Positions 1 through 64,000 of a stretch of DNA of 64,000 bases are shown here, piece by piece. This stretch comes from Bacteroidota bacterium (GTDB lineage Bacteria; Bacteroidota; Bacteroidia; B-17B0; Aurantibacillaceae), in contig JAFLBH010000002.1 in the NCBI GenBank assembly GCA_017303905.1, positions 434,001-498,000 of the forward strand, written 5' to 3'. Below the pieces are notes generated by a model. It saw only the letters and a list, made by a program, of their open reading frames with translations, did not search any database and was not told the origin of the DNA. Numbering within the stretch: the first letter of the stretch is position 1; the number at the start of each line of letters is the position of its first letter. The position numbers and the translations under genes were made by a program.

Positions 1-1709
1 GAACTTTTCATGGTACCGGAATAGATTTTAATCCCTCTTCAAGCATGAATGGAACAAGCTCATTAGGATTTAGTGATGCGTTTGTTGCAAAATATGACGG
101 AACTCAACTACCCTCCTCGTCTTCATTTTTCAAATGGGTATTTAATCTTGGAGGCAATAATTACGATGTTGGTGCAGACTTGGCTTTATATAAAGAAAAC
201 TTATATGTTTCAGGTTTCTTTTATAACACTGTTGATTTTAATCCACCTACTTACCAAACCTATACAATCTCTTCTCCGGGTTATTATAGCCAGTATATAG
301 CATGCTATAATACTAATTTTACACCAAGTTCAAATTCATTTTTTAAAGGCGCCTTTAGTATAGTTGGAGCAAATTCCGGATCCAAACACGAACTTTATAC
401 TGATGATAATGGCTCACTTTACGCCACAGGTGGATATAAAGGAAATCTGATCGAATTTGACCCAACAAGTACAACATTATTATCGAGTAGCGAAGGTAAA
501 GGAACTCTCTTTAGTGGTTTTTTAGTTAAGTATGGTAGTTTTTGTTCATTCCCATCTGTACCTATTGTTACCACAAATACTGTTACATGCATTGGTGTTA
601 CCAATACAGTAAGCTTAAGTGGAGCCAATCTTAATAACGCAAGCAACTGGACTTGGTATATTGGTGGTTGTGGCGGAACTCCTGTGGGTACAGGCACAGC
701 CATTGTCATGACTCATACTGCACCTGCAAATGTAACTTATTATGTAAGAGGTGAAGGAGGATGTGTTGGTTCCTTAGCATCTTGTGGATCAGTATTTGTG
801 TTTGTAAATGCTCTACCCTCAATCGGCATTGTAGGGAATGACACTTTGTGTTTTGGTAAAAACATGACATTAATAGGAACCGGAGCTAATACATATACAT
901 GGAATTCATCAATAGTTTCAAACACTCTAAATGTTAGTCCAACGGTAACTACAACTTATTCATTATCCGGTACTGATTTAAATGGATGTATCAATTCAAC
1001 TACACTGGGAATGACTGTTATTCCATCTCCTACTATCTCTATTATTGGAGTTGATAGCATATGTTACGCAACAACAACAACGCTAACCGCTACCGGTGGT
1101 ACAAGTTACATTTGGAGCACAGGTCCATTAACCAATACAATTGTTGTTACTCCATTTACTACAACAACTTACTCTGTCATCGGGATTTCAGGAGTTTGCA
1201 ATTCAACTGCTTCACATACAATAACCATAAAACCAAGTCCTATAATCACATTTACATGTAGTGCTCCTGGATGGATTTGGGGACCGTCTTGTCAACAAAC
1301 AGCCACAATTACAGCTAATGGGGCGTCAACATATTCTTGGAACACAGGTTCTAATTTACAAACAATAGTCGTTTCTCCATCTGTAACTACAAATTACATG
1401 GTTTATGGTACATTCGTTAACGGATGTGCATCTAGTGGTGTGTATCCCTTAACCGTTTATCCATGTACAGATGTTAATGAAATAAATTTAAAGAATAATA
1501 TTTCAATTTATCCAAACCCTACCAGTAATTTAATTTTCATTTCAACTACAAGTCAGGAAGAATTTGTAGAAATTTATAATTCAGAGGGAAAAGAGATTTT
1601 AAAAAGAAATATTTTTCAAGGCACAACAGAATTTAATCTTGATAAATTATCTGCAGGTCTATATCTGATTAAAATTAATAGTAAAACCTACAGAATAGTC
1701 CTAAACTAA
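1..1709 (+). CDS. T9SS-secreted beta-propeller/Ig-repeat protein, 5' end outside window
   Basis: The reading frame is open from the first bases of the window, so the true start lies upstream and only the C-terminal 569 or so residues are here. The first part has repeats of the form GTGIDFNPS...DAFVAKYD, typical of SBBP-like propeller proteins of Bacteroidota. The middle has several Ig-like repeats with Ser/Thr-rich strands and paired cysteines (for example around GNDTLCFGKNMTL and GVDSICYATTTTL). The end is a type A T9SS sorting domain with ISIYPNPTSN, then EIYNSEGKEI and LSAGLYLIKI. It should be exported by Sec, then moved across the outer membrane by T9SS. An internal ATG at base 45 is not the real start because the repeat continues upstream of it. 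Function unknown; the secretion call is firm. Confidence 0.9.
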   Translation, partial: TFHGTGIDFNPSSSMNGTSSLGFSDAFVAKYDGTQLPSSSSFFKWVFNLGGNNYDVGADLALYKENLYVSGFFYNTVDFNPPTYQTYTISSPGYYSQYIACYNTNFTPSSNSFFKGAFSIVGANSGSKHELYTDDNGSLYATGGYKGNLIEFDPTSTTLLSSSEGKGTLFSGFLVKYGSFCSFPSVPIVTTNTVTCIGVTNTVSLSGANLNNASNWTWYIGGCGGTPVGTGTAIVMTHTAPANVTYYVRGEGGCVGSLASCGSVFVFVNALPSIGIVGNDTLCFGKNMTLIGTGANTYTWNSSIVSNTLNVSPTVTTTYSLSGTDLNGCINSTTLGMTVIPSPTISIIGVDSICYATTTTLTATGGTSYIWSTGPLTNTIVVTPFTTTTYSVIGISGVCNSTASHTITIKPSPIITFTCSAPGWIWGPSCQQTATITANGASTYSWNTGSNLQTIVVSPSVTTNYMVYGTFVNGCASSGVYPLTVYPCTDVNEINLKNNISIYPNPTSNLIFISTTSQEEFVEIYNSEGKEILKRNIFQGTTEFNLDKLSAGLYLIKINSKTYRIVLN

Positions 1710-1755
1710 TTTTTTTATTGAATGTAGTATTAGCAACCGGCAAAATCCAAACAGT

Positions 1756-1995
1756 AATCTTAAAACTTCAGGCGCATCCGATGGATTTATTAAACTAATT
1801 TTCGACGCTAAATACGGTGAGTTATTAGGCGCGCACATGATTGGTGCTAACGTTACTGAAATGGTAGCAGAATGTGTAGCAGTTCGTAAATTAGAAACAA
1901 CAGGTCACGAATTAATTAAAACTGTTCACCCTCACCCTACCATGAGCGAAGCGATTATGGAAGCTGCAGCTTATGGTGAAGTGATACATTTGTAA
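1756..1995 (+). pseudogene. lpd: Orphan C-terminal fragment of dihydrolipoyl dehydrogenase
   Basis: Translating from about 1756 to the stop at 1993-1995 gives a clear C-terminal dimerisation domain of dihydrolipoyl dehydrogenase: SGASDGFIKLIFDAKYGE, LGAHMIGANVTEMVAE, then HPHPTMSEAIMEA and the terminal EVIHL. The family's catalytic His-x4-Glu pair (in HPTMSE) is kept. The frame stays open upstream only to a stop at 1702-1704, and the codons at 1705-1755 do not resemble the enzyme. The FAD and NAD domains, about 380 residues, are missing. No start codon precedes the homologous part. It is therefore a remnant, probably left by a rearrangement that put the secreted-protein gene next to it, or possibly an assembly join. 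Codon sense is well preserved, so the break looks recent. Confidence 0.85.
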
Positions 1996-2017
1996 CTTTA
2001 CTTTTACTTTATATTAA

Positions 2018-2047
2018 AACAGGCACTTTTGGTGCCTGTTTTTTTTT
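2018..2047 (+). terminator. Rho-independent terminator
   Basis: A 9-bp perfect stem AACAGGCAC / GTGCCTGTT with a 5-base loop is followed by a run of T. It sits just after the dehydrogenase remnant, and is probably that gene's original terminator. Confidence 0.85.
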
Positions 2048-2062
2048 ATATTTACTATACGA

Positions 2063-4333
2063 TTGAAAAAAATTTATCTAATATTTTTTGTAGTGTATAA
2101 CCTCTTAGCTTACACTCAAAATAAAATAGGCAAGTCCTGGTTTATTTTAGACAGCATCGAGCAAACACAACTTTCCTTTCAGGATAAATATCTTTTTGAC
2201 TCTATTCTACCTCTATATCATAAAGCAAATCATGATTCGATTCGACTCAGATATGTTATGTTTTTAGCAAACACATTGGGTGATGAGCGAATTTGGCCGA
2301 GATATAATCAATTAGCCTTGGAAATGTCGGAAAAAGGCGGCGAGGATAACGCATTTCTGATTTATAAAACATATGCTTTAAGTAACATCGCGTTTCAATT
2401 ATCAACTTATAAGAATGATACTAAAAAGGCTATGGAAATTTATGAAGACATTTACAAAATTCAACTAAGATTAAATGACTTAACCGGCCTATCTTCTACT
2501 ACAAACAACATGGCCAATATTTATAAAAAGCAAGGCGACATAGATAAAGCCATTGAATGGCATATAAAATCATTAAATCTAAAGGAGAAAAACCATGATA
2601 AACTTGGCGTTGGCACTTCGTTAAACAATCTTGGTTCAATTTATAAAGATCAAGGCGACCTTGTTTCAGCTATTAATTGTTATTCCAAAGCTTACAAAAT
2701 ATTTGACCAACAAAATGAGAAACGTCAAATGGCCTTAGCTCTTAATAACATAGGAAGATTGTATCATAATCAGGGAGATTTAAATAAGGCACTTGAAAAC
2801 TATGAAAAGGCAAATAAATTATTTGAGTTAGTGGGTGAAAAACAATCCATGGCATTAACTATTACAAACATTGGTGAAGTATTTCACCGGAATGAAAAAT
2901 ATTCAGATGCTTTCTCCTATTTTAATCGGGCAAAATTAATTTACGAATCGCTGGGAGATAATGTAGGAATTGGAAATTCTTTGATACATATTGCAGGTAA
3001 TTATTATAAATTAAGAAATACTGACAGTGCTATTATTGCCTTAAATCAAAGTTGTAATCTTCTTAAAAAAGGGGAAAACCTGAATGAACTTGCTAATGCT
3101 TATGGATTACTTGCTGATATTTATTTCAATAGAAATGAGCTTGGTAATTCAGAAAAATTTGCATTAGAAGCATTAACAATTGCTAATAAACTTGGCTACC
3201 CCTATCTTATCAAAAATCCAAGTTTCTTCTTATATAAAATCTATAAACAAATGGGCAAAACCGGGCCATCATTAATTATGTTCGAACAATATGTGAAGAT
3301 GAGAGATAGTTTAGAAAGAGTTGAAAACAAAAGAGCCGTTTTACGTCAACAATTTCAGTCTGAATACGAAAAAAAGGCAGCAGCAGACAGTGTAGCACAA
3401 GCTAACTTAAGATTAATAGAACAAAATAAACACGAAAACGAAATTGCACAACAACGCTTATTTACATACGGAGGAGTATTTGGTTTTTTATTAATGTTGG
3501 TCATTGCCTTTGTTTCATTTAACGCATATAGAAATAAGCAAGTAGCTAACAAAGAAATATCACTTCAAAAACACATCATTGAAGAAAAACAAAAAGCCAT
3601 TGTTGACTCCATAAACTACGCGAAACGAATTCAATATACACTTTTAGCACATGAGGACTTACTCAAATCAAATTTGCGCGACTTTTTTGTTCTGTTCAAA
3701 CCAAAAGACATCGTAAGTGGGGATTTTTATTGGGCTACTTTGGCAAATGATAAATTCTATCTCGCCGTTTGTGATAGTACAGGCCATGGCGTACCGGGAG
3801 CATTTATGAGTTTATTAAATATTGGCTTTTTAAGTGAAGCTATCAATGAAAAAGGGATTTATAGTCCTGACCATATTTTAAATTACGTGCGAAAAAAATT
3901 AATTGAGAGCATTTCAAAAGAAGAGCAAAAGGATGGATTTGACGGCACTTTAATTTGTTTTGACAAGGCAGCTAACCGTATTAGTTATGCGTCCGCTAAT
4001 AATAGAGTATTGATATATACAAATAATACTCTCAATGAATTAGGATACGACAAAATGCCAGTAGGTCAAGGTGAAAAACAAGACCCATTTACATTAAATA
4101 ACGTGAATTATACACATGGAGATATTTTATATATGCTAACAGATGGTTATAGTGATCAATTTGGCGGTCCACAAGGAAAAAAATTTAAGTACAAAAAGTT
4201 TAGTGAAACTCTAGAAAATATAGCATCCTTACCACTTTCACAACAAAAAGAAAAACTTGAATTAGCTTTTAATGAATGGAAAGGTGAACAAGAACAAGTG
4301 GATGATGTTTGCGTGATTGGAATACGTATCTAA
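2063..4333 (+). CDS. TPR-repeat sensor protein with SpoIIE-type PP2C phosphatase domain
   Basis: A membrane-bound Ser/Thr phosphatase of the SpoIIE/PPM family, probably dephosphorylating a STAS or SiaC-type partner in response to an unknown signal. Residues 1-19 are a signal peptide (KKIYLIFFVVYNLLAYTQ). Tandem TPR helices fill about 75-420 (repeats such as NNLGSIYKDQGD and NNIGRLYHNQGD), so the sensor is periplasmic. A membrane helix lies at 466-489, then a short coiled coil, then the phosphatase from about 540. Metal-binding aspartates are visible in SGDFYW (about 554), CDSTGHG (about 571), TDGYSDQFGG (about 694) and VDDVCVIG (about 747). Translation appears to start at a TTG; there is no ATG before the signal peptide. 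It lies after a terminator and is alone. The closest relative here is the protein at 61212-63590, and a STAS protein lies at 5313-5660. Confidence 0.92.
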   Translation: MKKIYLIFFVVYNLLAYTQNKIGKSWFILDSIEQTQLSFQDKYLFDSILPLYHKANHDSIRLRYVMFLANTLGDERIWPRYNQLALEMSEKGGEDNAFLIYKTYALSNIAFQLSTYKNDTKKAMEIYEDIYKIQLRLNDLTGLSSTTNNMANIYKKQGDIDKAIEWHIKSLNLKEKNHDKLGVGTSLNNLGSIYKDQGDLVSAINCYSKAYKIFDQQNEKRQMALALNNIGRLYHNQGDLNKALENYEKANKLFELVGEKQSMALTITNIGEVFHRNEKYSDAFSYFNRAKLIYESLGDNVGIGNSLIHIAGNYYKLRNTDSAIIALNQSCNLLKKGENLNELANAYGLLADIYFNRNELGNSEKFALEALTIANKLGYPYLIKNPSFFLYKIYKQMGKTGPSLIMFEQYVKMRDSLERVENKRAVLRQQFQSEYEKKAAADSVAQANLRLIEQNKHENEIAQQRLFTYGGVFGFLLMLVIAFVSFNAYRNKQVANKEISLQKHIIEEKQKAIVDSINYAKRIQYTLLAHEDLLKSNLRDFFVLFKPKDIVSGDFYWATLANDKFYLAVCDSTGHGVPGAFMSLLNIGFLSEAINEKGIYSPDHILNYVRKKLIESISKEEQKDGFDGTLICFDKAANRISYASANNRVLIYTNNTLNELGYDKMPVGQGEKQDPFTLNNVNYTHGDILYMLTDGYSDQFGGPQGKKFKYKKFSETLENIASLPLSQQKEKLELAFNEWKGEQEQVDDVCVIGIRI

Positions 4334-4368
4334 ATTTAATCTATACTTGCAGAATTAACTAAAAACAG

Positions 4369-5178
4369 TTAAGCACTTTTTTGATTCCTTAATTCCAGAA
4401 AGCTTATCGTTGCACCCAATGAAGCGATAGCCGGACCAAACATTAATCCAATGATATCTCCGGCAAATGTTGGAATACTCATGAACAACCAATAAACGCA
4501 ACCAATCCCTATCACCAATCCTTTATTAGCGCGAATAAAACGCACACTGTCGCTCACGTTGTAACGGTAACGCTCGGTATTGTAATCCATCATGGAGAAG
4601 CCTGTGAAATACCAGCTCACCAATAACAAAAACGGTGTGGTTGCAATCACTAATGGCGGAAAAAATAAGGTCACAATAAAGCAGCCAATAATAATACCAA
4701 ACTCTATCATCATATTACGCAAGCCTATCATGGTACCGCGAACAATGTCTTTCATTAATTGAGGAAATGAAAATGGAAATTTTTGTCCGGTGAGTTTTTC
4801 GTCGGCAATTTCAGAGAGCAATGCAAATAATGGTGAAAGAACAATTAATAAAACATACTTTGAAAATGTTCCGGAGATAAACCAAAACAAAATTTTCACT
4901 ACCCAAAACACAAATACACTGAAATATCCGGTTAAAAAAGGTTTGGCAAATGAAAGCCAATGTCCGCTATCCGGTATTTTATCAAACTCCAATGCTTCAG
5001 CGGTCCAGTTAGCAAACCAATCGGCAAGCACTGTTATTCCGGCTAAGCTCAATAGCCAGGTTAATACCCAAATGACTAAAGGATAAAGCAAAAAGGGCCA
5101 AAGGCCCTTATTAAATAATACATCAAATGATTTGAATGCGTTGGAAAACCCTTTTATGAATCCGTTAAAGAAGTTCAT
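4369..5178 (-). CDS. EI24 / CysZ-like integral membrane protein
   Basis: A 269-residue inner-membrane protein of the EI24 family, which includes the sulfate permease CysZ. The N-terminal FINGF-type start (MNFFNGFIKGFSNAFKSF) and the sequence LWPFLLYPLVIW are characteristic. Hydrophobic segments are visible at about 28-50, 72-105, 145-195 and 215-250. CysZ transports sulfate in Gammaproteobacteria, but in Bacteroidota the substrate of this family is not established, so transport of sulfate is only a possibility. It is convergent with the phosphatase gene and is followed by no obvious strong terminator. A REP-like palindrome lies between its start and the STAS gene, which argues against a single tight operon. 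Confidence 0.8.
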   Translation of the reverse strand: MNFFNGFIKGFSNAFKSFDVLFNKGLWPFLLYPLVIWVLTWLLSLAGITVLADWFANWTAEALEFDKIPDSGHWLSFAKPFLTGYFSVFVFWVVKILFWFISGTFSKYVLLIVLSPLFALLSEIADEKLTGQKFPFSFPQLMKDIVRGTMIGLRNMMIEFGIIIGCFIVTLFFPPLVIATTPFLLLVSWYFTGFSMMDYNTERYRYNVSDSVRFIRANKGLVIGIGCVYWLFMSIPTFAGDIIGLMFGPAIASLGATISFLELRNQKSA

Positions 5179-5214
5179 TTGTCGTACTGTTTAATTAATT
5201 CTAATCTCCCCTCT

Positions 5215-5311
5215 CTTCAGGGCTAAAGCCCATTCTTCTTTTTATAAGTAACCCCGGACTGAAGTCCGGGGTTATGCTAAAATTTATTCTTATAGGGTTT
5301 TAGCCCTGAAG
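5215..5311. repeat. REP-like nested palindromic element
   Basis: Outer arms 5215-5231 and 5295-5311 are 17 bases long and complementary with one mismatch (CTTCAGGGCTAAAGCCC against the reverse complement of GGGTTTTAGCCCTGAAG). Inside is a perfect 12-bp stem TAACCCCGGACT / AGTCCGGGGTTA at 5249-5274 with a 2-base loop. This nested architecture resembles intergenic REP/BIME-type elements mobilised by RAYT transposases in other Bacteroidota. It starts 37 bases upstream of the EI24 gene start and its last base is 2 bases from the STAS stop codon, so it may also act as a terminator for the STAS transcript. No transposase is nearby. Confidence 0.8.
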
Positions 5312-5312
5312 A

Positions 5313-5660
5313 TTAAACGCTTAACAATTTCAATGCCTGATCTTCGGAATCAACAATTTTAAAAAGTGTATTGAGTTTGGTGATTAAAAGTAACTCGTTG
5401 ATTTTTTTATTCATGTTGTAAATCACCGTTTCTCCGCCACTGTTACGCGTTTTAGTGAGCAACTGAATTAAGGTATTAAGTCCGCTGCTGTTCATGTATT
5501 TTAACCCTTCCAGATTAAGCGCAATCTTATTATTGCCGGCAGCCACTAATTCTTCCACCTTCTTAATCAAATCAGCCGCCTGATTTTTTTCAATCAATTC
5601 TCCGGTTAAGGATACTATAGTACATTTATTTTTTTCGGATATGGAAAATTCAAATAGCAT
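5313..5660 (-). CDS. STAS-domain anti-sigma factor antagonist (SpoIIAA/RsbV-like)
   Basis: A 115-residue single STAS domain, a cytoplasmic partner-switching protein. It has the start EFSISEKNKCTIVSLTGEL, the central LNLEGLKYMNSSGLNTLIQL, and the C-terminal helix around DSEDQALKLL. Ser58-Ser59 in NSSG align with the phosphorylated serine of SpoIIAA and RsbV (DSSG). Known relatives are phosphorylated by an anti-sigma-type kinase and dephosphorylated by SpoIIE/PPM phosphatases. Two such phosphatases are encoded in this window, one only 1 kb away, which makes it a candidate substrate. No HATPase anti-sigma kinase of the RsbW type is present here, so the third partner must be elsewhere. Confidence 0.9.
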   Translation of the reverse strand: MLFEFSISEKNKCTIVSLTGELIEKNQAADLIKKVEELVAAGNNKIALNLEGLKYMNSSGLNTLIQLLTKTRNSGGETVIYNMNKKINELLLITKLNTLFKIVDSEDQALKLLSV

Positions 5661-5750
5661 GTCTTATTTTTTAACCCGAAGAACTTAATCTGCTTTAGGA
5701 CTAATTAAGCTTTTCGATTTTATTACTATGATTATTAATAGCCCGTTCGA

Positions 5751-6233
5751 TTAAGTCTTACGGGTCGTGTAATGTTCGCACTTTCCTTTTTCCTTCAAGT
5801 TACGGCATTTTGCGAAAAAATTCAAGGAATGATGGAAAATATCAAAGTTCAGAATATTCTCCGTCATCTTTTGTATCTGCATCACTCGCGGATCGCAGAA
5901 CTCAAACACTTTTTCGCAATCGCTGCAAATTAAATGATCGTGTTGCTTATACTTATAGGCTTTTTCAAATTGTGCTAAATTTTTTCCGAACTGGTGTTTA
6001 ATTACCAATCCTGCATCCAACATTAACTCGATGTTGTTGTACAAAGTAGCACGACTTACCCTATACTTTTTATTTTTCATCATGAGGTACAATCCTTCAA
6101 TGTCGAAGTGTCCCTCATGAGAATATATTTCATTCAATATCGCAAAACGTTCCGCTGTTTTACGGTGTCCGTTTTGCTCGAGGTAATCTGTAAGGATTTT
6201 CGTTACCGCTTCCTTTGTTTCCTCGTTATTCAT
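5751..6233 (-). CDS. Fur-family metal- or redox-responsive repressor
   Basis: A 160-residue Fur-family transcriptional regulator. The N-terminal winged helix spans about 10-85 ([20 protein letters not shown], then [20 protein letters not shown]). The C-terminal dimerisation part has [15 protein letters not shown] and the second cysteine pair [10 protein letters not shown], together the usual structural Cys4 zinc site. The region between the two cysteine pairs is short in the usual His/Glu ligands. Whether it senses iron, zinc or peroxide cannot be decided from sequence. Its start is 6 bases from the stop of the upstream prolyl isomerase on the same strand, so it is probably the last gene of the 9689-5751 transcript. 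Confidence 0.9.
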
Positions 6234-6239
6234 GAAAAA

Positions 6240-7301
6240 TTAGTTTCCTACTTTAATCAATTCAACATCGAATACTAACCATGCGTTTGGAGGAATAACT
6301 CCACCTGCACCCTGACTTCCGTATCCTAAATGTGGAGGAATAATTAATTTAGCTTTTCCACCTTGCTTCAACATCATGATACCTTCATCCCAACCTTTAA
6401 TTACCTGTCCAACGCCGATTGGCAATGAAATTGGCTGACCACGATCTACTGAGCTATCGAATTTAGTTCCGTTTAATAAAGTTCCGGTATAGTGTACGCT
6501 TACCATATCTCCGGTTTTTGGAGCCGGTCCGTCACCCGGTTTTTCAATCATGATTTTTAAACCTGAACCAGTCGTTTGCGCGCTTCCGAATTTTTCTTTT
6601 AAGATAGATTCCATCGCTAAGGTTTCAGCTTTGATTTTCTCTTCCGCTTTCTTTACTAAATCTGTTTTTGTTGTTTCGAAAGTTTTTGCAGCATCAAATG
6701 ATTCAGCCTCTTTTCCTTTACGCAAAATCACTAAATGCTTAATGGTATCGTTCCCTACAATTTTATCCACTACATCTTGTCCTTGTACTACATGTCCGAA
6801 TACGGTATGCTTACCGTCTAACCAAGGGGTTGGAACGTGTGTAATGAAAAACTGACTACCGTTTGTATTTGGACCTGCGTTCGCCATTGATAAAATACCT
6901 GGACCTTTATGTTTTAAAGTTGTATCAATTTCATCAGGGAATTTATAACCCGGATCACCCATACCGGTTCCCATTGGACAACCACCCTGAATCATGAAGC
7001 TTGGGATTACACGGTGAAATTTGTTACCATCGTAGTACGGTGTTCCTTCTGCTTTTTTATCATTCTTAATTTTCCCTTCTGCTAAGCCAACAAAATTGGC
7101 AACAGTCATAGGCGTTTTCTTATGTTCAAGGAAACAATAAATATCTCCCTTGTTAGTTTCAAATTTGGCGTAAATGCCGTCTGCTTGCTTTGCTAAAAAT
7201 TCTTTGTCCATTTTACTGATTTTTACTTTTTGAGTTTTCTGTGAGAACATGGCGCCGGTTGCGAATAACAAACCTGCCATTAATGCGATACTTTTTTTCA
7301 T
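6240..7301 (-). CDS. Exported prolyl isomerase, cyclophilin-FKBP fusion
   Basis: A 353-residue periplasmic protein with two different peptidyl-prolyl isomerase domains. Residues 1-20 are a signal peptide ([20 protein letters not shown]). A cyclophilin domain follows at about 40-200, with [38 protein letters not shown] and [15 protein letters not shown]. An FKBP domain spans about 250-352, with [36 protein letters not shown] and [15 protein letters not shown]. The linker is Lys/Glu-rich. The combination is common in Bacteroidota and suits folding of secreted proteins, for which this genome has many candidates. It is the third member of a four-gene FKBP run and lies immediately upstream of the fur gene. 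Confidence 0.93.
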
Positions 7302-7337
7302 AGTGTATGTTTTATGAATTTATTTCTTGTTCTCTGA

Positions 7338-8285
7338 TTATTGTCCCGCACTGATTTCCTGCACCGGTGCGGTAGGAATATCTTTTGCGTCGATGATATC
7401 TAACAATTCTACTTCAAATACTAATGAAGCGAATGGAGGAATCGGACCGGTACCTTGTGGACCGTAACCTAAATTACTTGGGATAATTAATTTAGCCTTT
7501 CCGCCTTTGCTCATTAATTGAATACCTTCTGTCCAACCCGGAATCACTTGATTTAACGGGAAGGTAGCAGGTTCTCCTCTATCCAATGAACTATCAAATT
7601 TAGTGCCATCCAATAAAGTTCCGGTATAATGCACAACTACATTATCTGTTGCTTTAGGTTTTGGACCTGAGCCTTTTTTCACATCAATAAAAATTAATCC
7701 GGAAGCGGTTGGCTTCGTTGTAATTTTATTATCCGCTAAATACTTATCTAATTCCGGTTTTTCTGCTGCCTGGCGTTCAGCCATCATTTTTTCCATTTCA
7801 GCCTGTTGCTGTTTTTGGTTCTTTTCTAATTCGGCACGAGATTTAACTTCCAATACTTTCATTGTTACCACTAAATTCTCACCCGGTTTAATGAATGGAG
7901 GTAATTCGTTGAAACGTTGTGTTTTTAAATAGAAAGAATCAGCTTTAATGATAAACGACGCGCTATCACCCTGCCCCATCATTTGCAATGCATCTTCAAT
8001 ACTTCCTACGAATGAAGATTTTGGTAAAATATAACGGAAAATTCCGCTGCCATCACGGCTTACACTTTTTGAATCTACAATGATAGAATCGTTTGTGAAT
8101 TTCTTAATAGTAAACGTAAATCCAACGCCATCACCTTCTTTTGGTGTAATAGGGTTTTCTGATTTGTTGTAAAACTTGTAGTGCATGCCATTCTCGGCTT
8201 TCGTAAAGCCTTCAAATTCTGAATTATTACAGGCTGTAAAAGCTAAAACGGCTGATGCGGCACCAAGTAAGGGAAGTTTGTTCAT
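7338..8285 (-). CDS. FKBP-type prolyl isomerase lipoprotein, two FKBP-like modules
   Basis: A 315-residue lipoprotein. The signal peptide ends in a lipobox (LAFTAC, Cys at about 19). The first FKBP-like module, at about 45-150, is degenerate: it keeps the fold outline (KEGDGVGFTFTIKKF and QMMGQGDSASFII) but lacks the usual aromatic active-site set. A charged Gln/Glu/Lys helix links to a canonical C-terminal FKBP domain at about 205-300 ([53 protein letters not shown]). The probable location is the envelope. It belongs to a run of four FKBP genes on the same strand with gaps of 36, 9 and 3 bases. Confidence 0.9.
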   Translation of the reverse strand: MNKLPLLGAASAVLAFTACNNSEFEGFTKAENGMHYKFYNKSENPITPKEGDGVGFTFTIKKFTNDSIIVDSKSVSRDGSGIFRYILPKSSFVGSIEDALQMMGQGDSASFIIKADSFYLKTQRFNELPPFIKPGENLVVTMKVLEVKSRAELEKNQKQQQAEMEKMMAERQAAEKPELDKYLADNKITTKPTASGLIFIDVKKGSGPKPKATDNVVVHYTGTLLDGTKFDSSLDRGEPATFPLNQVIPGWTEGIQLMSKGGKAKLIIPSNLGYGPQGTGPIPPFASLVFEVELLDIIDAKDIPTAPVQEISAGQ

Positions 8286-8294
8286 TTTGTTTAT

Positions 8295-9140
8295 TTATTT
8301 TATATCTGTTATTGTTATTTCGTAAAGCAAAGGTGTAAACGGAGGTACTGTTGCATTGCTGTTTCCGCGTTCGCCATATGCGAGGTACGAAGGTAAGATT
8401 ATTTTGGCATATTCGCCTTTACTCATGCCCTTTATAACAAAATTTATGCCTTTTAAAACCTGGTCGGGAGTACCATATACAAACTGTAAAGGATAGAATG
8501 GCGCATCGAACAAACTATCATTTAAAAAACGCCCTTTATAACTTAAAACTACTGTTCTGCCTTTTGTTACTTTATCCGCACTTTCCGATGTTTTTCTCTC
8601 GAGTACGAAAATCTTATTGGGCAATTCCACCACCTCATCCAAATCCTTTTGAGCTATGTAGTCTTTGATGGTTTTTAATTCTGTTTCCGAAATTTTCACT
8701 TCCTTTTCGAGGTGGGAAATACGAACATCAACTCTGATCAATGAATCATTTTTGCAATAATCAGGCACCGGTACCTGAAAATAATCGGTAAATAAATTTT
8801 GTGTTTTTACATAATATGAAATGCTGTCTCCCTCTACCAAACCCAAAAAATGACTCACAAACAAAGTTTTTTGCAGGGAATCTTCCGGATTAAAATAAAT
8901 TTTCTCACGCGAAGAAGAGAAGAAAACCGAATCGTTTAATTTTTTGAAACTACAGGTAAAAGTAACATCATCCCAAGGCCCCACTTTATAATCACCATCG
9001 CCGATTTTTAGCATTTTATAATACAAACCGGCCTCGTTACGCGAGTAATCATCAAAATAAAGTTGGTGTTTTCGCTTACACGACGAATACACTATCAGTA
9101 AAGAAACAAAAACAAGAATGTAGGATACTTTGTACTTCAC
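8295..9140 (-). CDS. FKBP-type prolyl isomerase lipoprotein, divergent
   Basis: A 281-residue lipoprotein with signal peptide ending at a lipobox (VYSSC). It has the same two-module plan as its downstream neighbour: an N-terminal degenerate FKBP-like module (about 35-145; DGDYKVGPWDDVTFTCSFKK) and a C-terminal FKBP module (about 185-281; VLSYKGRFLNDSLFDAPFYP, QVLKGINFVIKGMSKGEY, AYGERGNSNATVPPFTPL). Several FKBP active-site residues are changed: the usual VHYTG is LSYKG and the W of the GWDEG or GWTEG motif is replaced by I. It may act as a chaperone and not as an efficient isomerase; this is inference. Confidence 0.85.
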   Translation of the reverse strand: MKYKVSYILVFVSLLIVYSSCKRKHQLYFDDYSRNEAGLYYKMLKIGDGDYKVGPWDDVTFTCSFKKLNDSVFFSSSREKIYFNPEDSLQKTLFVSHFLGLVEGDSISYYVKTQNLFTDYFQVPVPDYCKNDSLIRVDVRISHLEKEVKISETELKTIKDYIAQKDLDEVVELPNKIFVLERKTSESADKVTKGRTVVLSYKGRFLNDSLFDAPFYPLQFVYGTPDQVLKGINFVIKGMSKGEYAKIILPSYLAYGERGNSNATVPPFTPLLYEITITDIK

Positions 9141-9143
9141 AAA

Positions 9144-9689
9144 CTACTTATTTAAGATTTTTACATCGTACACTATAGCACGTTGTGGCGGAATTTTATT
9201 CATATCTCCCAATAAACCATGCGCTAAATGAGACGGTATTAGGATAAGGGCTTTATCGCCTTTTTTAAGAAATTGAACGCCTTTATGAATACCGCTTTCG
9301 AGATTTTCGTGCCCAACTTTAAATGTTTTCGGTCCCTCAGATGCTGAAGAATAACATTCTGTTCCATCCAATAAAGAAACCGTATACTCCATAGTGATTT
9401 CATCACCATCACGAATCGAATCTCCCTTAGCGGAGGCTTCATACACGTAATAACGCAGACCAAAATCAGTATTTATAAAATTCATTTGGTGCGATTTAGC
9501 ATAATAATCCATTTCATCATTTTCCTTTTGCACCACTTGTTGGTTAGCCTTCACAAATTGGTCTTGCAAGGCTTTTTTAGTTATCCCATGGTGTTTAGGT
9601 TTCTCCTCTTTATTGGGATTACACCCGAAGAAAAGCCCCGACAAGCTTAACCAAAAAATAATGTACTTAAATGGAAACATAGTTCTCAA
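9144..9689 (-). CDS. gldI: GldI-like FKBP prolyl isomerase lipoprotein
   Basis: A 181-residue lipoprotein (signal peptide then FFGCNP) with a helical linker (NQQVVQKENDEMDYYAKS) and one C-terminal FKBP domain (DEITMEYTVSLLDGTECYSS, GIHKGVQFLKKGDKALIL, PSHLAHGLLG, PQRAIVYDVKIL). Length, lipobox, helical spacer and single FKBP domain fit GldI, the gliding-motility-associated isomerase of Flavobacterium johnsoniae, which is needed for gliding in that species. Because other FKBP lipoproteins sit beside it, the symbol is a best guess. It is the first gene of the run on the minus strand and diverges from nth, with 53 bases between starts. Confidence 0.65.
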   Translation of the reverse strand: MRTMFPFKYIIFWLSLSGLFFGCNPNKEEKPKHHGITKKALQDQFVKANQQVVQKENDEMDYYAKSHQMNFINTDFGLRYYVYEASAKGDSIRDGDEITMEYTVSLLDGTECYSSASEGPKTFKVGHENLESGIHKGVQFLKKGDKALILIPSHLAHGLLGDMNKIPPQRAIVYDVKILNK

Positions 9690-9742
9690 AATAGCTTAAT
9701 TTAATGCCAAAATACAGGCCTTAAGTTAACACTATTTTTTGC

Positions 9743-10423
9743 ATGACTAAGCAAGAACGTTTCGACAAAATCTTAAATTACTTTAAAACCCATGTGCCGG
9801 TTGCGGAAACCGAATTGCATTATAATAATCCGTTTGAGTTACTGGTAGCAGTGATACTTTCGGCACAGTGTACAGATAAGCGTGTGAATATGATTACGCC
9901 GACATTATTTGAACATTTTCCTACGGCAGAAGCAATGGCTGCCTCCAATTCGGATACCATTTTTACCTATATAAAGAGCATTTCTTACCCGAATAACAAG
10001 GCCAAACATCTGGTAAACATGGCTAAGATGCTGATTGAAGATTTTAAAGGGGTGATACCTTCTGAGGTGGAGGAATTGGTAAAACTACCCGGCGTTGGCC
10101 GAAAAACCGCCAATGTTATAGCTTCGGTTATATACGATAAGCCGGCCATGGCGGTGGATACGCATGTTTTCAGGGTGTCGAATCGCTTAGGATTAACCAC
10201 CAATGCAAAAAATCCCTTGCAAAGTGAGAAGCAACTTATTAAATTTATCCCTGAAGATCTGGTTCCCAGAGCCCATCACTGGCTTATTTTACACGGGCGT
10301 TATACCTGCTTGGCAAGGTCGCCCAAATGTTCTGATTGCCAATTGAAAGAATGGTGTAAATATTATTCACAAAACGTAAAAATTAAACATTATGGCAAAG
10401 AAAAAAGTAAAAGCAAAAAGTAA
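9743..10423 (+). CDS. nth: Endonuclease III, DNA glycosylase/AP lyase
   Basis: A 226-residue base-excision repair enzyme that removes oxidised pyrimidines and cleaves at abasic sites. The helix-hairpin-helix is LPGVGRKTANVI with the catalytic Lys just inside it, and the catalytic Asp is in AVDTHVFR. The C-terminal 4Fe-4S loop has the exact spacing C-x6-C-x2-C-x5-C (CLARSPKCSDCQLKEWC). It begins with ATG 53 bases from the divergent GldI-like gene. Its last 32 bases overlap the start of the next gene in a different frame, and its C-terminal tail is Lys/Ser-rich. Confidence 0.96.
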   Translation: MTKQERFDKILNYFKTHVPVAETELHYNNPFELLVAVILSAQCTDKRVNMITPTLFEHFPTAEAMAASNSDTIFTYIKSISYPNNKAKHLVNMAKMLIEDFKGVIPSEVEELVKLPGVGRKTANVIASVIYDKPAMAVDTHVFRVSNRLGLTTNAKNPLQSEKQLIKFIPEDLVPRAHHWLILHGRYTCLARSPKCSDCQLKEWCKYYSQNVKIKHYGKEKSKSKK

Positions 10424-11255
10424 AAAGCCCGCTGTAAAAGCAAAAGCTAAAAAAGCGAAGGCCAAAAAAGCAAAGCCTGCCAAAAAAGCGAAAAAGGTAA
10501 AGGCGAAATCAAAACCGAAAGCCAAAAAAGTTGTCAAAGCGAAAAGCAAAAAATCAAAACCGGCAAAAAAATCGGTGAAAAAAGCTGCGAAAAAACCGGC
10601 TAAGAAAGTAGTAAAAAAAGTAGCGAAGAAAGCAGTGAAAAAGGCTGCAAAACCTGTAGCGAAAAAGAAAGTTGCTAAAGTAAACAAACCTGCTTCGGTG
10701 AAAGAAGTGAAAGCAGCAAAAGTGAATGTTCCTGTGCAGCATGCATCCACTAATCATACGCCGGCAGTTGAAGAAAAAGCACCTTTTGTACCACACACTA
10801 CTTCCTTACGTGAAGGCATGCAGGCTCCTTATTTTGAAGGAAAAGACCAGCATGGAAACTCGGTTAGAAGCAGTGATTTAATGGGTAAAACCATCATTCT
10901 GTATTTCTATCCTAAGGATGATACACCGGGATGTACAGCGGAATCGTGCAGTTTGCGTGATGAATACCAATACATGAGTAATAATAACTATGCGGTAGTT
11001 GGCGTAAGCGCGGATAATGTTGAATCACATCAGCGTTTTGCGGATAAATACAATTTACCTTTTCCATTGTTAGCCGACGTTGACCATAACATTATTAAAG
11101 CTTATGATGTTTGGGGACAAAAAATGCTGGCAGGAAATATTTATGATGGCATAGTACGTACCACCTTTATTATTGATGGTGATGGAATAATCAAGAATGT
11201 CATTACAAAAGTAGATACAGCCAACCATGCCAAGCAGGTAATGGAAATGCAGTAA
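10392..11255 (+). CDS. Peroxiredoxin (BCP/PrxQ type) with histone H1-like Lys/Ala-rich N-terminus
   Basis: The C-terminal 150 residues, from about 137, form a thiol peroxidase of the bacterioferritin-comigratory-protein family: FYPKDDTPGCTAESC holds the peroxidatic Cys (TPGCT) and a second Cys five residues later as possible resolving Cys, followed by VGVSADNVESHQRF and FPLLADVDHNI. Residues 1-110 are almost only Lys, Ala, Val and Pro in AKKAKKAK-like repeats, resembling bacterial histone H1-like tails. The frame is continuous with no second start better placed than the ATG at 10392; the next plausible one, in LREGMQAP, would remove the tail. The gene overlaps nth by 32 bases, suggesting translational coupling. 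The tail could bind DNA or RNA and place the peroxidase at the nucleoid, which is inference. Confidence 0.88.
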   Translation: MAKKKVKAKSKKPAVKAKAKKAKAKKAKPAKKAKKVKAKSKPKAKKVVKAKSKKSKPAKKSVKKAAKKPAKKVVKKVAKKAVKKAAKPVAKKKVAKVNKPASVKEVKAAKVNVPVQHASTNHTPAVEEKAPFVPHTTSLREGMQAPYFEGKDQHGNSVRSSDLMGKTIILYFYPKDDTPGCTAESCSLRDEYQYMSNNNYAVVGVSADNVESHQRFADKYNLPFPLLADVDHNIIKAYDVWGQKMLAGNIYDGIVRTTFIIDGDGIIKNVITKVDTANHAKQVMEMQ

Positions 11256-11272
11256 AAACTTCCTTTCGAAAT

Positions 11273-11321
11273 AAAAAACCCTCTTTCACTTCGACAAGCT
11301 CAGTGACCAAGAGGGTTTTTT
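11273..11321. terminator. Bidirectional terminator between convergent genes
   Basis: The arms AAAAAACCCTCTT (11273-11285) and AAGAGGGTTTTTT (11309-11321) pair perfectly. The 23-base insert contains a second small stem, TCACT / AGTGA, around TCGACAAGCTC, a motif widespread in intergenic repeats. It serves both the peroxiredoxin gene and the response-regulator gene. Confidence 0.8.
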
Positions 11322-11340
11322 ATTTTAAGAAATTTAAGAA

Positions 11341-12015
11341 TTATAGTTTATTCCTATTGTACAGTTTAATAGCCTGCGCTCTCGACGTAACGTGTAGCTT
11401 TTTATAAATTGAGGCTACATGATTGCGAACAGTATTCGGACTTAAATCGAGGTGGGAGGCAATTTCTTTGTATTCCAAACCGTCAATAAGGTACATTAAT
11501 ATGCTCTTTTCTTTATCTGTAAGGTGATAATCCAATTTTACCTCTGATTTATTAAACGACTCAATGTTTGCACTCATTAATAAATTAAGGGCTCTCCGTG
11601 CTATGCTCGGACTCATAGGCGCTCCTTCCTCATTTAAAACATTATTGATAGCTTCTTTAATTTTTTCAATGGATTCGTCTTTTAAAAGATATCCATCGGC
11701 TCCGGCTTTAATCGCACTGAATATTTTATCATTTTCATCAAAAATGGTAAGCATTAGATATTTCAATTCGGGAAATCTTATTTTCCCCTCTTCAACAGCT
11801 TCTACGCCATTCATAATAGGCATATCAATATCCATTAGTACCACATCCGGTTCTCGTGATTTTCTAGCCTCCACCATTTTTTCCAAAAAATCCCTTCCGT
11901 TTTCGGCTGTAAATAACACTGAGTAGTTATCAAAACTATTGAGTTTTTCCTCAAGCGCAGTCCGTAAAACTCGTTTGTCGTCCACTATCGCAATATATGT
12001 CATTTTTTTACTCAT
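11341..12015 (-). CDS. NarL/FixJ-type response regulator
   Basis: A 224-residue cytoplasmic transcription factor. The receiver domain (about 5-125) has the acidic pair DD in AIVDDKRVLR, the phosphorylated Asp in VVLMDIDMP (about 61), Thr in LMLTIFDEN and Lys in YLLKDES. A LuxR-type helix-turn-helix occupies about 160-224 (TDKEKSILMYLIDGLEYKEI, then SPNTVRNHVASIYKKLHV). It starts 21 bases after the stop of the upstream histidine kinase gene and is its evident partner. A palindrome upstream of the kinase (14031-14046) is a possible binding site. Confidence 0.94.
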   Translation of the reverse strand: MSKKMTYIAIVDDKRVLRTALEEKLNSFDNYSVLFTAENGRDFLEKMVEARKSREPDVVLMDIDMPIMNGVEAVEEGKIRFPELKYLMLTIFDENDKIFSAIKAGADGYLLKDESIEKIKEAINNVLNEEGAPMSPSIARRALNLLMSANIESFNKSEVKLDYHLTDKEKSILMYLIDGLEYKEIASHLDLSPNTVRNHVASIYKKLHVTSRAQAIKLYNRNKL

Positions 12016-12035
12016 AAAGTTGGATGACTTAATAC

Positions 12036-13982
12036 TTAATTCAAATAGTACGAATCTACTAGTAATTTATATTTAGTGCCCTTACCTGTTTCGGAATAAA
12101 ATTCCATTATTACGTTAGATTCTTCTGCCCTGTTCCTAATATTTTTTAAACCATAACTGTCTTTTTTATCATCTGTAAGATTAAACCCCACTCCATTATC
12201 TTCTATAACAATTTCAATTCTCTCATTTGAACTAACAGTAATTTGGACGCTAGAAGCTTTAGAATATTTAAACGCGTTATTCAAAATTTCCTGGCATATA
12301 CGATATAAATTTAGCCCTAAGGTTAGATTTAAATCCGGAGCTATCTCTAAAGACTCTTTAAAAACAACTTCAGTATCGCTGCTTTTAAACATGGTACGCG
12401 CGTGTACTTTTAGCTTATCGCAGAAATCATACAATGAAATATTTCCGTCATTAATTGCCCAAATGGTATCTCTCAAATTATCTATGACACTTTTTGCAAC
12501 TTGATTAATATTCTTAACAGTCGTCTCACGTTTATCAGCATTTTCATTGTTTAATCCATCAATAGAATACAATATGTAGGATAACTGTCCGCCAACATTG
12601 TCATGTAAATCGCGTGAGATCCTCTCCTTCTCCTTTTGATATTTTTCCGCTTCTAAACGTCTAAGTGATTCCTCTTCAAACTTAGCTTGCAGTATGGCCT
12701 GATTAGCTTTTTCTTTACGTGATCTAATCATCAAAACAGCAATAACGACAAGTAAAAATGAACTTATTACCGACATCCAAATAAACAATTGTTGATTTTT
12801 AATTTTAGAAGTTTGATTTTGATTAACCTGATTTAATAACTCAATTGCCTTTTGCTTTTCAGTAAATTGATAAGAAGCAATAAGCGCATCAGTATTAAGT
12901 TGAAAGCTCGCTGTGTTAAACGAATCCTTTAAAAAAGCATATTTTTCGAGATAAAAATGAGCTGAATCGAACTTTCTTTGTTGCTTGTAAAAATTTGATA
13001 AGTGCTCAAAAACCATAAATCTTTGTTTCACATTATTATTCTTACTTGTAATAGATAAGGCTTTATGCGCATAGTGCAAACTCATAGCGGGTTCTTTCAG
13101 CTTTTCGTAAACTATCGACGCGTAGGTATAAGTATAGCCCAACTCCCAGTTGTCGCTGATTTCTTCTCTGATTTTAATAGATTTAAGAAAGTAGGACAGT
13201 GCGCTGTCAAGATGATTACTTTCCAAATAAGCAACACCAATATCATTATAAGCATAAGCAATATCATAAATTTGATTTCTGTTGGCTGCAACAACAAGTG
13301 ATTTTTTGGCATATATTAATGCGCTGTCGGTAGACTTTAAATTCCGATAGGAGATACTAATATTTGTATAAGCTCTTGAAAGCATATTAGAATCGTTATT
13401 TTGCAGGGATAACTGAATCAACTTATAAAAGATTCCAATGGCTTTTTGATACTTCTTATCCTTATTAAAACCTACTCCCAAAAAATTGTACGCATTGGAG
13501 ATTAATACATTATTTTTTAATTGAAGTGCCATTTTTAATCCTTGCATTCCTGCCTGCTGCGCCAAGCTGATATTACCGGTACGATTGTAAAGCGTTGCCA
13601 GTAATTGATACGCGTAACATAAATTTCCACCGGGCTTACCTTTTTCTAAATAACTGATGGCTTGTTTGATATTTTGAATGGCGGGTAAATATTCATTCTG
13701 ATAATCATCAATCATCGCCTTAACGAGAAAAGATTTTGCTTTTAAGTAATTATTATCTTTTGTATTCGCATAAGTAACTAAATCAGTTGCCAATGAATCG
13801 GCCAGTTTTTCATGATCGAACTGAAGGGTATAAATCAATTTAAAAAAAGTATCTACAACAGCTGAGTCTATAATCACCTTTGCTTTCGTTTGATGGTACT
13901 TTTCAAGAAATGATTTGGGTTCGGTTTGGGAATATAAGCCGATATTAAAAACAATTAAGAAGATTAAAAGTAAACACCTCAT
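12036..13982 (-). CDS. TPR-containing sensor histidine kinase (HisKA_3 type)
   Basis: A 648-residue membrane kinase pairing with the adjacent LuxR-type regulator. It has a signal peptide (MRCLLLIFLIVFNIGLYS), TPR repeats through about 80-380 (for example NAYNFLGVGFNKDKKYQKAI and YAYNDIGVAYLESNHLDSAL), a membrane helix at about 400-420 and a coiled coil. The dimerisation and phosphoacceptor region contains ERISRDLHDNVGGQLSYI with His at about 460. The ATPase domain follows, with the N box in EILNNAFKYSKAS and the G1 box in IEDNGVGF, ending near GKGTKYKLLV. The TPR part faces the periplasm, so the stimulus could be a peptide or envelope state; the ligand is unknown. Confidence 0.94.
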   Translation of the reverse strand: MRCLLLIFLIVFNIGLYSQTEPKSFLEKYHQTKAKVIIDSAVVDTFFKLIYTLQFDHEKLADSLATDLVTYANTKDNNYLKAKSFLVKAMIDDYQNEYLPAIQNIKQAISYLEKGKPGGNLCYAYQLLATLYNRTGNISLAQQAGMQGLKMALQLKNNVLISNAYNFLGVGFNKDKKYQKAIGIFYKLIQLSLQNNDSNMLSRAYTNISISYRNLKSTDSALIYAKKSLVVAANRNQIYDIAYAYNDIGVAYLESNHLDSALSYFLKSIKIREEISDNWELGYTYTYASIVYEKLKEPAMSLHYAHKALSITSKNNNVKQRFMVFEHLSNFYKQQRKFDSAHFYLEKYAFLKDSFNTASFQLNTDALIASYQFTEKQKAIELLNQVNQNQTSKIKNQQLFIWMSVISSFLLVVIAVLMIRSRKEKANQAILQAKFEEESLRRLEAEKYQKEKERISRDLHDNVGGQLSYILYSIDGLNNENADKRETTVKNINQVAKSVIDNLRDTIWAINDGNISLYDFCDKLKVHARTMFKSSDTEVVFKESLEIAPDLNLTLGLNLYRICQEILNNAFKYSKASSVQITVSSNERIEIVIEDNGVGFNLTDDKKDSYGLKNIRNRAEESNVIMEFYSETGKGTKYKLLVDSYYLN

Positions 13983-14030
13983 AATGCAATAAATATAATT
14001 CTAAATTTTCAAAAAAGCCTGTTATCCTCC

Positions 14031-14046
14031 TAGTACATACGTACTA
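14031..14046. promoter_or_regulatory. Inverted repeat, candidate regulator-binding site
   Basis: TAGTAC-ATAC-GTACTA is a perfect 6-bp inverted repeat with a 4-base spacer. It sits 49 bases before the histidine-kinase start and 52 bases before the divergent BNR-repeat gene, in the only intergenic space shared by both. NarL-type regulators bind such short dyads, so autoregulation or control of the secreted protein is possible. It is a single site with no second copy seen. Confidence 0.35.
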
Positions 14047-14097
14047 TTTTAAAATCTGTGATAAAGTTTCAAATTTGACAAACCTAAATTAAAAAAC

Positions 14098-15351
14098 ATG
14101 AAAAAATTTTTACTCCCCATCTTACTTGCAGGCAGCTTTATGAAAGGGCAAACCTGGGCACCAATTTTCACCCCCGGAACACCAACCGGAACCACTACAA
14201 TTTCACAAACCTCATTAAACGATTTTTCGTTCTACAATAACAATCTTGGTATTGTTTCATTGGGTTATGTATATCATCTCACAACCGACGGAGGCGCTAC
14301 TTGGAGTCACTGGAAAGACTTTTTTCCATACCCACAAAATAAGGCTGTGTTTTATTTAAACGCTACAGATATTGTAACCGGTACCGGCAATGGAAGAATT
14401 TATAAAAGCACTGACAATGGAAATACCTTTACACAAAAAGCGACTCCTGTTAGTGATGTTATGGCCTTAGATTTTAAAGGAAATTTTGGTGTGCTGGTAG
14501 ACAATTATTGCAAAGCATCTTACTCAAGTGATGGCGGTGAAAACTGGACAATGATTAGTAATACTGTATTATGTGGTAATTTATCAGCCATGAAACATGT
14601 AAATGTGGTAGACGCTAACACCACTTACATTTGCGGAAACAATACCAATTTCTTTAAAACTACCAATGGTTGTGTGAATTGGAGTCCGGTTATTACAGGT
14701 TATACCGGCAATTACACCGGATTAAATTTCATTGACGCTAATACCGGATTTGTTACTATTTATTCGGGTTCACCCAATGCTGCCCGATTATTAAAAACTA
14801 CTGATGGCGGAAGTACCTGGAGCAATTTAACACCGGCATTGGTGGCCGCAGGTTCTAATACCACTTCAACGTTTGGAGCCGTTTATGCAATTGATGCTAA
14901 TACTATTTATGTTGGTGTAGATGGTGGTAAAATAATGGTATCGACGGATGGAGGTGCAACTTTTACAACCGACTTTACGCACACAAGCTGCACTTCTTGT
15001 CCATTTAGCAAGTTAAAATACGCAGGTGGTGTTTTATTTGCTTCGCACAACAGTGGAGGCACAACAAGCAAAGTATTCAAGAAAACAATAAGCGGAGTAG
15101 GAATAAATGAAGTGGCGAAGGAGTTGATTTTCTCGATCTATCCGAATCCCGCTCAGGATTTCTTAATGATTGAACATAACACCAAAGAAAGTGGTAAAGT
15201 AAAGATTTATTCAACTGACGGAAAATTAGTAAAAGAAGCCGACCTTAATACAGAGAAAATAAACATAAGCTTTTTAAATGCAGGTATCTATATTGTAAAA
15301 ACTGAAACAGAATCAGGCTCTTTCGGTTATAGAAAATTCGTTAAAGAATAA
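14098..15351 (+). CDS. T9SS-secreted BNR/Ycf48-like repeat protein
   Basis: A 417-residue secreted protein. The signal peptide is MKKFLLPILLAGSFMKGQ. The body is a beta-propeller built of Asp-box (BNR) motifs: TTDGGATWS, STDNGNTFT, SSDGGENWT, TTNGCVNWS, TTDGGSTWS and STDGGATFT. A type A T9SS sorting domain ends it (FSIYPNPAQD, KIYSTDGKLV, LNAGIYIVKT). Asp-box propellers occur in sialidases and in the photosystem assembly factor Ycf48, but no catalytic residues can be assigned, so the function is unknown. It diverges from the histidine-kinase gene over a shared 115-base region. Confidence 0.92.
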   Translation: MKKFLLPILLAGSFMKGQTWAPIFTPGTPTGTTTISQTSLNDFSFYNNNLGIVSLGYVYHLTTDGGATWSHWKDFFPYPQNKAVFYLNATDIVTGTGNGRIYKSTDNGNTFTQKATPVSDVMALDFKGNFGVLVDNYCKASYSSDGGENWTMISNTVLCGNLSAMKHVNVVDANTTYICGNNTNFFKTTNGCVNWSPVITGYTGNYTGLNFIDANTGFVTIYSGSPNAARLLKTTDGGSTWSNLTPALVAAGSNTTSTFGAVYAIDANTIYVGVDGGKIMVSTDGGATFTTDFTHTSCTSCPFSKLKYAGGVLFASHNSGGTTSKVFKKTISGVGINEVAKELIFSIYPNPAQDFLMIEHNTKESGKVKIYSTDGKLVKEADLNTEKINISFLNAGIYIVKTETESGSFGYRKFVKE

Positions 15352-15368
15352 TCTATTTTTAAGAAAAC

Positions 15369-15408
15369 AAAGCCTCGTTGTTCGAAAAAAAGAATGACGA
15401 GGCTTTTT
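15369..15408 (+). terminator. Terminator after BNR-repeat gene
   Basis: The stem AAAGCCTCGT / ACGAGGCTTT has an 18-base loop and is followed by T residues, 17 bases after the stop codon. Confidence 0.75.
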
Positions 15409-15462
15409 AGTTTGAAACTCAGAATATTTTAATAGCCTGTAAATGAATAAGTAAACGCAAAC

Positions 15463-15492
15463 AAAAAAGCCCCAGAAAATCTGAGGCTTTTT
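15463..15492 (-). terminator. Terminator of tRNA-Asp
   Basis: Read on the minus strand, AAAAAGCC-t-CAGA-TTT-TCTG-g-GGCTTTTTT forms a stem followed by T residues directly after the tRNA 3' end. Confidence 0.8.
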
Positions 15493-15493
15493 G

Positions 15494-15567
15494 CGGACCG
15501 GACGGGACTCGAACCCGCGACCTCCGCCGTGACAGGGCGGCATTCTAACCAGCTGAACTACCGGTCC
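15494..15567 (-). tRNA. tRNA-Asp (GTC)
   Basis: The 74-nt minus-strand sequence folds as a complete cloverleaf. The 7-bp acceptor GGACCGG / CCGGTCC is closed by discriminator G73, typical of aspartate. The D loop reads AGTTCAGCTGGTTAGAAT. The anticodon stem-loop CCGCCCTGTCACGGCGG has anticodon GTC. The T arm is GCGGGTTCGAGTCCCGT. The CCA end is not encoded, and has to be added by the CCA-adding enzyme, a candidate for which is at 51434-52834. A terminator follows immediately. Confidence 0.97.
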
Positions 15568-15612
15568 TAGAATCTTTTTATTTGTTTAAACCGATCATTC
15601 TAACTTTTAAGC

Positions 15613-15666
15613 TGAATGGCGAGGCTCTGCTCGCCATCGCGAGTTTAACCTCACGACTACCAGTCC
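15613..15666 (-). other. Possible decayed tRNA 5' half with hairpin
   Basis: On the minus strand this begins GGACTGGTAGTCGTGAGG, close to the 5' end of the neighbouring tRNA-Asp (GGACCGGTAGTTCAGCTGG), and continues GGTTAAA. The flanking bases (CAATCTTTT against GAATCTTTT on the plus strand) also resemble each other. It contains a perfect hairpin ATGGCGAG-GCTCTG-CTCGCCAT. It cannot fold as a tRNA. It may be a degenerate tandem tRNA copy or a small repeat element. Confidence 0.3.
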
Positions 15667-15834
15667 AACAATCTTTTCAAATATGAAGCAAACTACTTTA
15701 GGAGTTTTGCTTCGTATTTGGGACTGCAAATGTAGTAATTAATTGAATTCTGCAAAAATATTTTCAAGCAATTTTAGCTTTTTTAGGGCTCCAAAGCGCA
15801 AATACTCTGTAAAATTATCTTCTACCTTTATTCC

Positions 15835-15939
15835 ATGCTTGCCCATCCCGAATTGGTTGACCTCTTAAAGCGCGCGTACTCTGAACACTATAAAGTGCTT
15901 TATGAAATGGGACTGGAGGAAAAAGAACACGAGTTTTAA
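15835..15939 (+). CDS. Possible 34-residue small protein
   Basis: ATG to TAA encodes 34 residues with an amphipathic helical pattern, starting MLAHPELVDLLKRAY and ending MGLEEKEHEF. It stands alone in a gene-poor stretch. No ribosome-binding site is visible and no family is recognised. It could be a small protein, the end of a decayed gene, or chance. Confidence 0.25.
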   Translation: MLAHPELVDLLKRAYSEHYKVLYEMGLEEKEHEF

Positions 15940-16040
15940 CTCCTTAACCAAATAAAAAACAGCAAACGAGTTGGGTTCTTAGTTAATATTAATGTTCAGA
16001 AACTAAAATATGGTTTAATAGAACCATTCAAGATATGCTG

Positions 16041-16114
16041 TGCACCACAGAGAAACTGAGGACGCAGCGTATAAAAACAACCTTCTCTGATTTCTCTGTA
16101 TCTCAGTGGTGAAA
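16041..16114. repeat. Imperfect palindromic intergenic repeat
   Basis: The left part, TGCACCACAGAGAAACTGAG, and the right part, TTCTCTGTATCTCAGTGGTG, are approximate inverted copies, with the outer CACCAC / GTGGTG paired exactly. Elements with this ACCACAGAGA...TCTCTGT...GTGGT wording are frequent in AT-rich bacterial intergenic DNA. Only one copy is present in the window. Confidence 0.5.
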
Positions 16115-16284
16115 AATGAAAAAATATGCAGTTAATCAATCTGCATCCTATTGTAAGAGCAATAGAAAGAACACTTAATGCAAATCTAAATTTTTAGTAG
16201 GTTCTCAATACTTACAAGAACTTTATTTGTATTTAACAACCTGCTTATCTATCTTGTATACTTATAATAACTAAAAACACACAC

Positions 16285-19200
16285 ATGAAAAAAATTACAC
16301 TTCTTGTGGCTGCATTAGCCGCTCAATTATTCTGCAACGCGCAGGACGGGCGTTATCAATTAATGCTATCATCGGGGCTTGTTGAACCTACAGCCAATTT
16401 CGAACAAGTGAAATCTTCTGTTCCTAACAAGAGTGAACTTTTTAACGGAAACTATTTCCGTTATATACAATTCAATAGTTTGCCAACTGAACAACAAAAA
16501 TCAGAACTGGAAAGTAAAGGTGTAAAGCTGATGCTTTATTTGCCGACAAATACCTTTATGGCAGCCATTAAAGAAAATACGTCTTTACAAACACTTTCCG
16601 GCTATAATATCCGTGGTATTTATTCTATTAAAGCCGAATACAAATTATTAAAAGAATTAAGTGAAGCTATTAAGGAAAATAATTTTCCGGGTTATGCCGT
16701 GAAAGGAAATAAAATCGGAATTGGTATCACCGCTTATCAAAACATTTCGTTTGAAGCTTTCAAACAACAATTATTAAGCAAAGGCTACGAAATTACTTTC
16801 GAAGACCAACTTACAAATTGGGTTGTTACCTGGGTTAACAAAAATGATTTGTTGAATTTTATCAATCAACCTTTTATTTGTTCGGCCGAATTAGTTGACG
16901 ATACTCCTCAACCGGATAATAATGTTGGTCGTACTTCACATCGCAGTAATGCCATTTCTACTTCTTACTCGGGTGGAAGAAAATACAATGGTAATGGTGT
17001 ACAAGTGATGTTGCAAGATGATGGTATCATTGGTCCGCACATCGATTATCAAGGACGATTACCTATGCAATTCATGACTAGTAATAGTGGCGATCATGGT
17101 GATCATTGCGCCGGTATTATCATGGCTGCCGGAAATAAAGATCCTTTAACGCGCGGTATGGCTTGGGGCTCCGACATCTATGTTTACAATGCCTCTCCTT
17201 CTTACCAGGGATTCGATAGTATCAATTCTCACTATGGAAAATACGGTATTCGTATTATTTCAACTTCCTATTCTGATGGTTGTAATGCAGGTTATACAAC
17301 TCGCGCCCAACAATTAGACATTCAAAATTTAAGCATGCCTCAATTGATTCATGTATTTTCTGCAGGAAACAATGGTACTTCCAATTGCAGCTACGGTGCA
17401 GGTGCCGGTTGGGGTAATGTTACAGGCGGACACAAACATTCTAAAAATTCAATCGCGGTTGCTAACTTAGATTATTTAGATGTACGTAACAGTTCTTCAA
17501 GCCGCGGTCCAGCACATGATGGTCGATTAAAACCTGAAGTGAGTGCCGTTGGAACAAATGTTTATTCAACCAGTGATCCAAATAATTATGTAACAAAAAC
17601 CGGAACATCTATGTCTTGTCCGGGTGTTGCAGGCGTATTTGCTCAATTATATGAAGCTTATAAAGCACTCAATAGCGGTAATAACCCTCCAAGCGCTTTA
17701 ATGAAAGCTATTGTGATGAATACGGCTGATGATTTAGGAAATCCGGGACCGGATTTCAGTCATGGTTACGGACGTGTAAATGCATTAAACGCGGTGAAAG
17801 CAATTGAAACAGTTGCTTATACAAGCGGAACCGTAAGTACCGGCGCTACTAACATACATAATATTACTGTTCCTGCAGGTGTACGTCAGATGAAAGTACT
17901 AACCTATTGGCACGATTATCAAGCCGCGGTGAGTGCATCCGTTGCTTTGGTAAACAACTTAAATACATTTATTTCAACACCGAGTGCTACAACCGTTAAT
18001 CCTTTGGTGTTAAATTACACGCCAAATGCAACTACTTTAAATTTACCGGCTACTCAAGGTGTAGATATCCGTAATAATCACGAACAAGTGGTGATTAGTA
18101 ATCCGGCAGCAGGAAACTACGCTTTAAATGTAACCGGCGCTGCAGTACCAATGGGTCCGCAAGCTTATTATGTAACGTGGATTTTCTATATGGATGGTTA
18201 CACATTAACATATCCAATGGGTGGCGAAGGATTTGTACCGGGAGAAACAGAAACGATTCGTTGGGATGCTTTTGAAACAACAGGGAATCAAACTTTAGAA
18301 TATTCGACTAACGGTGGCTCTACATGGACAACCATAAGTACAACCATTGCAGGAAACCAACGTCATTATAACTGGACCGTACCGGCAGCTTTATCTGGAC
18401 AATGCAGAGTACGTATTAGTCGCGGTGCGTATAATGACGCAAGCGATGCCAACTTCTCTATCATTCCTTTACCAAGTAACTTACAAGTAAATTGGGCTTG
18501 TCCTGATTCAGTAAGATTAACGTGGAATGCAGCCTCCGGTGCTACTTCGTATGATATTTTCAAATTGGGAACGATGTATATGGATTCAATCGGAACTTCA
18601 TCAACAACTTCATTTGTAGTTCCAAATGCATTCAGCACACAAACATATTGGTTTAGTGTACGTGCACGCGGACCGTTAGGAGCTGTAGGAAGAAGAATGA
18701 TTGCCATTCAAAAAACACCGGGAACATTCAGCTGTCCTATGACCAACGATGCGGCTTGTAATAACTTAGTAAGTCCTTCAGGAACTATTCCTAATTGTCA
18801 GAATTTAACTGCAACTCCTGTAACCATTAATTTATTTAACGCGGGCGTTAACGCGATTACAACTGTACCGGTTTATTACAGAGTAAATAGCGGACCAATC
18901 GTAAGCGAAACCTATACAGGAACAATTGCTCCATCTGGAACCGTTGCTTATACGTTTAGCACTCCTGCTAACGTCAGTACCATTGGAAATTATAATGTGA
19001 AAGCATGGGCGAAATATGTGACAGACATGAATGTTACCAATGACTCTGCATTTGCTAACGTTTCTGTCGTTTCAGGAACCACTGCAACTTTACCATTAAC
19101 TGAAGATTTTGAAACATTTGCTTTATGCGGAACTTCTAATGTTTGTTCAACTGTTTGCGGATTAGGAAACGGTTTCATTAATGAAAGTAATACAATTGAT

Positions 19201-19902
19201 CAACATGATTGGAGAACGGATGAAGGAGGAACTCCTTCTGCGAATACGGGCCCAATAGTCGATTATAGTCCCGGCACGTCTACCGGAAATTATGTTTACC
19301 TCGAGTCATCAACGCCTTGCGTTAACTTAACTGCAAACTTATTAAGCCCATGTGTTGATTTGTCTACCATTACCAATCCTATGCTAAGCTTTGCCTATCA
19401 CATGTATGGTACCGACATGGGAACCTTATATGTAGACATTTTAGCCAATGGGGCATGGACGAATAATGTGTGGTCGATGACCGGTAACAAAGGTAATAGC
19501 TGGTTCGTTGCAAACATCAGTTTAAGTGCTTGGGCCTCTCAAAAAATTAATGTTCGCTGGAGAGGTGTAACCGGAGCTAATTTCTTATCTGATATGGCTC
19601 TTGACGCCATCAATATTCAAAGCTCTACCAATATTGATAAGTTAACAAGCCTGGATGGAATCATGGTGTATCCAAATCCCGGAAGTGGTGATTTCAACTT
19701 AAATGTAAACGGATTAAACAATACGGAATTAAGTTATACTGTTACAGACATTAGCGGTAAAATTATATTACAAAATAATGCAGGATTAAAAACCGGCAGC
19801 TTTAATACAGTGATTGATTTGAAGGAAGCTGCATCAGGTATGTACTTCTTACAAATTAAGCGCGGAGAAGAAACAGGGTACTTAAAGTTAATTAAGAATT
19901 AA
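16285..19902 (+). CDS. T9SS-secreted subtilisin-like serine protease (S8)
   Basis: A 1205-residue extracellular protease. Residues 1-19 are the signal peptide and 20-205 a pro-region. The S8 catalytic domain spans about 215-510, with Asp245 in VMLQDDG, His271 in DHGDHCAGI, the oxyanion Asn362 in FSAGNNG and Ser442 in GTSMSCPG. Downstream come beta-rich modules: a P-domain-like stretch (about 515-635), an Ig-like module with ETIRWDAFETTGNQTLEYS, a fibronectin-like module (about 735-810), a CARDB-like module (about 820-930) and a MAM/jelly-roll-like module (about 950-1115). The end is a type A T9SS domain (GIMVYPNPGSG, VTDISGKII, ASGMYFLQIK). All triad residues are present, so it is probably active. 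It is monocistronic, with a terminator after it. Confidence 0.95.
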   Translation: MKKITLLVAALAAQLFCNAQDGRYQLMLSSGLVEPTANFEQVKSSVPNKSELFNGNYFRYIQFNSLPTEQQKSELESKGVKLMLYLPTNTFMAAIKENTSLQTLSGYNIRGIYSIKAEYKLLKELSEAIKENNFPGYAVKGNKIGIGITAYQNISFEAFKQQLLSKGYEITFEDQLTNWVVTWVNKNDLLNFINQPFICSAELVDDTPQPDNNVGRTSHRSNAISTSYSGGRKYNGNGVQVMLQDDGIIGPHIDYQGRLPMQFMTSNSGDHGDHCAGIIMAAGNKDPLTRGMAWGSDIYVYNASPSYQGFDSINSHYGKYGIRIISTSYSDGCNAGYTTRAQQLDIQNLSMPQLIHVFSAGNNGTSNCSYGAGAGWGNVTGGHKHSKNSIAVANLDYLDVRNSSSSRGPAHDGRLKPEVSAVGTNVYSTSDPNNYVTKTGTSMSCPGVAGVFAQLYEAYKALNSGNNPPSALMKAIVMNTADDLGNPGPDFSHGYGRVNALNAVKAIETVAYTSGTVSTGATNIHNITVPAGVRQMKVLTYWHDYQAAVSASVALVNNLNTFISTPSATTVNPLVLNYTPNATTLNLPATQGVDIRNNHEQVVISNPAAGNYALNVTGAAVPMGPQAYYVTWIFYMDGYTLTYPMGGEGFVPGETETIRWDAFETTGNQTLEYSTNGGSTWTTISTTIAGNQRHYNWTVPAALSGQCRVRISRGAYNDASDANFSIIPLPSNLQVNWACPDSVRLTWNAASGATSYDIFKLGTMYMDSIGTSSTTSFVVPNAFSTQTYWFSVRARGPLGAVGRRMIAIQKTPGTFSCPMTNDAACNNLVSPSGTIPNCQNLTATPVTINLFNAGVNAITTVPVYYRVNSGPIVSETYTGTIAPSGTVAYTFSTPANVSTIGNYNVKAWAKYVTDMNVTNDSAFANVSVVSGTTATLPLTEDFETFALCGTSNVCSTVCGLGNGFINESNTIDQHDWRTDEGGTPSANTGPIVDYSPGTSTGNYVYLESSTPCVNLTANLLSPCVDLSTITNPMLSFAYHMYGTDMGTLYVDILANGAWTNNVWSMTGNKGNSWFVANISLSAWASQKINVRWRGVTGANFLSDMALDAINIQSSTNIDKLTSLDGIMVYPNPGSGDFNLNVNGLNNTELSYTVTDISGKIILQNNAGLKTGSFNTVIDLKEAASGMYFLQIKRGEETGYLKLIKN

Positions 19903-19927
19903 GAGTAACATTAACTTTCAAAAAGCA

Positions 19928-19955
19928 AAAAGCCTCATATAGATGAGGCTTTTTG
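19928..19955. terminator. Bidirectional terminator
   Basis: A perfect 12-bp stem AAAAAGCCTCAT / ATGAGGCTTTTT with a 4-base loop lies between the convergent subtilase gene and the gene ending at 19975, and has T runs on both strands. Confidence 0.9.
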
Positions 19956-19974
19956 TTTTAATCATAATCAAATA

Positions 19975-21084
19975 TTATTTATTAATAATGAACTTTTGAA
20001 CCTGTGCACCCGAATTTTCGCCTGAGGTTTTAATATAATAGGTCCCGGAAGAAAGTGTGCTCAAGTTGATTTTATTATCACCGCGCTCTAACTTAAATAC
20101 AGCTTCCTTAATCCCCAAAACATTATAAATCTCAGCCTCGACGCCATCAACATCGGTATTAAAAGTAACCTCAGAAGAAGATGGATTTGGAAAAACAATT
20201 AATGTACCTTTCCCTTTTACACTGCAATCATTCATCGAAACAATCTGACTGTATTTAAAATCTTCATTAAAATCGGTTTGCTTAAGTCTGTAATAAACTA
20301 TAGAATTAATAATATCATTATATCTGTAAGTGTAATTCTTTTTTTCATATGAATTACCTGCTCCCTTAACATTCGCAATAGTTTCCCAATTCTCCCCGTC
20401 TCTACTTTTTTCAATCGTAAAGAAATCATTGTTATGCTCTGTAAGTGTTGTCCAGTTTAATTCAACCAAATTATTTGAACGGCACTGAGCATTGAAATTA
20501 GTTAATTCAACCGGAAGAACGCACGGACCACTTCCTACCACAAAACAATCTAAAAGCGTAACACGTGACCCTGCACCTAAACCATTATGAGTCATAACAT
20601 ATTGCGTTGCACCACCCGGATTATTTACTGTGATTAGAGAGCCCAAGCCGGCTGTTGCTCCGGCCGTTAAAGTTCCTCCAACAGATGTATAGCCGATTGC
20701 ACAATAATTACTCAAAGAAATCACACAAGTACTATTTGATACTATATAAAATACCTCAGTAGAATTTGTACCGTTAATTAAAAAAGTTAAACTTGTAACA
20801 GGTGATGAAAAATTAAACGTTAAACTTTGTGCAGCACCATTAAGCCACCATGCCGGTGATGCGCCTCCATAAGAATTTCCATCACATGCGTAAGTTGAAT
20901 TACCTAATGTTGGTGCGCCGGAATTAATGGCGGAAACAGTTAATGAAGGCGCGCTTGTTGCTGTATACGGAAATGACGCAATAGGAATCCTAATAGCCGC
21001 CATATAATTAGCTAAAGTACATTGTGACTTTAATGAAAAAGTCATCAAAGGAATTGCCAATACAGCTAGTAAACATTTTTTCAT
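19975..21084 (-). CDS. T9SS-secreted protein of unknown function
   Basis: A 369-residue secreted protein with a signal peptide (MKKCLLAVLAIPLMTFSLKS). About 25-190 is a beta-rich domain of a type I do not recognise, with FNFSSPVTSLTFLINGTNST suggesting a galactose-binding-like or jelly-roll sandwich. Residues about 192-285 are the fibronectin-like stalk common in T9SS cargo (LPVELTNFNAQC, TLTEHNNDFFTIEKSRDGEN, KGAGNS, YYRLKQTDFNED). A type A sorting domain completes it (LIVFPNPSSSEV, EIYNVLGIKE, LSSGTYYIKT). The same stalk occurs in the protein at 44933-47656. Confidence 0.88.
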   Translation of the reverse strand: MKKCLLAVLAIPLMTFSLKSQCTLANYMAAIRIPIASFPYTATSAPSLTVSAINSGAPTLGNSTYACDGNSYGGASPAWWLNGAAQSLTFNFSSPVTSLTFLINGTNSTEVFYIVSNSTCVISLSNYCAIGYTSVGGTLTAGATAGLGSLITVNNPGGATQYVMTHNGLGAGSRVTLLDCFVVGSGPCVLPVELTNFNAQCRSNNLVELNWTTLTEHNNDFFTIEKSRDGENWETIANVKGAGNSYEKKNYTYRYNDIINSIVYYRLKQTDFNEDFKYSQIVSMNDCSVKGKGTLIVFPNPSSSEVTFNTDVDGVEAEIYNVLGIKEAVFKLERGDNKINLSTLSSGTYYIKTSGENSGAQVQKFIINK

Positions 21085-21190
21085 TTTTAATCAGACAGAT
21101 AAAATTACGCTATAAAAGCACCAATGTCAATTAATAGACGGTATTTATACTTAAACTAGTATCTGAATCGATTTAAAGCAGGAGTTTAAC

Positions 21191-24100
21191 TTATTTACTG
21201 ATGATAAAGTTGAAATGCCCCGCGTTATACTCTCCAATCACCTTTAAGATATAGGTTCCGTTTTGGAGGGTAGAAAGATTTACCGGCAAAGAAATTATTG
21301 TCACATCATAAAAGTTCTGTTGAAAATGTTTTTGAGCGGTTGCATCCCAAACCTGAATACTCGCATTTTGCTTTTTATAAAATTCAACCTGCGCTGTAAA
21401 TTGTCCGTTGTTCGGATTTGGATTTACACTTATGGATTTAATACCATTGGCATTGGTGAAGTTTGCGTAGGCCGTGTCGTAAGGAAGTATTCTGATGTTT
21501 TTTGTTGCGCTAATCATACAGGTTCCATAATACGCTTGTAAAGTAACGGCAAAGGTTCCTGTATCACCAAACACAACAACCGGACTAAACATATCGCCTC
21601 CAATAATTGAAGCAATGGATGGCAATATCCAACTTACAGAATCTGCTTTCGGCACTGTGATGTCTACAAACACAACTGTATCACCTTTAAAATTCTGAGT
21701 ACTTACAATAAACACCGGTGAAACTGAATTGCTGTTTTGATTAATGCTGGCAGAAGTATTTCTTGTACAACCTAAAGAATCTTTGATAACAATGGAGTGC
21801 GATCCAAATGCCAGATTTGTAAACGTATTCGTACTTACAAACGCACCGCCGTTTACCGAATATACATAGGGTGGAATGCCGCCCCAAGCATATATTACCA
21901 AACTACCACTGTTACCTGTACAGCCCTTAGAAGTAACCACTGAGTCTTGTATATCGGAAGGAATTATCACTTTTACAGTATCCGTACCATTGCAACCTCC
22001 CCCACTAACATTCACAATATAACTCGTGGTTGTATTGGTTGTGACAGATATGGTTTGTGTATTTCCGCCATTACTCCAGGCATACGTAATCGGACTAACG
22101 GTTCCTTCCACTGCGGCACTTAAATTAAACGGTGAATTTTCACAAGACAAAATATCATTACCCGCATTTACAACAAGAGTATTACTATAACCCACATTAA
22201 CCGAGTCTTTTCTAACGCAACCTGTTAAAGAGTTTGTAGCGGTTACATAATACCATCCTTGCACTGAAGTGACCGCAGGATTTGGCGCATTAAAACTGGA
22301 TGGCCCCGTCCATTGCAAAGTTGTATTGGATGTTGAAGAAACCGCACTTAAGGTTGCCGTAGAATAACTGCAATTAATGTTAGATGAAGCTGAAGTGAGA
22401 GATAAATTAGGCGGTAATTTATCTTGCGAAATAAAAATAATTTTAGAAGAATCCGCGCAATTATTATCTAAACGCGTTACAATAGGAATGTAATTTCCTT
22501 GAGTGTTTACAGTAATAGGATTCGGAAAAAGACTATTGGTGGCAACTTCTTTCCATTGTATAGTACAATTCGTTGGACTAAACACTGCATTAATACTAAG
22601 TGTTGGCTGGAAACAAGTGAGTGTATCCGCCGGAACAGCGATGTTTGTATAAGTAGGATACGACGTGACGGTGACGCTCGGAATTGAAGTATTTAAAGTA
22701 GCTGTTAAAGTATCAGTATTTTTACAACCATTGTATAAATCTTGTACCAATAAAACATAATTTCCCGGAGCTGTTATTGTATCCGGATTAGGATATAAAA
22801 CCGATGATGCAGCCTGATTGAACCACTGCAACAAAGTCGGAGTTGTTGTACTTGTTCCGTTAAGAATTAAATTAGCAGGGTTGCAAGGAATAATATAAGG
22901 GCCCGGTGGTAAAGTTACATTTGGCTTAATTGTATCTAATCTCACATTCACCGTTGCGGTACGTGAACAACCGGAAGTAAATGAAGTTACCGTTACCGTA
23001 TAATTTCCGGGTAAATATAAACCGGTAGAATCATTTTGTTGATTGCTGAAATATCCGGATGGACCGTTCCAGGAATACCCCACATTAGGCGAAAAAGAAT
23101 TTCCTAGCAAAGGAACTTTGGGTTTAAAACAGTTTAAGGTATCATCTACCAAAGAGGCTATCGCACTCGGACGAGGCAGAATTGTAACATTAACAGATAA
23201 AGTGTCACTCACCCCTCCGCAAGCCGACAAAGACACCATTTTAATTTTCCCACTGGTAGCGCCAAATCCGAAATTAAACGACACAGAGTTTCCTGTACCA
23301 CCGCCGGTTGCGCCGGTACCGGTATACCACCAATTGTAGGAAGAAGCGTATTTAAATGCCGGTACGCTGAATGTTACCACAGAGTTTTCACAAATCGTAG
23401 TTGTAGCAGTGCTAATGACCGTTGTAGATTTAATTGGAGGTAAACAAAACATTTCTATACCAGCTCCTGATTGATTTTTATTGACTAAATAAATACGGTT
23501 CCTGAATTTCTTCATGATGATGGTATCGTACGTGGATAAAATTCCACTATACGAAAAGGTCCAATTCATTATGGAATTGGTATTTAGATTAAGTGATTTT
23601 ACATAAGGAACTCCTACCGGACCAATACTGTTTCCGTTAATGACATTAAAATCTCCATTCGCAAATAAATAATGGTCGTGTAATTCAATATCTTTTACTC
23701 TGGCGTTAAATGAAGGGGTGCCCGATAATAAATTCAAACTTGTGTTGTAAGCAGCGTAACGATTTCTGATTTGTCCGCGTGCCTGAGTAAAACTTCCGGC
23801 CACATGAATCTTATTATTATAAATTTCAATATCATGAATGGTGTCATTCACACCTAGATTCAATTGAATGACATTTCCGGTAGGAATATCAATCGCAACC
23901 GCATTCGTATCCACTGTCACAAAAGAAGCATTATCATAATAAAAAGCTCCTACCAAATACAGTTTACTACCTGCGGCCTTCATTTTAATGACCTCTCCGA
24001 ATATAGTTCCTTTGCCGCTTGACACGCAATTAACGGTTGAATACGTTAATGTTGCTCCGGTATTTGCATTGATTAACACAAGTGAGTTGCAATTAGCACC

Positions 24101-24559
24101 ATCATCCTTGATAACAAACAAAGTATCATTTCTTTGCGTGGAGGCCATTATTTTTTCGGGCACAGTAGTATTATGAACCCAATTTTGAGGCGTATAGCTT
24201 GGGGCTGTTCGAGCGGTTAAGAAATCGCGGTCGTTGACATAGATTCTGTTATTGTGCGCTAACAAGTCCTTACTAATATACCTTACACCTAATGGTCCAT
24301 AATATACAGGTGTAAGCGTAGCATTATTTAAAACATTACGTTGGTTGAATGTGCTCCATTGATTTCCCGGCCCAACACCGCAATTGCATGAATATTGAAA
24401 ATGTAAAACATTATTGATCGTGTCTTCAGCTAAAGCATTAGTTGTACCAAACCAATATGGCGCGCCGTAAGCTGTGAAAGTTGTTGTTTGCGATAATCCT
24501 AAAGAAGAAACAAGAATTAAAGCGCAGAAAATAAAATATTTCTTTACCTGTAAAGTCAT
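21191..24559 (-). CDS. Large T9SS-secreted protein with propeller, Ig/PKD and SprB-like repeats
   Basis: About 1122 residues. I take the ATG at 24559 as start, since the frame also runs to a TTG two codons upstream but the signal peptide VKKYFIFCALILVSSLGLS fits either. Residues about 25-375 form a propeller-like region with repeated strands (KIHVAGSFTQARGQIRNRYA). Then come repeated Ig/PKD-like modules with cysteines, proline-rich turns and the phrase WNGPSGYFSNQQ or WTGPSSFNAPNP. A SprB-like repeat lies at about 880-940 (TGNSGSLVIYAWGGIPPYVY, then DSLGCTR). It ends in a T9SS domain (ISVNPNPNNGQFTAQVEF, LSTLQNGTYILKV). SprB itself is the gliding adhesin of Flavobacterium; adhesion is a reasonable but unproven role. 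Confidence 0.88.
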   Translation of the reverse strand: MTLQVKKYFIFCALILVSSLGLSQTTTFTAYGAPYWFGTTNALAEDTINNVLHFQYSCNCGVGPGNQWSTFNQRNVLNNATLTPVYYGPLGVRYISKDLLAHNNRIYVNDRDFLTARTAPSYTPQNWVHNTTVPEKIMASTQRNDTLFVIKDDGANCNSLVLINANTGATLTYSTVNCVSSGKGTIFGEVIKMKAAGSKLYLVGAFYYDNASFVTVDTNAVAIDIPTGNVIQLNLGVNDTIHDIEIYNNKIHVAGSFTQARGQIRNRYAAYNTSLNLLSGTPSFNARVKDIELHDHYLFANGDFNVINGNSIGPVGVPYVKSLNLNTNSIMNWTFSYSGILSTYDTIIMKKFRNRIYLVNKNQSGAGIEMFCLPPIKSTTVISTATTTICENSVVTFSVPAFKYASSYNWWYTGTGATGGGTGNSVSFNFGFGATSGKIKMVSLSACGGVSDTLSVNVTILPRPSAIASLVDDTLNCFKPKVPLLGNSFSPNVGYSWNGPSGYFSNQQNDSTGLYLPGNYTVTVTSFTSGCSRTATVNVRLDTIKPNVTLPPGPYIIPCNPANLILNGTSTTTPTLLQWFNQAASSVLYPNPDTITAPGNYVLLVQDLYNGCKNTDTLTATLNTSIPSVTVTSYPTYTNIAVPADTLTCFQPTLSINAVFSPTNCTIQWKEVATNSLFPNPITVNTQGNYIPIVTRLDNNCADSSKIIFISQDKLPPNLSLTSASSNINCSYSTATLSAVSSTSNTTLQWTGPSSFNAPNPAVTSVQGWYYVTATNSLTGCVRKDSVNVGYSNTLVVNAGNDILSCENSPFNLSAAVEGTVSPITYAWSNGGNTQTISVTTNTTTSYIVNVSGGGCNGTDTVKVIIPSDIQDSVVTSKGCTGNSGSLVIYAWGGIPPYVYSVNGGAFVSTNTFTNLAFGSHSIVIKDSLGCTRNTSASINQNSNSVSPVFIVSTQNFKGDTVVFVDITVPKADSVSWILPSIASIIGGDMFSPVVVFGDTGTFAVTLQAYYGTCMISATKNIRILPYDTAYANFTNANGIKSISVNPNPNNGQFTAQVEFYKKQNASIQVWDATAQKHFQQNFYDVTIISLPVNLSTLQNGTYILKVIGEYNAGHFNFIISK

Positions 24560-24583
24560 TTCCAAAACGGAAAACGAAATTAT

Positions 24584-24613
24584 AAAAAAAAGCCAATGTT
24601 CATTGGCTTTTTT
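24584..24613 (-). terminator. Terminator downstream of panB
   Basis: A perfect stem AAAAAAAGCCAATG / CATTGGCTTTTTT (13 paired bases) with a 2-base loop lies 34 bases past the panB stop. It separates panB from the large secreted-protein gene. Confidence 0.88.
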
Positions 24614-24647
24614 ATTCAGTAAACTGGAATTTTAATTCTAAACTGAT

Positions 24648-25463
24648 TTAATATTGCTCTTCCTTGTTCGGGAAATCTCTGCTTTTCACATCTTTGATAT
24701 ATTGTGTGAACGCATTGGTCATACTATCATAAAGATTTAAGTAACGGCGTAAAAAGCGCGGACTAAATTCTTTGGTCATACCTAACATATCGTGCGTTAC
24801 TAATACTTGTCCGTCGCAACCTCCACCCGCTCCTATTCCAATAACAGGAATGCTTAATTCTTTGGAAACCTTTTCGGCTAATGCTGCAGGGATTTTCTCC
24901 AATACAATGGCAAAGCAACCGTAATCCTGTAACAATTTTGCGTCTTCTATTAATCGTTGAGCTTCTTCCTCTTCCTTCGCACGTACGGTATAGGTACCGA
25001 ATTTATAAATACTTTGAGGCGTTAAACCTAAATGTCCCATTACAGGAATGCCTGCCGTTAAAATTCTCTCGATAGAATCTTTAATTTCTCTTCCGCCTTC
25101 TAATTTTACGGCGTGAGCCCCGCTTTCCTTCATTATTTTAATGGCGGTATTCAAAGCTTCTTTGGAATTTCCCTGATAAGAACCAAACGGTAAATCTACA
25201 ACTACCAAAGCTCTATCTATAGCACGGATAACGGAGCTGGCGTGATAAATCATTTGATCGAGTGTGATTGGCAAAGTTGTTTCATGTCCCGCCATGACAT
25301 TACTCGCGCTATCACCTACTAAAATAACGTCGATACCCGCGTGATCAATAATTTTAGCCATGGTATAATCATAGGCCGTTAACATGGCGATTTTTTCACC
25401 TTTGCGTTTCATTTCTTGCAACACATGGGTGGTTACTTTTTTGACTTCTTTGTGTACAGACAT
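24648..25463 (-). CDS. panB: 3-methyl-2-oxobutanoate hydroxymethyltransferase
   Basis: A 271-residue cytoplasmic enzyme that makes ketopantoate from alpha-ketoisovalerate and methylenetetrahydrofolate, the first step of pantothenate and CoA synthesis. Family motifs are clear: [34 protein letters not shown] with the metal-binding Asp, [33 protein letters not shown] with the catalytic Glu, and [18 protein letters not shown]. The length is usual for the family. No panC or panD is next to it. It is flanked by terminators on both sides, so it is probably monocistronic. Confidence 0.97.
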
Positions 25464-25516
25464 TATTGAAATTTATTTTACAAAGCTATTAATTATTTCG
25501 GGCTGTATATAAAAAC

Positions 25517-25549
25517 AAAACCCCTTCTATGATATGAGAAGGGGCTTTA
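25517..25549 (-). terminator. Terminator downstream of the 164-residue exported protein gene
   Basis: On the minus strand, GCCCCTTCT / AGAAGGGG-type arms with an 8-base loop are followed by TTTTGTTTTT. Confidence 0.75.
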
Positions 25550-25567
25550 AATGATTTTTAACGAAGA

Positions 25568-26053
25568 TTAATACTGAGAGAAACCTTGACGATCGGTTAC
25601 TTTGTGCTCGATTAATAAACCAACACATGCAGCATCTTGCGCTTTATGTTTATCTTGTTCAGTAGCTCCGGTTGGAACTGTAACTTCAATAATTAACTGA
25701 CGAGTAGAAATACTCTGGAATTCGAATAATTGTGCATCTTCTGCAGATGAATTATCAAATAATAACTCCATGGTACGAGCGTCAAAAATTTTGTAGTTTA
25801 CTTTATCGCCTAAAACTGTTTCGCAACAAACAGAGATACGGTAATCCATACCCTTATAAATTACACAACGTAATTTATGCGACATACCCTGACTGAATAA
25901 ACCGCTTTTACTTTGCGCGTTGTAAATCCATTTTTCGCCCTTAAGCGCCGGCATTACGCACCATTTTTTATGGAACTGTCCGCAAACACCAGCTTGAGAA
26001 AATGCTGAAGTGCTTAAAAACGTTACTAATATTAATGCTAAAATATTTTTCAT
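25568..26053 (-). CDS. Exported protein of unknown function
   Basis: About 161 residues when started at the ATG at 26053; a GTG three codons upstream is possible but would sit directly against the preceding stop. The signal peptide is MKNILALILVTFLSTSAFS. The mature part begins AGVCGQFHKKWCVMP and has five cysteines (two early, one in HKLRCVIY, CC in VCCETV), suggesting disulfides, then a beta-rich core. I recognise no family. It lies 12 bases downstream of a lipoprotein gene and the two probably form one transcript, ending in the terminator at 25517. Confidence 0.75.
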   Translation of the reverse strand: MKNILALILVTFLSTSAFSQAGVCGQFHKKWCVMPALKGEKWIYNAQSKSGLFSQGMSHKLRCVIYKGMDYRISVCCETVLGDKVNYKIFDARTMELLFDNSSAEDAQLFEFQSISTRQLIIEVTVPTGATEQDKHKAQDAACVGLLIEHKVTDRQGFSQY

Positions 26054-26065
26054 GTGACTCACTAA

Positions 26066-26968
26066 TTATTTTGTTAAGGTATAAGAGTTACGGATGGTTT
26101 TAATTTTTTCAACGATTGTTTTGTATTGAGCTTCGTTCATTACAAGTTGCTGTCCGCCTCCTAACATTTTTTTACCTTTCTCGTCTTTTGCTTCGGCTTT
26201 GATATCTTGTTGTTCGATTTTATTAAACTCAGCTAATAAACCTTCGAAATCGGCTTTAACAGAAGCTACGTTAGGATCTGCTTCGTGTTTCTTTAAGAAC
26301 TCAACTAAGTTCTCTAAAGTGTATTTTTGATCTGCTAAACGCTCAATAACCGGACTGTTAGCTTCATATTTCGCTAAGTTTGTACAGATAAATAAACTTT
26401 CAATCCAACCACCTGCAACAACCATTGCCAAAGTAGTTCCTTGTCCACTGTTATCTAAAGTTTCAAACGACGAAAAATAAACATCATCCGTAATTACCGC
26501 CAATGAATCTGAATTACCCACGTTTGATTCCAAACGCTTCATAATTTCAGGTTTAATTGCTGAAGAAACTCCAATTTGGTCGCCCATTTGCTTTACAGTT
26601 TTGAAATACTTCAATGCATCAGCACCAATTTCAAAAATACTGCAATAGCTTAAATCGCAACTATAGATACCGAAGTTTAAAGCTTTCAACTTATTATCAG
26701 TGTAGTTCTTTGTATTATCAACTGAATTAAGGAAAGAAGTGTTTTTATTGTTTTTCCCGCCAACCATTTTAATGAAGGTTAGCATTTCACCCGGTGAAGG
26801 CACCTGGAAGAACGTTTCTGAAACCGGAGTATTGGCTTCTACATTCTCGGTTTTAGTTGAATCAACTCCGTGTTCAACATTTTCATCGTTATTATCACTG
26901 CCTCCGCAAGATGATAAAACTACGCCTGTTACAAGCGGTAAAACGTAATATCTGAATTTTTTCATCAT
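26066..26968 (-). CDS. Lipoprotein of unknown function
   Basis: 300 residues. The signal peptide ends in a lipobox (VVLSSCGGS), followed by an acidic flexible linker rich in Asp, Asn and Glu. The rest is predicted mainly helical, with the early part (PSPGEMLTFIKMVGG) and the segment LNFGIYSCDLSYCSIFEIGA as most distinctive; a late Lys/Glu-rich stretch (about 240-270) looks like a coil. I do not recognise it for certain. Position upstream of the exported protein at 25568 and downstream of sucC (17-base gap) suggests co-transcription, not shared function. Confidence 0.75.
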   Translation of the reverse strand: MMKKFRYYVLPLVTGVVLSSCGGSDNNDENVEHGVDSTKTENVEANTPVSETFFQVPSPGEMLTFIKMVGGKNNKNTSFLNSVDNTKNYTDNKLKALNFGIYSCDLSYCSIFEIGADALKYFKTVKQMGDQIGVSSAIKPEIMKRLESNVGNSDSLAVITDDVYFSSFETLDNSGQGTTLAMVVAGGWIESLFICTNLAKYEANSPVIERLADQKYTLENLVEFLKKHEADPNVASVKADFEGLLAEFNKIEQQDIKAEAKDEKGKKMLGGGQQLVMNEAQYKTIVEKIKTIRNSYTLTK

Positions 26969-26985
26969 TTCAAATTTACTAAAAA

Positions 26986-28182
26986 TTAATTACCTTTTAA
27001 TAATTTATTCACTAAATCAGCTGCCTCATACAATTGAATTGCAGAGTATACTTTTAAGCCTGATTGATCAATGATTTTTTTAGCTTCTTCGGCATTAGTA
27101 CCTTGTAAACGAACAATAATTGGCACATTAATGCTTCCCATGTTCTTATAAGCATCAACAATACCTTGTGCAACACGGTCACAACGCACAATTCCACCAA
27201 AAATGTTCACTAAAATGGCTTTTACATTCGGGTCACGTAAAATGATACGGAAGGCTTTCTCCACGCGCTCAGCATTTGCTGTTCCACCTACATCAAGGAA
27301 GTTAGCTGGCTCACCGCCTGATAATTTAATGATATCCATGGTAGCCATTGCCAAACCTGCGCCATTTACCATACAACCCACGTTACCGTCAAGTTTTACA
27401 TAGTTTAATTCCGCATTTTTAGCTTCTACTTCAATTGGATCCTCTTCTGTAACATCACGCATGGCTTCGTAATCCGGGTGACGGAACAAACCGTTACCAT
27501 CAAACGTTACTTTAGAGTCAACCGCAATAATCTTATCATCTGAAGTTTTTAAAACCGGATTGATTTCGAATAATGAAGCGTCAATACTTTCGTAAGCTTT
27601 ATAAAGAGCTGTCACAAACTTCACCATTTCTTTTAACGCATTTCCGCTTAAACCTAAGTTAAACGCAATTTTACGTGCCTGAAATGCTTGCAAACCGATA
27701 CGAGGATCGATTTCCTCTTTCCAGATTTTATCCGGAGTTGTTTCTGCAACGTGCTCAATATCCATACCACCTTCGGTACTATACACAATGGTATTACGAC
27801 CTTTGGCGCGGTCTAATAATACACTCATATAAAATTCCTTGGTTGGAGATGCGCCCGGATAATAAACATCCTGCGCCACTAAAACTTTATTTACTTTTTT
27901 ACCCTCAGCTTTTGTTTGAGGTGTAATTAATTGCATTCCAATGATAGCTGTAGCTTTTTCTTTCACCTCATCAAGGTTTTTAGCTAATTTAACTCCACCG
28001 CCTTTACCACGCCCACCGGCATGTATTTGGGCTTTTATTACCACCCAGTCGCTGTTATATTTTGTTTTTAATTCCTTTGCAGCGGCAACGGCTTGCTCAG
28101 GTGTGTCGGCAACAATTCCCTCTTGAATTGCTACGCCAAAGCTTTTAAGGATGCTTTTACCTTGGTACTCGTGAATGTTCAT
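26986..28182 (-). CDS. sucC: Succinate-CoA ligase, ADP-forming, beta subunit
   Basis: A 398-residue TCA-cycle enzyme subunit that binds nucleotide and succinate. The start is the ATG at 28182 giving [13 protein letters not shown], the family's standard N-terminus; an in-frame extension to 28224 is not family-like. The ATP-grasp domain has [20 protein letters not shown], and the C-terminal CoA-ligase domain has [28 protein letters not shown] and [14 protein letters not shown]. Length matches the family. The alpha subunit gene sucD is not next to it, which is common in Bacteroidota. Confidence 0.97.
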
Positions 28183-28280
28183 ACGTTGTGTATTATAGCT
28201 CCCAAAAATAGGCTTTTTATGCAAACCGCAAGCGGCTTTGTAAGAAATTTGAATAAAAAAATGAGAATTTGTTCACAGCC

Positions 28281-29003
28281 TTAATCGGCCAAACTGTAAA
28301 AAGAGTTACTTACCTTTAACTTACTCTTATTGAGGGCATTTTTGTTTGCAGAAAACTTAACTTTTGCGCCATCTACGTATAAACTGATATGGCCGCCTAT
28401 CTTTTCCAATAAGGCGTTCTCTGTAATCAACAAAACCGGCATTGTTATGACCTTGTTTTTGACTTTATTGAATGAAGATAAACCGCCTTCACTAAAGAAG
28501 AGAATGTGGTAAACTTTATCCGGCTGATAGGTTTCTACTTTGATGGGTAGTTTCCCTGCCCTCTTTTCTGCCACATAATTGGATAATGAATTTTTAATGG
28601 GTGAATCGCCAACAATACCAATATTAAAACTTTCAGAATTGGTAACCGGCCACACTATGTACTGAATAAAACTATACACAAAAAGCGCCTTCTTTTCATA
28701 TTCTTCCTTAGCGGAAATAAGCTTTGGCTTCAATTTACCTACATAACCTCTACCCTCCCGCTTACCGGCATTGGCCAAAGCCTCGTTGCGAGCTTTTTCT
28801 GTTCGATACAAGCTGTCTAATTCAACTAACCACTTATTTAAGCTATCGTTTTCAACGGCTAATCGATTCAGTACTTCTTCTAAAGCGTCTTTTTCGGAAG
28901 ATTTACTTTGCGCCAACTCACTCATTTGTTTGTACTTTTTCTTTGAGACACAAGCTCCCAAAAACAAGGCACAGATTATTATCGCCGCAAATCTCATTTT
29001 CAT
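28281..29003 (-). CDS. YfiR-like (DUF4154) domain lipoprotein with coiled coil
   Basis: About 240 residues from the ATG at 29003; an upstream in-frame extension would put 19 residues before the signal peptide and is rejected. The lipobox is LFLGACVSK. A coiled coil covers about 20-85 (EKDALEEVLNRLAVENDSLN). The C-terminal 150 residues match YfiR-type domains: EYEKKALFVYSFIQYIVWPV, FNIGIVGDSPI, then VYHILFFSE and GHISLYVDGAKVKF. YfiR in Pseudomonas is a periplasmic inhibitor of the diguanylate cyclase YfiN; in Bacteroidota the partner is unknown. The usual YfiR disulfide cysteines are not seen in the mature domain. A peptidoglycan or membrane-stress sensing role is possible. Confidence 0.8.
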   Translation of the reverse strand: MKMRFAAIIICALFLGACVSKKKYKQMSELAQSKSSEKDALEEVLNRLAVENDSLNKWLVELDSLYRTEKARNEALANAGKREGRGYVGKLKPKLISAKEEYEKKALFVYSFIQYIVWPVTNSESFNIGIVGDSPIKNSLSNYVAEKRAGKLPIKVETYQPDKVYHILFFSEGGLSSFNKVKNKVITMPVLLITENALLEKIGGHISLYVDGAKVKFSANKNALNKSKLKVSNSFYSLAD

Positions 29004-29130
29004 TTTACGGGGCAAATTTAGAATAATAGTTTTAGTATTAATTAACTTAATTCCGAACAAATGACCAACCGGATTGTTAAATGCTTATTAATTTTGTTTA
29101 GCCTCTTTTAAATTTTAAAATAAACATAAC

Positions 29131-29649
29131 ATGAAGGCTGTTTTAATTTTATTGGCATCCATGCTTTTGATGAATGCTTCGTGCCAAACAAAGCAGGAAC
29201 CATCTGCCATAATTTCGTCAACACAAAAAAATAGTAATCCAATGGATAGTAATTTTAATAAATCAGAAGAAGAGTGGAAAAAAACATTGAGTGAAGAACA
29301 ATTCTATGTTTTGCGTGAAAAAGGTACAGAGCGACCTTTTACCGGTAAATACAATTTACATTTTGAAAAAGGAACCTATAAATGTGCCGGTTGCGGTTAT
29401 GAATTATTTACGAGCGATCAAAAGTTTGAATCCCATTGCGGATGGCCAAGCTTTGATAATGAAATCGGAAACGGTGACAGAGTAAAAAAAATCAAAGACT
29501 TTTCGCACGGCATGATAAGAACCGAGGTTGTTTGCGCCCGCTGTAACGGACATTTAGGCCATTTGTTTGATGATGGTCCGACTAAAACAGGCAACCGTTA
29601 TTGCATCAATTCGGTAAGTATAGATTTTGAACCGGAAAAGAAAAAGTAA
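29131..29649 (+). CDS. msrB: Lipoprotein peptide-methionine (R)-S-oxide reductase
   Basis: 172 residues. The signal peptide ends at a lipobox (LMNASCQ), so the enzyme acts in the envelope, repairing oxidised methionine in exported proteins. The MsrB domain (about 45-168) has the zinc cysteines in YKCAGCGYEL and VVCARCNGHLGH, SHCGWPSFD, and the catalytic Cys in NRYCINSVSIDF. No MsrA domain is fused. Two internal methionines (29131 and 29242 onward) could both start translation, the second giving a cytoplasmic form without the signal. Its stop touches the convergent next gene, with no terminator between. Confidence 0.95.
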   Translation: MKAVLILLASMLLMNASCQTKQEPSAIISSTQKNSNPMDSNFNKSEEEWKKTLSEEQFYVLREKGTERPFTGKYNLHFEKGTYKCAGCGYELFTSDQKFESHCGWPSFDNEIGNGDRVKKIKDFSHGMIRTEVVCARCNGHLGHLFDDGPTKTGNRYCINSVSIDFEPEKKK

Positions 29650-30018
29650 TTATGGGTTTTGATCATTATTATTAGGGTCTTGATTTCCAAAAACCGCATT
29701 TAATAAACCCGTAGTAATAGATAATATAAAGCTGAATAATAAAGCCCACCAAAAACTGCGAACATAAAACTCATCTATCAACTTATCAGCAATAATAATG
29801 ATAAAGGCATTAATCGCTAACAAAAACAGTCCCATAGTGAAGAAGGTAATTGGGATTGTTAAAATTGTTAAAATAGGCTTTACAACAGCATTTAAAAACG
29901 CTAAAACAACAGCCACCAAAATAGCCGATAGAAAACCATTTATTTCTATTCCCGGAAGCAGCTTGGCTGTAATAACCACGGCTACTGCCGATATTAATAT
30001 GTTTGCCAGAAATTTCAC
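29650..30018 (-). CDS. YvlD/phage-holin-family membrane protein
   Basis: A 122-residue inner-membrane protein with four hydrophobic helices, with KFLANILISAVAVVITAKLL, then GFLSAILVAVVLAFLNAVVK, ILTIPITFFTMGLFLLAINA and FWWALLFSFILSITTGLLNA. This is the pattern of the widespread YvlD family, annotated as phage-holin family but found in ordinary chromosomes; the biochemical function is unknown. The tail (DPNNNDQNP) is polar. Its stop is adjacent to the msrB stop (convergent, 0 bases), so the two transcripts must overlap. Confidence 0.85.
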   Translation of the reverse strand: MKFLANILISAVAVVITAKLLPGIEINGFLSAILVAVVLAFLNAVVKPILTILTIPITFFTMGLFLLAINAFIIIIADKLIDEFYVRSFWWALLFSFILSITTGLLNAVFGNQDPNNNDQNP

Positions 30019-30066
30019 AGGTCAAAAATACCGCAAATTTTAACGCAATTCCCCCATTTTGGGAAA

Positions 30067-30096
30067 TTGTTTTATAAAAATTGTTAGCTATATTTG
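30067..30096 (+). promoter_or_regulatory. Bacteroidota-type promoter, TTG-N19-TATATTTG
   Basis: TTG at 30067-30069, exactly 19 bases, then TATATTTG at 30089-30096, matching the -33/-7 consensus (TTG, TAnnTTTG) of the Bacteroidota primary sigma factor. The predicted transcription start is about 30102-30103. The candidate start codons are at 30101 and 30107, so the mRNA would be leaderless or nearly so. Confidence 0.6.
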
Positions 30097-30106
30097 TTAT
30101 ATGATT

Positions 30107-30436
30107 ATGAAATCGAAAATAGCAAAAATCAGTGCCCTAGCTGTTTTGTTTTTAACGGTTTTATGGATTGCAACTCCAAAAGTGTATGTACACAAGTTGT
30201 TAAACCATAATCATGAGCTTATTCATACCAACGGAGAAACCTCCGTGCAAACAGATGCAAACCCAGACTGCGATTTTGACAAGTATGATGCTCCTATTTA
30301 TTTCACCATTTTCAAATTCATCAACAACTTCGTTCCTTTAAAACCTAAACACGAAGCTGTATTAAATTACCAGTCTACTTTTTACAAGTCATTTGTAAAA
30401 GAATCTGATACTTCGCGCGCTCCTCCAAGAGCTTAA
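30107..30436 (+). CDS. Small exported protein with His-rich loop, metal-locus member A
   Basis: About 109 residues from ATG 30107 (ATG 30101 is also possible). A signal or anchor helix (SKIAKISALAVLFLTVLWIA) is followed by a His-rich stretch HKLLNHNHELIHTN, then acidic and aromatic segments and the terminal SRAPPRA. I recognise no named family, but the terminal R-(A/G)-P-P is shared with the next protein (YLRGPPSFI), so the two look like relatives. It is first in a probable four-gene transcript with a TonB-dependent receptor. Histidines suggest zinc or copper binding. Confidence 0.7.
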   Translation: MKSKIAKISALAVLFLTVLWIATPKVYVHKLLNHNHELIHTNGETSVQTDANPDCDFDKYDAPIYFTIFKFINNFVPLKPKHEAVLNYQSTFYKSFVKESDTSRAPPRA

Positions 30437-30478
30437 TCATCCGCGTATCATTTTATTTCATTCATTATTTAATCTTAT

Positions 30479-30892
30479 TTGAGATATTTCAAAAACATAT
30501 CTGTATTTACACGTATTCTAATGGCAAATTTGCTTTGCCTTGGTATTGTTTTTAATATCACTTCTACTGCCTTTCATGCCCAACTGCATCATCATCATGA
30601 AGCTGAAACGGTTTGTAGTGTAGAGTTAGATAATGACGCGTGCCACTTATTTGAAGTACACAATATAAAAAGTGAAAACTGTGATGGAAGTCACGATCAT
30701 ATTAAACCGAAAAACGAGGATTGCTTTACCTGTAAATATTTTAGTTACCGATCATTGGATTTTATCCAAAACAAATCTGATACAAAAATTACTATTCAAG
30801 TCACGGTAGAGCCTTATCAAACATTAAACGAGTGTGTTTATTTTAATTATTCTTTCACGAATTATCTGCGTGGACCACCTTCTTTTATTTAA
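30479..30892 (+). CDS. Small exported His/Cys-rich protein, metal-locus member B
   Basis: 137 residues from a TTG start (ATG at 30521 is the other option, cutting the basic start of the signal peptide). The signal peptide runs to about FNITSTAFHAQ. It is followed by LHHHHEAETVC, further Cys and His in DNDACHLFEVH, NCDGSHDH and the paired motif DCFTCKYFS. The end is LRGPPSFI, as in the preceding protein's RAPPRA. It has a dense ligand set (at least seven His and five Cys in 90 residues) that would bind a soft metal or zinc. It is 36 bases upstream of the TonB-dependent receptor frame. Family unknown. Confidence 0.75.
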   Translation: MRYFKNISVFTRILMANLLCLGIVFNITSTAFHAQLHHHHEAETVCSVELDNDACHLFEVHNIKSENCDGSHDHIKPKNEDCFTCKYFSYRSLDFIQNKSDTKITIQVTVEPYQTLNECVYFNYSFTNYLRGPPSFI

Positions 30893-30931
30893 CCTGAATT
30901 CTAAATACGGATTAAATAAAAACAACGAATA

Positions 30932-33256
30932 ATTAAGCGAATCATTTTACATATTCTCTTCTTATTCCCGTTTTTTAACCTGCATGCGCAAGAATGTAAA
31001 TTTACCTTATCGGGTAAAATTATCGATTTGCATGACGGTAAAGAACTGGACGGGACTGTTATTACCTTATTGGAGACGAAGAACAATTATGTAACCAATA
31101 ATCATGGCCGTTTTTCGATAAGCGGTTTATGCGAAGGAAATTATTCTTTATTAATTCAGCATTTAGGATGTAAGGACACCATAATTAAAACCATGGTGAA
31201 ACAAAACTCCTTCTTATCGGTAAAATTACCACACAGCGAGATTGAGTTAAGTGAAATTGACATCATGGATAAGCGTCTGGAGATGGTGAAAACACAAACA
31301 GCAGATGAAATTAGCGGCAAAGAATTAGATAAAACACGCGGACAAACATTAGGAGATGCGCTTAAAACAGTTACGGGAGTTACTACATTAAATACAGGAG
31401 GCACGATCAGTAAACCGATGATTCACGGATTGCAAGGATATAGAATTCTCATTTTGAATAATGGAATCCGACATGAAGGACAACAATGGGGCAATGAACA
31501 CGCACCGGAAATTGATCCGTTCGTTGCGCAAAAATTATCGGTTGTAAAAGGTGCCAATTCTGTTCGCTATGGAAGTGATGCTTTAGGCGGCGTAATCTTA
31601 GTTGAGCCGGCCGATTTACCCGATACGGCCAGTGTAACCGGTGAAGTAAACATGATTGGAGCCAGCAATGGTCAATCAGGAACCGGCTCGGCCATTTTGC
31701 AAGGCTACTTCGATAAGTTAAAAGGATTCAATTGGAGAGTGCAAGGAACCTATAAGAAAAGTGGTAATGTAAAAACGCCGGAATACTATTTAAAGAATAC
31801 CGGGGTTGAAGAATACAATTTCTCCTATTCTTTAGGTTATCACCGAAAAAAATTAGGTGCAGAAGTTTATTACTCGCAATTCAATACTAAAGTAGGCATC
31901 TTTCCGGGAGCGCACATTGGTAATTTAACTGATTTACAAAATGCGTTTAATGCCAATAAACCTCAGGATAGTTTAGCGGGTTTCTCTTATGATATCGGAA
32001 GACCCTATCAGCAAATTGGTCATGAATTAGCGAAAGGAAAACTGCACTATCATTTTGCACCAAAGTGGAGATTGATGGCTCAATACGCTTATCAATATAA
32101 TTCGCGTCAGGAATTTGATAAAGACAAACCTTTGAATGATTCACTCGCCTCTTTAAACTTACCTGAGTTGGATTACAGCATCACGTCGCAAACCGCAGAG
32201 CTTGTTTTGGAGCACGATAACATCAAACGATTCAGAGGGCAATTTGGAGGCAGTTATATGAACCAACAAAATGTTTATTTAGGGCGTTTCTTTATTCCCA
32301 ATTTCATCAACAATACCTGGGGTGCTTTCGCGACCGAACGATTTGTTACTGAACATTGGGAACTTGAAGCCGGCCTTAGATACGATGAAAAATATCTTCA
32401 GTCATTCTTCTATGAGAACAAAATTCTTGTAACACCATCTTTAAAGTTTAATAATGTAAGTTGGAATGCCGGTGCCATTTATAAACAGGGTAAATATTTA
32501 AATCTGTTTTTAAATATTGGCTCAGCCTGGCGCAGTCCTGCTCCAAATGAACTTTACAGTAATGGCATTCATCAAAGTGTTGGGGCAATTGAAAGAGGAA
32601 ATAAAAACTTATTACCTGAACAAGTTTACAATGCTACATTCACGGCTTTGCTTAAATTAAACCATGTTTTTACAGAGGCAACCTTGTATCATAATCAGTT
32701 TACCAATTTCATTTATTTAAATCCATCTACCAAACCTGAACTTACCATAAAAGGCGCGTATCCGGTATTTAATTATCAGCAAGCAAATGCCAGAATCAGC
32801 GGAGCGGATGTAAAAGTAACTACAGATGTATTCAATCATTTGAAAGTAACCGCAAAGGCCATGTTACTCAGAGCATGGAATGAAAACCTCAACGACTATT
32901 TAGTATACATGCCTTCCGACCGTTATACCGCAGAGGTAAATTATTATTTCAATGCAGGAAAACATTTCAGTAATAATTTTATTCAAGTGAATTATACTTA
33001 TGTAACTAAACAATGGCGCGTACCTCAAAACACGGATTTTGCAGCGCCTCCTGATGGTTACGGACTACTTGGATTTGAAATTGGAAGTGATTTAAAATTC
33101 GGAAAACAAACTGTTAACCTCAGCCTTGCAGGAAATAATTTACTTGATGTTGTTTACCGCGATTATCTCGACCGCTTCCGCTATTATACAGACGCTATGG
33201 GAAGAAATTTCACTATTAGATTAAAAATTCCATTAACTATTTACGACAAAAAATAA
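30932..33256 (+). CDS. TonB-dependent outer-membrane receptor, probable metal uptake
   Basis: About 774 residues. An open frame runs from 30920 after a stop at 30917-30919. It encodes a good signal peptide (KRIILHILFLFPFFNLHAQ) but contains no ATG, GTG or TTG before it; the only candidates are ATA at 30929 or ATT at 30932. The next standard start, TTG at 31028, lies after the signal peptide and would yield a protein that cannot be exported. The mature part has a carboxypeptidase-regulatory-like domain (about 20-100), a plug (GKELDKTRGQTLGDALKTV, then KPMIHGLQGYRILILNNGIR) with GNEHAPEIDPF, and a beta barrel to the terminal aromatic strand. The receptor resembles those for metals. It is followed 4 bases later by a lipoprotein gene. 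Confidence 0.9.
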   Translation: MKRIILHILFLFPFFNLHAQECKFTLSGKIIDLHDGKELDGTVITLLETKNNYVTNNHGRFSISGLCEGNYSLLIQHLGCKDTIIKTMVKQNSFLSVKLPHSEIELSEIDIMDKRLEMVKTQTADEISGKELDKTRGQTLGDALKTVTGVTTLNTGGTISKPMIHGLQGYRILILNNGIRHEGQQWGNEHAPEIDPFVAQKLSVVKGANSVRYGSDALGGVILVEPADLPDTASVTGEVNMIGASNGQSGTGSAILQGYFDKLKGFNWRVQGTYKKSGNVKTPEYYLKNTGVEEYNFSYSLGYHRKKLGAEVYYSQFNTKVGIFPGAHIGNLTDLQNAFNANKPQDSLAGFSYDIGRPYQQIGHELAKGKLHYHFAPKWRLMAQYAYQYNSRQEFDKDKPLNDSLASLNLPELDYSITSQTAELVLEHDNIKRFRGQFGGSYMNQQNVYLGRFFIPNFINNTWGAFATERFVTEHWELEAGLRYDEKYLQSFFYENKILVTPSLKFNNVSWNAGAIYKQGKYLNLFLNIGSAWRSPAPNELYSNGIHQSVGAIERGNKNLLPEQVYNATFTALLKLNHVFTEATLYHNQFTNFIYLNPSTKPELTIKGAYPVFNYQQANARISGADVKVTTDVFNHLKVTAKAMLLRAWNENLNDYLVYMPSDRYTAEVNYYFNAGKHFSNNFIQVNYTYVTKQWRVPQNTDFAAPPDGYGLLGFEIGSDLKFGKQTVNLSLAGNNLLDVVYRDYLDRFRYYTDAMGRNFTIRLKIPLTIYDKK

Positions 33257-33260
33257 AATC

Positions 33261-33914
33261 ATGAAAACACTATTTAAATTATCAAGTCTACTAATTACTG
33301 CTACACTCTTATTAAGTTTATCTTGTAAGAAAAAGAAAAACGAACCGGCTCCTAGCAATCCGCTCCCTCCCGACAACGCTTCAGAAGTTATAACAACCTT
33401 TAAATTATTACTTACGGATTCGGCCACCAGCACTGTTTATACATTTATGTATAAAGACCCGGATGGGGATGGTGGACAAGCAGGGTTTTATGGTCCTGGT
33501 ACAAGCAGTCTCTCTACCCAAAGCGATTCGGTTTTTAATTTGAGTCCTAATACAACTTATTTTACAGAAATAGTCTTATTAGACGAAACAAAAAGTCCGG
33601 TTGATTCCATATCGAATGAAGTTGAAGAAGAAGGACAAGACCATATGTTTTTCTTTAATTCTACCAATCCAACCGGGTCACCTTATAGTTTAACATTAGG
33701 TGGATCGGGTATACATCTTATTTACACCGATCTTGACGGAGGTTCGCCACAAAGAGGAATCGGACTTAAAACAAGATGGAGAACATATGCTGCAACCGGC
33801 ACTACAAAACATCCATTAAACATCATATTAAAGCACCAACCGGGAACCAAAAACGGAACCATTACCCCGGGGGACACCGATGTAGATGTTAATTTTAAAA
33901 TGACTGTGCAATAA
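33261..33914 (+). CDS. Lipoprotein downstream of TonB-dependent receptor
   Basis: 217 residues. The lipobox is LLSLSCKKKK, with a Lys-rich then Pro-rich linker. The mature domain is beta-rich: EVITTFKLLLTDSATSTVYT, MYKDPDGDGGQAG, NLSPNTTYFTEIVLLDETK, EEEGQDHMFFFN, then a C-terminal ILKHQPGTKNG and PGDTDVDVNFKMTV. This is the plan of small Bacteroidota lipoproteins that regularly follow a TonB-dependent receptor; some databases call them type 1 periplasmic-binding-fold superfamily. The Asp-rich DPDGDG and the single His in QDHMF may contact metal. It probably hands a metal or ligand between receptor and periplasm, by inference from position. The transcript ends at the terminator 23 bases later. 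Confidence 0.82.
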   Translation: MKTLFKLSSLLITATLLLSLSCKKKKNEPAPSNPLPPDNASEVITTFKLLLTDSATSTVYTFMYKDPDGDGGQAGFYGPGTSSLSTQSDSVFNLSPNTTYFTEIVLLDETKSPVDSISNEVEEEGQDHMFFFNSTNPTGSPYSLTLGGSGIHLIYTDLDGGSPQRGIGLKTRWRTYAATGTTKHPLNIILKHQPGTKNGTITPGDTDVDVNFKMTVQ

Positions 33915-33936
33915 GTCTAAATACTAAGTTTAATTG

Positions 33937-33970
33937 AACGGACCAATATTAAAGCATTGGTCCGTTTTTA
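33937..33970 (+). terminator. Terminator ending the metal-locus transcript
   Basis: A perfect 11-bp stem AACGGACCAAT / ATTGGTCCGTT with an 8-base loop is followed by TTTTA. Confidence 0.88.
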
Positions 33971-34005
33971 TTGACACCCCCTATTAACAAGTTTTGGCAC
34001 ATTAA

Positions 34006-34036
34006 TTGCGATTACTCGCTTGGTTAATTATCTTTG
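34006..34036 (+). promoter_or_regulatory. Bacteroidota-type promoter, TTG-N20-TATCTTTG
   Basis: TTG at 34006-34008, 20 bases, then TATCTTTG at 34029-34036. The TTG at 34006 would otherwise be read as a start codon for the next gene, but as the -33 element it cannot be translated. The predicted transcript start is near 34042, which fixes translation at the ATG at 34057. Confidence 0.6.
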
Positions 34037-34056
34037 ATTATATGAAAATCCGAAAG

Positions 34057-35115
34057 ATGAAAAAGAAAATACTTACACTTTTAATTTTCATAACTCCATT
34101 CTTAACCTTTTCACAACACCTTCACCCTGCCATTAATTTTGATTATAACAATCTATGTTACGGCGGATTTACTTTTTTCACCAATACAACAGTATCCAAT
34201 GCCCCGGCTACTTATACATGGTCGGTTTTCCGACAAGGATTTGCCCAACCGGTTTATACCGTTGCAACAGTGAATATGACCTATCAATTTCCTGCAAAAG
34301 ATACTTACACCATATTACTTTGCGCTGATAACGGAGGCGGGCATCAGGATTGTATGGAGCAACGAATCATTATGGATTCATTAATTCACGCCGACTTCCA
34401 ATACATTGATTGCGACAGTAAATTCAGTTCGTTTAGTCCCTGTGCCACAAGCCAGAAATGGGATTTTGGTGACGGAAATACTTCTACTTTAAAAAATCCT
34501 ACTCATTATTATGCCAATACAGGAAGTTACAATGTAAAACTTGTGGTTAGTAATGGTACCGATAAAGATTCAATCACAAAATCAATTTTTTCTTATACGA
34601 ATGCTGTTACCGGTGCTTTTACGTATCGTCACGAAAAGGACTCTGTGTTTTTTATGGCACACGATACCACTTTGGGTGGAAATGTAACATATCATTGGGA
34701 TTTTGGTGATGGAACCGAGGAAGAGATTTTCAGTTTCCCGGGACAAAAAGTAAGACATAAATATCCATCTATTAAAAAAGACACCACTTACACGGTTCAC
34801 TTACATGTTGAGGTTTTTTGTAATGAATGGGAAACAGAGCAAGATGTATTTATTGCGGATAGCGTAAAAGCGACTGAAACATTGGTGTTTCCTAACCCGT
34901 CCAGTCACCTTATATATATAGAATCGGAGCGTAAAACAGAGTTAACGGATATTAAATTATTTGATATACTCGGACAAGAAATTAAAGGCTTGAATGCAAT
35001 TGAGAATTTAAGAGGATTTAATATTGATATCAGAAACCTGGCCAAAGCCACTTACATCTTGCGATTATATTATGGCACAGATGATGTTAAGACTTACAAA
35101 ATCATTGTTAATTAA
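34057..35115 (+). CDS. T9SS-secreted PKD-domain protein
   Basis: About 352 residues from ATG 34057, chosen because a promoter occupies 34006-34036 and because KKKILTLLIFITPFLTFSQ then forms an ordinary signal peptide; ATG 34042 is the alternative. It contains two PKD domains: QKWDFGDGNTSTLKNPTHYY, and YHWDFGDGTEEEIFSF with the RHKYPS turn. It ends with a type A T9SS sorting domain (TLVFPNPSSHLIYIES, KLFDILGQEIK, LAKATYILRL). PKD domains mediate protein or sugar contacts; no catalytic motif is visible. It stands alone between two terminators. Confidence 0.9.
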   Translation: MKKKILTLLIFITPFLTFSQHLHPAINFDYNNLCYGGFTFFTNTTVSNAPATYTWSVFRQGFAQPVYTVATVNMTYQFPAKDTYTILLCADNGGGHQDCMEQRIIMDSLIHADFQYIDCDSKFSSFSPCATSQKWDFGDGNTSTLKNPTHYYANTGSYNVKLVVSNGTDKDSITKSIFSYTNAVTGAFTYRHEKDSVFFMAHDTTLGGNVTYHWDFGDGTEEEIFSFPGQKVRHKYPSIKKDTTYTVHLHVEVFCNEWETEQDVFIADSVKATETLVFPNPSSHLIYIESERKTELTDIKLFDILGQEIKGLNAIENLRGFNIDIRNLAKATYILRLYYGTDDVKTYKIIVN

Positions 35116-35133
35116 AAAGCCCCTTTCGGGGCA
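35114..35133 (-). terminator. Terminator between convergent genes
   Basis: AAAAAGCCCC-TTTC-GGGGC (plus strand). Read on the minus strand, GCCCC-GAAA-GGGGC is followed by TTTTT, so it primarily serves frr. Confidence 0.8.
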
Positions 35134-35137
35134 TTTA

Positions 35138-35698
35138 TTATACGGTTAAAATTTCTTTTTCTTTCTGTTCAAAATGCTTATCCGCCTTTTGCACATATTG
35201 ATCTGTTAATTGCTGTATTTTTGTTTCCGCATCCTTCGCCTCGTCTTCAGCTAAACCATTCTTCTGTAGTTTCTTTACGTTTTCCATGGCTTCTTTACGC
35301 GCGTTACGAATACCAACTTTCGCTTCTTCACCTTCTGCCTTAGCTGTTTTTACCAATTCTTTACGGCGTTCTTCAGTTAAAGGTGGAATGGTGATACGAA
35401 TGATAACGCCGTCGTTTTGCGGATTTAAACCCAGGTTCGCCATTTGAATAGCCTTTTCAATGGGCGTTAACAAACTCTTTTCCCAAGGTTGAATAACAAT
35501 GGTACGAGCATCCTGAGTGTTTACATTAGCGGTTTGAGGAATGGGAACCATACTTCCGTAATAATCTACCATTACACTCTCAAAAATAGCAGGATTAGCT
35601 TTCCCTGCACGGATTTTAGTTAATTGCACTTCCAAATGGTTAATGGCTTTATCCATTGCTGCACTTGCATGGTCCATTACTGATTTTACGTCGTTCAT
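35138..35698 (-). CDS. frr: Ribosome recycling factor
   Basis: A 186-residue cytoplasmic protein that splits the post-termination ribosome with EF-G. The helical core has the family's N-terminal helix (MDHASAAMDKAINHLEVQLT), the basic KIRAGKANPA, the beta domain with YYGSMVPIPQTANVNTQDA and PWEKSLLTPIEKAI, and the conserved RKELVKTAKAEGEEAK and VGIRNARKEA. The length is usual. pyrH, which commonly precedes frr, is not here; thyA lies upstream on the same strand with a 38-base gap. Confidence 0.97.
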   Translation of the reverse strand: MNDVKSVMDHASAAMDKAINHLEVQLTKIRAGKANPAIFESVMVDYYGSMVPIPQTANVNTQDARTIVIQPWEKSLLTPIEKAIQMANLGLNPQNDGVIIRITIPPLTEERRKELVKTAKAEGEEAKVGIRNARKEAMENVKKLQKNGLAEDEAKDAETKIQQLTDQYVQKADKHFEQKEKEILTV

Positions 35699-35736
35699 AG
35701 TTTCTAATTTGCTACAAAATTATATTTATTTCTCAA

Positions 35737-36531
35737 TTACACGGCTACGGCCGCTTTAATATGCGGATGCGGGTCGTAGTTCTCTAAAGTGAAGTCTTCA
35801 AATTTAAAATCGAATATTGATTTTACATCCGGATTTATTTTCATGGTTGGAAGCGGACGGCAATCACGACTTAACTGCAATTTAGCCTGTTCTATGTGAT
35901 TCGAATAAAGATGCGCGTCACCGAACGTATGTACAAACTCTCCTGCTTTCAATCCGCAAACCTGAGCCATCATCATGGTTAATAAAGCATAAGACGCAAT
36001 ATTAAAAGGCACGCCCAAAAATATATCGGCGCTGCGCTGATAGAGCTGACAAGATAATTTTCCGTTAGCAACATAAAACTGAAAAAATGCGTGGCATGGC
36101 GGCAATTTCATATTATCGATATCGGCCACATTCCAAGCACTCACAATTAAGCGACGAGAGTCAGGCGTATTTTTAATCATCTCCACTACTTTCGTAATCT
36201 GGTCAATGGTTTTCCCATCTTTAGTTGGCCAACTGCGCCATTGATGTCCGTAAACCGGTCCCAAATTTCCATTGGCATCCGCCCACTCGTCCCAAATACT
36301 TACACCATTATCTTTAAGATATTTGATATTGGTATCCCCTTGAAGGAACCATAATAACTCATGAATGATAGATTTAGTATGGAGTTTTTTAGTGGTTAAC
36401 AATGGGAAACCTTCCTCCAAGTTAAATCGCATCTGATAACCGAATACGCTTATCGTACCGGTACCTGTTCTGTCTTCTTTCTTTACCCCATGCTCTAAAA
36501 CATGGCGCATTAAATCGTGAAATTGTTTCAT
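35737..36531 (-). CDS. thyA: Thymidylate synthase
   Basis: A 264-residue enzyme converting dUMP to dTMP with methylenetetrahydrofolate. Motifs in order are [65 protein letters not shown], the active-site Cys in [44 protein letters not shown] and the terminal [10 protein letters not shown]. It matches the usual length. No dihydrofolate reductase is adjacent, although the pair is often found together. Confidence 0.98.
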
Positions 36532-36552
36532 AGTAATACTGGGTGAAAATAA

Positions 36553-36582
36553 AAAATCTCCGCCTTTATGAGACGGAGATTT
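36553..36582 (-). terminator. Terminator after the CHU_C protein gene
   Basis: On the minus strand, AAATCTCCGTC / GGCGGAGATTT arms (one mismatched pair) with a 7-base loop are followed by a T-rich run. It lies 21 bases beyond the stop at 36604. Confidence 0.8.
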
Positions 36583-36603
36583 ATGAATAATTTTAAACTT
36601 AGC

Positions 36604-39231
36604 TTACTTTATTAAAGTAACGTGACCTGTTTTTTCTTTACGAATGTTTCCGTTAGAAGTAATACACTTAATTCTATATACATAAACATCATCTTTTAAA
36701 GTAGATCCTTTAACGGTTCCATCCCATCCCTTACTAACATCCGTTGTTCTGAATATAGAATTTCCCCAACGGTCGAAGATTTGCATTTCATACGAATCGG
36801 GTTTGAAACCCATGCCTTTTGGCTGGAAGACATCATTGTGCCCGTCACCATTAGGAGTAAACGCATTTGGAACATATAAGGTAAAATCTTCAACAACGGT
36901 TACCATTTTGGTAATTGTATCGGTACATCCGTGAATATTCGTTTCTATTAAGGTTACCGGATACATTCCAACTAAATTAAATTCGTGTGTTGGATGCGCT
37001 AAACTGGAAGTATCATAAGTTAAATCATAAGTATCTCCAAAATCCCAATGATATTTGGTAATTGGTCCGTTTACATAATAACTGGTAAAGTTGACAATAT
37101 TTTCAATTAAACTTGGTTCTGATGGGTTCCAAGAGAAATCGGGTTGCGGACGAGGATAAACTGTAATTGGGAAAGGCGCTACACTCGTAGAGCGACAACC
37201 GTTAATATCTATAATAGTGGTGGTGATAGAATACGTTCCCGGATTCTTGAAACAGAAATTAATACTGTCTCCAACTGCATTTAAATTACCTCCAAAACTC
37301 CAGAACACATTCACTGCTTGTGGCGCCGCGAAACTTTGAAGATTTATACATAACGGTGCACATCCTTCAATAGTTGAGGCCGCAATGTTTGGAGCAGGAG
37401 CAGGATTTACATAAATAACAAAATTGGTTGTAACACTTTGAGTCGGACAAGCCACGTCATTCACAACAATGGTATAGTTGGTTGAAACAGCCGGTAAGGC
37501 AATGGCATTATTTCCTAATTGGGCGAAGATTGCGCTATTTGGTAACCACGAAATATTGTAAACTCCGGTACCGCCAATTGGCAATGTATATAAATCAACC
37601 GTATCACCTCTACAGATGGATACGTTATTAGGTACAATTGAAAAAGTAACAGGCGTTAAAACACTTACGATTAAACTATCCTGAGTTTTACAACCATTTA
37701 CATCAACAATTAAAGTATAAATACCGCTATGACTAGTATTAGCATTGTTGATCGTTAAATCCTGCGTATTGGAATTAAATCCATTTGGTCCGCTCCATGT
37801 ATAAGATGTTGCGCCTGCAGGTCCGTTTACTAATAATGTGGTATTATCACACACATTTGGAATTGGCGTTAAAGTAAAGTGAACTTTCGGTTTTACAGTC
37901 ACATCCACTGAATTACTTGAAGCGCAGGTTACACCATTTTGAACAAATGTTGCAGTTACGCTATAAATTCCTGTCATGGCCGGAACAGCATTACCAATTG
38001 CAATATTTGGAGAGCTTGAAGAAAACACATTCGGACCAGTCCAGCTATAAGTTGTAGCACCGGGAGCGCCTGCTGAAAACCCGAAATTATCGTCCTGACA
38101 AACAGATATAACTGACGGAGCAACAGTGACCTGAGGTACTGGAATTACAGTAACACTTGTAGTGTTTCCTGCGTAGCAAACCAAAGTCCCGGTAGTTGAA
38201 GCTAATTGCACCGAATAGATTCCACTTGCTTGCGGAGGTAAGTTGTTTAATACAGGGTTCTGCAAAGTTGAGTTGAATCCGTTTGGTCCGGACCAATTAT
38301 AAGTTACGGTACCTGTAGCACTAGCCGTTAAATTAACAGAGCCGTTTTCACAAACTGTAGAGTTTGAGTTAACGGCAACCGTAGGGGTGATAACCGTTAC
38401 GTTGGTAATTGTAGTTACTGTAACAACTGAATTTAAGGTGTTAGTTCCTTGAAGTGTTACTGTATATGTCGTGTTGGAAGTTGGTGATACTGTGAATGCT
38501 ATATTAGAGCCGGTTGATACTGCTCCTCCCGGTGTAATAGTTGCGCTTGCGTTGGTTAATGTAGTAGATCCTGTTAAAACAGCAGAAGACCCATTACAGA
38601 TTGTTTGAGGTGCGATCACGAAAGGGTTACATGAAATACCCGCAGTTCCGGTGTTTGAAAATGACACCGCGGTATTTACACCGCTATAATTAGATATTAA
38701 AATTAAAAACTGTTGACCTGCTGTTACATTTAATGACGGCTGATAGTTACCGACTACACCACCCGGAGGAACAGGTCCCATTCCGGTACCACCACTGCTT
38801 GAAGCATTCCAGTTACAGGAAACAGGAGGTAAAGTATTATTAAAAATGTTTGTACAGCTTGCTGGTGTATATGGCCACATAGCCCAATCATAAAAACCAA
38901 CTTGGGGATTCGCACTTCCTGCAGCTCCAAAAGAAAAACCTAAAGTTCCGTTACTGGAAATGGTTAACAACAACCATTGAGGGCCCGGGCCTTGAGAAAA
39001 TAAACATCCACTATTGGCAGGGGCTGCAGGATTGTTACCATTCCCTATTTGCGGATTGGTTGATGGATTACTAACGTTTAGTCCCATTGTTAAACCGCTA
39101 CCCGCACTACTCGTAAATTGAAAATTCGGATTGGTACATACAGGTTGAGCGGCGTTACACGCGGCAACGTTCTGGGCAAAGCTGTTAACGGTGAATAATA
39201 AAGCAGATATGGCTAATAAAATCTTTTTCAT
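36604..39231 (-). CDS. Large secreted Ig/PKD-repeat protein with CHU_C (type B T9SS) C-terminus
   Basis: 875 residues. The signal peptide (MKKILLAISALLFTVNSFA) is followed by an N-terminal domain with QWLLLTISSNGTLGFSF and VGFYDWAMWPY that is common in CHU_C proteins. Then repeated Ig-like modules (YNWSGPNGFNSTLQNPV, YTWSGPNGFNSNTQDL) and a PKD module with KYHWDFGDTYDL. The C-terminus is the type B gliding-motility domain (VPNAFTPNGDGHNDVFQPKG, DRWGNSIFRT, GWDGTVKGS, VYVYRIKC). It should be secreted by T9SS and probably interacts with a PorP/SprF protein. Its ATG overlaps the upstream stop by one base (TAATG), so the two genes are translationally coupled. Confidence 0.92.
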   Translation of the reverse strand: MKKILLAISALLFTVNSFAQNVAACNAAQPVCTNPNFQFTSSAGSGLTMGLNVSNPSTNPQIGNGNNPAAPANSGCLFSQGPGPQWLLLTISSNGTLGFSFGAAGSANPQVGFYDWAMWPYTPASCTNIFNNTLPPVSCNWNASSSGGTGMGPVPPGGVVGNYQPSLNVTAGQQFLILISNYSGVNTAVSFSNTGTAGISCNPFVIAPQTICNGSSAVLTGSTTLTNASATITPGGAVSTGSNIAFTVSPTSNTTYTVTLQGTNTLNSVVTVTTITNVTVITPTVAVNSNSTVCENGSVNLTASATGTVTYNWSGPNGFNSTLQNPVLNNLPPQASGIYSVQLASTTGTLVCYAGNTTSVTVIPVPQVTVAPSVISVCQDDNFGFSAGAPGATTYSWTGPNVFSSSSPNIAIGNAVPAMTGIYSVTATFVQNGVTCASSNSVDVTVKPKVHFTLTPIPNVCDNTTLLVNGPAGATSYTWSGPNGFNSNTQDLTINNANTSHSGIYTLIVDVNGCKTQDSLIVSVLTPVTFSIVPNNVSICRGDTVDLYTLPIGGTGVYNISWLPNSAIFAQLGNNAIALPAVSTNYTIVVNDVACPTQSVTTNFVIYVNPAPAPNIAASTIEGCAPLCINLQSFAAPQAVNVFWSFGGNLNAVGDSINFCFKNPGTYSITTTIIDINGCRSTSVAPFPITVYPRPQPDFSWNPSEPSLIENIVNFTSYYVNGPITKYHWDFGDTYDLTYDTSSLAHPTHEFNLVGMYPVTLIETNIHGCTDTITKMVTVVEDFTLYVPNAFTPNGDGHNDVFQPKGMGFKPDSYEMQIFDRWGNSIFRTTDVSKGWDGTVKGSTLKDDVYVYRIKCITSNGNIRKEKTGHVTLIK

Positions 39232-39713
39232 TATCTCGTAATTAACTTTTGAATACTATTAAATACAGCTCCGGGAGCTAAGTTCTCATAAATAAGATTT
39301 CCTTTACAATCAAATACCACATTATAACCGGCCGGCTTACCTTTCAAATGATTTACAATTTCTGTATTATCAGCCGATACTTTAATTAATTTTTTAATGC
39401 CATCTTTTTGTAAAGTAATGTCAGCATTGACATTGTCGTTCTCGAAATTGATATCCATAACAATAATGCCGTGTCCGCCACCTTTTAATTTTGCGTATTC
39501 AAAGGTTTTATAAACCTCTTCAAACTCTGCATTTAATTTGCGGCTGTTGTCATTATTAACCGACCATACATTGATTGCTATCAAACGATCGTTTGTGCTC
39601 TCTTTAGTTTGATTAGAAATAAAGGTGGATAATTTGCTGTATAAATCACTTTGGGCTTGTAAACCAAAAGTGGCCAACATTATAAATGAAGTAATAAATA
39701 GCTTCTTAATCAT
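39231..39713 (-). CDS. Exported thioredoxin-fold-like protein without redox cysteines
   Basis: 160 residues. The signal peptide is MIKKLFITSFIMLATFGLQA. The mature part has the strand-helix order of a thioredoxin-like fold: IAINVWSVNNDNSRKLNAEF sits where a CxxC would be, then HGIIVMDINFENDN and NVVFDCKGNLIYENLAPGAV near the C-terminus. The CxxC motif is absent; the only cysteine is in FDCKGN. It is therefore not a redox enzyme of the usual type. It is first in a two-gene unit with the CHU_C protein (overlap of one base). It may aid folding or surface attachment of that partner; family identity is uncertain. Confidence 0.75.
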   Translation of the reverse strand: MIKKLFITSFIMLATFGLQAQSDLYSKLSTFISNQTKESTNDRLIAINVWSVNNDNSRKLNAEFEEVYKTFEYAKLKGGGHGIIVMDINFENDNVNADITLQKDGIKKLIKVSADNTEIVNHLKGKPAGYNVVFDCKGNLIYENLAPGAVFNSIQKLITR

Positions 39714-39808
39714 AAGTCAAAGTTACCGATAAGGGAACGTAATAACCTTGTTTTTTAATAATTTATAAAGGTAATTCACTCAGTTTCTTGGAATCTTAAC
39801 ATTAATTA

Positions 39809-40930
39809 TCAGCTTATTAGCGCAGAAACCAGACTTTTAACCTCATCTATGGTGTTGTATTTACTGAAGCTAAAGCGATAGGAGTTTTTAATTTCTTCGT
39901 CATTTAATCCCATCGCTTTTAATACATGTGATAGCTCGCCCGAGCCTGAAGTACAAGCCGAACCACTTGAAAAAGCATAACTCTTTAAAAGCTCTTTTAT
40001 ATTAACACTTTCCGGAAAAGTAATATTACTGGTATTATATAATCTGGTACGTGTACTTCCGTTTATTCTCAATCCCGGAATTTCAAGAAGTTGATGTTCA
40101 AGATAAGCCCTGAGTTTTGATACTTGTGTGTTTGTTTCCCAAATCTCACCCTTTGCAATTTGCGAACACAAGCCTAAGCCTAATATTCCCGGAACATTTA
40201 ATGTACCCGCTCTTCTTCCCGATTCTTGTCCGCCACCGTATATGAAAGGCAAGCAGTTCACTCGTGGATTCTTCCGTTTTAAATAAATTGCGCCAACTCC
40301 TTTTGGTCCGTGCATTTTATGCGCGCTCAAACACAAAACATCCACAGGGGTTTCGCTCACATCCAGCATCATTTTCCCTGCATATTGCGTGGTATCGCTG
40401 AAAAACAAAATTTTATGTTCACGTGCCAACTGACCAATTTCCTCAATGGGCTGAATAACTCCTGTTTCATTATTCGCGGCCATAATACAAATAAGTATGG
40501 TATCCTGACGAACGCTCCTTTGTAATTCTTCCGGCGAGACAAGACCTTCCTTATCTACATTCAAAAATGTTATCTCAGCGCCTTCATACTCCTCTAAAAA
40601 CCGACATGTATCTAAAACTGCTTTGTGTTCAGACTTAACAGTAATGATATGTTTACCTTTTGATTTATAAGTTCTGTAAATACCACATAAGGCCATATTA
40701 ATGGCTTCAGTAGCTCCGCTTGTGAATACAATTTCATTGGGTTCCGCGCCGATTAGGTCTGCCACTTGTTCGCGGGCTTTATCTACAGCTGCCTCTGCTT
40801 CCCAACCGTAAGCATGTAATTTACTGGAAGCATTCCCGTATTTCTGCGAAAAAAAAGGCAATATAGCTTCTACCACCCTATCATCTACTTTTGTAGTAGC
40901 GTTATTATCGAAATAAATTAAATCACTCAT
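39809..40930 (-). CDS. Cysteine desulfurase (NifS/IscS family)
   Basis: A 373-residue PLP enzyme that takes sulfur from cysteine for Fe-S clusters or tRNA thiolation. The start YFDNNATTKVDDRV is diagnostic. Other marks are EIVFTSGATEAINMAL, VKSEHKAVLD with the PLP-stacking His, the Asp in FSDTTQYAGK, the PLP Lys in CLSAHKMHGPKGVG, and the catalytic Cys in FSSGSACTSGS. In Suf-type operons SufS differs in sequence; this is nearer to the NifS/IscS branch. There is no isc, nif or suf gene beside it, so its acceptor is not indicated. It diverges from the EamA transporter gene with 26 bases between starts. Confidence 0.95.
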   Translation of the reverse strand: MSDLIYFDNNATTKVDDRVVEAILPFFSQKYGNASSKLHAYGWEAEAAVDKAREQVADLIGAEPNEIVFTSGATEAINMALCGIYRTYKSKGKHIITVKSEHKAVLDTCRFLEEYEGAEITFLNVDKEGLVSPEELQRSVRQDTILICIMAANNETGVIQPIEEIGQLAREHKILFFSDTTQYAGKMMLDVSETPVDVLCLSAHKMHGPKGVGAIYLKRKNPRVNCLPFIYGGGQESGRRAGTLNVPGILGLGLCSQIAKGEIWETNTQVSKLRAYLEHQLLEIPGLRINGSTRTRLYNTSNITFPESVNIKELLKSYAFSSGSACTSGSGELSHVLKAMGLNDEEIKNSYRFSFSKYNTIDEVKSLVSALIS

Positions 40931-40940
40931 GCCTAATTAG

Positions 40941-40948
40941 TACATTTG
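40941..40948 (+). promoter_or_regulatory. -7 element TACATTTG
   Basis: TACATTTG fits TAnnTTTG and is 8 bases before the ATG of the EamA gene, implying a very short leader. No exact TTG is 19-20 bases upstream (TTA instead). Confidence 0.35.
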
Positions 40949-40956
40949 CCGTTTCA

Positions 40957-41850
40957 ATGTTTAAAGGTATAAATAAACACCATTTGCTGTTACACTTCAT
41001 TGTGTTTATTTGGGGATTCTCTCCTATCCTCGGCCGCTTTATAACTTGCTCCACCATGCAATTGGTATGGTTTAGAATATTAATTACCCTAGTTTTAATT
41101 ACCGGTTATATTATAGTAAGTAAGCAAAATATTCGGGTGAGTCCGATGAACTTAATCAAACTCGGATTAATCGGAATTATTATAGCCATACATTGGCTAT
41201 GCTTTTATGGCGCTATAAAGGTATCCAATGTTTCGGTGACCATGGCTGCTTTTTCAACAGGAACGCTCTTCACTGCCTTAACAGAACCTTTGATCTTAAA
41301 ACGTAAGATTATTTGGTATGAATTATTGATTGGACTTATCATCATTGGTGCAATTCTCATGATATTTTCAGTGGAAAATTTATATTGGCAAGGAATTATC
41401 TTAGGTGTATTGGCCGCCTTAACATCCTCTATATTCTCCGTATTTAATGCCATTATGATTAAGGATGTGAGTTCAACCATGATATCATATGTGGAATTAT
41501 GGTTTGGATTAATTGGTTTGAGTATTTATTTAGCATTCACAGGAAGCTTTGATGCTTCGTTCTTTCAACTGGATTCACAGTCGATTATTGGTTTGCTTTT
41601 ATTAGCCGGAATTTGCACAGCTTTCCCATTCATTGCCAGTGTGAATCTGATGAAGCATTTAAGTCCTTACACCATTACTTTAACCGTAAACCTCGAAACT
41701 GTTTACGGAATTATATTAGCTATTTTCATTTATCAGGAAAACAAACAATTATCCATTACCTTTTATATTGGTGTGATAATTATTTTACTCGCCATATTCT
41801 TTAACGCCTGGTTAAAAGGACGCGTTAACAAAAATGCCATTGCCTCCTAA
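40957..41850 (+). CDS. EamA/DMT-superfamily transporter
   Basis: A 297-residue inner-membrane protein with ten hydrophobic helices in two EamA repeats of five. The N-terminal repeat starts HLLLHFIVFIWGFSPILGRF, and the end of the first repeat is GIILGVLAALTSSIFSVFNA. The second carries CTAFPFIASVNLMKHLSPYT and LTVNLETVYGIILAIFIYQE, typical of metabolite exporters of the drug/metabolite transporter superfamily. The substrate cannot be told. Its stop lies one base from the convergent nuclease gene's stop. Confidence 0.9.
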   Translation: MFKGINKHHLLLHFIVFIWGFSPILGRFITCSTMQLVWFRILITLVLITGYIIVSKQNIRVSPMNLIKLGLIGIIIAIHWLCFYGAIKVSNVSVTMAAFSTGTLFTALTEPLILKRKIIWYELLIGLIIIGAILMIFSVENLYWQGIILGVLAALTSSIFSVFNAIMIKDVSSTMISYVELWFGLIGLSIYLAFTGSFDASFFQLDSQSIIGLLLLAGICTAFPFIASVNLMKHLSPYTITLTVNLETVYGIILAIFIYQENKQLSITFYIGVIIILLAIFFNAWLKGRVNKNAIAS

Positions 41851-41851
41851 A

Positions 41852-44695
41852 TTAGCGATTGCAGATGGAGCGATAGGCGCAATACTCGCAGATATCTTCA
41901 TCATCCGTGGCAACAAATTCGCCACCTTCAGTTAAGATACCTTGTATATAATCACTTAAATGATTTTCAAAATCGCTTAAAAGTTCGCCCGTAAACACTA
42001 AAGGTTGCTTTTTAAAAGTAATGTAACGCGGTTCTTTTTCGAAAACTTTAAAAGGTATTATACAGGGGCGGATTGATTCGGGTGCAGACAAATTATTTTT
42101 CCAGGCCATCCATGCGTAAATAAATAATTGAAGCATCTTATCAAACTTTTTATTGGAGAAAAGTGTGGCGCAATCCACAAACTCAAATTTATCACCGTCT
42201 TTAACCGAACTTTTATAATCAATGATTCTAAAATTACCTTCAAAATCATCGATACGGTCAGCTTTCCCTTTAATAAAAGCATTCGTTTCTTTTCCGTTCA
42301 CGACAATTTTAACGTGCGCTTCCATTTCCTTTTCAAGAGCCACAATGGTAAAAGAATCTGTTTCGGAATTATTGATTTGATCAATGTCAAAATCAAGCAA
42401 TTTCTCTACATACACCTTTAACACATTTTGTTGCAGTAGATTTTTTCCCATAAATGCTTCCGATTCCGAAAAATAATTTAAGAACGCAGATTCAACCGCT
42501 CCGGATACGCCGGGTTTAAGTGACTTAATGAGTGATGTGGTTATTTTATTATTGATATAGGGCGTGTATAATTTCTCAAGGACCTCATGTAATATAGAAC
42601 CAAATGTGTTCGCTTCTGCCGACTCTTCCAACTCCACCGGTTCCACCAATCCAACACCATAACGGAAATAAAATTTAAGCGCGCAATCTTTATAAGTTAT
42701 CAATGAAGAGGGTGATAAACCTTTGTATTCCTCATTACTAAGGGCCTTGTTTAAAATTCTGTCTAAAGCCGCTGTGTTTTTTGGTATCCGAACTTGATAT
42801 TCTTCCTTATTAAAATCTAAATTACTTTGTGCCACATACTCATTCATTTTAATGGCAGGATTGTAGTTGTTTAATTCGAATTGCAGCTGACTTACAAATC
42901 GGCTTTTTTCGCCTTTACCAAATGTATCTGTTTCGGTATCGTAGGTGATGAAACATTTCTCAGCTCTTTGTAGTAAGCGGTAAAAGTGATAAGCATAGAT
43001 GGCATCTTTATCGCCATATAACGGAAGGTTGAAATATCTTTTAAGATCGTTAGGAATAAATGAATTGATGGATTTTCCGGAAGGCAGCACACCTTCATTC
43101 ACTGATACAAAAATTACATTCTTAAAATCGAGTGTTCGTGTTTCCAGAACACCCATAATTTGTAGTCCTTTTAACGGTTCTCCTAAAAATGCTGCAGATG
43201 CTGTGCCAACGATTTGACTGAATAGAATCCGAAACGATTTTAAAGAATCAAGGTAAGAATACTTGTTGATGAAGTCATTGACACGATTAAAATTTCGAAT
43301 TAATACCTCAAGGTATTCCAATTCCAAACTTTTATATGAATTAATCTCAGAATTTAAATAATGTGCTTTAACCTCCGACAATAAATTACTTATGACATGG
43401 GCCGCTTCCTTCGCGCTTTTCCAGGGAGTAAATAAAAGTTTTATACTGTTATAATCATCGGCAAACAATTCTTTCAAAAGCTTATCCGAAATAAAAGCGT
43501 AATTTTTATCTAAAACGCGATGTATAATTTCATTTGTGTTTTTCAAAGACTTAATAAGGGAAAACTCAGCAAAAAAGTTATGGCGCAGCAGACTTAAAAA
43601 ATCCTTATAATATATTGTCGGATTACTTCTGTTTTGATTCTCAAAAGCGACATGCAACTTGAGTAAATTATCAATAAAACTAAATGGAGAAGTGTATTTT
43701 ACCGGATACTCCATGGTAATGTTGACATGCTCAATACTATTCGGTAATAATTTCAGAACCGGCCATAACATTTTTTCATTAGCCAAAACTACCGCAATTG
43801 TATCCGGACTCTCTCCTTGTTGAATCAGATCATCAATAACTTTACTAACGGTTTGCGCCTGTCCTATTTGTTTAGGAACCGCGATGATATCAATTTGCTT
43901 TTCTTCCTTAAAATAACTGTGAATGAAATTAAAATTCTTTTCGCCAAAAACTTTCTGATTACGACGAAGGAATAATCCCGCCTCCTGCACCGTACTGTCC
44001 AAATAATATGTATCGGCATCCCATAACATTTCTGCTTTTCCGGCTTCGCATAGTTTGGAAAAAATAAAAGTTTCTGCACTATTTAAAGCGTTAAAACCAC
44101 AAAAAATAAATTTATGATATCGATTGGTAAAATTGGTTTTCTCGAGATTTTTAGCAGCTTGTCTGTAAGCTAATCCCTGATAAGCTTTGCCCTGCTCAAG
44201 TAATTTGGAAGTAAACTGTGAATAGATGCTACCGAGTTTACCCATGAACTTGATGTAATTTTTCTGAAAATCGGTCAATTCCTCGTGTGATAAACTCCAA
44301 TTTTCAATTTCCTTAATGTCGCGCAGATTACTGTAGAGGGAAACACCATCTGCCAGATAGCGGTCAATTTCATTAAAATCCTGTAAGATTAAATTTCCCC
44401 ACTTGGCAAACGATTCGAAACTTTCGGGATTTTCATTGTAAACCTCTATATACGTTTCATACAAACTGCAAATGAGTTCTACCTCCTCCAAATTTTGCAA
44501 ACCGGAAAGTTCACGTATCAAATCTTCGGCCGAAATGATGGAGGGCAGCCAAATAGTTTGGTTGTATGTTTTAGCCAGATAATTTTTTAAAAAGAGAGCG
44601 CCACGCTTATTGGGAAGGACAATACAAAGCTGATCGATTTTTTTATCGTAATTTTGATGAATATACTGAGCAACCTGATTTAAAAAAGCGAGCAT
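41852..44695 (-). CDS. AddB-like PD-(D/E)XK nuclease/inactivated helicase
   Basis: 947 residues. The N-terminal half resembles AddB-type helicase remnants (CIVLPNKRGALFLKNYLAKT, then NETW-less SIISAEDLIREL) with a UvrD-like middle (PLKGLQIMGVLETRTLDFKN, VSVNEGVLPSGKSINSFIPN). The C-terminal quarter is a RecB-type nuclease: a first Cys in YKDCALKFYFRYG (about 670), GSILHEVLEKLY, GKADRIDDFEGN with the catalytic Asp, and IIDYKSS with the catalytic Lys (about 830). A C-x2-C-x5-C cluster (ICEYCAYRSICNR) ends it, matching the 4Fe-4S staple of AddB. No Walker A is obvious at the N-terminus. It probably works with an AddA-like helicase not in this window, in double-strand-break resection. Confidence 0.85.
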   Translation of the reverse strand: MLAFLNQVAQYIHQNYDKKIDQLCIVLPNKRGALFLKNYLAKTYNQTIWLPSIISAEDLIRELSGLQNLEEVELICSLYETYIEVYNENPESFESFAKWGNLILQDFNEIDRYLADGVSLYSNLRDIKEIENWSLSHEELTDFQKNYIKFMGKLGSIYSQFTSKLLEQGKAYQGLAYRQAAKNLEKTNFTNRYHKFIFCGFNALNSAETFIFSKLCEAGKAEMLWDADTYYLDSTVQEAGLFLRRNQKVFGEKNFNFIHSYFKEEKQIDIIAVPKQIGQAQTVSKVIDDLIQQGESPDTIAVVLANEKMLWPVLKLLPNSIEHVNITMEYPVKYTSPFSFIDNLLKLHVAFENQNRSNPTIYYKDFLSLLRHNFFAEFSLIKSLKNTNEIIHRVLDKNYAFISDKLLKELFADDYNSIKLLFTPWKSAKEAAHVISNLLSEVKAHYLNSEINSYKSLELEYLEVLIRNFNRVNDFINKYSYLDSLKSFRILFSQIVGTASAAFLGEPLKGLQIMGVLETRTLDFKNVIFVSVNEGVLPSGKSINSFIPNDLKRYFNLPLYGDKDAIYAYHFYRLLQRAEKCFITYDTETDTFGKGEKSRFVSQLQFELNNYNPAIKMNEYVAQSNLDFNKEEYQVRIPKNTAALDRILNKALSNEEYKGLSPSSLITYKDCALKFYFRYGVGLVEPVELEESAEANTFGSILHEVLEKLYTPYINNKITTSLIKSLKPGVSGAVESAFLNYFSESEAFMGKNLLQQNVLKVYVEKLLDFDIDQINNSETDSFTIVALEKEMEAHVKIVVNGKETNAFIKGKADRIDDFEGNFRIIDYKSSVKDGDKFEFVDCATLFSNKKFDKMLQLFIYAWMAWKNNLSAPESIRPCIIPFKVFEKEPRYITFKKQPLVFTGELLSDFENHLSDYIQGILTEGGEFVATDDEDICEYCAYRSICNR

Positions 44696-44696
44696 A

Positions 44697-44936
44697 ATGG
44701 CCTTTGAAGATATAAATTTTCCTGTTTACCGTAAGTATAAGAATGGTAAAAGTTATTTTAAAATTATAGCACGAAATGAATTCGAAGAAATTCAGGTAAT
44801 CGGAAGTAAAAAAATAAAAAATCTCATCAAAGCTATTCAGCTTCCTGAAATGAACCATGTGTTTGACTTGGTTTATAATAAAGATTTAGCTTTAGAAATT
44901 ACCAAAGAAGAATACGAAGAAACTTACAACGCCTAA
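44697..44936 (+). CDS. Small conserved-looking protein of unknown function
   Basis: A 79-residue cytoplasmic protein, MAFEDINFPVYRKYKNGKSY then FKIIARNEFEEIQVIG, with basic and aromatic residues early and an acidic C-terminus (ITKEEYEETYNA). The frame is well formed and has no overlap with another coding frame except 4 bases at its end. Its ATG is separated from the start of the AddB-like gene on the other strand by a single base (CATAATG), so its promoter must lie inside that gene. I recognise no family. Head-to-head packing suggests it could be ancient and conserved in this lineage. Confidence 0.7.
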   Translation: MAFEDINFPVYRKYKNGKSYFKIIARNEFEEIQVIGSKKIKNLIKAIQLPEMNHVFDLVYNKDLALEITKEEYEETYNA

Positions 44937-47656
44937 TTTGTTTTCACATACTTAACACTGCGAGATTCGTTGCTGCCGATAATCTCCACCAAATAAATTC
45001 CGCGAGCGATATCTGACTTATCCAACAATTCTCTATAATCAATGGTCTTTTGCGAAAACATGAATTGTCCGCTCACCGAGTAAACATGAATAGTAACCTC
45101 ATCATTCATTGAAGCGCTTTGCTCGCAACTGATGAGCTTAAAGAATTTAACGCCACCATTTTTATCGTATTGAGATAAGCGATAATAATTTGCGCCGCGC
45201 GAAGGATTCTCATCCAGATAATAATAATTTTTTGAAGATGCTGAATTACCGGCGCCTTTTACGCTTGTGAGTGTTGTGAAATTATTCCCATCATACGTTT
45301 TCTCTAAGAGAAAATAATCGTTATTAATTTCCATGGCGGTCGACCAAAACACATTAATTCCATTTATGGCCGGCTCACAACTGAAAGATTTTAACTCTAC
45401 AGGCAATGGAGCCAGAATGTCATTTTCAAATTTTGCCACAAAACCTTCTTGTCCACCACTATTAGTAGGCTTATAAAATGCGCCTAAACCTGGGTTAAGC
45501 ATTGGCAAATCAGTTGAGTTTGTTTCACCTGTTAAAAATATATCACTGTGAGCACTTACACCAATACATGCTCCTACTGCGCCTAAAATGTGGTCGTGAC
45601 CGGAACCTCCCCAATAAGTTCCCCAAAGCATTGTACCTGTAGGGTCAAATTGAACTAAACAGTAAGTACCTTGAGCATCTTTTGTACCATCGTAAAAATG
45701 TGCACCACCCGGATTAAACGTTGGTGGGGAAGCTGTTCCGTCTGACACTCCACAAATAATAATGTTTCCATTGCCATCGAACGTTAAATTATGCTGACAA
45801 TGTTCATTATTAGCCGTGCCATAATATGTACTCCAACTCATTTGACCCGTACTTTCGAAACGACAAACATAAATGTCCCAGCTTCCACCATTGTGCGTGT
45901 TATCAAAAAACGCAGTACCGCCTGGATTTACCAAAGGCATATTTGTAGAACCGGTTAAATTAATCATAGCTACATCTCCGTCGGGCGCCGTTGAAACCGA
46001 CATAGCGAGCCACTCATCGCCACTTCCGCCAATAAATGTACCCCACTCTAAAGTACCTGTCAACGAGAATCGCGCCAAATACATATCAGTAGCTCCGTTT
46101 TGTGTGTTATCAAAATAAAAAGAGCCACCCGGATTAAGTGTTGGAATGTTTGTTGAAGCAGAACATGTTCCCAAATAAACTTTATTGTTTATTCTATCGA
46201 CATGTAAATCCATAGAGTAGTTAATATCATCGCCAGTACCACCGTAAATAGTAGACCATAACATAGCACCGGCTGGACTCAATTTAATGAGTACAATATC
46301 ATCTGCACCGTTTTGTGTATTATCAAAATATGAAGTTCCGCCAGGATTTACCAATGGAAAATTAGTAGACAACATACGTGATGCAATGAATAAATTTCCG
46401 GAAGCATCGCAATCCGCACCATTACCATGCGACAAACCGCCATCATCAAGTGAACCGCCAATGTAAGTTGCATGCTGACGAACACCGGCCAAATCAAACT
46501 TTGCAACGAAAATATCATACCCTCCCGCTAATGCTGCTTGGTAATAAGCGCCTCCTCCTCCATTTTGTAATGGCAAATTAGTAGAGTTAGTTGTACCAAC
46601 CATCCATAACGTGTTTCCTTGTCCAACCGCAATTGAAATTCCTGTATAACTTGTTGCACCTTCATTGAGAGAACCTCCATAATAGGTTGACCAAAAATGA
46701 ACACCCAGAGTATCGAACTTCGCTACAAAAGCATCTGTTCCTCCTGCTAAAGTTCCTTGATAATAAACACCGGCTCCCGGATTAGTTGTAGGGTAACTCG
46801 TACTATTGGTATAACCTGCTATATAAACATATTCGCCGGTACCCGAGCAAATAAGAGCCATGGTTTGTTCACCGCCTGCACTTCCCCAATAAGTTGACCA
46901 GTATAAGGGTGGATCAATGACCAGGGTTTTTCCTCCGGTTGGAGCCGCCACGTTAAATGCCACTGTATTTTCAGCTATTTCAATAAAATTTGCAGGAACT
47001 TGCGTGTTAGTTTCCTTCACATAAGCATATAAATTTTGTTCTTTAATCTCACCCATTGGATTGGTAAGAGTAATTGCTGTAGGTTCTATTTTAACTTTTG
47101 CCCATTTGTATTCCATTTTTATATCCGCAGGATTACCTCCGGGCTTTACAACAAACTCATACTTTAATTTTCCGGAATTATCACTGTAAATAACCCAATC
47201 AATATTGGGGTAAACATTACGATATGTTAATTTGTGATATCCTTTTAAGTTCGTAATTCCGTCAGCACAATGCGCATAATAATAATTCCAGCCTGATGCG
47301 GTTTCAAATTCTTCAATTACATTACTACGATTAATAGTCGCGTTTTTGAGAATCATATCCGTACGTGCAAAATCGGTAGTGGGATTGAAATTGGGGTTCG
47401 GACTTCCACCTAAAGCCGGATCATACTCATCGCGATGGTGTTTTAAAAAAACATAGGAAATGCCATTATCTGTAATATAAAACTCAATTCCAGGAATACT
47501 GGCACGATAATGTACCATTGTTGCCGGAGCTCCTGCATCATTTACAATTTGTCCTCGGTTTGGAACAAACGCTAAATTTTCACCTATGGAAAAGTTTTGA
47601 GTGGCAAAAATTGAGGTGCAGAAAAGCGTAAAGAAAAGCGAGTAGAGATACTTCAT
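44933..47656 (-). CDS. Secreted SBBP-repeat beta-propeller protein with degenerate T9SS end
   Basis: 907 residues with an N-terminal signal peptide (KYLYSLFFTLFCTSIFA). Residues about 25-250 are the DUF7948-like domain that opens these proteins (ENLAFVPNRGQIVNDAGAP, then GYHKLTYRNVYPNIDWVIYS). Seven or so SBBP repeats follow (GGTDAFVAKFDTLGVHFWST, WSTYYGGS, GATDMYLARFSLTGTLEWGT). From about 770 comes a fibronectin-like stalk (LPVELKSFSCEP, EINNDYFLLEKTYDGNNFTT, YYRLSQYDKNG) as in the protein at 19975-21084. The last 70 residues resemble a T9SS domain but the typical YPNP turn is missing (TIHVYSVSGQFMFS, then GIYLVEIIG). Its secretion route is therefore less certain. Confidence 0.88.
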   Translation of the reverse strand: MKYLYSLFFTLFCTSIFATQNFSIGENLAFVPNRGQIVNDAGAPATMVHYRASIPGIEFYITDNGISYVFLKHHRDEYDPALGGSPNPNFNPTTDFARTDMILKNATINRSNVIEEFETASGWNYYYAHCADGITNLKGYHKLTYRNVYPNIDWVIYSDNSGKLKYEFVVKPGGNPADIKMEYKWAKVKIEPTAITLTNPMGEIKEQNLYAYVKETNTQVPANFIEIAENTVAFNVAAPTGGKTLVIDPPLYWSTYWGSAGGEQTMALICSGTGEYVYIAGYTNSTSYPTTNPGAGVYYQGTLAGGTDAFVAKFDTLGVHFWSTYYGGSLNEGATSYTGISIAVGQGNTLWMVGTTNSTNLPLQNGGGGAYYQAALAGGYDIFVAKFDLAGVRQHATYIGGSLDDGGLSHGNGADCDASGNLFIASRMLSTNFPLVNPGGTSYFDNTQNGADDIVLIKLSPAGAMLWSTIYGGTGDDINYSMDLHVDRINNKVYLGTCSASTNIPTLNPGGSFYFDNTQNGATDMYLARFSLTGTLEWGTFIGGSGDEWLAMSVSTAPDGDVAMINLTGSTNMPLVNPGGTAFFDNTHNGGSWDIYVCRFESTGQMSWSTYYGTANNEHCQHNLTFDGNGNIIICGVSDGTASPPTFNPGGAHFYDGTKDAQGTYCLVQFDPTGTMLWGTYWGGSGHDHILGAVGACIGVSAHSDIFLTGETNSTDLPMLNPGLGAFYKPTNSGGQEGFVAKFENDILAPLPVELKSFSCEPAINGINVFWSTAMEINNDYFLLEKTYDGNNFTTLTSVKGAGNSASSKNYYYLDENPSRGANYYRLSQYDKNGGVKFFKLISCEQSASMNDEVTIHVYSVSGQFMFSQKTIDYRELLDKSDIARGIYLVEIIGSNESRSVKYVKTN

Positions 47657-47848
47657 AGTTAGATGATTAGGGATGTTAAATAAAGTTAAACCATTGCACA
47701 GTCAATGTCCAGTTTTTTAGCAAAAACTTATGAGTTTACAACTAATTTATATTATTGATTTTCAAATAGATAAAGAAAGTGTGTGTTAAACCGATTTAGT
47801 ATTGAAATTAATTCTTAGGTATTTCTTCTTACAACCAAGTAAATTCAT

Positions 47849-47856
47849 TAACTTCG
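47849..47856 (+). promoter_or_regulatory. Possible -7 element TAACTTCG of the ribosomal-protein operon
   Basis: TAACTTCG differs from TAnnTTTG by one base and lies 22 bases before the rpsF ATG. The upstream -33 position has TTC and not TTG. Weak evidence, but the best candidate in the 220-base gap before the operon. Confidence 0.3.
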
Positions 47857-47877
47857 CACCCCTATTAAAAAACAATT

Positions 47878-48249
47878 ATGGAAAAACGTTATGAGACGGT
47901 CTTCATTTTAACTCCCGTTTTGTCTGATGAACAGGCAAAGGAGGCCGCAAAAAAATTTAAAAAAGCACTCACCGATTTGGGAGCGAAGGTAGTGAACGAA
48001 GAACACTGGGGCTTACGTAAGTTAGCTTACCCAATTCAGAAGAAAACAACAGGTTTTTATCACCTTATCGAGTTTTCAGGAGATGCAGAGAACTTAATCT
48101 CTACTCTTGAAACTACTTACAAACGTGATGAAAGAGTGTTACGTTTCTTAACCGTTGCTTTAGATAAACACGCTATTGCTTACAGCGAAAAACGTAAAGG
48201 TAAAGTGGCTGAAGGTAAGACTAAAAAGAAAGAATCAGCTAACGCTTAA
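47878..48249 (+). CDS. rpsF: 30S ribosomal protein S6
   Basis: 123 residues, first gene of the S6-S18-L9 operon. The ferredoxin-like fold starts [20 protein letters not shown], with the central [20 protein letters not shown] and [11 protein letters not shown]. The C-terminal tail is Lys/Glu-rich, common in Bacteroidota S6. It binds 16S rRNA together with S18, which is encoded next. Confidence 0.97.
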
Positions 48250-48274
48250 TTATTAACCTTTAAAGAAATTTTGT

Positions 48275-48541
48275 ATGGCAAATAATAACGAAATACGTTT
48301 TTTAAACCCTCCAACTGCAGAGGTAAAAAAGAAAAAATACTGCCGTTTTAAGAAAAGCGGTATTAAATACATCGATTACAAAGACCCTGATTTTTTATTA
48401 AAGTTCGTGAACGAGCAAGGTAAATTGTTACCACGCCGTTTAACCGGAACTTCATTAAAATACCAGCGTAAAGTGGCTCAAGCCGTAAAACGTGCCCGTC
48501 ACTTAGCGTTAATGCCTTATGTGGCCGATTTATTAAAATAA
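48275..48541 (+). CDS. rpsR: 30S ribosomal protein S18
   Basis: 88 residues. It has [19 protein letters not shown] with the single Cys, then [19 protein letters not shown] and [18 protein letters not shown], all diagnostic of S18. It forms the S6-S18 heterodimer on the 30S platform. It sits 25 bases after rpsF. No single-strand-binding-protein gene lies between, unlike the arrangement in Firmicutes. Confidence 0.97.
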
Positions 48542-48560
48542 AATTTAAATAATTATTACA

Positions 48561-49007
48561 ATGGAAGTTATTTTAAAACAAGATATCAAAGGATTAGGGT
48601 TCGCTGACGAACTTGTAAAAGTGCGTCCGGGTTACGGTCGTAACTTTTTAATCCCACGCGGCATGGCAGTATTAGCTACTGAAGGTGCTCGTAAAATGCA
48701 TGCTGAAGTATTAAAGCAACGTGCATTTAAAGAAGAGAAATTACGTAAAGAAGCTCAAACAAATGCTGAGAAATTAGCAGGTGTTACTATTAAAATTGGC
48801 GCTAAAGCCGGTGAAAATGGTAAGATTTTCGGATCAGTTACTACTATCCAGGTGGCTGAAGCTTTAAACAAAGCAGGTTACCCTGTAGAGCGTAAAAACA
48901 TTGAAATCAGCGAAGATTCAATTAAAGCTTTAGGTACTTATAACGCTAAAGTGCGTTTATTTAAAGAAGTATCTGCAACTGTAAGCTTTGAAGTTGTAGC
49001 TGAATAA
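48561..49007 (+). CDS. rplI: 50S ribosomal protein L9
   Basis: 148 residues. The N-terminal domain has VILKQDIKGLGFADELVKV and RPGYGRNFLIPRGMAV, the long connecting helix is KEEKLRKEAQTNAEKLAG, and the C-terminal domain includes ENGKIFGSVTTIQVAEAL. Last gene of the operon, followed by a strong terminator. Confidence 0.97.
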   Translation: MEVILKQDIKGLGFADELVKVRPGYGRNFLIPRGMAVLATEGARKMHAEVLKQRAFKEEKLRKEAQTNAEKLAGVTIKIGAKAGENGKIFGSVTTIQVAEALNKAGYPVERKNIEISEDSIKALGTYNAKVRLFKEVSATVSFEVVAE

Positions 49008-49025
49008 TTTTAATCACTTTATTTT

Positions 49026-49062
49026 AAAACCCCGTACTCTTTCAGTACGGGGTTTTTTATTT
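49026..49062 (+). terminator. Terminator of the rpsF-rpsR-rplI operon
   Basis: A perfect 13-bp stem AAAACCCCGTACT / AGTACGGGGTTTT with a 5-base loop is followed by TT and more T. It lies 19 bases after the rplI stop. Confidence 0.93.
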
Positions 49063-49076
49063 TATCTTTATCAAAC

Positions 49077-50414
49077 ATGTACAATTTGTTTTTCTATCTA
49101 TATCTGTCATTTTCGGGAGTAGCGGCCATCATAAGCATTAGTATGTGGATTGATTATTTCAGAAAGATTGATGTATTTGAACCTGAAAAAATAAGGAACC
49201 TTGTACTCGCCATGCTCATTGGATGTATTACTCCTTTTCTGAGTATATATCTATACCGACTCATTCATATGGTCGGCTACGATTTGAATGGTGAATTTTA
49301 CAATGATTTAATGTATACCATTTTTGCAATTGGCGCCAATGAAGAACTTTCAAAAATTGTTGGTGTTCTGATTGTATTCCGTGTTTTCAAGAATAAAATA
49401 AATGAACCTATCGATTATTTAGTTTATGCCGGCGTAACCGCGCTGGGATTTTCAATTGTAGAAAACTTTAAATACTTCAATAATTATGGAATTCAAATTA
49501 TTTCAACACGCGCCTTCTACTCTGCCCTCGTTCACATTATTAATACAACAATTATTGTTTACGGATTTTTCCGGCTGAAACTTTTTAATAAAGGCAATCA
49601 ATATACCAACACCATTGTAGCCTTCATTGCCTCGGCTTCTTCACATGGATTGTTTGATTTTTTTCTCATTAATAATTTTCTCGGACCGGTAACACCATTC
49701 TTTGCAACAATTGTTTACTTAATTGGTATTAATTTTTGGGTGCAGATGCTAAACAACGCCAATAATTATTCGCAAAACTTCAGCTACGAAAAGATTCATT
49801 TCTCGAGTACTATTTTTTACCGCCTCTTATTTTGGTATTTAGCTACTCTCATTTTTACAATCGTTTATAACATGATTGTATTTGATCCGAAACGCGCGCT
49901 AAGTTACTTCTTTAACAGTTTAAGCTCCGACGGATTATTATTAGTCATCGTTATTCTGCGCGCCAGTCGATTTAAAATATTCTACCGCAAATATTTTAAC
50001 GTTAATATTGAATTACCATTCTATTTCACAAAAAACGGTGATGAAGATTTTAAGCTCTTATATTTATTTCCAATTAAAATAAGGGGAGAGAGCGCTTACG
50101 AATACAAACTCACCACCTATTTAAATAAGATGGTTCAACTCTTTCCTTTGTCGGAAAAAGAAACGCAAATAAAAGAACCTTTAACTGTTAATCTCTGCGA
50201 CAAAATACTCTTGAATGATGATGTGATTGTTTATAAAGCACAACATCAAAATCAAACCTATTACATTAAGCCCAAAACCAATGGCGATACAGAAACCGAG
50301 CAAGAACATCCTATTGCGGGTTTATTTACTTTAAAAGAGGTTTATAATCAAGAAAATGAGGCTGTGCTTAGTTATAAGGACCTTAATTTTATAGAATGGA
50401 TTTATGTAAAATAA
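49077..50414 (+). CDS. PrsW-like intramembrane metalloprotease with C-terminal extension
   Basis: A 445-residue membrane protein of the PrsW/CAAX-protease superfamily. Eight or so hydrophobic helices lie in the first 310 residues. Motif 1 is GANEELSKIV (Glu89-Glu90), motif 2 is GFSIVENFKYF (Glu about 126), motif 3 His is in SALVHIINTT (about 151) and motif 4 is SSHGLFDFF (His about 185). These are the metal and catalytic positions of the family. PrsW in Bacillus cleaves an anti-sigma factor. The C-terminal 130 residues after the last helix form a soluble domain (HYKTYLNKMVQ-like, KPKTNGD) without a recognised fold. The gene begins 15 bases past the ribosomal operon's terminator. Substrate unknown. 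Confidence 0.85.
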   Translation: MYNLFFYLYLSFSGVAAIISISMWIDYFRKIDVFEPEKIRNLVLAMLIGCITPFLSIYLYRLIHMVGYDLNGEFYNDLMYTIFAIGANEELSKIVGVLIVFRVFKNKINEPIDYLVYAGVTALGFSIVENFKYFNNYGIQIISTRAFYSALVHIINTTIIVYGFFRLKLFNKGNQYTNTIVAFIASASSHGLFDFFLINNFLGPVTPFFATIVYLIGINFWVQMLNNANNYSQNFSYEKIHFSSTIFYRLLFWYLATLIFTIVYNMIVFDPKRALSYFFNSLSSDGLLLVIVILRASRFKIFYRKYFNVNIELPFYFTKNGDEDFKLLYLFPIKIRGESAYEYKLTTYLNKMVQLFPLSEKETQIKEPLTVNLCDKILLNDDVIVYKAQHQNQTYYIKPKTNGDTETEQEHPIAGLFTLKEVYNQENEAVLSYKDLNFIEWIYVK

Positions 50415-50449
50415 TCGCTGTTTTTTACGTAAATTAGTACTGCAACATT

Positions 50450-51412
50450 TTGAGAAAATCAATCTTCATATTCGCTCTATTCATTTCAGCGCTTGCCGCT
50501 AATGCACAACAATTTCCTTGGTACACACAATACCGTAGCAATCTTTATATGTTTAATCCCGGTTTTTGTGGCACAAAACGTTTTGTTGATTTACGATTGT
50601 TTTATCGCTATCAATGGGCCGGTTATAAAGGTGCGCCTAAAACGTATGCCGCAACTTTTAACATGCGTTTAATGGAAGGCAAAGTTGGTACTGGTTTAAT
50701 TTTCTTCAATGATGAAATTGGTCCGTTTAAAAACACCAATGCTTCTTTAAGCTTTGCTTATCACTTGAAATTTGATGATGTTGAATTATCGATTGGCTTA
50801 CAAGGGAGTTATATGCAACAATTGTTTAATGGAACAAAGTTAACTTTACATAATCAGGCTGATCAAAGCATTAATCTTTTAGCCTCTTCTAAAACCACTG
50901 CTTATGACGGTAGTTTTGGCCTTGTGTTGATTAACGACCGATTCTATTTAGGAGTGGGTGGGATTAATATCTTAGGAAAAGAAATGAATCACACGTATTA
51001 CAATACACCCGGCTTTTTAGGTAAATATAAAAATGAGGCCGCTTATAGCGTAGCTGCAGGCTATAACTACGCTGAAAACCCGAACTATACTTTCGAGAAT
51101 TCACTTATGGCTTTATACACAAGTGGAGTTCCAATCTATATCGATTACACTTTACGTCTTCATATCAATAAAATTTTACTTACCGGTTTCAGTATCCGAT
51201 TTAAAGACGCTGTTGCTTTGCATTTAGGATTTAATATAAAAAATCAATTTCAAGTGGCTTACACCTATGATTATGTTACTTCGCCATTACGTAAATATCA
51301 AAGCGGGTCGCACGAACTAAGTATTGTTTTTTCGTCTGATTTGGGACGTAATCAACAAAAACGTGGATTTAACGGACGATTCCTCAAACAAAAATTTCAA
51401 TATTTACTTTAA
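50450..51412 (+). CDS. PorP/SprF family outer-membrane protein
   Basis: 320 residues, starting at TTG. The signal peptide is MRKSIFIFALFISALAANA. The mature protein opens QQFPWYTQYRSNLYMFNPGF, the PorP/SprF signature (QYR..., NPA/NPG), continues WAGYKGAPKTYAATFNMRL, and forms a beta barrel ending FQVAYTYDYVTSPLRKYQSG and HELSIVFSSD. PorP/SprF proteins anchor or help secrete CHU_C cargo. Usually they are encoded beside their cargo, but here the neighbours are a PrsW-like protease and a CCA-adding enzyme; the nearest CHU_C protein is 11 kb away. It probably functions in T9SS as an orphan partner. Confidence 0.92.
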   Translation: MRKSIFIFALFISALAANAQQFPWYTQYRSNLYMFNPGFCGTKRFVDLRLFYRYQWAGYKGAPKTYAATFNMRLMEGKVGTGLIFFNDEIGPFKNTNASLSFAYHLKFDDVELSIGLQGSYMQQLFNGTKLTLHNQADQSINLLASSKTTAYDGSFGLVLINDRFYLGVGGINILGKEMNHTYYNTPGFLGKYKNEAAYSVAAGYNYAENPNYTFENSLMALYTSGVPIYIDYTLRLHINKILLTGFSIRFKDAVALHLGFNIKNQFQVAYTYDYVTSPLRKYQSGSHELSIVFSSDLGRNQQKRGFNGRFLKQKFQYLL

Positions 51413-51433
51413 TTACTGCTCCTAATTTATTGC

Positions 51434-52834
51434 ATGTATTCCTTTTTAAATCAACATATATTTAAACTTATTTCTGAATGCGCTGACGAGCTTCATGTGG
51501 AAGCGTATGTTATTGGCGGATATGTTCGTGATGTGATAATGAAAAGACCAACCAAAGACATTGATGTGGTAACGGTTGGTAAAGGAATTGACCTTGCTAA
51601 AAGATTACATCAGAAACTGGGAGAAGAAGCGCATCTTTCCGTTTTTAAAAATTTCGGAACTGCTCAAATTAAGTGCGGTGATTTGGACGTAGAGTTTGTT
51701 GGCGCACGAAAAGAAAGTTATGATCGTAACTCCCGCAAACCGGTTGTTGAAGACGGAACTCTGCAAGATGATCAGAATCGTCGCGATTTTACCATCAATG
51801 CATTGGCAATCGGTCTCAGTAAAAATAATTACGGTCAACTACTCGATTCTTTTGGGGGACTGAATGACATTGAAAACAAAATCATCCGCACACCGCTTGA
51901 ACCGGGTATCACCTACAGTGATGATCCATTGAGGATGATGAGGGCTATTCGCTTTTCATCACAATTGGGATTTAGTATAGAAGAAAAATCATTAACTGCC
52001 ATCACGGAAAATAAAGAGCGTATTAAAATCGTATCGAAAGAACGTATCGCTGATGAGTTAAATAAAATCATACTCTCGCCCATTCCTTCTGTAGGATTCA
52101 AATTATTATTCGATACCGGTTTACTCCCCATCATATTTCCTGAAATGGCTAAACTTCATGGCGTGGATACAATAAACGGATTATCTCATAAAGACAATTT
52201 CTATCACACATTAGAAGTATTGGATAATGTGGCGCGCAAAAGCGATAACCTTTGGTTACGTTGGTCGGCCATCTTACACGATATCGCAAAACCTGCCACC
52301 AAACGATTTGAACCCGGACACGGATTTACTTTCCATGGCCACGAAGATAAAGGCGCCCGAATGGTACCGAAGATATTTGCCAATTTAAAATTACCCCTGA
52401 ATGAAAAAATGAAGTACGTACAAAAATTAGTATTGCTTCATCTTCGTCCGATTGTATTGGCAAAAACTGAAGTAACAGATAGTGCTGTGAGACGCGTACT
52501 TTTTGAAGCGGGTGATGATATTGATGATTTAATGGCTTTATGCGAAGCGGATATCACAACAAAGAATCCGAATAAAGTAAAACGCTACATGCACAATTTT
52601 GAAATTGTGCGTCAGAAATTAGTTGAGATAGAGGAAAAAGATCGCTTACGAAATTGGCAGCCTCCCGTTATGGGCGAAGAAATTATGCAAATGTTTAATT
52701 TAAGTCCCGGCAGAGAAATTGGCATTTTAAAAAACGCTTTAAGAGATGCTATTTTAGATGGCGTTATCGAAAACAACTATGAAGCCGCCAAACTCTTTCT
52801 CATAAACAAGCATAAAGAATTAATGGTTAAATAA
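51434..52834 (+). CDS. cca: CCA-adding tRNA nucleotidyltransferase with HD domain
   Basis: 466 residues. The nucleotidyltransferase head has EAYVIGGYVRDVIMKRPTKD and IDVVTVG with the two metal Asp, then RRDFTINALAIGLSK and GGLNDIENKIIRTP. Next come the RNA-binding neck and the HD phosphohydrolase domain (RWSAILHDIAKPATKRFEPG, FHGHEDKGARM). It repairs or adds the CCA end of tRNAs; the tRNA-Asp in this window lacks an encoded CCA. It ends at a TAATG overlap with the next gene, so it is translationally coupled to the GSCFA gene. Confidence 0.94.
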   Translation: MYSFLNQHIFKLISECADELHVEAYVIGGYVRDVIMKRPTKDIDVVTVGKGIDLAKRLHQKLGEEAHLSVFKNFGTAQIKCGDLDVEFVGARKESYDRNSRKPVVEDGTLQDDQNRRDFTINALAIGLSKNNYGQLLDSFGGLNDIENKIIRTPLEPGITYSDDPLRMMRAIRFSSQLGFSIEEKSLTAITENKERIKIVSKERIADELNKIILSPIPSVGFKLLFDTGLLPIIFPEMAKLHGVDTINGLSHKDNFYHTLEVLDNVARKSDNLWLRWSAILHDIAKPATKRFEPGHGFTFHGHEDKGARMVPKIFANLKLPLNEKMKYVQKLVLLHLRPIVLAKTEVTDSAVRRVLFEAGDDIDDLMALCEADITTKNPNKVKRYMHNFEIVRQKLVEIEEKDRLRNWQPPVMGEEIMQMFNLSPGREIGILKNALRDAILDGVIENNYEAAKLFLINKHKELMVK

Positions 52835-53808
52835 TGCAGTTTCACCTTAACTATAATCATCCGAAGCAAGATTTTGACATTACTCATGAAAGCAAATTAT
52901 TCATGATGGGATCATGCTTTGCGGAGAACATAGGTGATAAATTAAACGAACTCAAATTTAACTGTACCTTAAACCCAAACGGAATTTTATTCAACCCCAT
53001 TAGCATTGCCACTGCATTAAGTTCCTATATAAACAATACCATTTTATCGGAAGAAGAAGTTGTGTTTAATAACGAATTATATCACAGTTTCAATCATCAT
53101 GGCTTTTTTTCATGCGGTAATAAAGAAGAACTCATCAACAAAATAAATCACAATACGCGTCAGGCCCATAACGCTTTAAAACATGCCGATGTATTACTGA
53201 TTACGTTTGGCTCTTCTAACGTTTATGTTAACAATGCAAATAGCGAAGTAGTAGCCAACTGTCATAAATTCCCGCAACACCACTTTACAAAAGAGCAATT
53301 GCAGCCCGGTGAAATCATTAATCGTTATGAACAGTTAATTGAAGATTTAAAAGTATTTAATCCTAAATTAAAAATCATCTTCACGGTTTCTCCGGTTAAA
53401 TATTTAAAAGACGGATTAATTGAGAATAATTTGAGCAAAGCGGTATTAATCTATAGCATTCATGAAATCCTAAAGCAGCATTCTTATTGTTCTTATTTTC
53501 CCGCCTATGAGTTAGTAACCGACGATTTACGTGATTATCGTTTTTACAAAACCGACATGGCTCATCCTAACGAACAAGCCATTGAGTACGTATGGGATAA
53601 GTTTTCGGTAAGTTACTTTACAGAATCAACGCAAAAAATAATTCAAAAAATAAAAGAGATAAATTCAGCCATGAATCACCGACCGTTAAAGGAATCTACT
53701 TTAGCTCATGCTGAATTTAAAAAATCATTTCTACAAAAATGTACGGAGCTGGAAAAGGCACATCCAAATATTAATTTTCAAACCGAAAAAAATTTCTTTA
53801 CATCATGA
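52834..53808 (+). CDS. GSCFA-domain protein
   Basis: 324 residues. It has the family name motif GSCFAENIG (residues about 28-36), followed by LNPNGILFNPISIATAL, LLITFGSSNVYV, CHKFPQHHF and FTVSPVKYLKDG, ending with a helical tail. The GSCFA domain is related to SGNH hydrolases; the Ser in GSCF and later DMAHPNEQAIEYVW (an Asp-x2-His pair) are in the expected catalytic positions. Substrates are not known; a role in polysaccharide or capsule modification has been suggested for relatives. The gene overlaps cca by one base and the next gene by four. Confidence 0.92.
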   Translation: MQFHLNYNHPKQDFDITHESKLFMMGSCFAENIGDKLNELKFNCTLNPNGILFNPISIATALSSYINNTILSEEEVVFNNELYHSFNHHGFFSCGNKEELINKINHNTRQAHNALKHADVLLITFGSSNVYVNNANSEVVANCHKFPQHHFTKEQLQPGEIINRYEQLIEDLKVFNPKLKIIFTVSPVKYLKDGLIENNLSKAVLIYSIHEILKQHSYCSYFPAYELVTDDLRDYRFYKTDMAHPNEQAIEYVWDKFSVSYFTESTQKIIQKIKEINSAMNHRPLKESTLAHAEFKKSFLQKCTELEKAHPNINFQTEKNFFTS

Positions 53809-54470
53809 GTCAATATCCCTTCATTAACTATGTAAAAGAAACTTACCCTGAAGCGGAAGTAATTAAACGCGCGTTAGAGCATTTCGATTTTTACAACAAA
53901 CGTCGTACAGTGCGTGATTTTTCGGACAAAGAGATTCCAATGGAAGTACTGGAAAACATTATTAAATCAGCTTCTACAGCACCTTCAGGAGCCAATAAAC
54001 AGCCATGGACATTTTGCGTTGTTACCAATACCGAATTAAAAAAACAAATACGGGAAGCTGCAGAAAAAGAAGAATACGAAAGCTATAACGGGCGTATGAC
54101 TCCTGAGTGGCTGGAAGATTTAGCACCATTAGGCACCGACTGGCAAAAACCATTTCTGGAAACGGCGCCGGCGCTTATCATTGTTTTTAAACGCTCCTAT
54201 GAAATAGTTAACGAAAAAAAGAAAAACAATTATTATGTGACTGAGTCCGTAGGATTAGCATGTGGCTTTTTACTCGAAGCTATTCATTACTGTGGATTGG
54301 TTGCCCTCACACATACTCCAAGTCCGATGAATTTTTTAAGTAAATTATTAAACCGACCGGAAAACGAAAAACCATTTTTATTAATACCGGTTGGCTACCC
54401 TGCAGAAAACACCATGGTGCCCGATATTAAAAGAAAAACATTAACAGATATAGCTGTATTCTATAAATAA
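53805..54470 (+). CDS. Nitroreductase-family flavoprotein, iodotyrosine-deiodinase-like
   Basis: 221 residues, an FMN protein. The FMN site is NKRRTVRDFS (about 31-40) and STAPSGANKQPWTFCVV, then VGLACGFLLEAIHYCGL, TPSPMNFLSKLLNRPENEKP and LIPVGYPAENTMVPDIKRKT. The stretch EEYESYNGRM...LGTDWQK carries Glu90, Tyr94 and Lys115, matching the spacing of the three residues that hold the substrate zwitterion in mammalian iodotyrosine deiodinase (Glu157, Tyr161, Lys182). It is thus a probable reductive dehalogenase for halotyrosines and not a general nitroreductase. Bacterial homologues such as that of Haliscomenobacter have deiodinase activity. It overlaps the GSCFA gene by four bases (ATGA). Confidence 0.9.
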   Translation: MSQYPFINYVKETYPEAEVIKRALEHFDFYNKRRTVRDFSDKEIPMEVLENIIKSASTAPSGANKQPWTFCVVTNTELKKQIREAAEKEEYESYNGRMTPEWLEDLAPLGTDWQKPFLETAPALIIVFKRSYEIVNEKKKNNYYVTESVGLACGFLLEAIHYCGLVALTHTPSPMNFLSKLLNRPENEKPFLLIPVGYPAENTMVPDIKRKTLTDIAVFYK

Positions 54471-54486
54471 AATAAAACATATCACC

Positions 54487-55746
54487 TTGACATTCGACGA
54501 TTTTAATTTTGATTCAGCCTTAATGGATGGCCTTTATAGTATGGGTTACAAACAGCCCACTCCCATACAAGAGCAGGCTATTCCTGTAATTCTTCAAAAC
54601 AAAGACCTTATTGCCTGTGCGCAAACCGGAACAGGAAAAACGGCGGCATATCTCTTACCAATTATAAATCACATTTTACACGCTCCCACTCGACATCTCA
54701 ACACATTAATCATTGCCCCAACACGTGAATTAGTATTGCAAATTGACCAACAAATTGATGGCATGGGCTATTTTTGTTCGGTGGGTTCAATTGCTGTATA
54801 TGGAGGTAGTGATGGCATAACGTTCGAGAAACAAAGGCAAGCCATGCAAGAAGGGGTTGACATTGTGTGCGCCACACCCGGTCGTTTAATTGCGTTATTG
54901 CAAATGGGACAACTCAATTTTGAACACCTTCAGCATTTAGTTTTAGATGAAGCCGATCGAATGTTAGACATGGGCTTTTTTGATGATATAAGAACCATTA
55001 TTAGTTATCTTCCGAAAAAAAGACAAACTATTTTGTTTTCGGCTACCATGCCTCCTAAAATCCGACAGTTGGCAAACCAAATCTTAACCGAGCCTGAAAC
55101 CATTAATATTGCAATTAGTAAACCTGCTGCCGGCATTAATCAGCAAGCGTATGTTGTTTATGATAATCAAAAGGAGCCTTTACTGCAGGAAATTCTAAAG
55201 AATGAAGATTATCAAAGTGTCATTATTTTTTCAAGCACCAAGGAAAATGTAAAAGCGCTCGAGAAAACAATCCGTAAAATGGAACCATCGGTAAAAGCGT
55301 TTCATAGTGATTTAGAGCAGGCCGAACGCGAAGAAATTATGCGTGATTTTAAAAATAGAAAATTGCGTGTTTTAATTGGAACAGATATTTTATCGAGGGG
55401 GATTGATGTAGAAGGAATTAGTTTGGTAGTAAATTACGATGCTCCACCTGATCCGGAAGATTATATCCATCGAATCGGAAGAACGGCTCGTGCGCAAAAA
55501 GCCGGCGTAGCCATCACTTTCATTAATCAAAAAGATCAAGGAAAATTTGCGCGCATAGAAGCTTTGATGGGATACGATGTAAATAAACTTCCGATTCCTG
55601 AACAATTAGGTGCGGGACCTGAATACAATCCGGAAGCCAATAAAAAATTTGAGAAGAAACCGTTTAAACCGGGTGGACAAAACCGAAAAGGCGGATTTAG
55701 AAGAAAAGGAAATTCAGGAGGAAATAACCGTCCGAATAAGAATTAA
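54487..55746 (+). CDS. DEAD-box RNA helicase (RhlE-like)
   Basis: 419 residues, starting at TTG 16 bases after the previous stop. Helicase motifs in order are the Q motif (GYKQPTPIQEQAIPVI), I (AQTGTGKT), Ia (PTRELVLQI), II (DEADRMLDMGF), III (SATMP), IV (VIIFSSTKENV), V (LIGTDILSRGIDVEG) and VI (HRIGRTARA). The C-terminal tail of about 45 residues is Gly, Arg, Lys and Asn-rich (KGGFRRKGNSGGNNR), an RNA-binding extension. Bacteroidota carry several paralogues, so I do not assign rhlE, dbpA or csdA. Confidence 0.95.
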   Translation: MTFDDFNFDSALMDGLYSMGYKQPTPIQEQAIPVILQNKDLIACAQTGTGKTAAYLLPIINHILHAPTRHLNTLIIAPTRELVLQIDQQIDGMGYFCSVGSIAVYGGSDGITFEKQRQAMQEGVDIVCATPGRLIALLQMGQLNFEHLQHLVLDEADRMLDMGFFDDIRTIISYLPKKRQTILFSATMPPKIRQLANQILTEPETINIAISKPAAGINQQAYVVYDNQKEPLLQEILKNEDYQSVIIFSSTKENVKALEKTIRKMEPSVKAFHSDLEQAEREEIMRDFKNRKLRVLIGTDILSRGIDVEGISLVVNYDAPPDPEDYIHRIGRTARAQKAGVAITFINQKDQGKFARIEALMGYDVNKLPIPEQLGAGPEYNPEANKKFEKKPFKPGGQNRKGGFRRKGNSGGNNRPNKN

Positions 55747-55838
55747 GCTTCTGTTTAATTTTTTTTAACACGATACTTTTCTTCTGAATTCTATCTACAA
55801 ATAAGTTTTCACTATATTAGCAAAAAGTGAAAATTTAA

Positions 55839-56816
55839 TTGAACCCAATTTTCAAGCAAATAATTATCAAGCAAGTTCTGGATGAGAAAAAGAATAAATC
55901 ATCCGGGAATACTAATGCGACAGCATATGAGTTTGCAAAAAAATGGCGTATTTTAAAAGTTACCTATAAGGGTTTCGTAAAGGATTTTCTGTTTTTAGTA
56001 ATAGGCATCGCGTCGGCAGCTTTTGGCCTCGAAAGCTTCTTATTACCAAATAATTTTATTGATGGCGGTGTTACCGGTATCTCACTTTTAACTTCAGAAA
56101 TTACTTCTACTCCACTCTACATTCTGATACCGCTCATTAATATTCCGTTTATTATTTTGGGATACAGAATAATCGGAAAAGCATTTGTCATCAAAACCAC
56201 TATTGCAATTATTGGTCTTGCTTTAACATTAGCACTATTTTCTTTTCCTGAAGTAACCCATGATAAATTACTAGTTTCTATTTTCGGTGGTTTCTTTTTA
56301 GGTGCCGGAATTGGTATGTCGGTGAGAGGTGGCGGCGTTCTAGACGGAACGGAAGTATTAGCTATTTATATTAGCCGGAAAGCGGGCGCTACCATTGGTG
56401 ATATCATCATGGTGATCAACATTGTGATTTTTTTGGCGGCGGCTTACTTCCTTTCGATTGACACTGCTCTCTATTCAATGCTAACCTATTTGGCTGCTTC
56501 CAAAACATTGGATTTTGTTATTGAAGGTATTGATGAATACACCGGTGTTACAATTGTTTCCTCGCATAGTGAAGAGTTAAGATTGATGATTACCGAAAAC
56601 ATTGGGCGAGGTGTTACGGTTTACAAAGGAAAAAGAGGTTACGGTAAAAAGGGACACAACTCCGAGTTCGACATTATTTACACTGTTATCACGCGTCTTG
56701 AAATAAGTAAATTGAAATTGGAAATTGAAAAAATTGATCCAAATGCTTTTGTGGTAATGAGCAGTGTTAAAGATACCATTGGTGGAATGATAAAGAAAAA
56801 ATCATTTGCGCATTAA
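55839..56816 (+). CDS. YitT-family membrane protein with DUF2179 domain
   Basis: 325 residues; TTG at 55839 is the only sensible start. The N-terminal 40 residues are cytoplasmic and polar. The YitT core of five to six helices follows: SAAFGLESFLLPNNFIDGG, VTGISLL, GAGIGMSVRGGGVLDGTEVL. A soluble C-terminal DUF2179 domain (about 225-325) has VTIVSSHSEELRLMITENIG, GRGVTVYKGKRGY, and EIEKIDPNAFVVMSSVKDT. The function of YitT proteins is not known; the soluble domain is PII-like and may bind a ligand. A TATATTAG sequence at 55813 is a possible promoter element. Confidence 0.9.
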   Translation: MNPIFKQIIIKQVLDEKKNKSSGNTNATAYEFAKKWRILKVTYKGFVKDFLFLVIGIASAAFGLESFLLPNNFIDGGVTGISLLTSEITSTPLYILIPLINIPFIILGYRIIGKAFVIKTTIAIIGLALTLALFSFPEVTHDKLLVSIFGGFFLGAGIGMSVRGGGVLDGTEVLAIYISRKAGATIGDIIMVINIVIFLAAAYFLSIDTALYSMLTYLAASKTLDFVIEGIDEYTGVTIVSSHSEELRLMITENIGRGVTVYKGKRGYGKKGHNSEFDIIYTVITRLEISKLKLEIEKIDPNAFVVMSSVKDTIGGMIKKKSFAH

Positions 56817-56847
56817 CTCCGTTTACAAGAGAAAATTAAAAAGCTTC

Positions 56848-57492
56848 TCATTTCATAAGCTTCCACAAGCCCACTGCTATTACAGAGCCTATAATAGGCG
56901 CACTCAAATAAACCCACAAATGTTCGGTATGACCTGAAACTATTGCCGGAGCCAATGAACGAATCGGATTCATGGAGGCTCCGCAAATCGGACCGGCAAA
57001 CATGGCCTCCAATAATACAACCGAACCAATGGCTAATCCTGCAAACATGCCTTGCTCCTTACTTCCCTTAGCTACTTGTAAAATAACCAACATTAAAAAA
57101 AACGTCAAAAGCATTTCTAATACAAACGACTGCATTGGAGAACCCGAAGGTAAACTGGCGCCTAATGTTTCGTTGGAAGGAAAGAGATATTTTAAAACAA
57201 TACTGGCTACAAAAGCGCCAATTGCTTGTGATGTTACATAAGGTAAAATTTCTTTGGAAGGAAAAGATTTGCTGAGCCAAAAACCAACGGTAACCGCAGG
57301 ATTAAAATGCGCACCGGAAACATTTCCTAATGCGTAAATCATAGCTGCCACAATTAATCCCCAGGTACAAGCCACACCGGCATGTGTAATAACACCGTTA
57401 GTGTGTTGATTAACTATAATTGCACCGGTACCGCAAAATACCATGGCAAATGTGCCAATAATTTCAGCTAAATATTTTTTATACTTTTCCAT
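56848..57492 (-). CDS. MIP-family channel (aquaglyceroporin type) in arsenic operon
   Basis: A 214-residue six-helix channel. The first pore motif is HFNPAV (Asn64) and the second is SMNPIRS (Asn175), where NPI replaces the usual NPA. Aligning on these motifs, the selectivity filter would be Trp44, Ala163, Ala172, Arg178. The small residues where water channels have His and Thr, and the Trp as in glycerol facilitator GlpF, predict a wide pore suited to glycerol or As(OH)3. It is the last gene after arsR, a DUF6428 gene and arsC, with a 14-base overlap with arsC. Such a channel can replace the ArsB pump by letting arsenite flow out (AqpS of Sinorhizobium is the known case). No arsB or acr3 is present nearby. 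Confidence 0.9.
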   Translation of the reverse strand: MEKYKKYLAEIIGTFAMVFCGTGAIIVNQHTNGVITHAGVACTWGLIVAAMIYALGNVSGAHFNPAVTVGFWLSKSFPSKEILPYVTSQAIGAFVASIVLKYLFPSNETLGASLPSGSPMQSFVLEMLLTFFLMLVILQVAKGSKEQGMFAGLAIGSVVLLEAMFAGPICGASMNPIRSLAPAIVSGHTEHLWVYLSAPIIGSVIAVGLWKLMK

Positions 57493-58105
57493 TTCTTACC
57501 AACGAAAATACAAACAAAGTTTCTAATGCAATTTGTCGGCAACGCTCATCATATTTAGCATCCTGAAGCGGCGTGTTGTCAAATGCTTTGGGATCATCAT
57601 ACGTAGTACCTATTCTCAACTCAACACCGGGAATAAACGGACAATTTTCCTCAGCATCACTGCAAGTCATGATGGCCGCGAAATTATTCTGAGGGTTAAC
57701 GGAGTCATTATATACTTTTGAAAAACATTCAATAGGCTTTGTCTTTTCACTGAAGTAAACCTCATAGTGAGGATTAAGGGAGGAATCAGTCGTTTCAATT
57801 TTAAATCCTACACGTTTCAAAGCATTGATGGCATTCGGGTTAAAAGCAGTCGCCTCTGTGCCACCTGAAAATGTGCTGACATTTTCTATTTGGTAATAAT
57901 CAGCCGCAACTTGAGCCCACACCTGTCCAAAATGACTGCGTCGTGAGTTATGTGTACAAACGTAAATCAAATTGATGGTTTTATTTTCACTCCTTTTTTC
58001 AAGAATGTACGTAGCGATTTTACTAAGTAGAGATTTTCTATCCGATGAAATCTCTTCGAATGATGACTCTAAATCATCGCAATAAGTTTTAATGGAATTG
58101 TACAT
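57479..58105 (-). CDS. arsC: Arsenate reductase, low-molecular-weight phosphatase type
   Basis: About 208 residues from ATG 58105; an ATG at 58126 would overlap the upstream coding end and gives a family-unlike N-terminus. A helical lead of 40 residues precedes the phosphatase fold. The P-loop is CTHNSRRS (Cys50-x5-Arg56), then AQVAADYY and FSGGTEATAFNP. The redox pair follows in MTCSDAEENCPFIPG (Cys-x6-Cys), and the general acid in YDDPKAFDN. These are the signature parts of thioredoxin-coupled ArsC (the Staphylococcus pI258 type). It reduces arsenate to arsenite for export through the channel encoded next. Confidence 0.92.
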   Translation of the reverse strand: MYNSIKTYCDDLESSFEEISSDRKSLLSKIATYILEKRSENKTINLIYVCTHNSRRSHFGQVWAQVAADYYQIENVSTFSGGTEATAFNPNAINALKRVGFKIETTDSSLNPHYEVYFSEKTKPIECFSKVYNDSVNPQNNFAAIMTCSDAEENCPFIPGVELRIGTTYDDPKAFDNTPLQDAKYDERCRQIALETLFVFSLVRNGKV

Positions 58106-58109
58106 ACAC

Positions 58110-58583
58110 TTAGCAACATCCGCCACCCGGTGTGCAGCAAGCTTTTGATTGAGTTTGTAAATCTTTTAAGCTCACTTTTAATTTATCTTGCGGGATGCCG
58201 CACTTATCGCTCGCCAAGCAATTAGTATGTAAAGATGTAAGCAAAAATTTCTCACCATTAAATTCCACTCCGTATTTACCAATGGTATCGCTTTGATATT
58301 CTACTTCTATTTCTGCGTCTTCAATATTTAAAACTTTTTCTGATAATAGAATAATATCATTTAATTTTTTTGGTGCTAATCGATGATCAAAATCGTTTGC
58401 CTCCCACAATTGAAAATTGACAACCTTTTCATTACGTACAGTACCGCCGCAATCAATAAAGTGTTTATTTATTTGTCCCACTTCCGTCACATGAAAATGT
58501 GAAGGCACTGTTTGACCATTTGGTAACACAAATTGTAAATCATTTACATTTGCTAATTTTTGTTTGAATTCTGATAGTTTCAT
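58110..58583 (-). CDS. DUF6428-family protein with Cys-rich tail, arsenic operon
   Basis: 157 residues, MKLSEFKQKLANVNDLQFVL, then PSHFHVTEVGQINKHFIDCG, LHTNCLASDKCGIPQDKLK and the end KACCTPGGGCC. It contains seven cysteines, five in the last 40 residues. This family regularly occurs in Bacteroidota arsenic operons between arsR and arsC; its role is not known. The clustered cysteines would bind As(III), and the protein could be an arsenite carrier or sensor; that is inference. The first gene of the operon is the arsR 33 bases upstream, and it is 4 bases from arsC. Confidence 0.85.
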   Translation of the reverse strand: MKLSEFKQKLANVNDLQFVLPNGQTVPSHFHVTEVGQINKHFIDCGGTVRNEKVVNFQLWEANDFDHRLAPKKLNDIILLSEKVLNIEDAEIEVEYQSDTIGKYGVEFNGEKFLLTSLHTNCLASDKCGIPQDKLKVSLKDLQTQSKACCTPGGGCC

Positions 58584-58615
58584 GGTATTTAGTTTTATCG
58601 GTTAATTACGATCAT

Positions 58616-58945
58616 TTAACAACACTTGTTTTTACTTGAATAAGAAGCGAACAATTGAGCAAGGTAGTTTTTCGCCGACTCCCACTCTTTCTCGTCAATG
58701 CAATAACACACTTTTACGCCTTCAATATCACCTTTAATCAGGCCGGCCTCTTTTAGCTCTTTTAAATGCTGTGAAACGGTACTCTGCGAAAGTGGAAGAT
58801 CTTCAACAATATCGCCGCACATACATGCCTGCTTTTTAATCAGTAGTTGAAGAATAGCAACGCGAGCCGGATGCGCCAATGCCTTTGCATATTTGGCAAT
58901 TTTGTTATCCTTAACGGTGAACTCTTCGCTTTTTGACAGCCCCAT
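58616..58945 (-). CDS. arsR: ArsR-family arsenic-responsive repressor
   Basis: A 109-residue winged-helix repressor. [20 protein letters not shown] carries the Cys41-x-Cys43 pair, equivalent to the ELCVCDL metal-binding motif of classical ArsR. The recognition helix is [20 protein letters not shown], and a further Cys pair ends the protein (KNKCC). It probably releases DNA on binding As(III), freeing its own operon. It is the first gene of a four-gene unit with the operator at 58958-58975. The C-terminal CC could supply the third ligand. Confidence 0.94.
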
Positions 58946-58957
58946 CTTTTTAAATTA

Positions 58958-58993
58958 TATCGCAATATTACGATAAATAAGAACCTGTGTCAA
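58958..58993 (-). promoter_or_regulatory. ArsR operator overlapping the ars promoter
   Basis: TATCGCAATATTACGATA (58958-58975) is an 18-bp palindrome with one mismatched pair. On the minus strand TTG at 58993-58991, then 20 bases, then TAATATTG at 58970-58963 fits TTG-N20-TAnnTTTG with one change, so the -7 box sits in the middle of the palindrome. ArsR binding would block RNA polymerase. The palindrome starts 13 bases from the arsR ATG. Confidence 0.75.
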
Positions 58994-59017
58994 GTTAAAA
59001 AAGCGAATTGATTGATT

Positions 59018-60166
59018 TTAAGCGTTTTTAATTTCTATTTTGCCATCGGCGTGTTTGGCAAAACGGGTTTTAGTGCGATCGTGAACTTGATCGTATTTAG
59101 GCCAAGGCCAACCTCCAAATTGTGTTTTATGATAATCTTCGAAAGCCTGATTAATCTCTTCCTTCGTATTCATTACAAACGGACCATATTGCATTACAGG
59201 CTCGTTGATTGGTTTTCCCTGTAAAATCAAAATACTGGTTTCCTCAGTTCCACCTTCAATAATAACTTCCACATCAGATTTTAACTGTACAGCATTATAT
59301 TTAGTAATTGTATTTCCGGAAAGCTTTATCTGATTGCCTTCATAGAAATATAAAGTCCTGTTTATCCCTGCAGATGCCTTAGGTAAAGTAAAGGTGGCTC
59401 CTACTTGCATTTTGATATTCCAAACCGCCACTTCATTTTTCGGATCTGCCGCCCATGAATCCGGCGGAGGCGCAACGGCAGTTTTATCTGCTAATTTACC
59501 GGCAATAACCTCTACCGTTGTTTTCTTCTGATTGGCATCGGTATGAATATAATTTGGTATGGATTCGCGCCATAACATTTTAAAATGCGGTTCCACCATT
59601 TTATTTTTCTTTGGAAGGTTCAGCCAAATTTGAAACAGCTCCATGGTGTTATCCTTATCGGCATGTATGAGCGGAAACATTTCAGAATGCTGTACACCCT
59701 TTCCGGCCGTCATCCATTGAACATCACCGTTTCCATAACGTCCGGCGGCACCCAACGAATCAGCATGATCTACAATTCCCTTACGAACAACAGTAATCGT
59801 TTCGAATCCACGATGTGGATGCCCGGGAAATCCGGGAACTGTTTTACCATGATACATTCTGAATCCATCTTTAATAATAAAATCATCACCCATATGACGA
59901 CCTTTTAATAATTCAGTTGCCGGTCCCATTTGCTCATTTCCTTTCGGGAAATAATCTTCGTGATGGACACAAAATAAAAACGGATCGGCGGTTTCCCATT
60001 GAAAACCAAGTGGCTTAATACTTAAAATAGGATTCATCATTTTATCGCTTTCTTCAATGGCTTTCTTTACTGATTTCGAAAATGAAGTAAAAGGCAATGC
60101 TATCAAAGAGCCTGCAACGAAAGCCGCCCTTGATAAAAAACTTCTCCGGTGTAATGGATTGCTCAT
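59018..60166 (-). CDS. Pirin-family protein with Tat signal
   Basis: About 382 residues from ATG 60166 (a TTG six codons upstream is possible). The N-terminus, NPLHRRSFLSRAAFVAGSLI, is a twin-arginine signal with the RR-x-F-L core and a hydrophobic stretch, so the protein is exported folded. The bicupin pirin domain follows: PFGHPHRG-like GHPHRGFETITVVRKG with two metal His, and GKGVQHSEMFP with the third His and Glu. The ending is NQAFEDYHKTQFGGWPWP. Typical pirins are cytoplasmic and near 290 residues; this one is longer and secreted. YhhW-type pirins show quercetinase activity, but here the substrate is unknown. Confidence 0.88.
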   Translation of the reverse strand: MSNPLHRRSFLSRAAFVAGSLIALPFTSFSKSVKKAIEESDKMMNPILSIKPLGFQWETADPFLFCVHHEDYFPKGNEQMGPATELLKGRHMGDDFIIKDGFRMYHGKTVPGFPGHPHRGFETITVVRKGIVDHADSLGAAGRYGNGDVQWMTAGKGVQHSEMFPLIHADKDNTMELFQIWLNLPKKNKMVEPHFKMLWRESIPNYIHTDANQKKTTVEVIAGKLADKTAVAPPPDSWAADPKNEVAVWNIKMQVGATFTLPKASAGINRTLYFYEGNQIKLSGNTITKYNAVQLKSDVEVIIEGGTEETSILILQGKPINEPVMQYGPFVMNTKEEINQAFEDYHKTQFGGWPWPKYDQVHDRTKTRFAKHADGKIEIKNA

Positions 60167-60347
60167 TGTGTTTAGTTTATTCAAAATTAAGATAAATAAT
60201 AAGTATCAAAAAGGATATCTCAAGCATTAACAATTAAAAAGCGTTAAAGTTTATTCTAAATTATTTTTAGATGAATCTTTAACTGTTGTAACAAAATTGT
60301 AGTATTCTTTCGTAAAAATTCGTTCTTTTGAATAAATACATGAGTGT

Positions 60348-61193
60348 ATGACCAGGAAACTTATTTTAAAAGCTGTTGCATTTTTGATTTTTGCACCCCT
60401 TTGTTTATCATCTCAAAGTTTAATTTACAAGTTTAAAAGCAAGACTCTTGTTCGCAAATGGACTTTAAGTTCAAAAGCCTATAGACTGGAAGAAGTTTTA
60501 CCGGGCGCCACTGTTGAATTATTTGAAGGTTCCAAGCGTCTGGCTCAAACCACCAGTGATGCAGAAGGCAACTTTGGATTTGATCTTCCTTCAAGCGGGA
60601 ATTTTTTGATTGTTATTAGTAAGGCAGGTTACAACACCAGAAAATTCAGCGTCAATTGCAGCAGTATCATTATTAAAAACGGTGCGGCAGACTTTATTCC
60701 CTCTGTCAATTTAACCGGGTTTATTGGTGATAAAACGATAAAAGAGGTGGGAGATATAGGCTTAAGCGCTCCGATTGTACAAATGGCTGACGATAAAAAC
60801 GAGATCTTAAAATACAATGGATTAAATTTCCCGGTGAATGTAAATGATGGAGAAATACGCGTGATACAAAAATTCTGTACTTGCAATAAACTTGGTGATA
60901 TAGCCATGCAAAATAAAAATTATGCCATTGCAAAAAAATACTATCAAATGGCTAGCACCATTATAGGCAATGAAGAATATCCAAAGGAACAATTGAAAAG
61001 AGCGGAAGACGGATTAAAAGAACAAATGCTTGCCGAGAGGGTTGCCTACTCAAATGCTAAAAAGAAATCAAACGCGGCTAAACCAATTGTTCAAAAACAA
61101 AATTCAAGTACTTCAACTTCACAAAGCAATACTGCGCAAAAAACCAGTTCCGGCGGACGAAAAGTTCTTCCGGTAATAGGAGGCAAGAAATAA
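60348..61193 (+). CDS. Secreted protein with carboxypeptidase-regulatory-like domain
   Basis: 281 residues. The signal peptide runs to about PLCLSSQS. Residues about 48-105 form a Cna-B/carboxypeptidase-D regulatory-like domain: LPGATVELFEGSKRLAQTTS, then DAEGNFGFDLPSSGNFLIVI. A linker follows, then a TPR-like helical pair around DIAMQNKNYAIAKKYYQMAS with a CTC motif just before it. The C-terminal 50 residues are Lys/Ser/Thr/Gln-rich low complexity. No family is named. It is convergent with the PAS/SpoIIE gene. Its envelope location is likely, the role unknown. Confidence 0.8.
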   Translation: MTRKLILKAVAFLIFAPLCLSSQSLIYKFKSKTLVRKWTLSSKAYRLEEVLPGATVELFEGSKRLAQTTSDAEGNFGFDLPSSGNFLIVISKAGYNTRKFSVNCSSIIIKNGAADFIPSVNLTGFIGDKTIKEVGDIGLSAPIVQMADDKNEILKYNGLNFPVNVNDGEIRVIQKFCTCNKLGDIAMQNKNYAIAKKYYQMASTIIGNEEYPKEQLKRAEDGLKEQMLAERVAYSNAKKKSNAAKPIVQKQNSSTSTSQSNTAQKTSSGGRKVLPVIGGKK

Positions 61194-61211
61194 TAAAATT
61201 AAGCTAAGCGA

Positions 61212-63590
61212 TTAAACTTTTACACCAATTACCAATACATCATCAACCTGTGATCCGTTTCCTTTCCAGGTTTCAAATTCTTTATCAAGACTATTCTTTT
61301 GCTCTGTTAACTTCTGAGATTGAATTTTAACTAATAAATCTTCTAATTGTTTTTTACTAAACTTTCTGTCGTTTGGTCCGCCGAATTGTGAAACATATCC
61401 ATCACTCATTATATACAAAATATCACCGGGCAATAAATCTACAATATGATTAGTAAACGGTTTTGTTTCTTGTCCGAATTTAAGTCCGGCCGTAAACAAA
61501 TCACCGGGAATTATAGTTAATTCACCCTTTCTTACTAAGAATAATGGGTTAAAGGCGCCGGCATACTGAACCGTCTTAAACCTTTTATCAAAGCAAAGCA
61601 GCGCAATATCCATTCCATCCTTTGTTTCGGTATTCGGATTATCCTGATTGAGGGATGCAATTAACTTCTCTCTTAAACGGTCCAAAATTGTGGCAGGCGA
61701 TAAATTGTTATCGGATTTTATAATGTCATCTAAAAAACTATTACCTAAAATACTCAGGAAACCTGCCGGAACACCATGACCGGTACAATCAACAGCTGCT
61801 AAATAAATCCCTGATTCAGTTTCTTTATAAAAATAAAAATCCCCACTTACGATTTCCTTTGGCTTAGATAAAATAAAAACCTCCTTGAAAAACTTTTCAA
61901 GTGTTTCAAGTGGAACTTCTAAAGCTTTCTGAATATTTCTGGCGTAGGTAATTCCGTTAGTAATATCACGGTTTTTCTTTCTCAACAATTCTTCATTGTT
62001 TTTTTTAAGAGTTATATCTCTGCAAATACCGGAATTTCGGATTAATTCACCTTTCTCATCAAAAATGGGTGACGACTTTTCAGCAATCCATTTAATCTTA
62101 CTATCAACTATGATTCTGTATTCGATGTTATAAGCCATACCTGAATCAACCAAAATATTCGCGTCAATCACCGATTGAAGATCTTCGGGGTGAACAACCT
62201 CCTTCATGCTTTTTCCACTGTATAAATAAGAAGGTTTTAATCCGACTACTTCAAAGCAATTAGGACTGATATACTCGTACTTTTTTTCCCTTATATTATA
62301 AAGGTAAAATACGTCATGAATTGTTTCCGTAATTTGTTTGAACTTACTTTCGCTTACTTCAAGTGTTTTATAAGCAATTTCCACTTCTCGATTCCGTGCA
62401 TCCAAATTATAATTATCTTTTTGTTTTTGACGATAAGCCAGATAAATTACAATGGATAAAATCAATACAAACAGAATCACAATAAGGTAAACTCTATTCA
62501 ATACCGCTTGTCTTTCCAATTGCGCTTTTTCCTTTAAAATTTCGGCATCCTTAAGCAACAATTTTTGTCTGGCGATTTCATTTTCCAATTCCTGTTTAAC
62601 CGAGGATAAATTAAACAAGTTCTTTAATTCTGCTTTTTTTAATGTATCCGAATAATTTTCACTTATGGTAAAAAATTCGCCTGCATTTTTATAATCACTG
62701 GTTTCATAATAACATTTAGCGATAAATTTTGTTACGTCATACAGCAATCCGTAATTCTTCAGTCCGGCCTTCCCTATCTTGTAAGCTTCCAGTAAATATT
62801 TCAATCCGCTGGCATGATCCTTCTTTCTCCCGCAATAATCATTACCAATAACACTTAACAGATAAACAACATTTTCTTTATCATTTACACTCTTTGCAAT
62901 TTCCAATCCTTTTAAACGCAACTCAACTGCTTTATCATACATATGCAAGGTTTCGTAAATTCTGGAGGTTTCGTTTAAAGAAGCCGCAATTTCAGAAGGA
63001 GAACCTTTCTCCTCACGTATTTTTAAACTTTTAAGATAATAATCAAGGGCTTTTCTGTTGCTATTATTTGTTTTATCGAAAACGCCTTCAAAAATATTTC
63101 CAATCGCGCTATAGATGTATGAAGCGCCAATTTGATCATCTGTTTCGAGACAAAGCCGGATGCTTTTCTCATAATATTCCTTTGCTTTAAAAGGTTCCTG
63201 CGGACGATAAATAAATCCGATATAACGATAGGCGCTTTTGAGAATGTTTTTGTCGCCAAGCGCATCAGCAATTTTAAGAGAACGATTTAAATTATCTAGT
63301 GCCAATGCTTGTTTTCCGTCGAAATAGTACCATCGACCGATATCCAGAAAAGCTTGTGCTATACCTCGGCTGTATTTTATTTTTTCAGCAAGTGCTAATT
63401 CACGTTCGGCGTAAGGAAGTGAATCGTTTACTAAATAAAGTTGATGTAAAACACGAACGCGCAAGGTATCGGAATCAGCATTTTTAAATACTACCAATAA
63501 AGAATCGCTTTTTCTGTTAGCCAGTGAACAGAATACAAAAAGTATTGAAAGAAAAGAGGAAAGAAAATATCTGAAATTATTTCCGGTCAC
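61212..63590 (-). CDS. TPR-PAS-SpoIIE phosphatase, SiaA/RsbU-like sensor
   Basis: 792 residues from a GTG start. Residues about 1-25 are a signal peptide, then TPR repeats to about 300 (for example RKALDYYLKSLKIREEKGSP), a coiled coil (about 330-366), a membrane helix (367-386), a PAS domain (about 415-530, HPEDLQSVIDAN, IIVDSKIKWIAEKSSPIF, SGICRDIT) and the SpoIIE phosphatase (about 565-792). Metal Asp residues are in VSGDFYFY (584), AVDCTGHGVP (601), MSDGYVSQFGG and VDDVLVIG. It is preceded 9 bases away by the SiaC-like protein, so it is likely that protein's phosphatase. It has the same plan as the protein at 2063-4333 plus a PAS domain. Confidence 0.92.
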   Translation of the reverse strand: MTGNNFRYFLSSFLSILFVFCSLANRKSDSLLVVFKNADSDTLRVRVLHQLYLVNDSLPYAERELALAEKIKYSRGIAQAFLDIGRWYYFDGKQALALDNLNRSLKIADALGDKNILKSAYRYIGFIYRPQEPFKAKEYYEKSIRLCLETDDQIGASYIYSAIGNIFEGVFDKTNNSNRKALDYYLKSLKIREEKGSPSEIAASLNETSRIYETLHMYDKAVELRLKGLEIAKSVNDKENVVYLLSVIGNDYCGRKKDHASGLKYLLEAYKIGKAGLKNYGLLYDVTKFIAKCYYETSDYKNAGEFFTISENYSDTLKKAELKNLFNLSSVKQELENEIARQKLLLKDAEILKEKAQLERQAVLNRVYLIVILFVLILSIVIYLAYRQKQKDNYNLDARNREVEIAYKTLEVSESKFKQITETIHDVFYLYNIREKKYEYISPNCFEVVGLKPSYLYSGKSMKEVVHPEDLQSVIDANILVDSGMAYNIEYRIIVDSKIKWIAEKSSPIFDEKGELIRNSGICRDITLKKNNEELLRKKNRDITNGITYARNIQKALEVPLETLEKFFKEVFILSKPKEIVSGDFYFYKETESGIYLAAVDCTGHGVPAGFLSILGNSFLDDIIKSDNNLSPATILDRLREKLIASLNQDNPNTETKDGMDIALLCFDKRFKTVQYAGAFNPLFLVRKGELTIIPGDLFTAGLKFGQETKPFTNHIVDLLPGDILYIMSDGYVSQFGGPNDRKFSKKQLEDLLVKIQSQKLTEQKNSLDKEFETWKGNGSQVDDVLVIGVKV

Positions 63591-63599
63591 CGTCTTGAA

Positions 63600-63977
63600 C
63601 TAATCTAATTCGATATTTTCGATGGGATAGTTGATGAGTTTAGAAACAAGATTGGCGTAATCAATCCCGTCTTCATCGCCGCCGTAATGATACCACTTAA
63701 TGGTTAATTCCTTTCCCTGGTTTAGTACATTTTTACATTTTACAATAAAATCATACACCAAGCGACTTGTCACGGAGTTTGAATAATCTATTTGAAGCAT
63801 TAAAGTAGTAGTTTGATATGGTTTAGCAAGATAAGCATCCAACCATTCGTTAAGTTGCTTAAATAAGTTAACCATATCGTTAGAATAGGCACGACCGGTA
63901 ATTCTAAGAACGCCGGTGCTTGCATTAAAATTTACTTCTGGGGAATCTTCTTGAGCGGAAATGATTAAATCATCCAT
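63600..63977 (-). CDS. SiaC-family (DUF1987) regulatory phosphoprotein
   Basis: 125 residues, a small cytoplasmic STAS-like protein of the SiaC family: NFNASTGVLRITGRAYSNDM, FKQLNEWLDAYLAKP, LMLQIDYSNSVTSRL and KCKNVLNQGKELTIKWYHYG. In Pseudomonas, SiaC is phosphorylated on Thr68, dephosphorylated by the SpoIIE phosphatase SiaA, and activates diguanylate cyclase SiaD. Here the same place has Ser68 within YSNSVTS, so a Ser would be the phosphosite. Pairing with a TPR/SpoIIE phosphatase 9 bases downstream supports a SiaA-SiaC-like switch. No kinase SiaB or cyclase SiaD lies within the window; they may lie beyond its end. Confidence 0.85.
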   Translation of the reverse strand: MDDLIISAQEDSPEVNFNASTGVLRITGRAYSNDMVNLFKQLNEWLDAYLAKPYQTTTLMLQIDYSNSVTSRLVYDFIVKCKNVLNQGKELTIKWYHYGGDEDGIDYANLVSKLINYPIENIELD

Positions 63978-64000
63978 GTTTAGTTTCTTTTATGCTATAA

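Follow-up and report, generated by a model that had tools for sequence, protein, structure and literature searches.

What role do two small His/Cys-rich proteins play when they are encoded directly ahead of a TonB-dependent receptor? This question is raised by a locus within a stretch of 64,000 nt of Bacteroidota DNA (hereafter the window), and to our knowledge, the control of metal uptake in Bacteroidota has been little studied. The initial annotation took the two proteins for metallophore-like scavengers or periplasmic metal buffers feeding the receptor, in a system that it could not name. However, these proteins share an arrest motif whose spacing from a Cys hardly changes although most other positions vary, so the scavenger or buffer role is not the best reading, and upstream ORFs of the CruR/CutF type before TonB transporters have already been published. 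Herein, we propose that the two ORFs (ORF1 and ORF2) quite probably encode a tandem of leader peptides similar in kind to CruR/CutF, whose translation arrest would respond to metal and which would control a predicted ZnuD-like receptor and a lipoprotein in cis.

Organization of the proposed operon

The + strand carries all four genes, which confirmed the annotated series of two small His/Cys-rich proteins with a shared R-(A/G)-P-P end, then a TonB receptor and a lipoprotein. A promoter candidate was also found ahead of ORF1: although the sigma-70 scan listed none there, a Bacteroidota-type candidate was predicted at 30067-30096 (+), with TTG at 30067-30069, 19 nt, and the box TATATTTG at 30089-30096. 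Given that only 4 nt separate the end of the TATATTTG box from the first ATG of ORF1, the ORF1 mRNA may be leaderless. Among the 87 sensor ORFs defined below, 41 had a TAnnTTTG box 0-12 nt ahead of the chosen start, compared with 25 of 529 control ORFs (first ATG), and the sensor ORFs, which often begin 1-10 nt past such a box, may be translated from leaderless mRNAs.

The gaps between the first three genes are short. The ORF1-ORF2 gap (30437-30478, +) has 42 nt and no significant structure (folds z 0.2 and -0.5), and the ORF2-receptor gap (30893-30931, +) has 39 nt and folds with the receptor start at z -0.5. The end of ORF2 into the receptor gave a weak fold (z -1.9, 7 of 200 shuffles as good). 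With all folds at chance except this weak one, an RNA switch in the gaps was set aside as less likely.

The strong terminator of the initial annotation agrees with the predicted folding: the hairpin at 33936-33967 (+; 12-bp stem, 8-nt loop, U-tract), which the scan did not list, folds strongly (-19.2 kcal/mol, z -6.6). Downstream of the operon lies a PKD-domain gene (34051-35115) with a Por secretion C-terminal signal. Between the window and the sister genome G006, synonymous/nonsynonymous differences numbered 4/0 in ORF1, 4/7 in ORF2, 89/27 in the receptor gene, and 49/16 in the lipoprotein gene.

ORF1 and ORF2 carry arrest motifs and different His/Cys sites

ORF1 (30101-30436, +) encodes 111 aa from an ATG at 30101 or 30107 to a TAA stop, with a hydrophobic N-terminus and the ending SRAPPRA. 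Its proposed stall site is formed by the RAPP codons at 30416-30427 (+). ORF2 (30479-30892, +) encodes 137 aa from a TTG start to a TAA stop, likewise with a hydrophobic N-terminus, and ends in NYLRGPPSFI; the proposed stall site is at the RGPP codons (30869-30880, +). The TTG start fits the four database homologues, all of which begin with MRYFK. RAPP and RGPP are published ribosome-arrest motifs (PMC12992588, PMC9426467), and among the window's 56 mechanical ORFs that reach 110 aa, R[AG]PP occurred in 2 only, ORF1 and ORF2.

The His and Cys residues of the two proteins are arranged differently. ORF1 has H31, H36, and H38 and a single C57 without any CxxC, and in the alignment of 18 sequences of its type P26, Y29, H31, H36, H38, C57, R106, P108, and P109 were invariant, the kept features being PxxYxH, HxH, and one Cys. 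ORF2 has HHHH, HxH (H72, H74), and the CxxC motif CFTC (C82-C85; 30722-30733, +), with C85 located 46 residues before R131 of RGPP; His, HxH, and CxxC were kept in 13 sequences of its type. Judged by these features, ORF1 and ORF2 are different sensor types. The initial description of the two as a related, paralogous pair is weakly supported: BLASTP gave E 0.05, and the hhalign profile comparison gave 89.6% across the 30 columns that surround the N-terminal His.

A protein search, which reaches only relatives with shared short exact words, returned 47 homologues for ORF1 and 4 for ORF2, the window's own copy not being among them by name. Weaker relatives of ORF2 were found in 8 of 87 family genomes at E ≤ 0.01, own and sister genomes counted and one match marginal. 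Among the eight ORF1 homologues fetched, one (P0125) has RAPT instead of RAPP. Searches of Pfam and NCBIfam gave nothing beyond weak, sub-cut-off matches, and neither ORF1 nor ORF2 matched the DUF2946 profile. HYC_CC_PP, DUF6660, and DUF6769, which were considered as candidate families for the small proteins, matched neither of them, and a literature search on these families gave a single, unrelated paper.

Sensor ORFs precede receptor relatives across the class

A receptor match at E ≤ 1e-40 was present in 165 of 197 genomes of the class, the weaker ones among these probably being other receptor subfamilies. We collected 124 receptor loci (window included) and searched about 1450 nt upstream of each receptor for ORFs of 55-260 aa with ATG, GTG, or TTG starts; a sensor ORF was defined by a C-terminal [RK][AGS]PP and at least three His+Cys. 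Duplicates and sister-genome copies (L001, L033, L049, L052, L059-L062, L074) were dropped before counting, and the distant L055-L058 also stand outside the set, with R[AG]PP ORFs present in L055, L057, and L058. The list of class-wide receptor matches was used down to G070, except for G215, for the matches in G113, G077, and G170, which are partial, and for any second pieces.

A sensor ORF lay upstream of the receptor in 86 of the 124 loci, with 87 such ORFs in all. The other 38 had none in the searched stretch, and in two of them (L116, L166) 100 nt or less could be searched. In a separate family sample, the receptor was found at E ≤ 1e-100 in 47 of 87 genomes, and among the 30 loci listed, every one had at least one sensor and three had two; about ten of these genomes overlap with the 124-locus set. 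The co-occurrence elsewhere that the initial annotation had put forward as a check was thus confirmed within the class.

The motif was specific to its position and strand. R[AG]PP was present in 75 of 336 sense upstream ORFs, versus 0 of 226 antisense and 3 of 242 downstream ORFs, and in the same ORF sets the control A[AG]PP was found 0, 1, and 0 times, respectively. Other motifs in the 336 sense upstream ORFs were K[AG]PP (10) and PP[AG]R (2). The 87 sensors comprised 18 with RAPP, 57 with RGPP, and 12 with other variants, followed by 1-8 residues (median 3). A hydrophobic N-terminus was found in 82 of them by a simple hydropathy cut and an exact CxxC in 47. Mean column identity over the 87 was 16%, and the columns of ORF1 H36 and C57 were conserved in at least 90%. 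DUF2946 matched three of the 87 at E ≤ 0.01 (best 7.1e-6).

Neighboring genes were counted over the fetched stretches, mostly 1500 nt on each side. YidD, a membrane protein insertion factor, was encoded between sensor and receptor in seven of the 124 loci (L034, L035, L036, L039, L040, L051, L054), all with a sensor; the L036 gene matched TIGR00278. In L046, L102, L105, L108, L109, and L123, the lipoprotein gene lies between the sensor and the receptor rather than after the receptor.

A Cys lies at a near-fixed distance from the motif

For each sensor, we measured the distance to the motif from the last Cys lying more than 25 residues upstream of it. In 75 of the 87 sensors, this distance was 44-49 residues, with 49 in ORF1 and 46 in ORF2. 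When each protein was shuffled between residue 25 and the motif, the same band held a mean of 9.6 and a maximum of 20 sensors in 1000 runs, and nine other residues fell in the band in 3-21%. The spacing resembles that of CruR, in which 45 residues lie between CxxC and RAPP, mutants of RAPP abolish expression, a changed CxxC impairs copper control, and a 5-residue insertion strongly reduces it (PMC9426467). If the sensor reading is right, this gives a simple sequence rule for finding such ORFs: a Cys, then 44-49 residues, then [RK]-[AGS]-P-P close to the stop codon. Most sensors of this kind go unrecognized by Pfam and NCBIfam.

The same types of proposed sensor stand before different receptors

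Within this genus, pairs of sensors were found in the window (G000), G006, G002, and G007; a further pair comes from a different genus (G228). Sensors of the ORF2 type stand alone before another receptor in G236 and G233, and before a window-type receptor in G244. G002 and G007 have msrB, a holin-like gene, ORF1, and ORF2 in the window's order, ORF1 being 69% and 67% and ORF2 35% and 37% identical to those of the window, as well as a PKD gene like that downstream in the window (37% and 39%). The PKD gene is followed by frr and thyA in G007, and yfiR lies upstream in G002. The interval from ORF2 to the PKD gene has no lipoprotein gene in either genome, and the receptor encoded there is 28-29% identical to that of the window by global alignment (25-26% by BLASTP). 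The nearest solved structure to this swapped receptor is again ZnuD (E 4.7e-19), and its best NCBIfam model, below cut-off, is a haemoglobin/transferrin receptor subfamily.

Considering that the same sensor types precede receptors that are only 28-29% identical, the sensor types are not tied to one receptor. This fits cis-regulators and is harder to explain for metal carriers of the receptor's own. The ORF2 of G002 is 45% identical to that of G233, 38% to G236, 40% to G244, and 35% to the window; since the identities are mixed, we do not claim that ORF2 and the receptor moved as one unit.

The receptor, the lipoprotein, and the metal

The receptor gene (30932-33256, +) encodes plug, barrel, and carboxypeptidase-regulatory domains. 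Its frame has no ATG, GTG, or TTG ahead of the signal peptide, and translation probably starts at AUU 30932 (ATT AAG CGA ...) and not at TTG 31028 of the ORF list. AUU starts are rare; this one is common to the sister genome G006, and the more distant relatives listed have ATG, GTG, or TTG near there.

In profile searches against the PDB, ZnuD was best (E 3e-53), followed by the TonB-linked receptor 9gbc, OprC, and PhuR. The AlphaFold2 model of the receptor (pLDDT 89.8) was likewise closest to ZnuD by Foldseek (E 1.7e-43), with OprC (copper) and ChuA (haem) close behind. The annotation of a metal-acquisition locus is therefore supported, as ZnuD is nearest by both profile and predicted fold and the small proteins keep their His and Cys. 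All NCBIfam models matched by the receptor were below their cut-offs: a haem/haemoglobin receptor subfamily was best with 165 bits (cut-off 317), and ZnuD was third with 102 bits, far under its cut-off of 950. The zinc ligands of ZnuD are D99, H100, E340, and H499 (PMC4557270). In our alignment, with chain numbering inferred as mature + 14, D99-H100 aligns with receptor E189-H190 and H499 with H547, while E340 lies at the alignment edge and was not placed. Both H190 and H547 were invariant in 60 sequences. Haem receptors use comparable His, so zinc is a best guess; the NCBIfam ranking of haem/haemoglobin before ZnuD and the closeness of OprC and haem receptors to ZnuD in fold also weaken the assignment. 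Zinc, ahead of copper, would be our choice with about an even chance of being right. Copper-related RAPP/RGPP uORFs are reported to be missing from Bacteroidota (PMC12992588), which fits zinc without proving it.

A FUR-family gene adjoins the receptor in four of the 124 loci, all four without a sensor, as if one regulator stood in for the other. None of these four genes reaches an NCBIfam cut-off, and for one of them NCBIfam gave no match at E ≤ 1e-5. A CDF gene was found near the receptor in one locus (L166). Such neighbors, one CDF and four FUR-family genes, are too few to identify the metal. The genome of the window has a single FUR-family match, at 5817-6173 on the - strand, about 24 kb from the operon.

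The lipoprotein (33261-33914, +), a predicted beta-sandwich of a conserved, unnamed family, is a frequent partner of this receptor type. Of 60 related genomes, 22 have it, and a homologue was placed in 66 of the 124 loci, with one gene counted twice because L081 and L166 overlap. In seven of the 124 loci (L042, L043, L050, L064, L070, L071, L094), the gene for this lipoprotein is followed by one for another small lipoprotein (CNKTK...W), and the one tested had no NCBIfam match at E ≤ 1e-5.

Proposed mechanism

The ORFs, the motif and its spacing, position, and conservation, the pairing, and the receptor swap are direct observations; arrest, metal binding, the direction of the response, Rho, the gate logic, and the metal are what we infer for the window. 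When metal is scarce, ribosomes would stall at RAPP and at RGPP, by analogy with CruR, and this would be the ON state, in which transcription continues downstream of the stalled ribosomes and the receptor and lipoprotein are made. During the stall, the Cys 46-49 residues before the motif would have just emerged from the ribosome. With plentiful metal, the nascent chain would bind it through its His/Cys site and the stall would be released, so that transcription or translation would end before the receptor. In CruR, the stall keeps Rho off, and a part for Rho here is a guess by analogy. No rut site could be called, and the 60 nt after the sensor stops are mildly richer in C than in G (0.184 vs 0.136); such G-poor stretches would permit Rho but do not prove it. 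Attenuation by an intrinsic terminator is not favored, since terminator-like hairpins followed the stop in 3 of the 87 sensors (0.8 expected from mononucleotide shuffles), the window not being among the three.

Placed one after the other, the two sensors would form an AND gate, as expression would require a stall at both; either could turn the operon off, with the two set to different metal thresholds or to different metals. More tentatively, and rather doubtfully as a whole, the locus may be a two-input metal gate on the ribosome, in which unlike sensors, one His-based and one CxxC-based and each with an RxPP brake, jointly control a zinc importer. They would then be the first zinc-sensing arrest peptides, in a cassette that is modular across the receptors of sister species.

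The core of the argument for arrest sensors is the parallel with CruR in the CxxC-RAPP distance of 45 and in the effects of RAPP mutants and of CxxC and insertion changes. It is joined by the upstream position, the sense-strand specificity of R[AG]PP, the Cys spacing, and the near-terminal motif, and further by the receptor swap and the presence of FUR-family genes only where a sensor is missing. Against it stand the 38 of 124 loci without a sensor, the lack of CxxC in ORF1, the missing DUF2946 match, and the RAPT of P0125. Moreover, arrest takes more than a RAPP-like motif (PMC12992588), and the proline-rich end of CutF did not cause stalling by itself (PMC9973294). If the reading is true, many members of the class switch ZnuD-like receptors by a nascent protein that senses metal during its own synthesis, and this lineage stacks two such sensors; the pair would be a natural setting in which to study how signals from successive arrest peptides are combined.

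Alternative explanations

ORF1 and ORF2 could instead be finished exported proteins that bind metal and pass it on to the receptor, whether as chaperones, as metallophore-like scavengers, or as buffers in the periplasm. The hydrophobic N-termini in 82 of 87 sensors, the conserved His/Cys (H36 and C57 columns at 90% or more), and the frequency with which small proteins adjoin a metal-type receptor would agree with this, but it leaves unexplained why R-[AG]-P-P stands 1-8 residues from the stop, why the Cys-motif spacing is near-fixed, and why the rest diverges so strongly (16% mean column identity). The published analogues act in cis as nascent chains, CutF being rapidly degraded after export (PMC9973294), and the same two-type pairs precede receptors that differ as much as those of the window and G002/G007. 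We consider this explanation unlikely. Slightly less likely still are arrest peptides that sense protein export or membrane insertion, like SecM, MifM, or VemP, rather than metal. The earliest known RAPP-like arrest peptides lie upstream of genes for protein localisation (PMC12992588, PMC10987492), and all seven loci with YidD between sensor and receptor have a sensor; however, these are only 7 of 124 with none in the window's operon, the downstream genes are metal-type receptors and not sec or yidC, and the conserved His/Cys and the Cys-RxPP spacing match the metal-sensing CruR.

The sign of the response could also be the opposite, with metal promoting the stall, opening the downstream start, and turning the operon ON. 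This is reported for CutF in Rhodobacter (PMC9973294), whose sequence layout is alike, and the fold that spans the ORF2 end, the gap, and the receptor start is slightly better than chance (z -1.9, 7/200 shuffles). But an importer switched on by an excess of its own metal makes little sense. The CutF route needs a stem-loop over the next Shine-Dalgarno, and it is less likely here because the three other gap folds are at chance (z 0.2, -0.5, -0.5), with that one weak exception. We regard this as the least probable of the three, and release of the stall by metal is retained as the preferred reading.

Comparison with known systems

CruR (bp2923, DUF2946) heads the operon cruR-bfrG/crtA-bp2921 (PMC9426467), and its arrest at the RAPP prolines has been shown in vitro (PMC12992588). 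As there, a small uORF of putatively exported type heads the gene order of a TonB transporter in the window, with a RAPP-type C-terminus and a Cys about 45 residues before it; RAPP in CruR lies three residues from the end (PMC9426467), and the motifs in the window are likewise near-terminal. The window differs in having two sensors instead of one, neither of which matches DUF2946. CruR has CxxC, as does ORF2, whereas ORF1 has His and one Cys; the gaps are 42 and 39 nt compared with 162 nt, and the third gene of the CruR operon is PepSY_TM, where the window has a lipoprotein.

Like CutF (cutFOG, Rhodobacter capsulatus), the small proteins combine a putative signal sequence, a candidate metal motif, and a C-terminal proline-rich motif, and cis control of the next gene is proposed here (PMC9973294). 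CutF-like proteins include many from Bacteroidota (40% after normalisation, 19% without), with TonB-like proteins frequently encoded downstream (PMC9973294). The metal motif of CutF is CxxxC, unlike the CxxC of ORF2 and the one Cys of ORF1; in CutF, the stall lasts longer with metal and control depends on a stem-loop that covers the next start, whereas at most a weak fold is found here. As for the receptor, ZnuD (PDB 4rdr/4rdt/4rvw) is the closest solved relative, with its acid-His and His ligands aligned with invariant His, but identity is ~20% and the window's receptor adds an N-terminal carboxypeptidase-regulatory domain.

uORFs with RAPP or RGPP before TonB receptors are described as universal in Gram-negative bacteria (PMC12992588), and those of the window share their motif, position, size, and downstream gene class. 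The published uORFs form a statistical class, and the accessible text of that report mentions neither tandem pairs nor a Bacteroidota Cys spacing nor a receptor-lipoprotein operon. Likewise, in the accessible parts of the literature we found neither a tandem of metal-type RxPP uORFs nor one that responds to zinc. Thus, the kind of switch is already known from CruR, CutF, and the RAPP/RGPP uORFs, and two of them in series likely represent a new arrangement.
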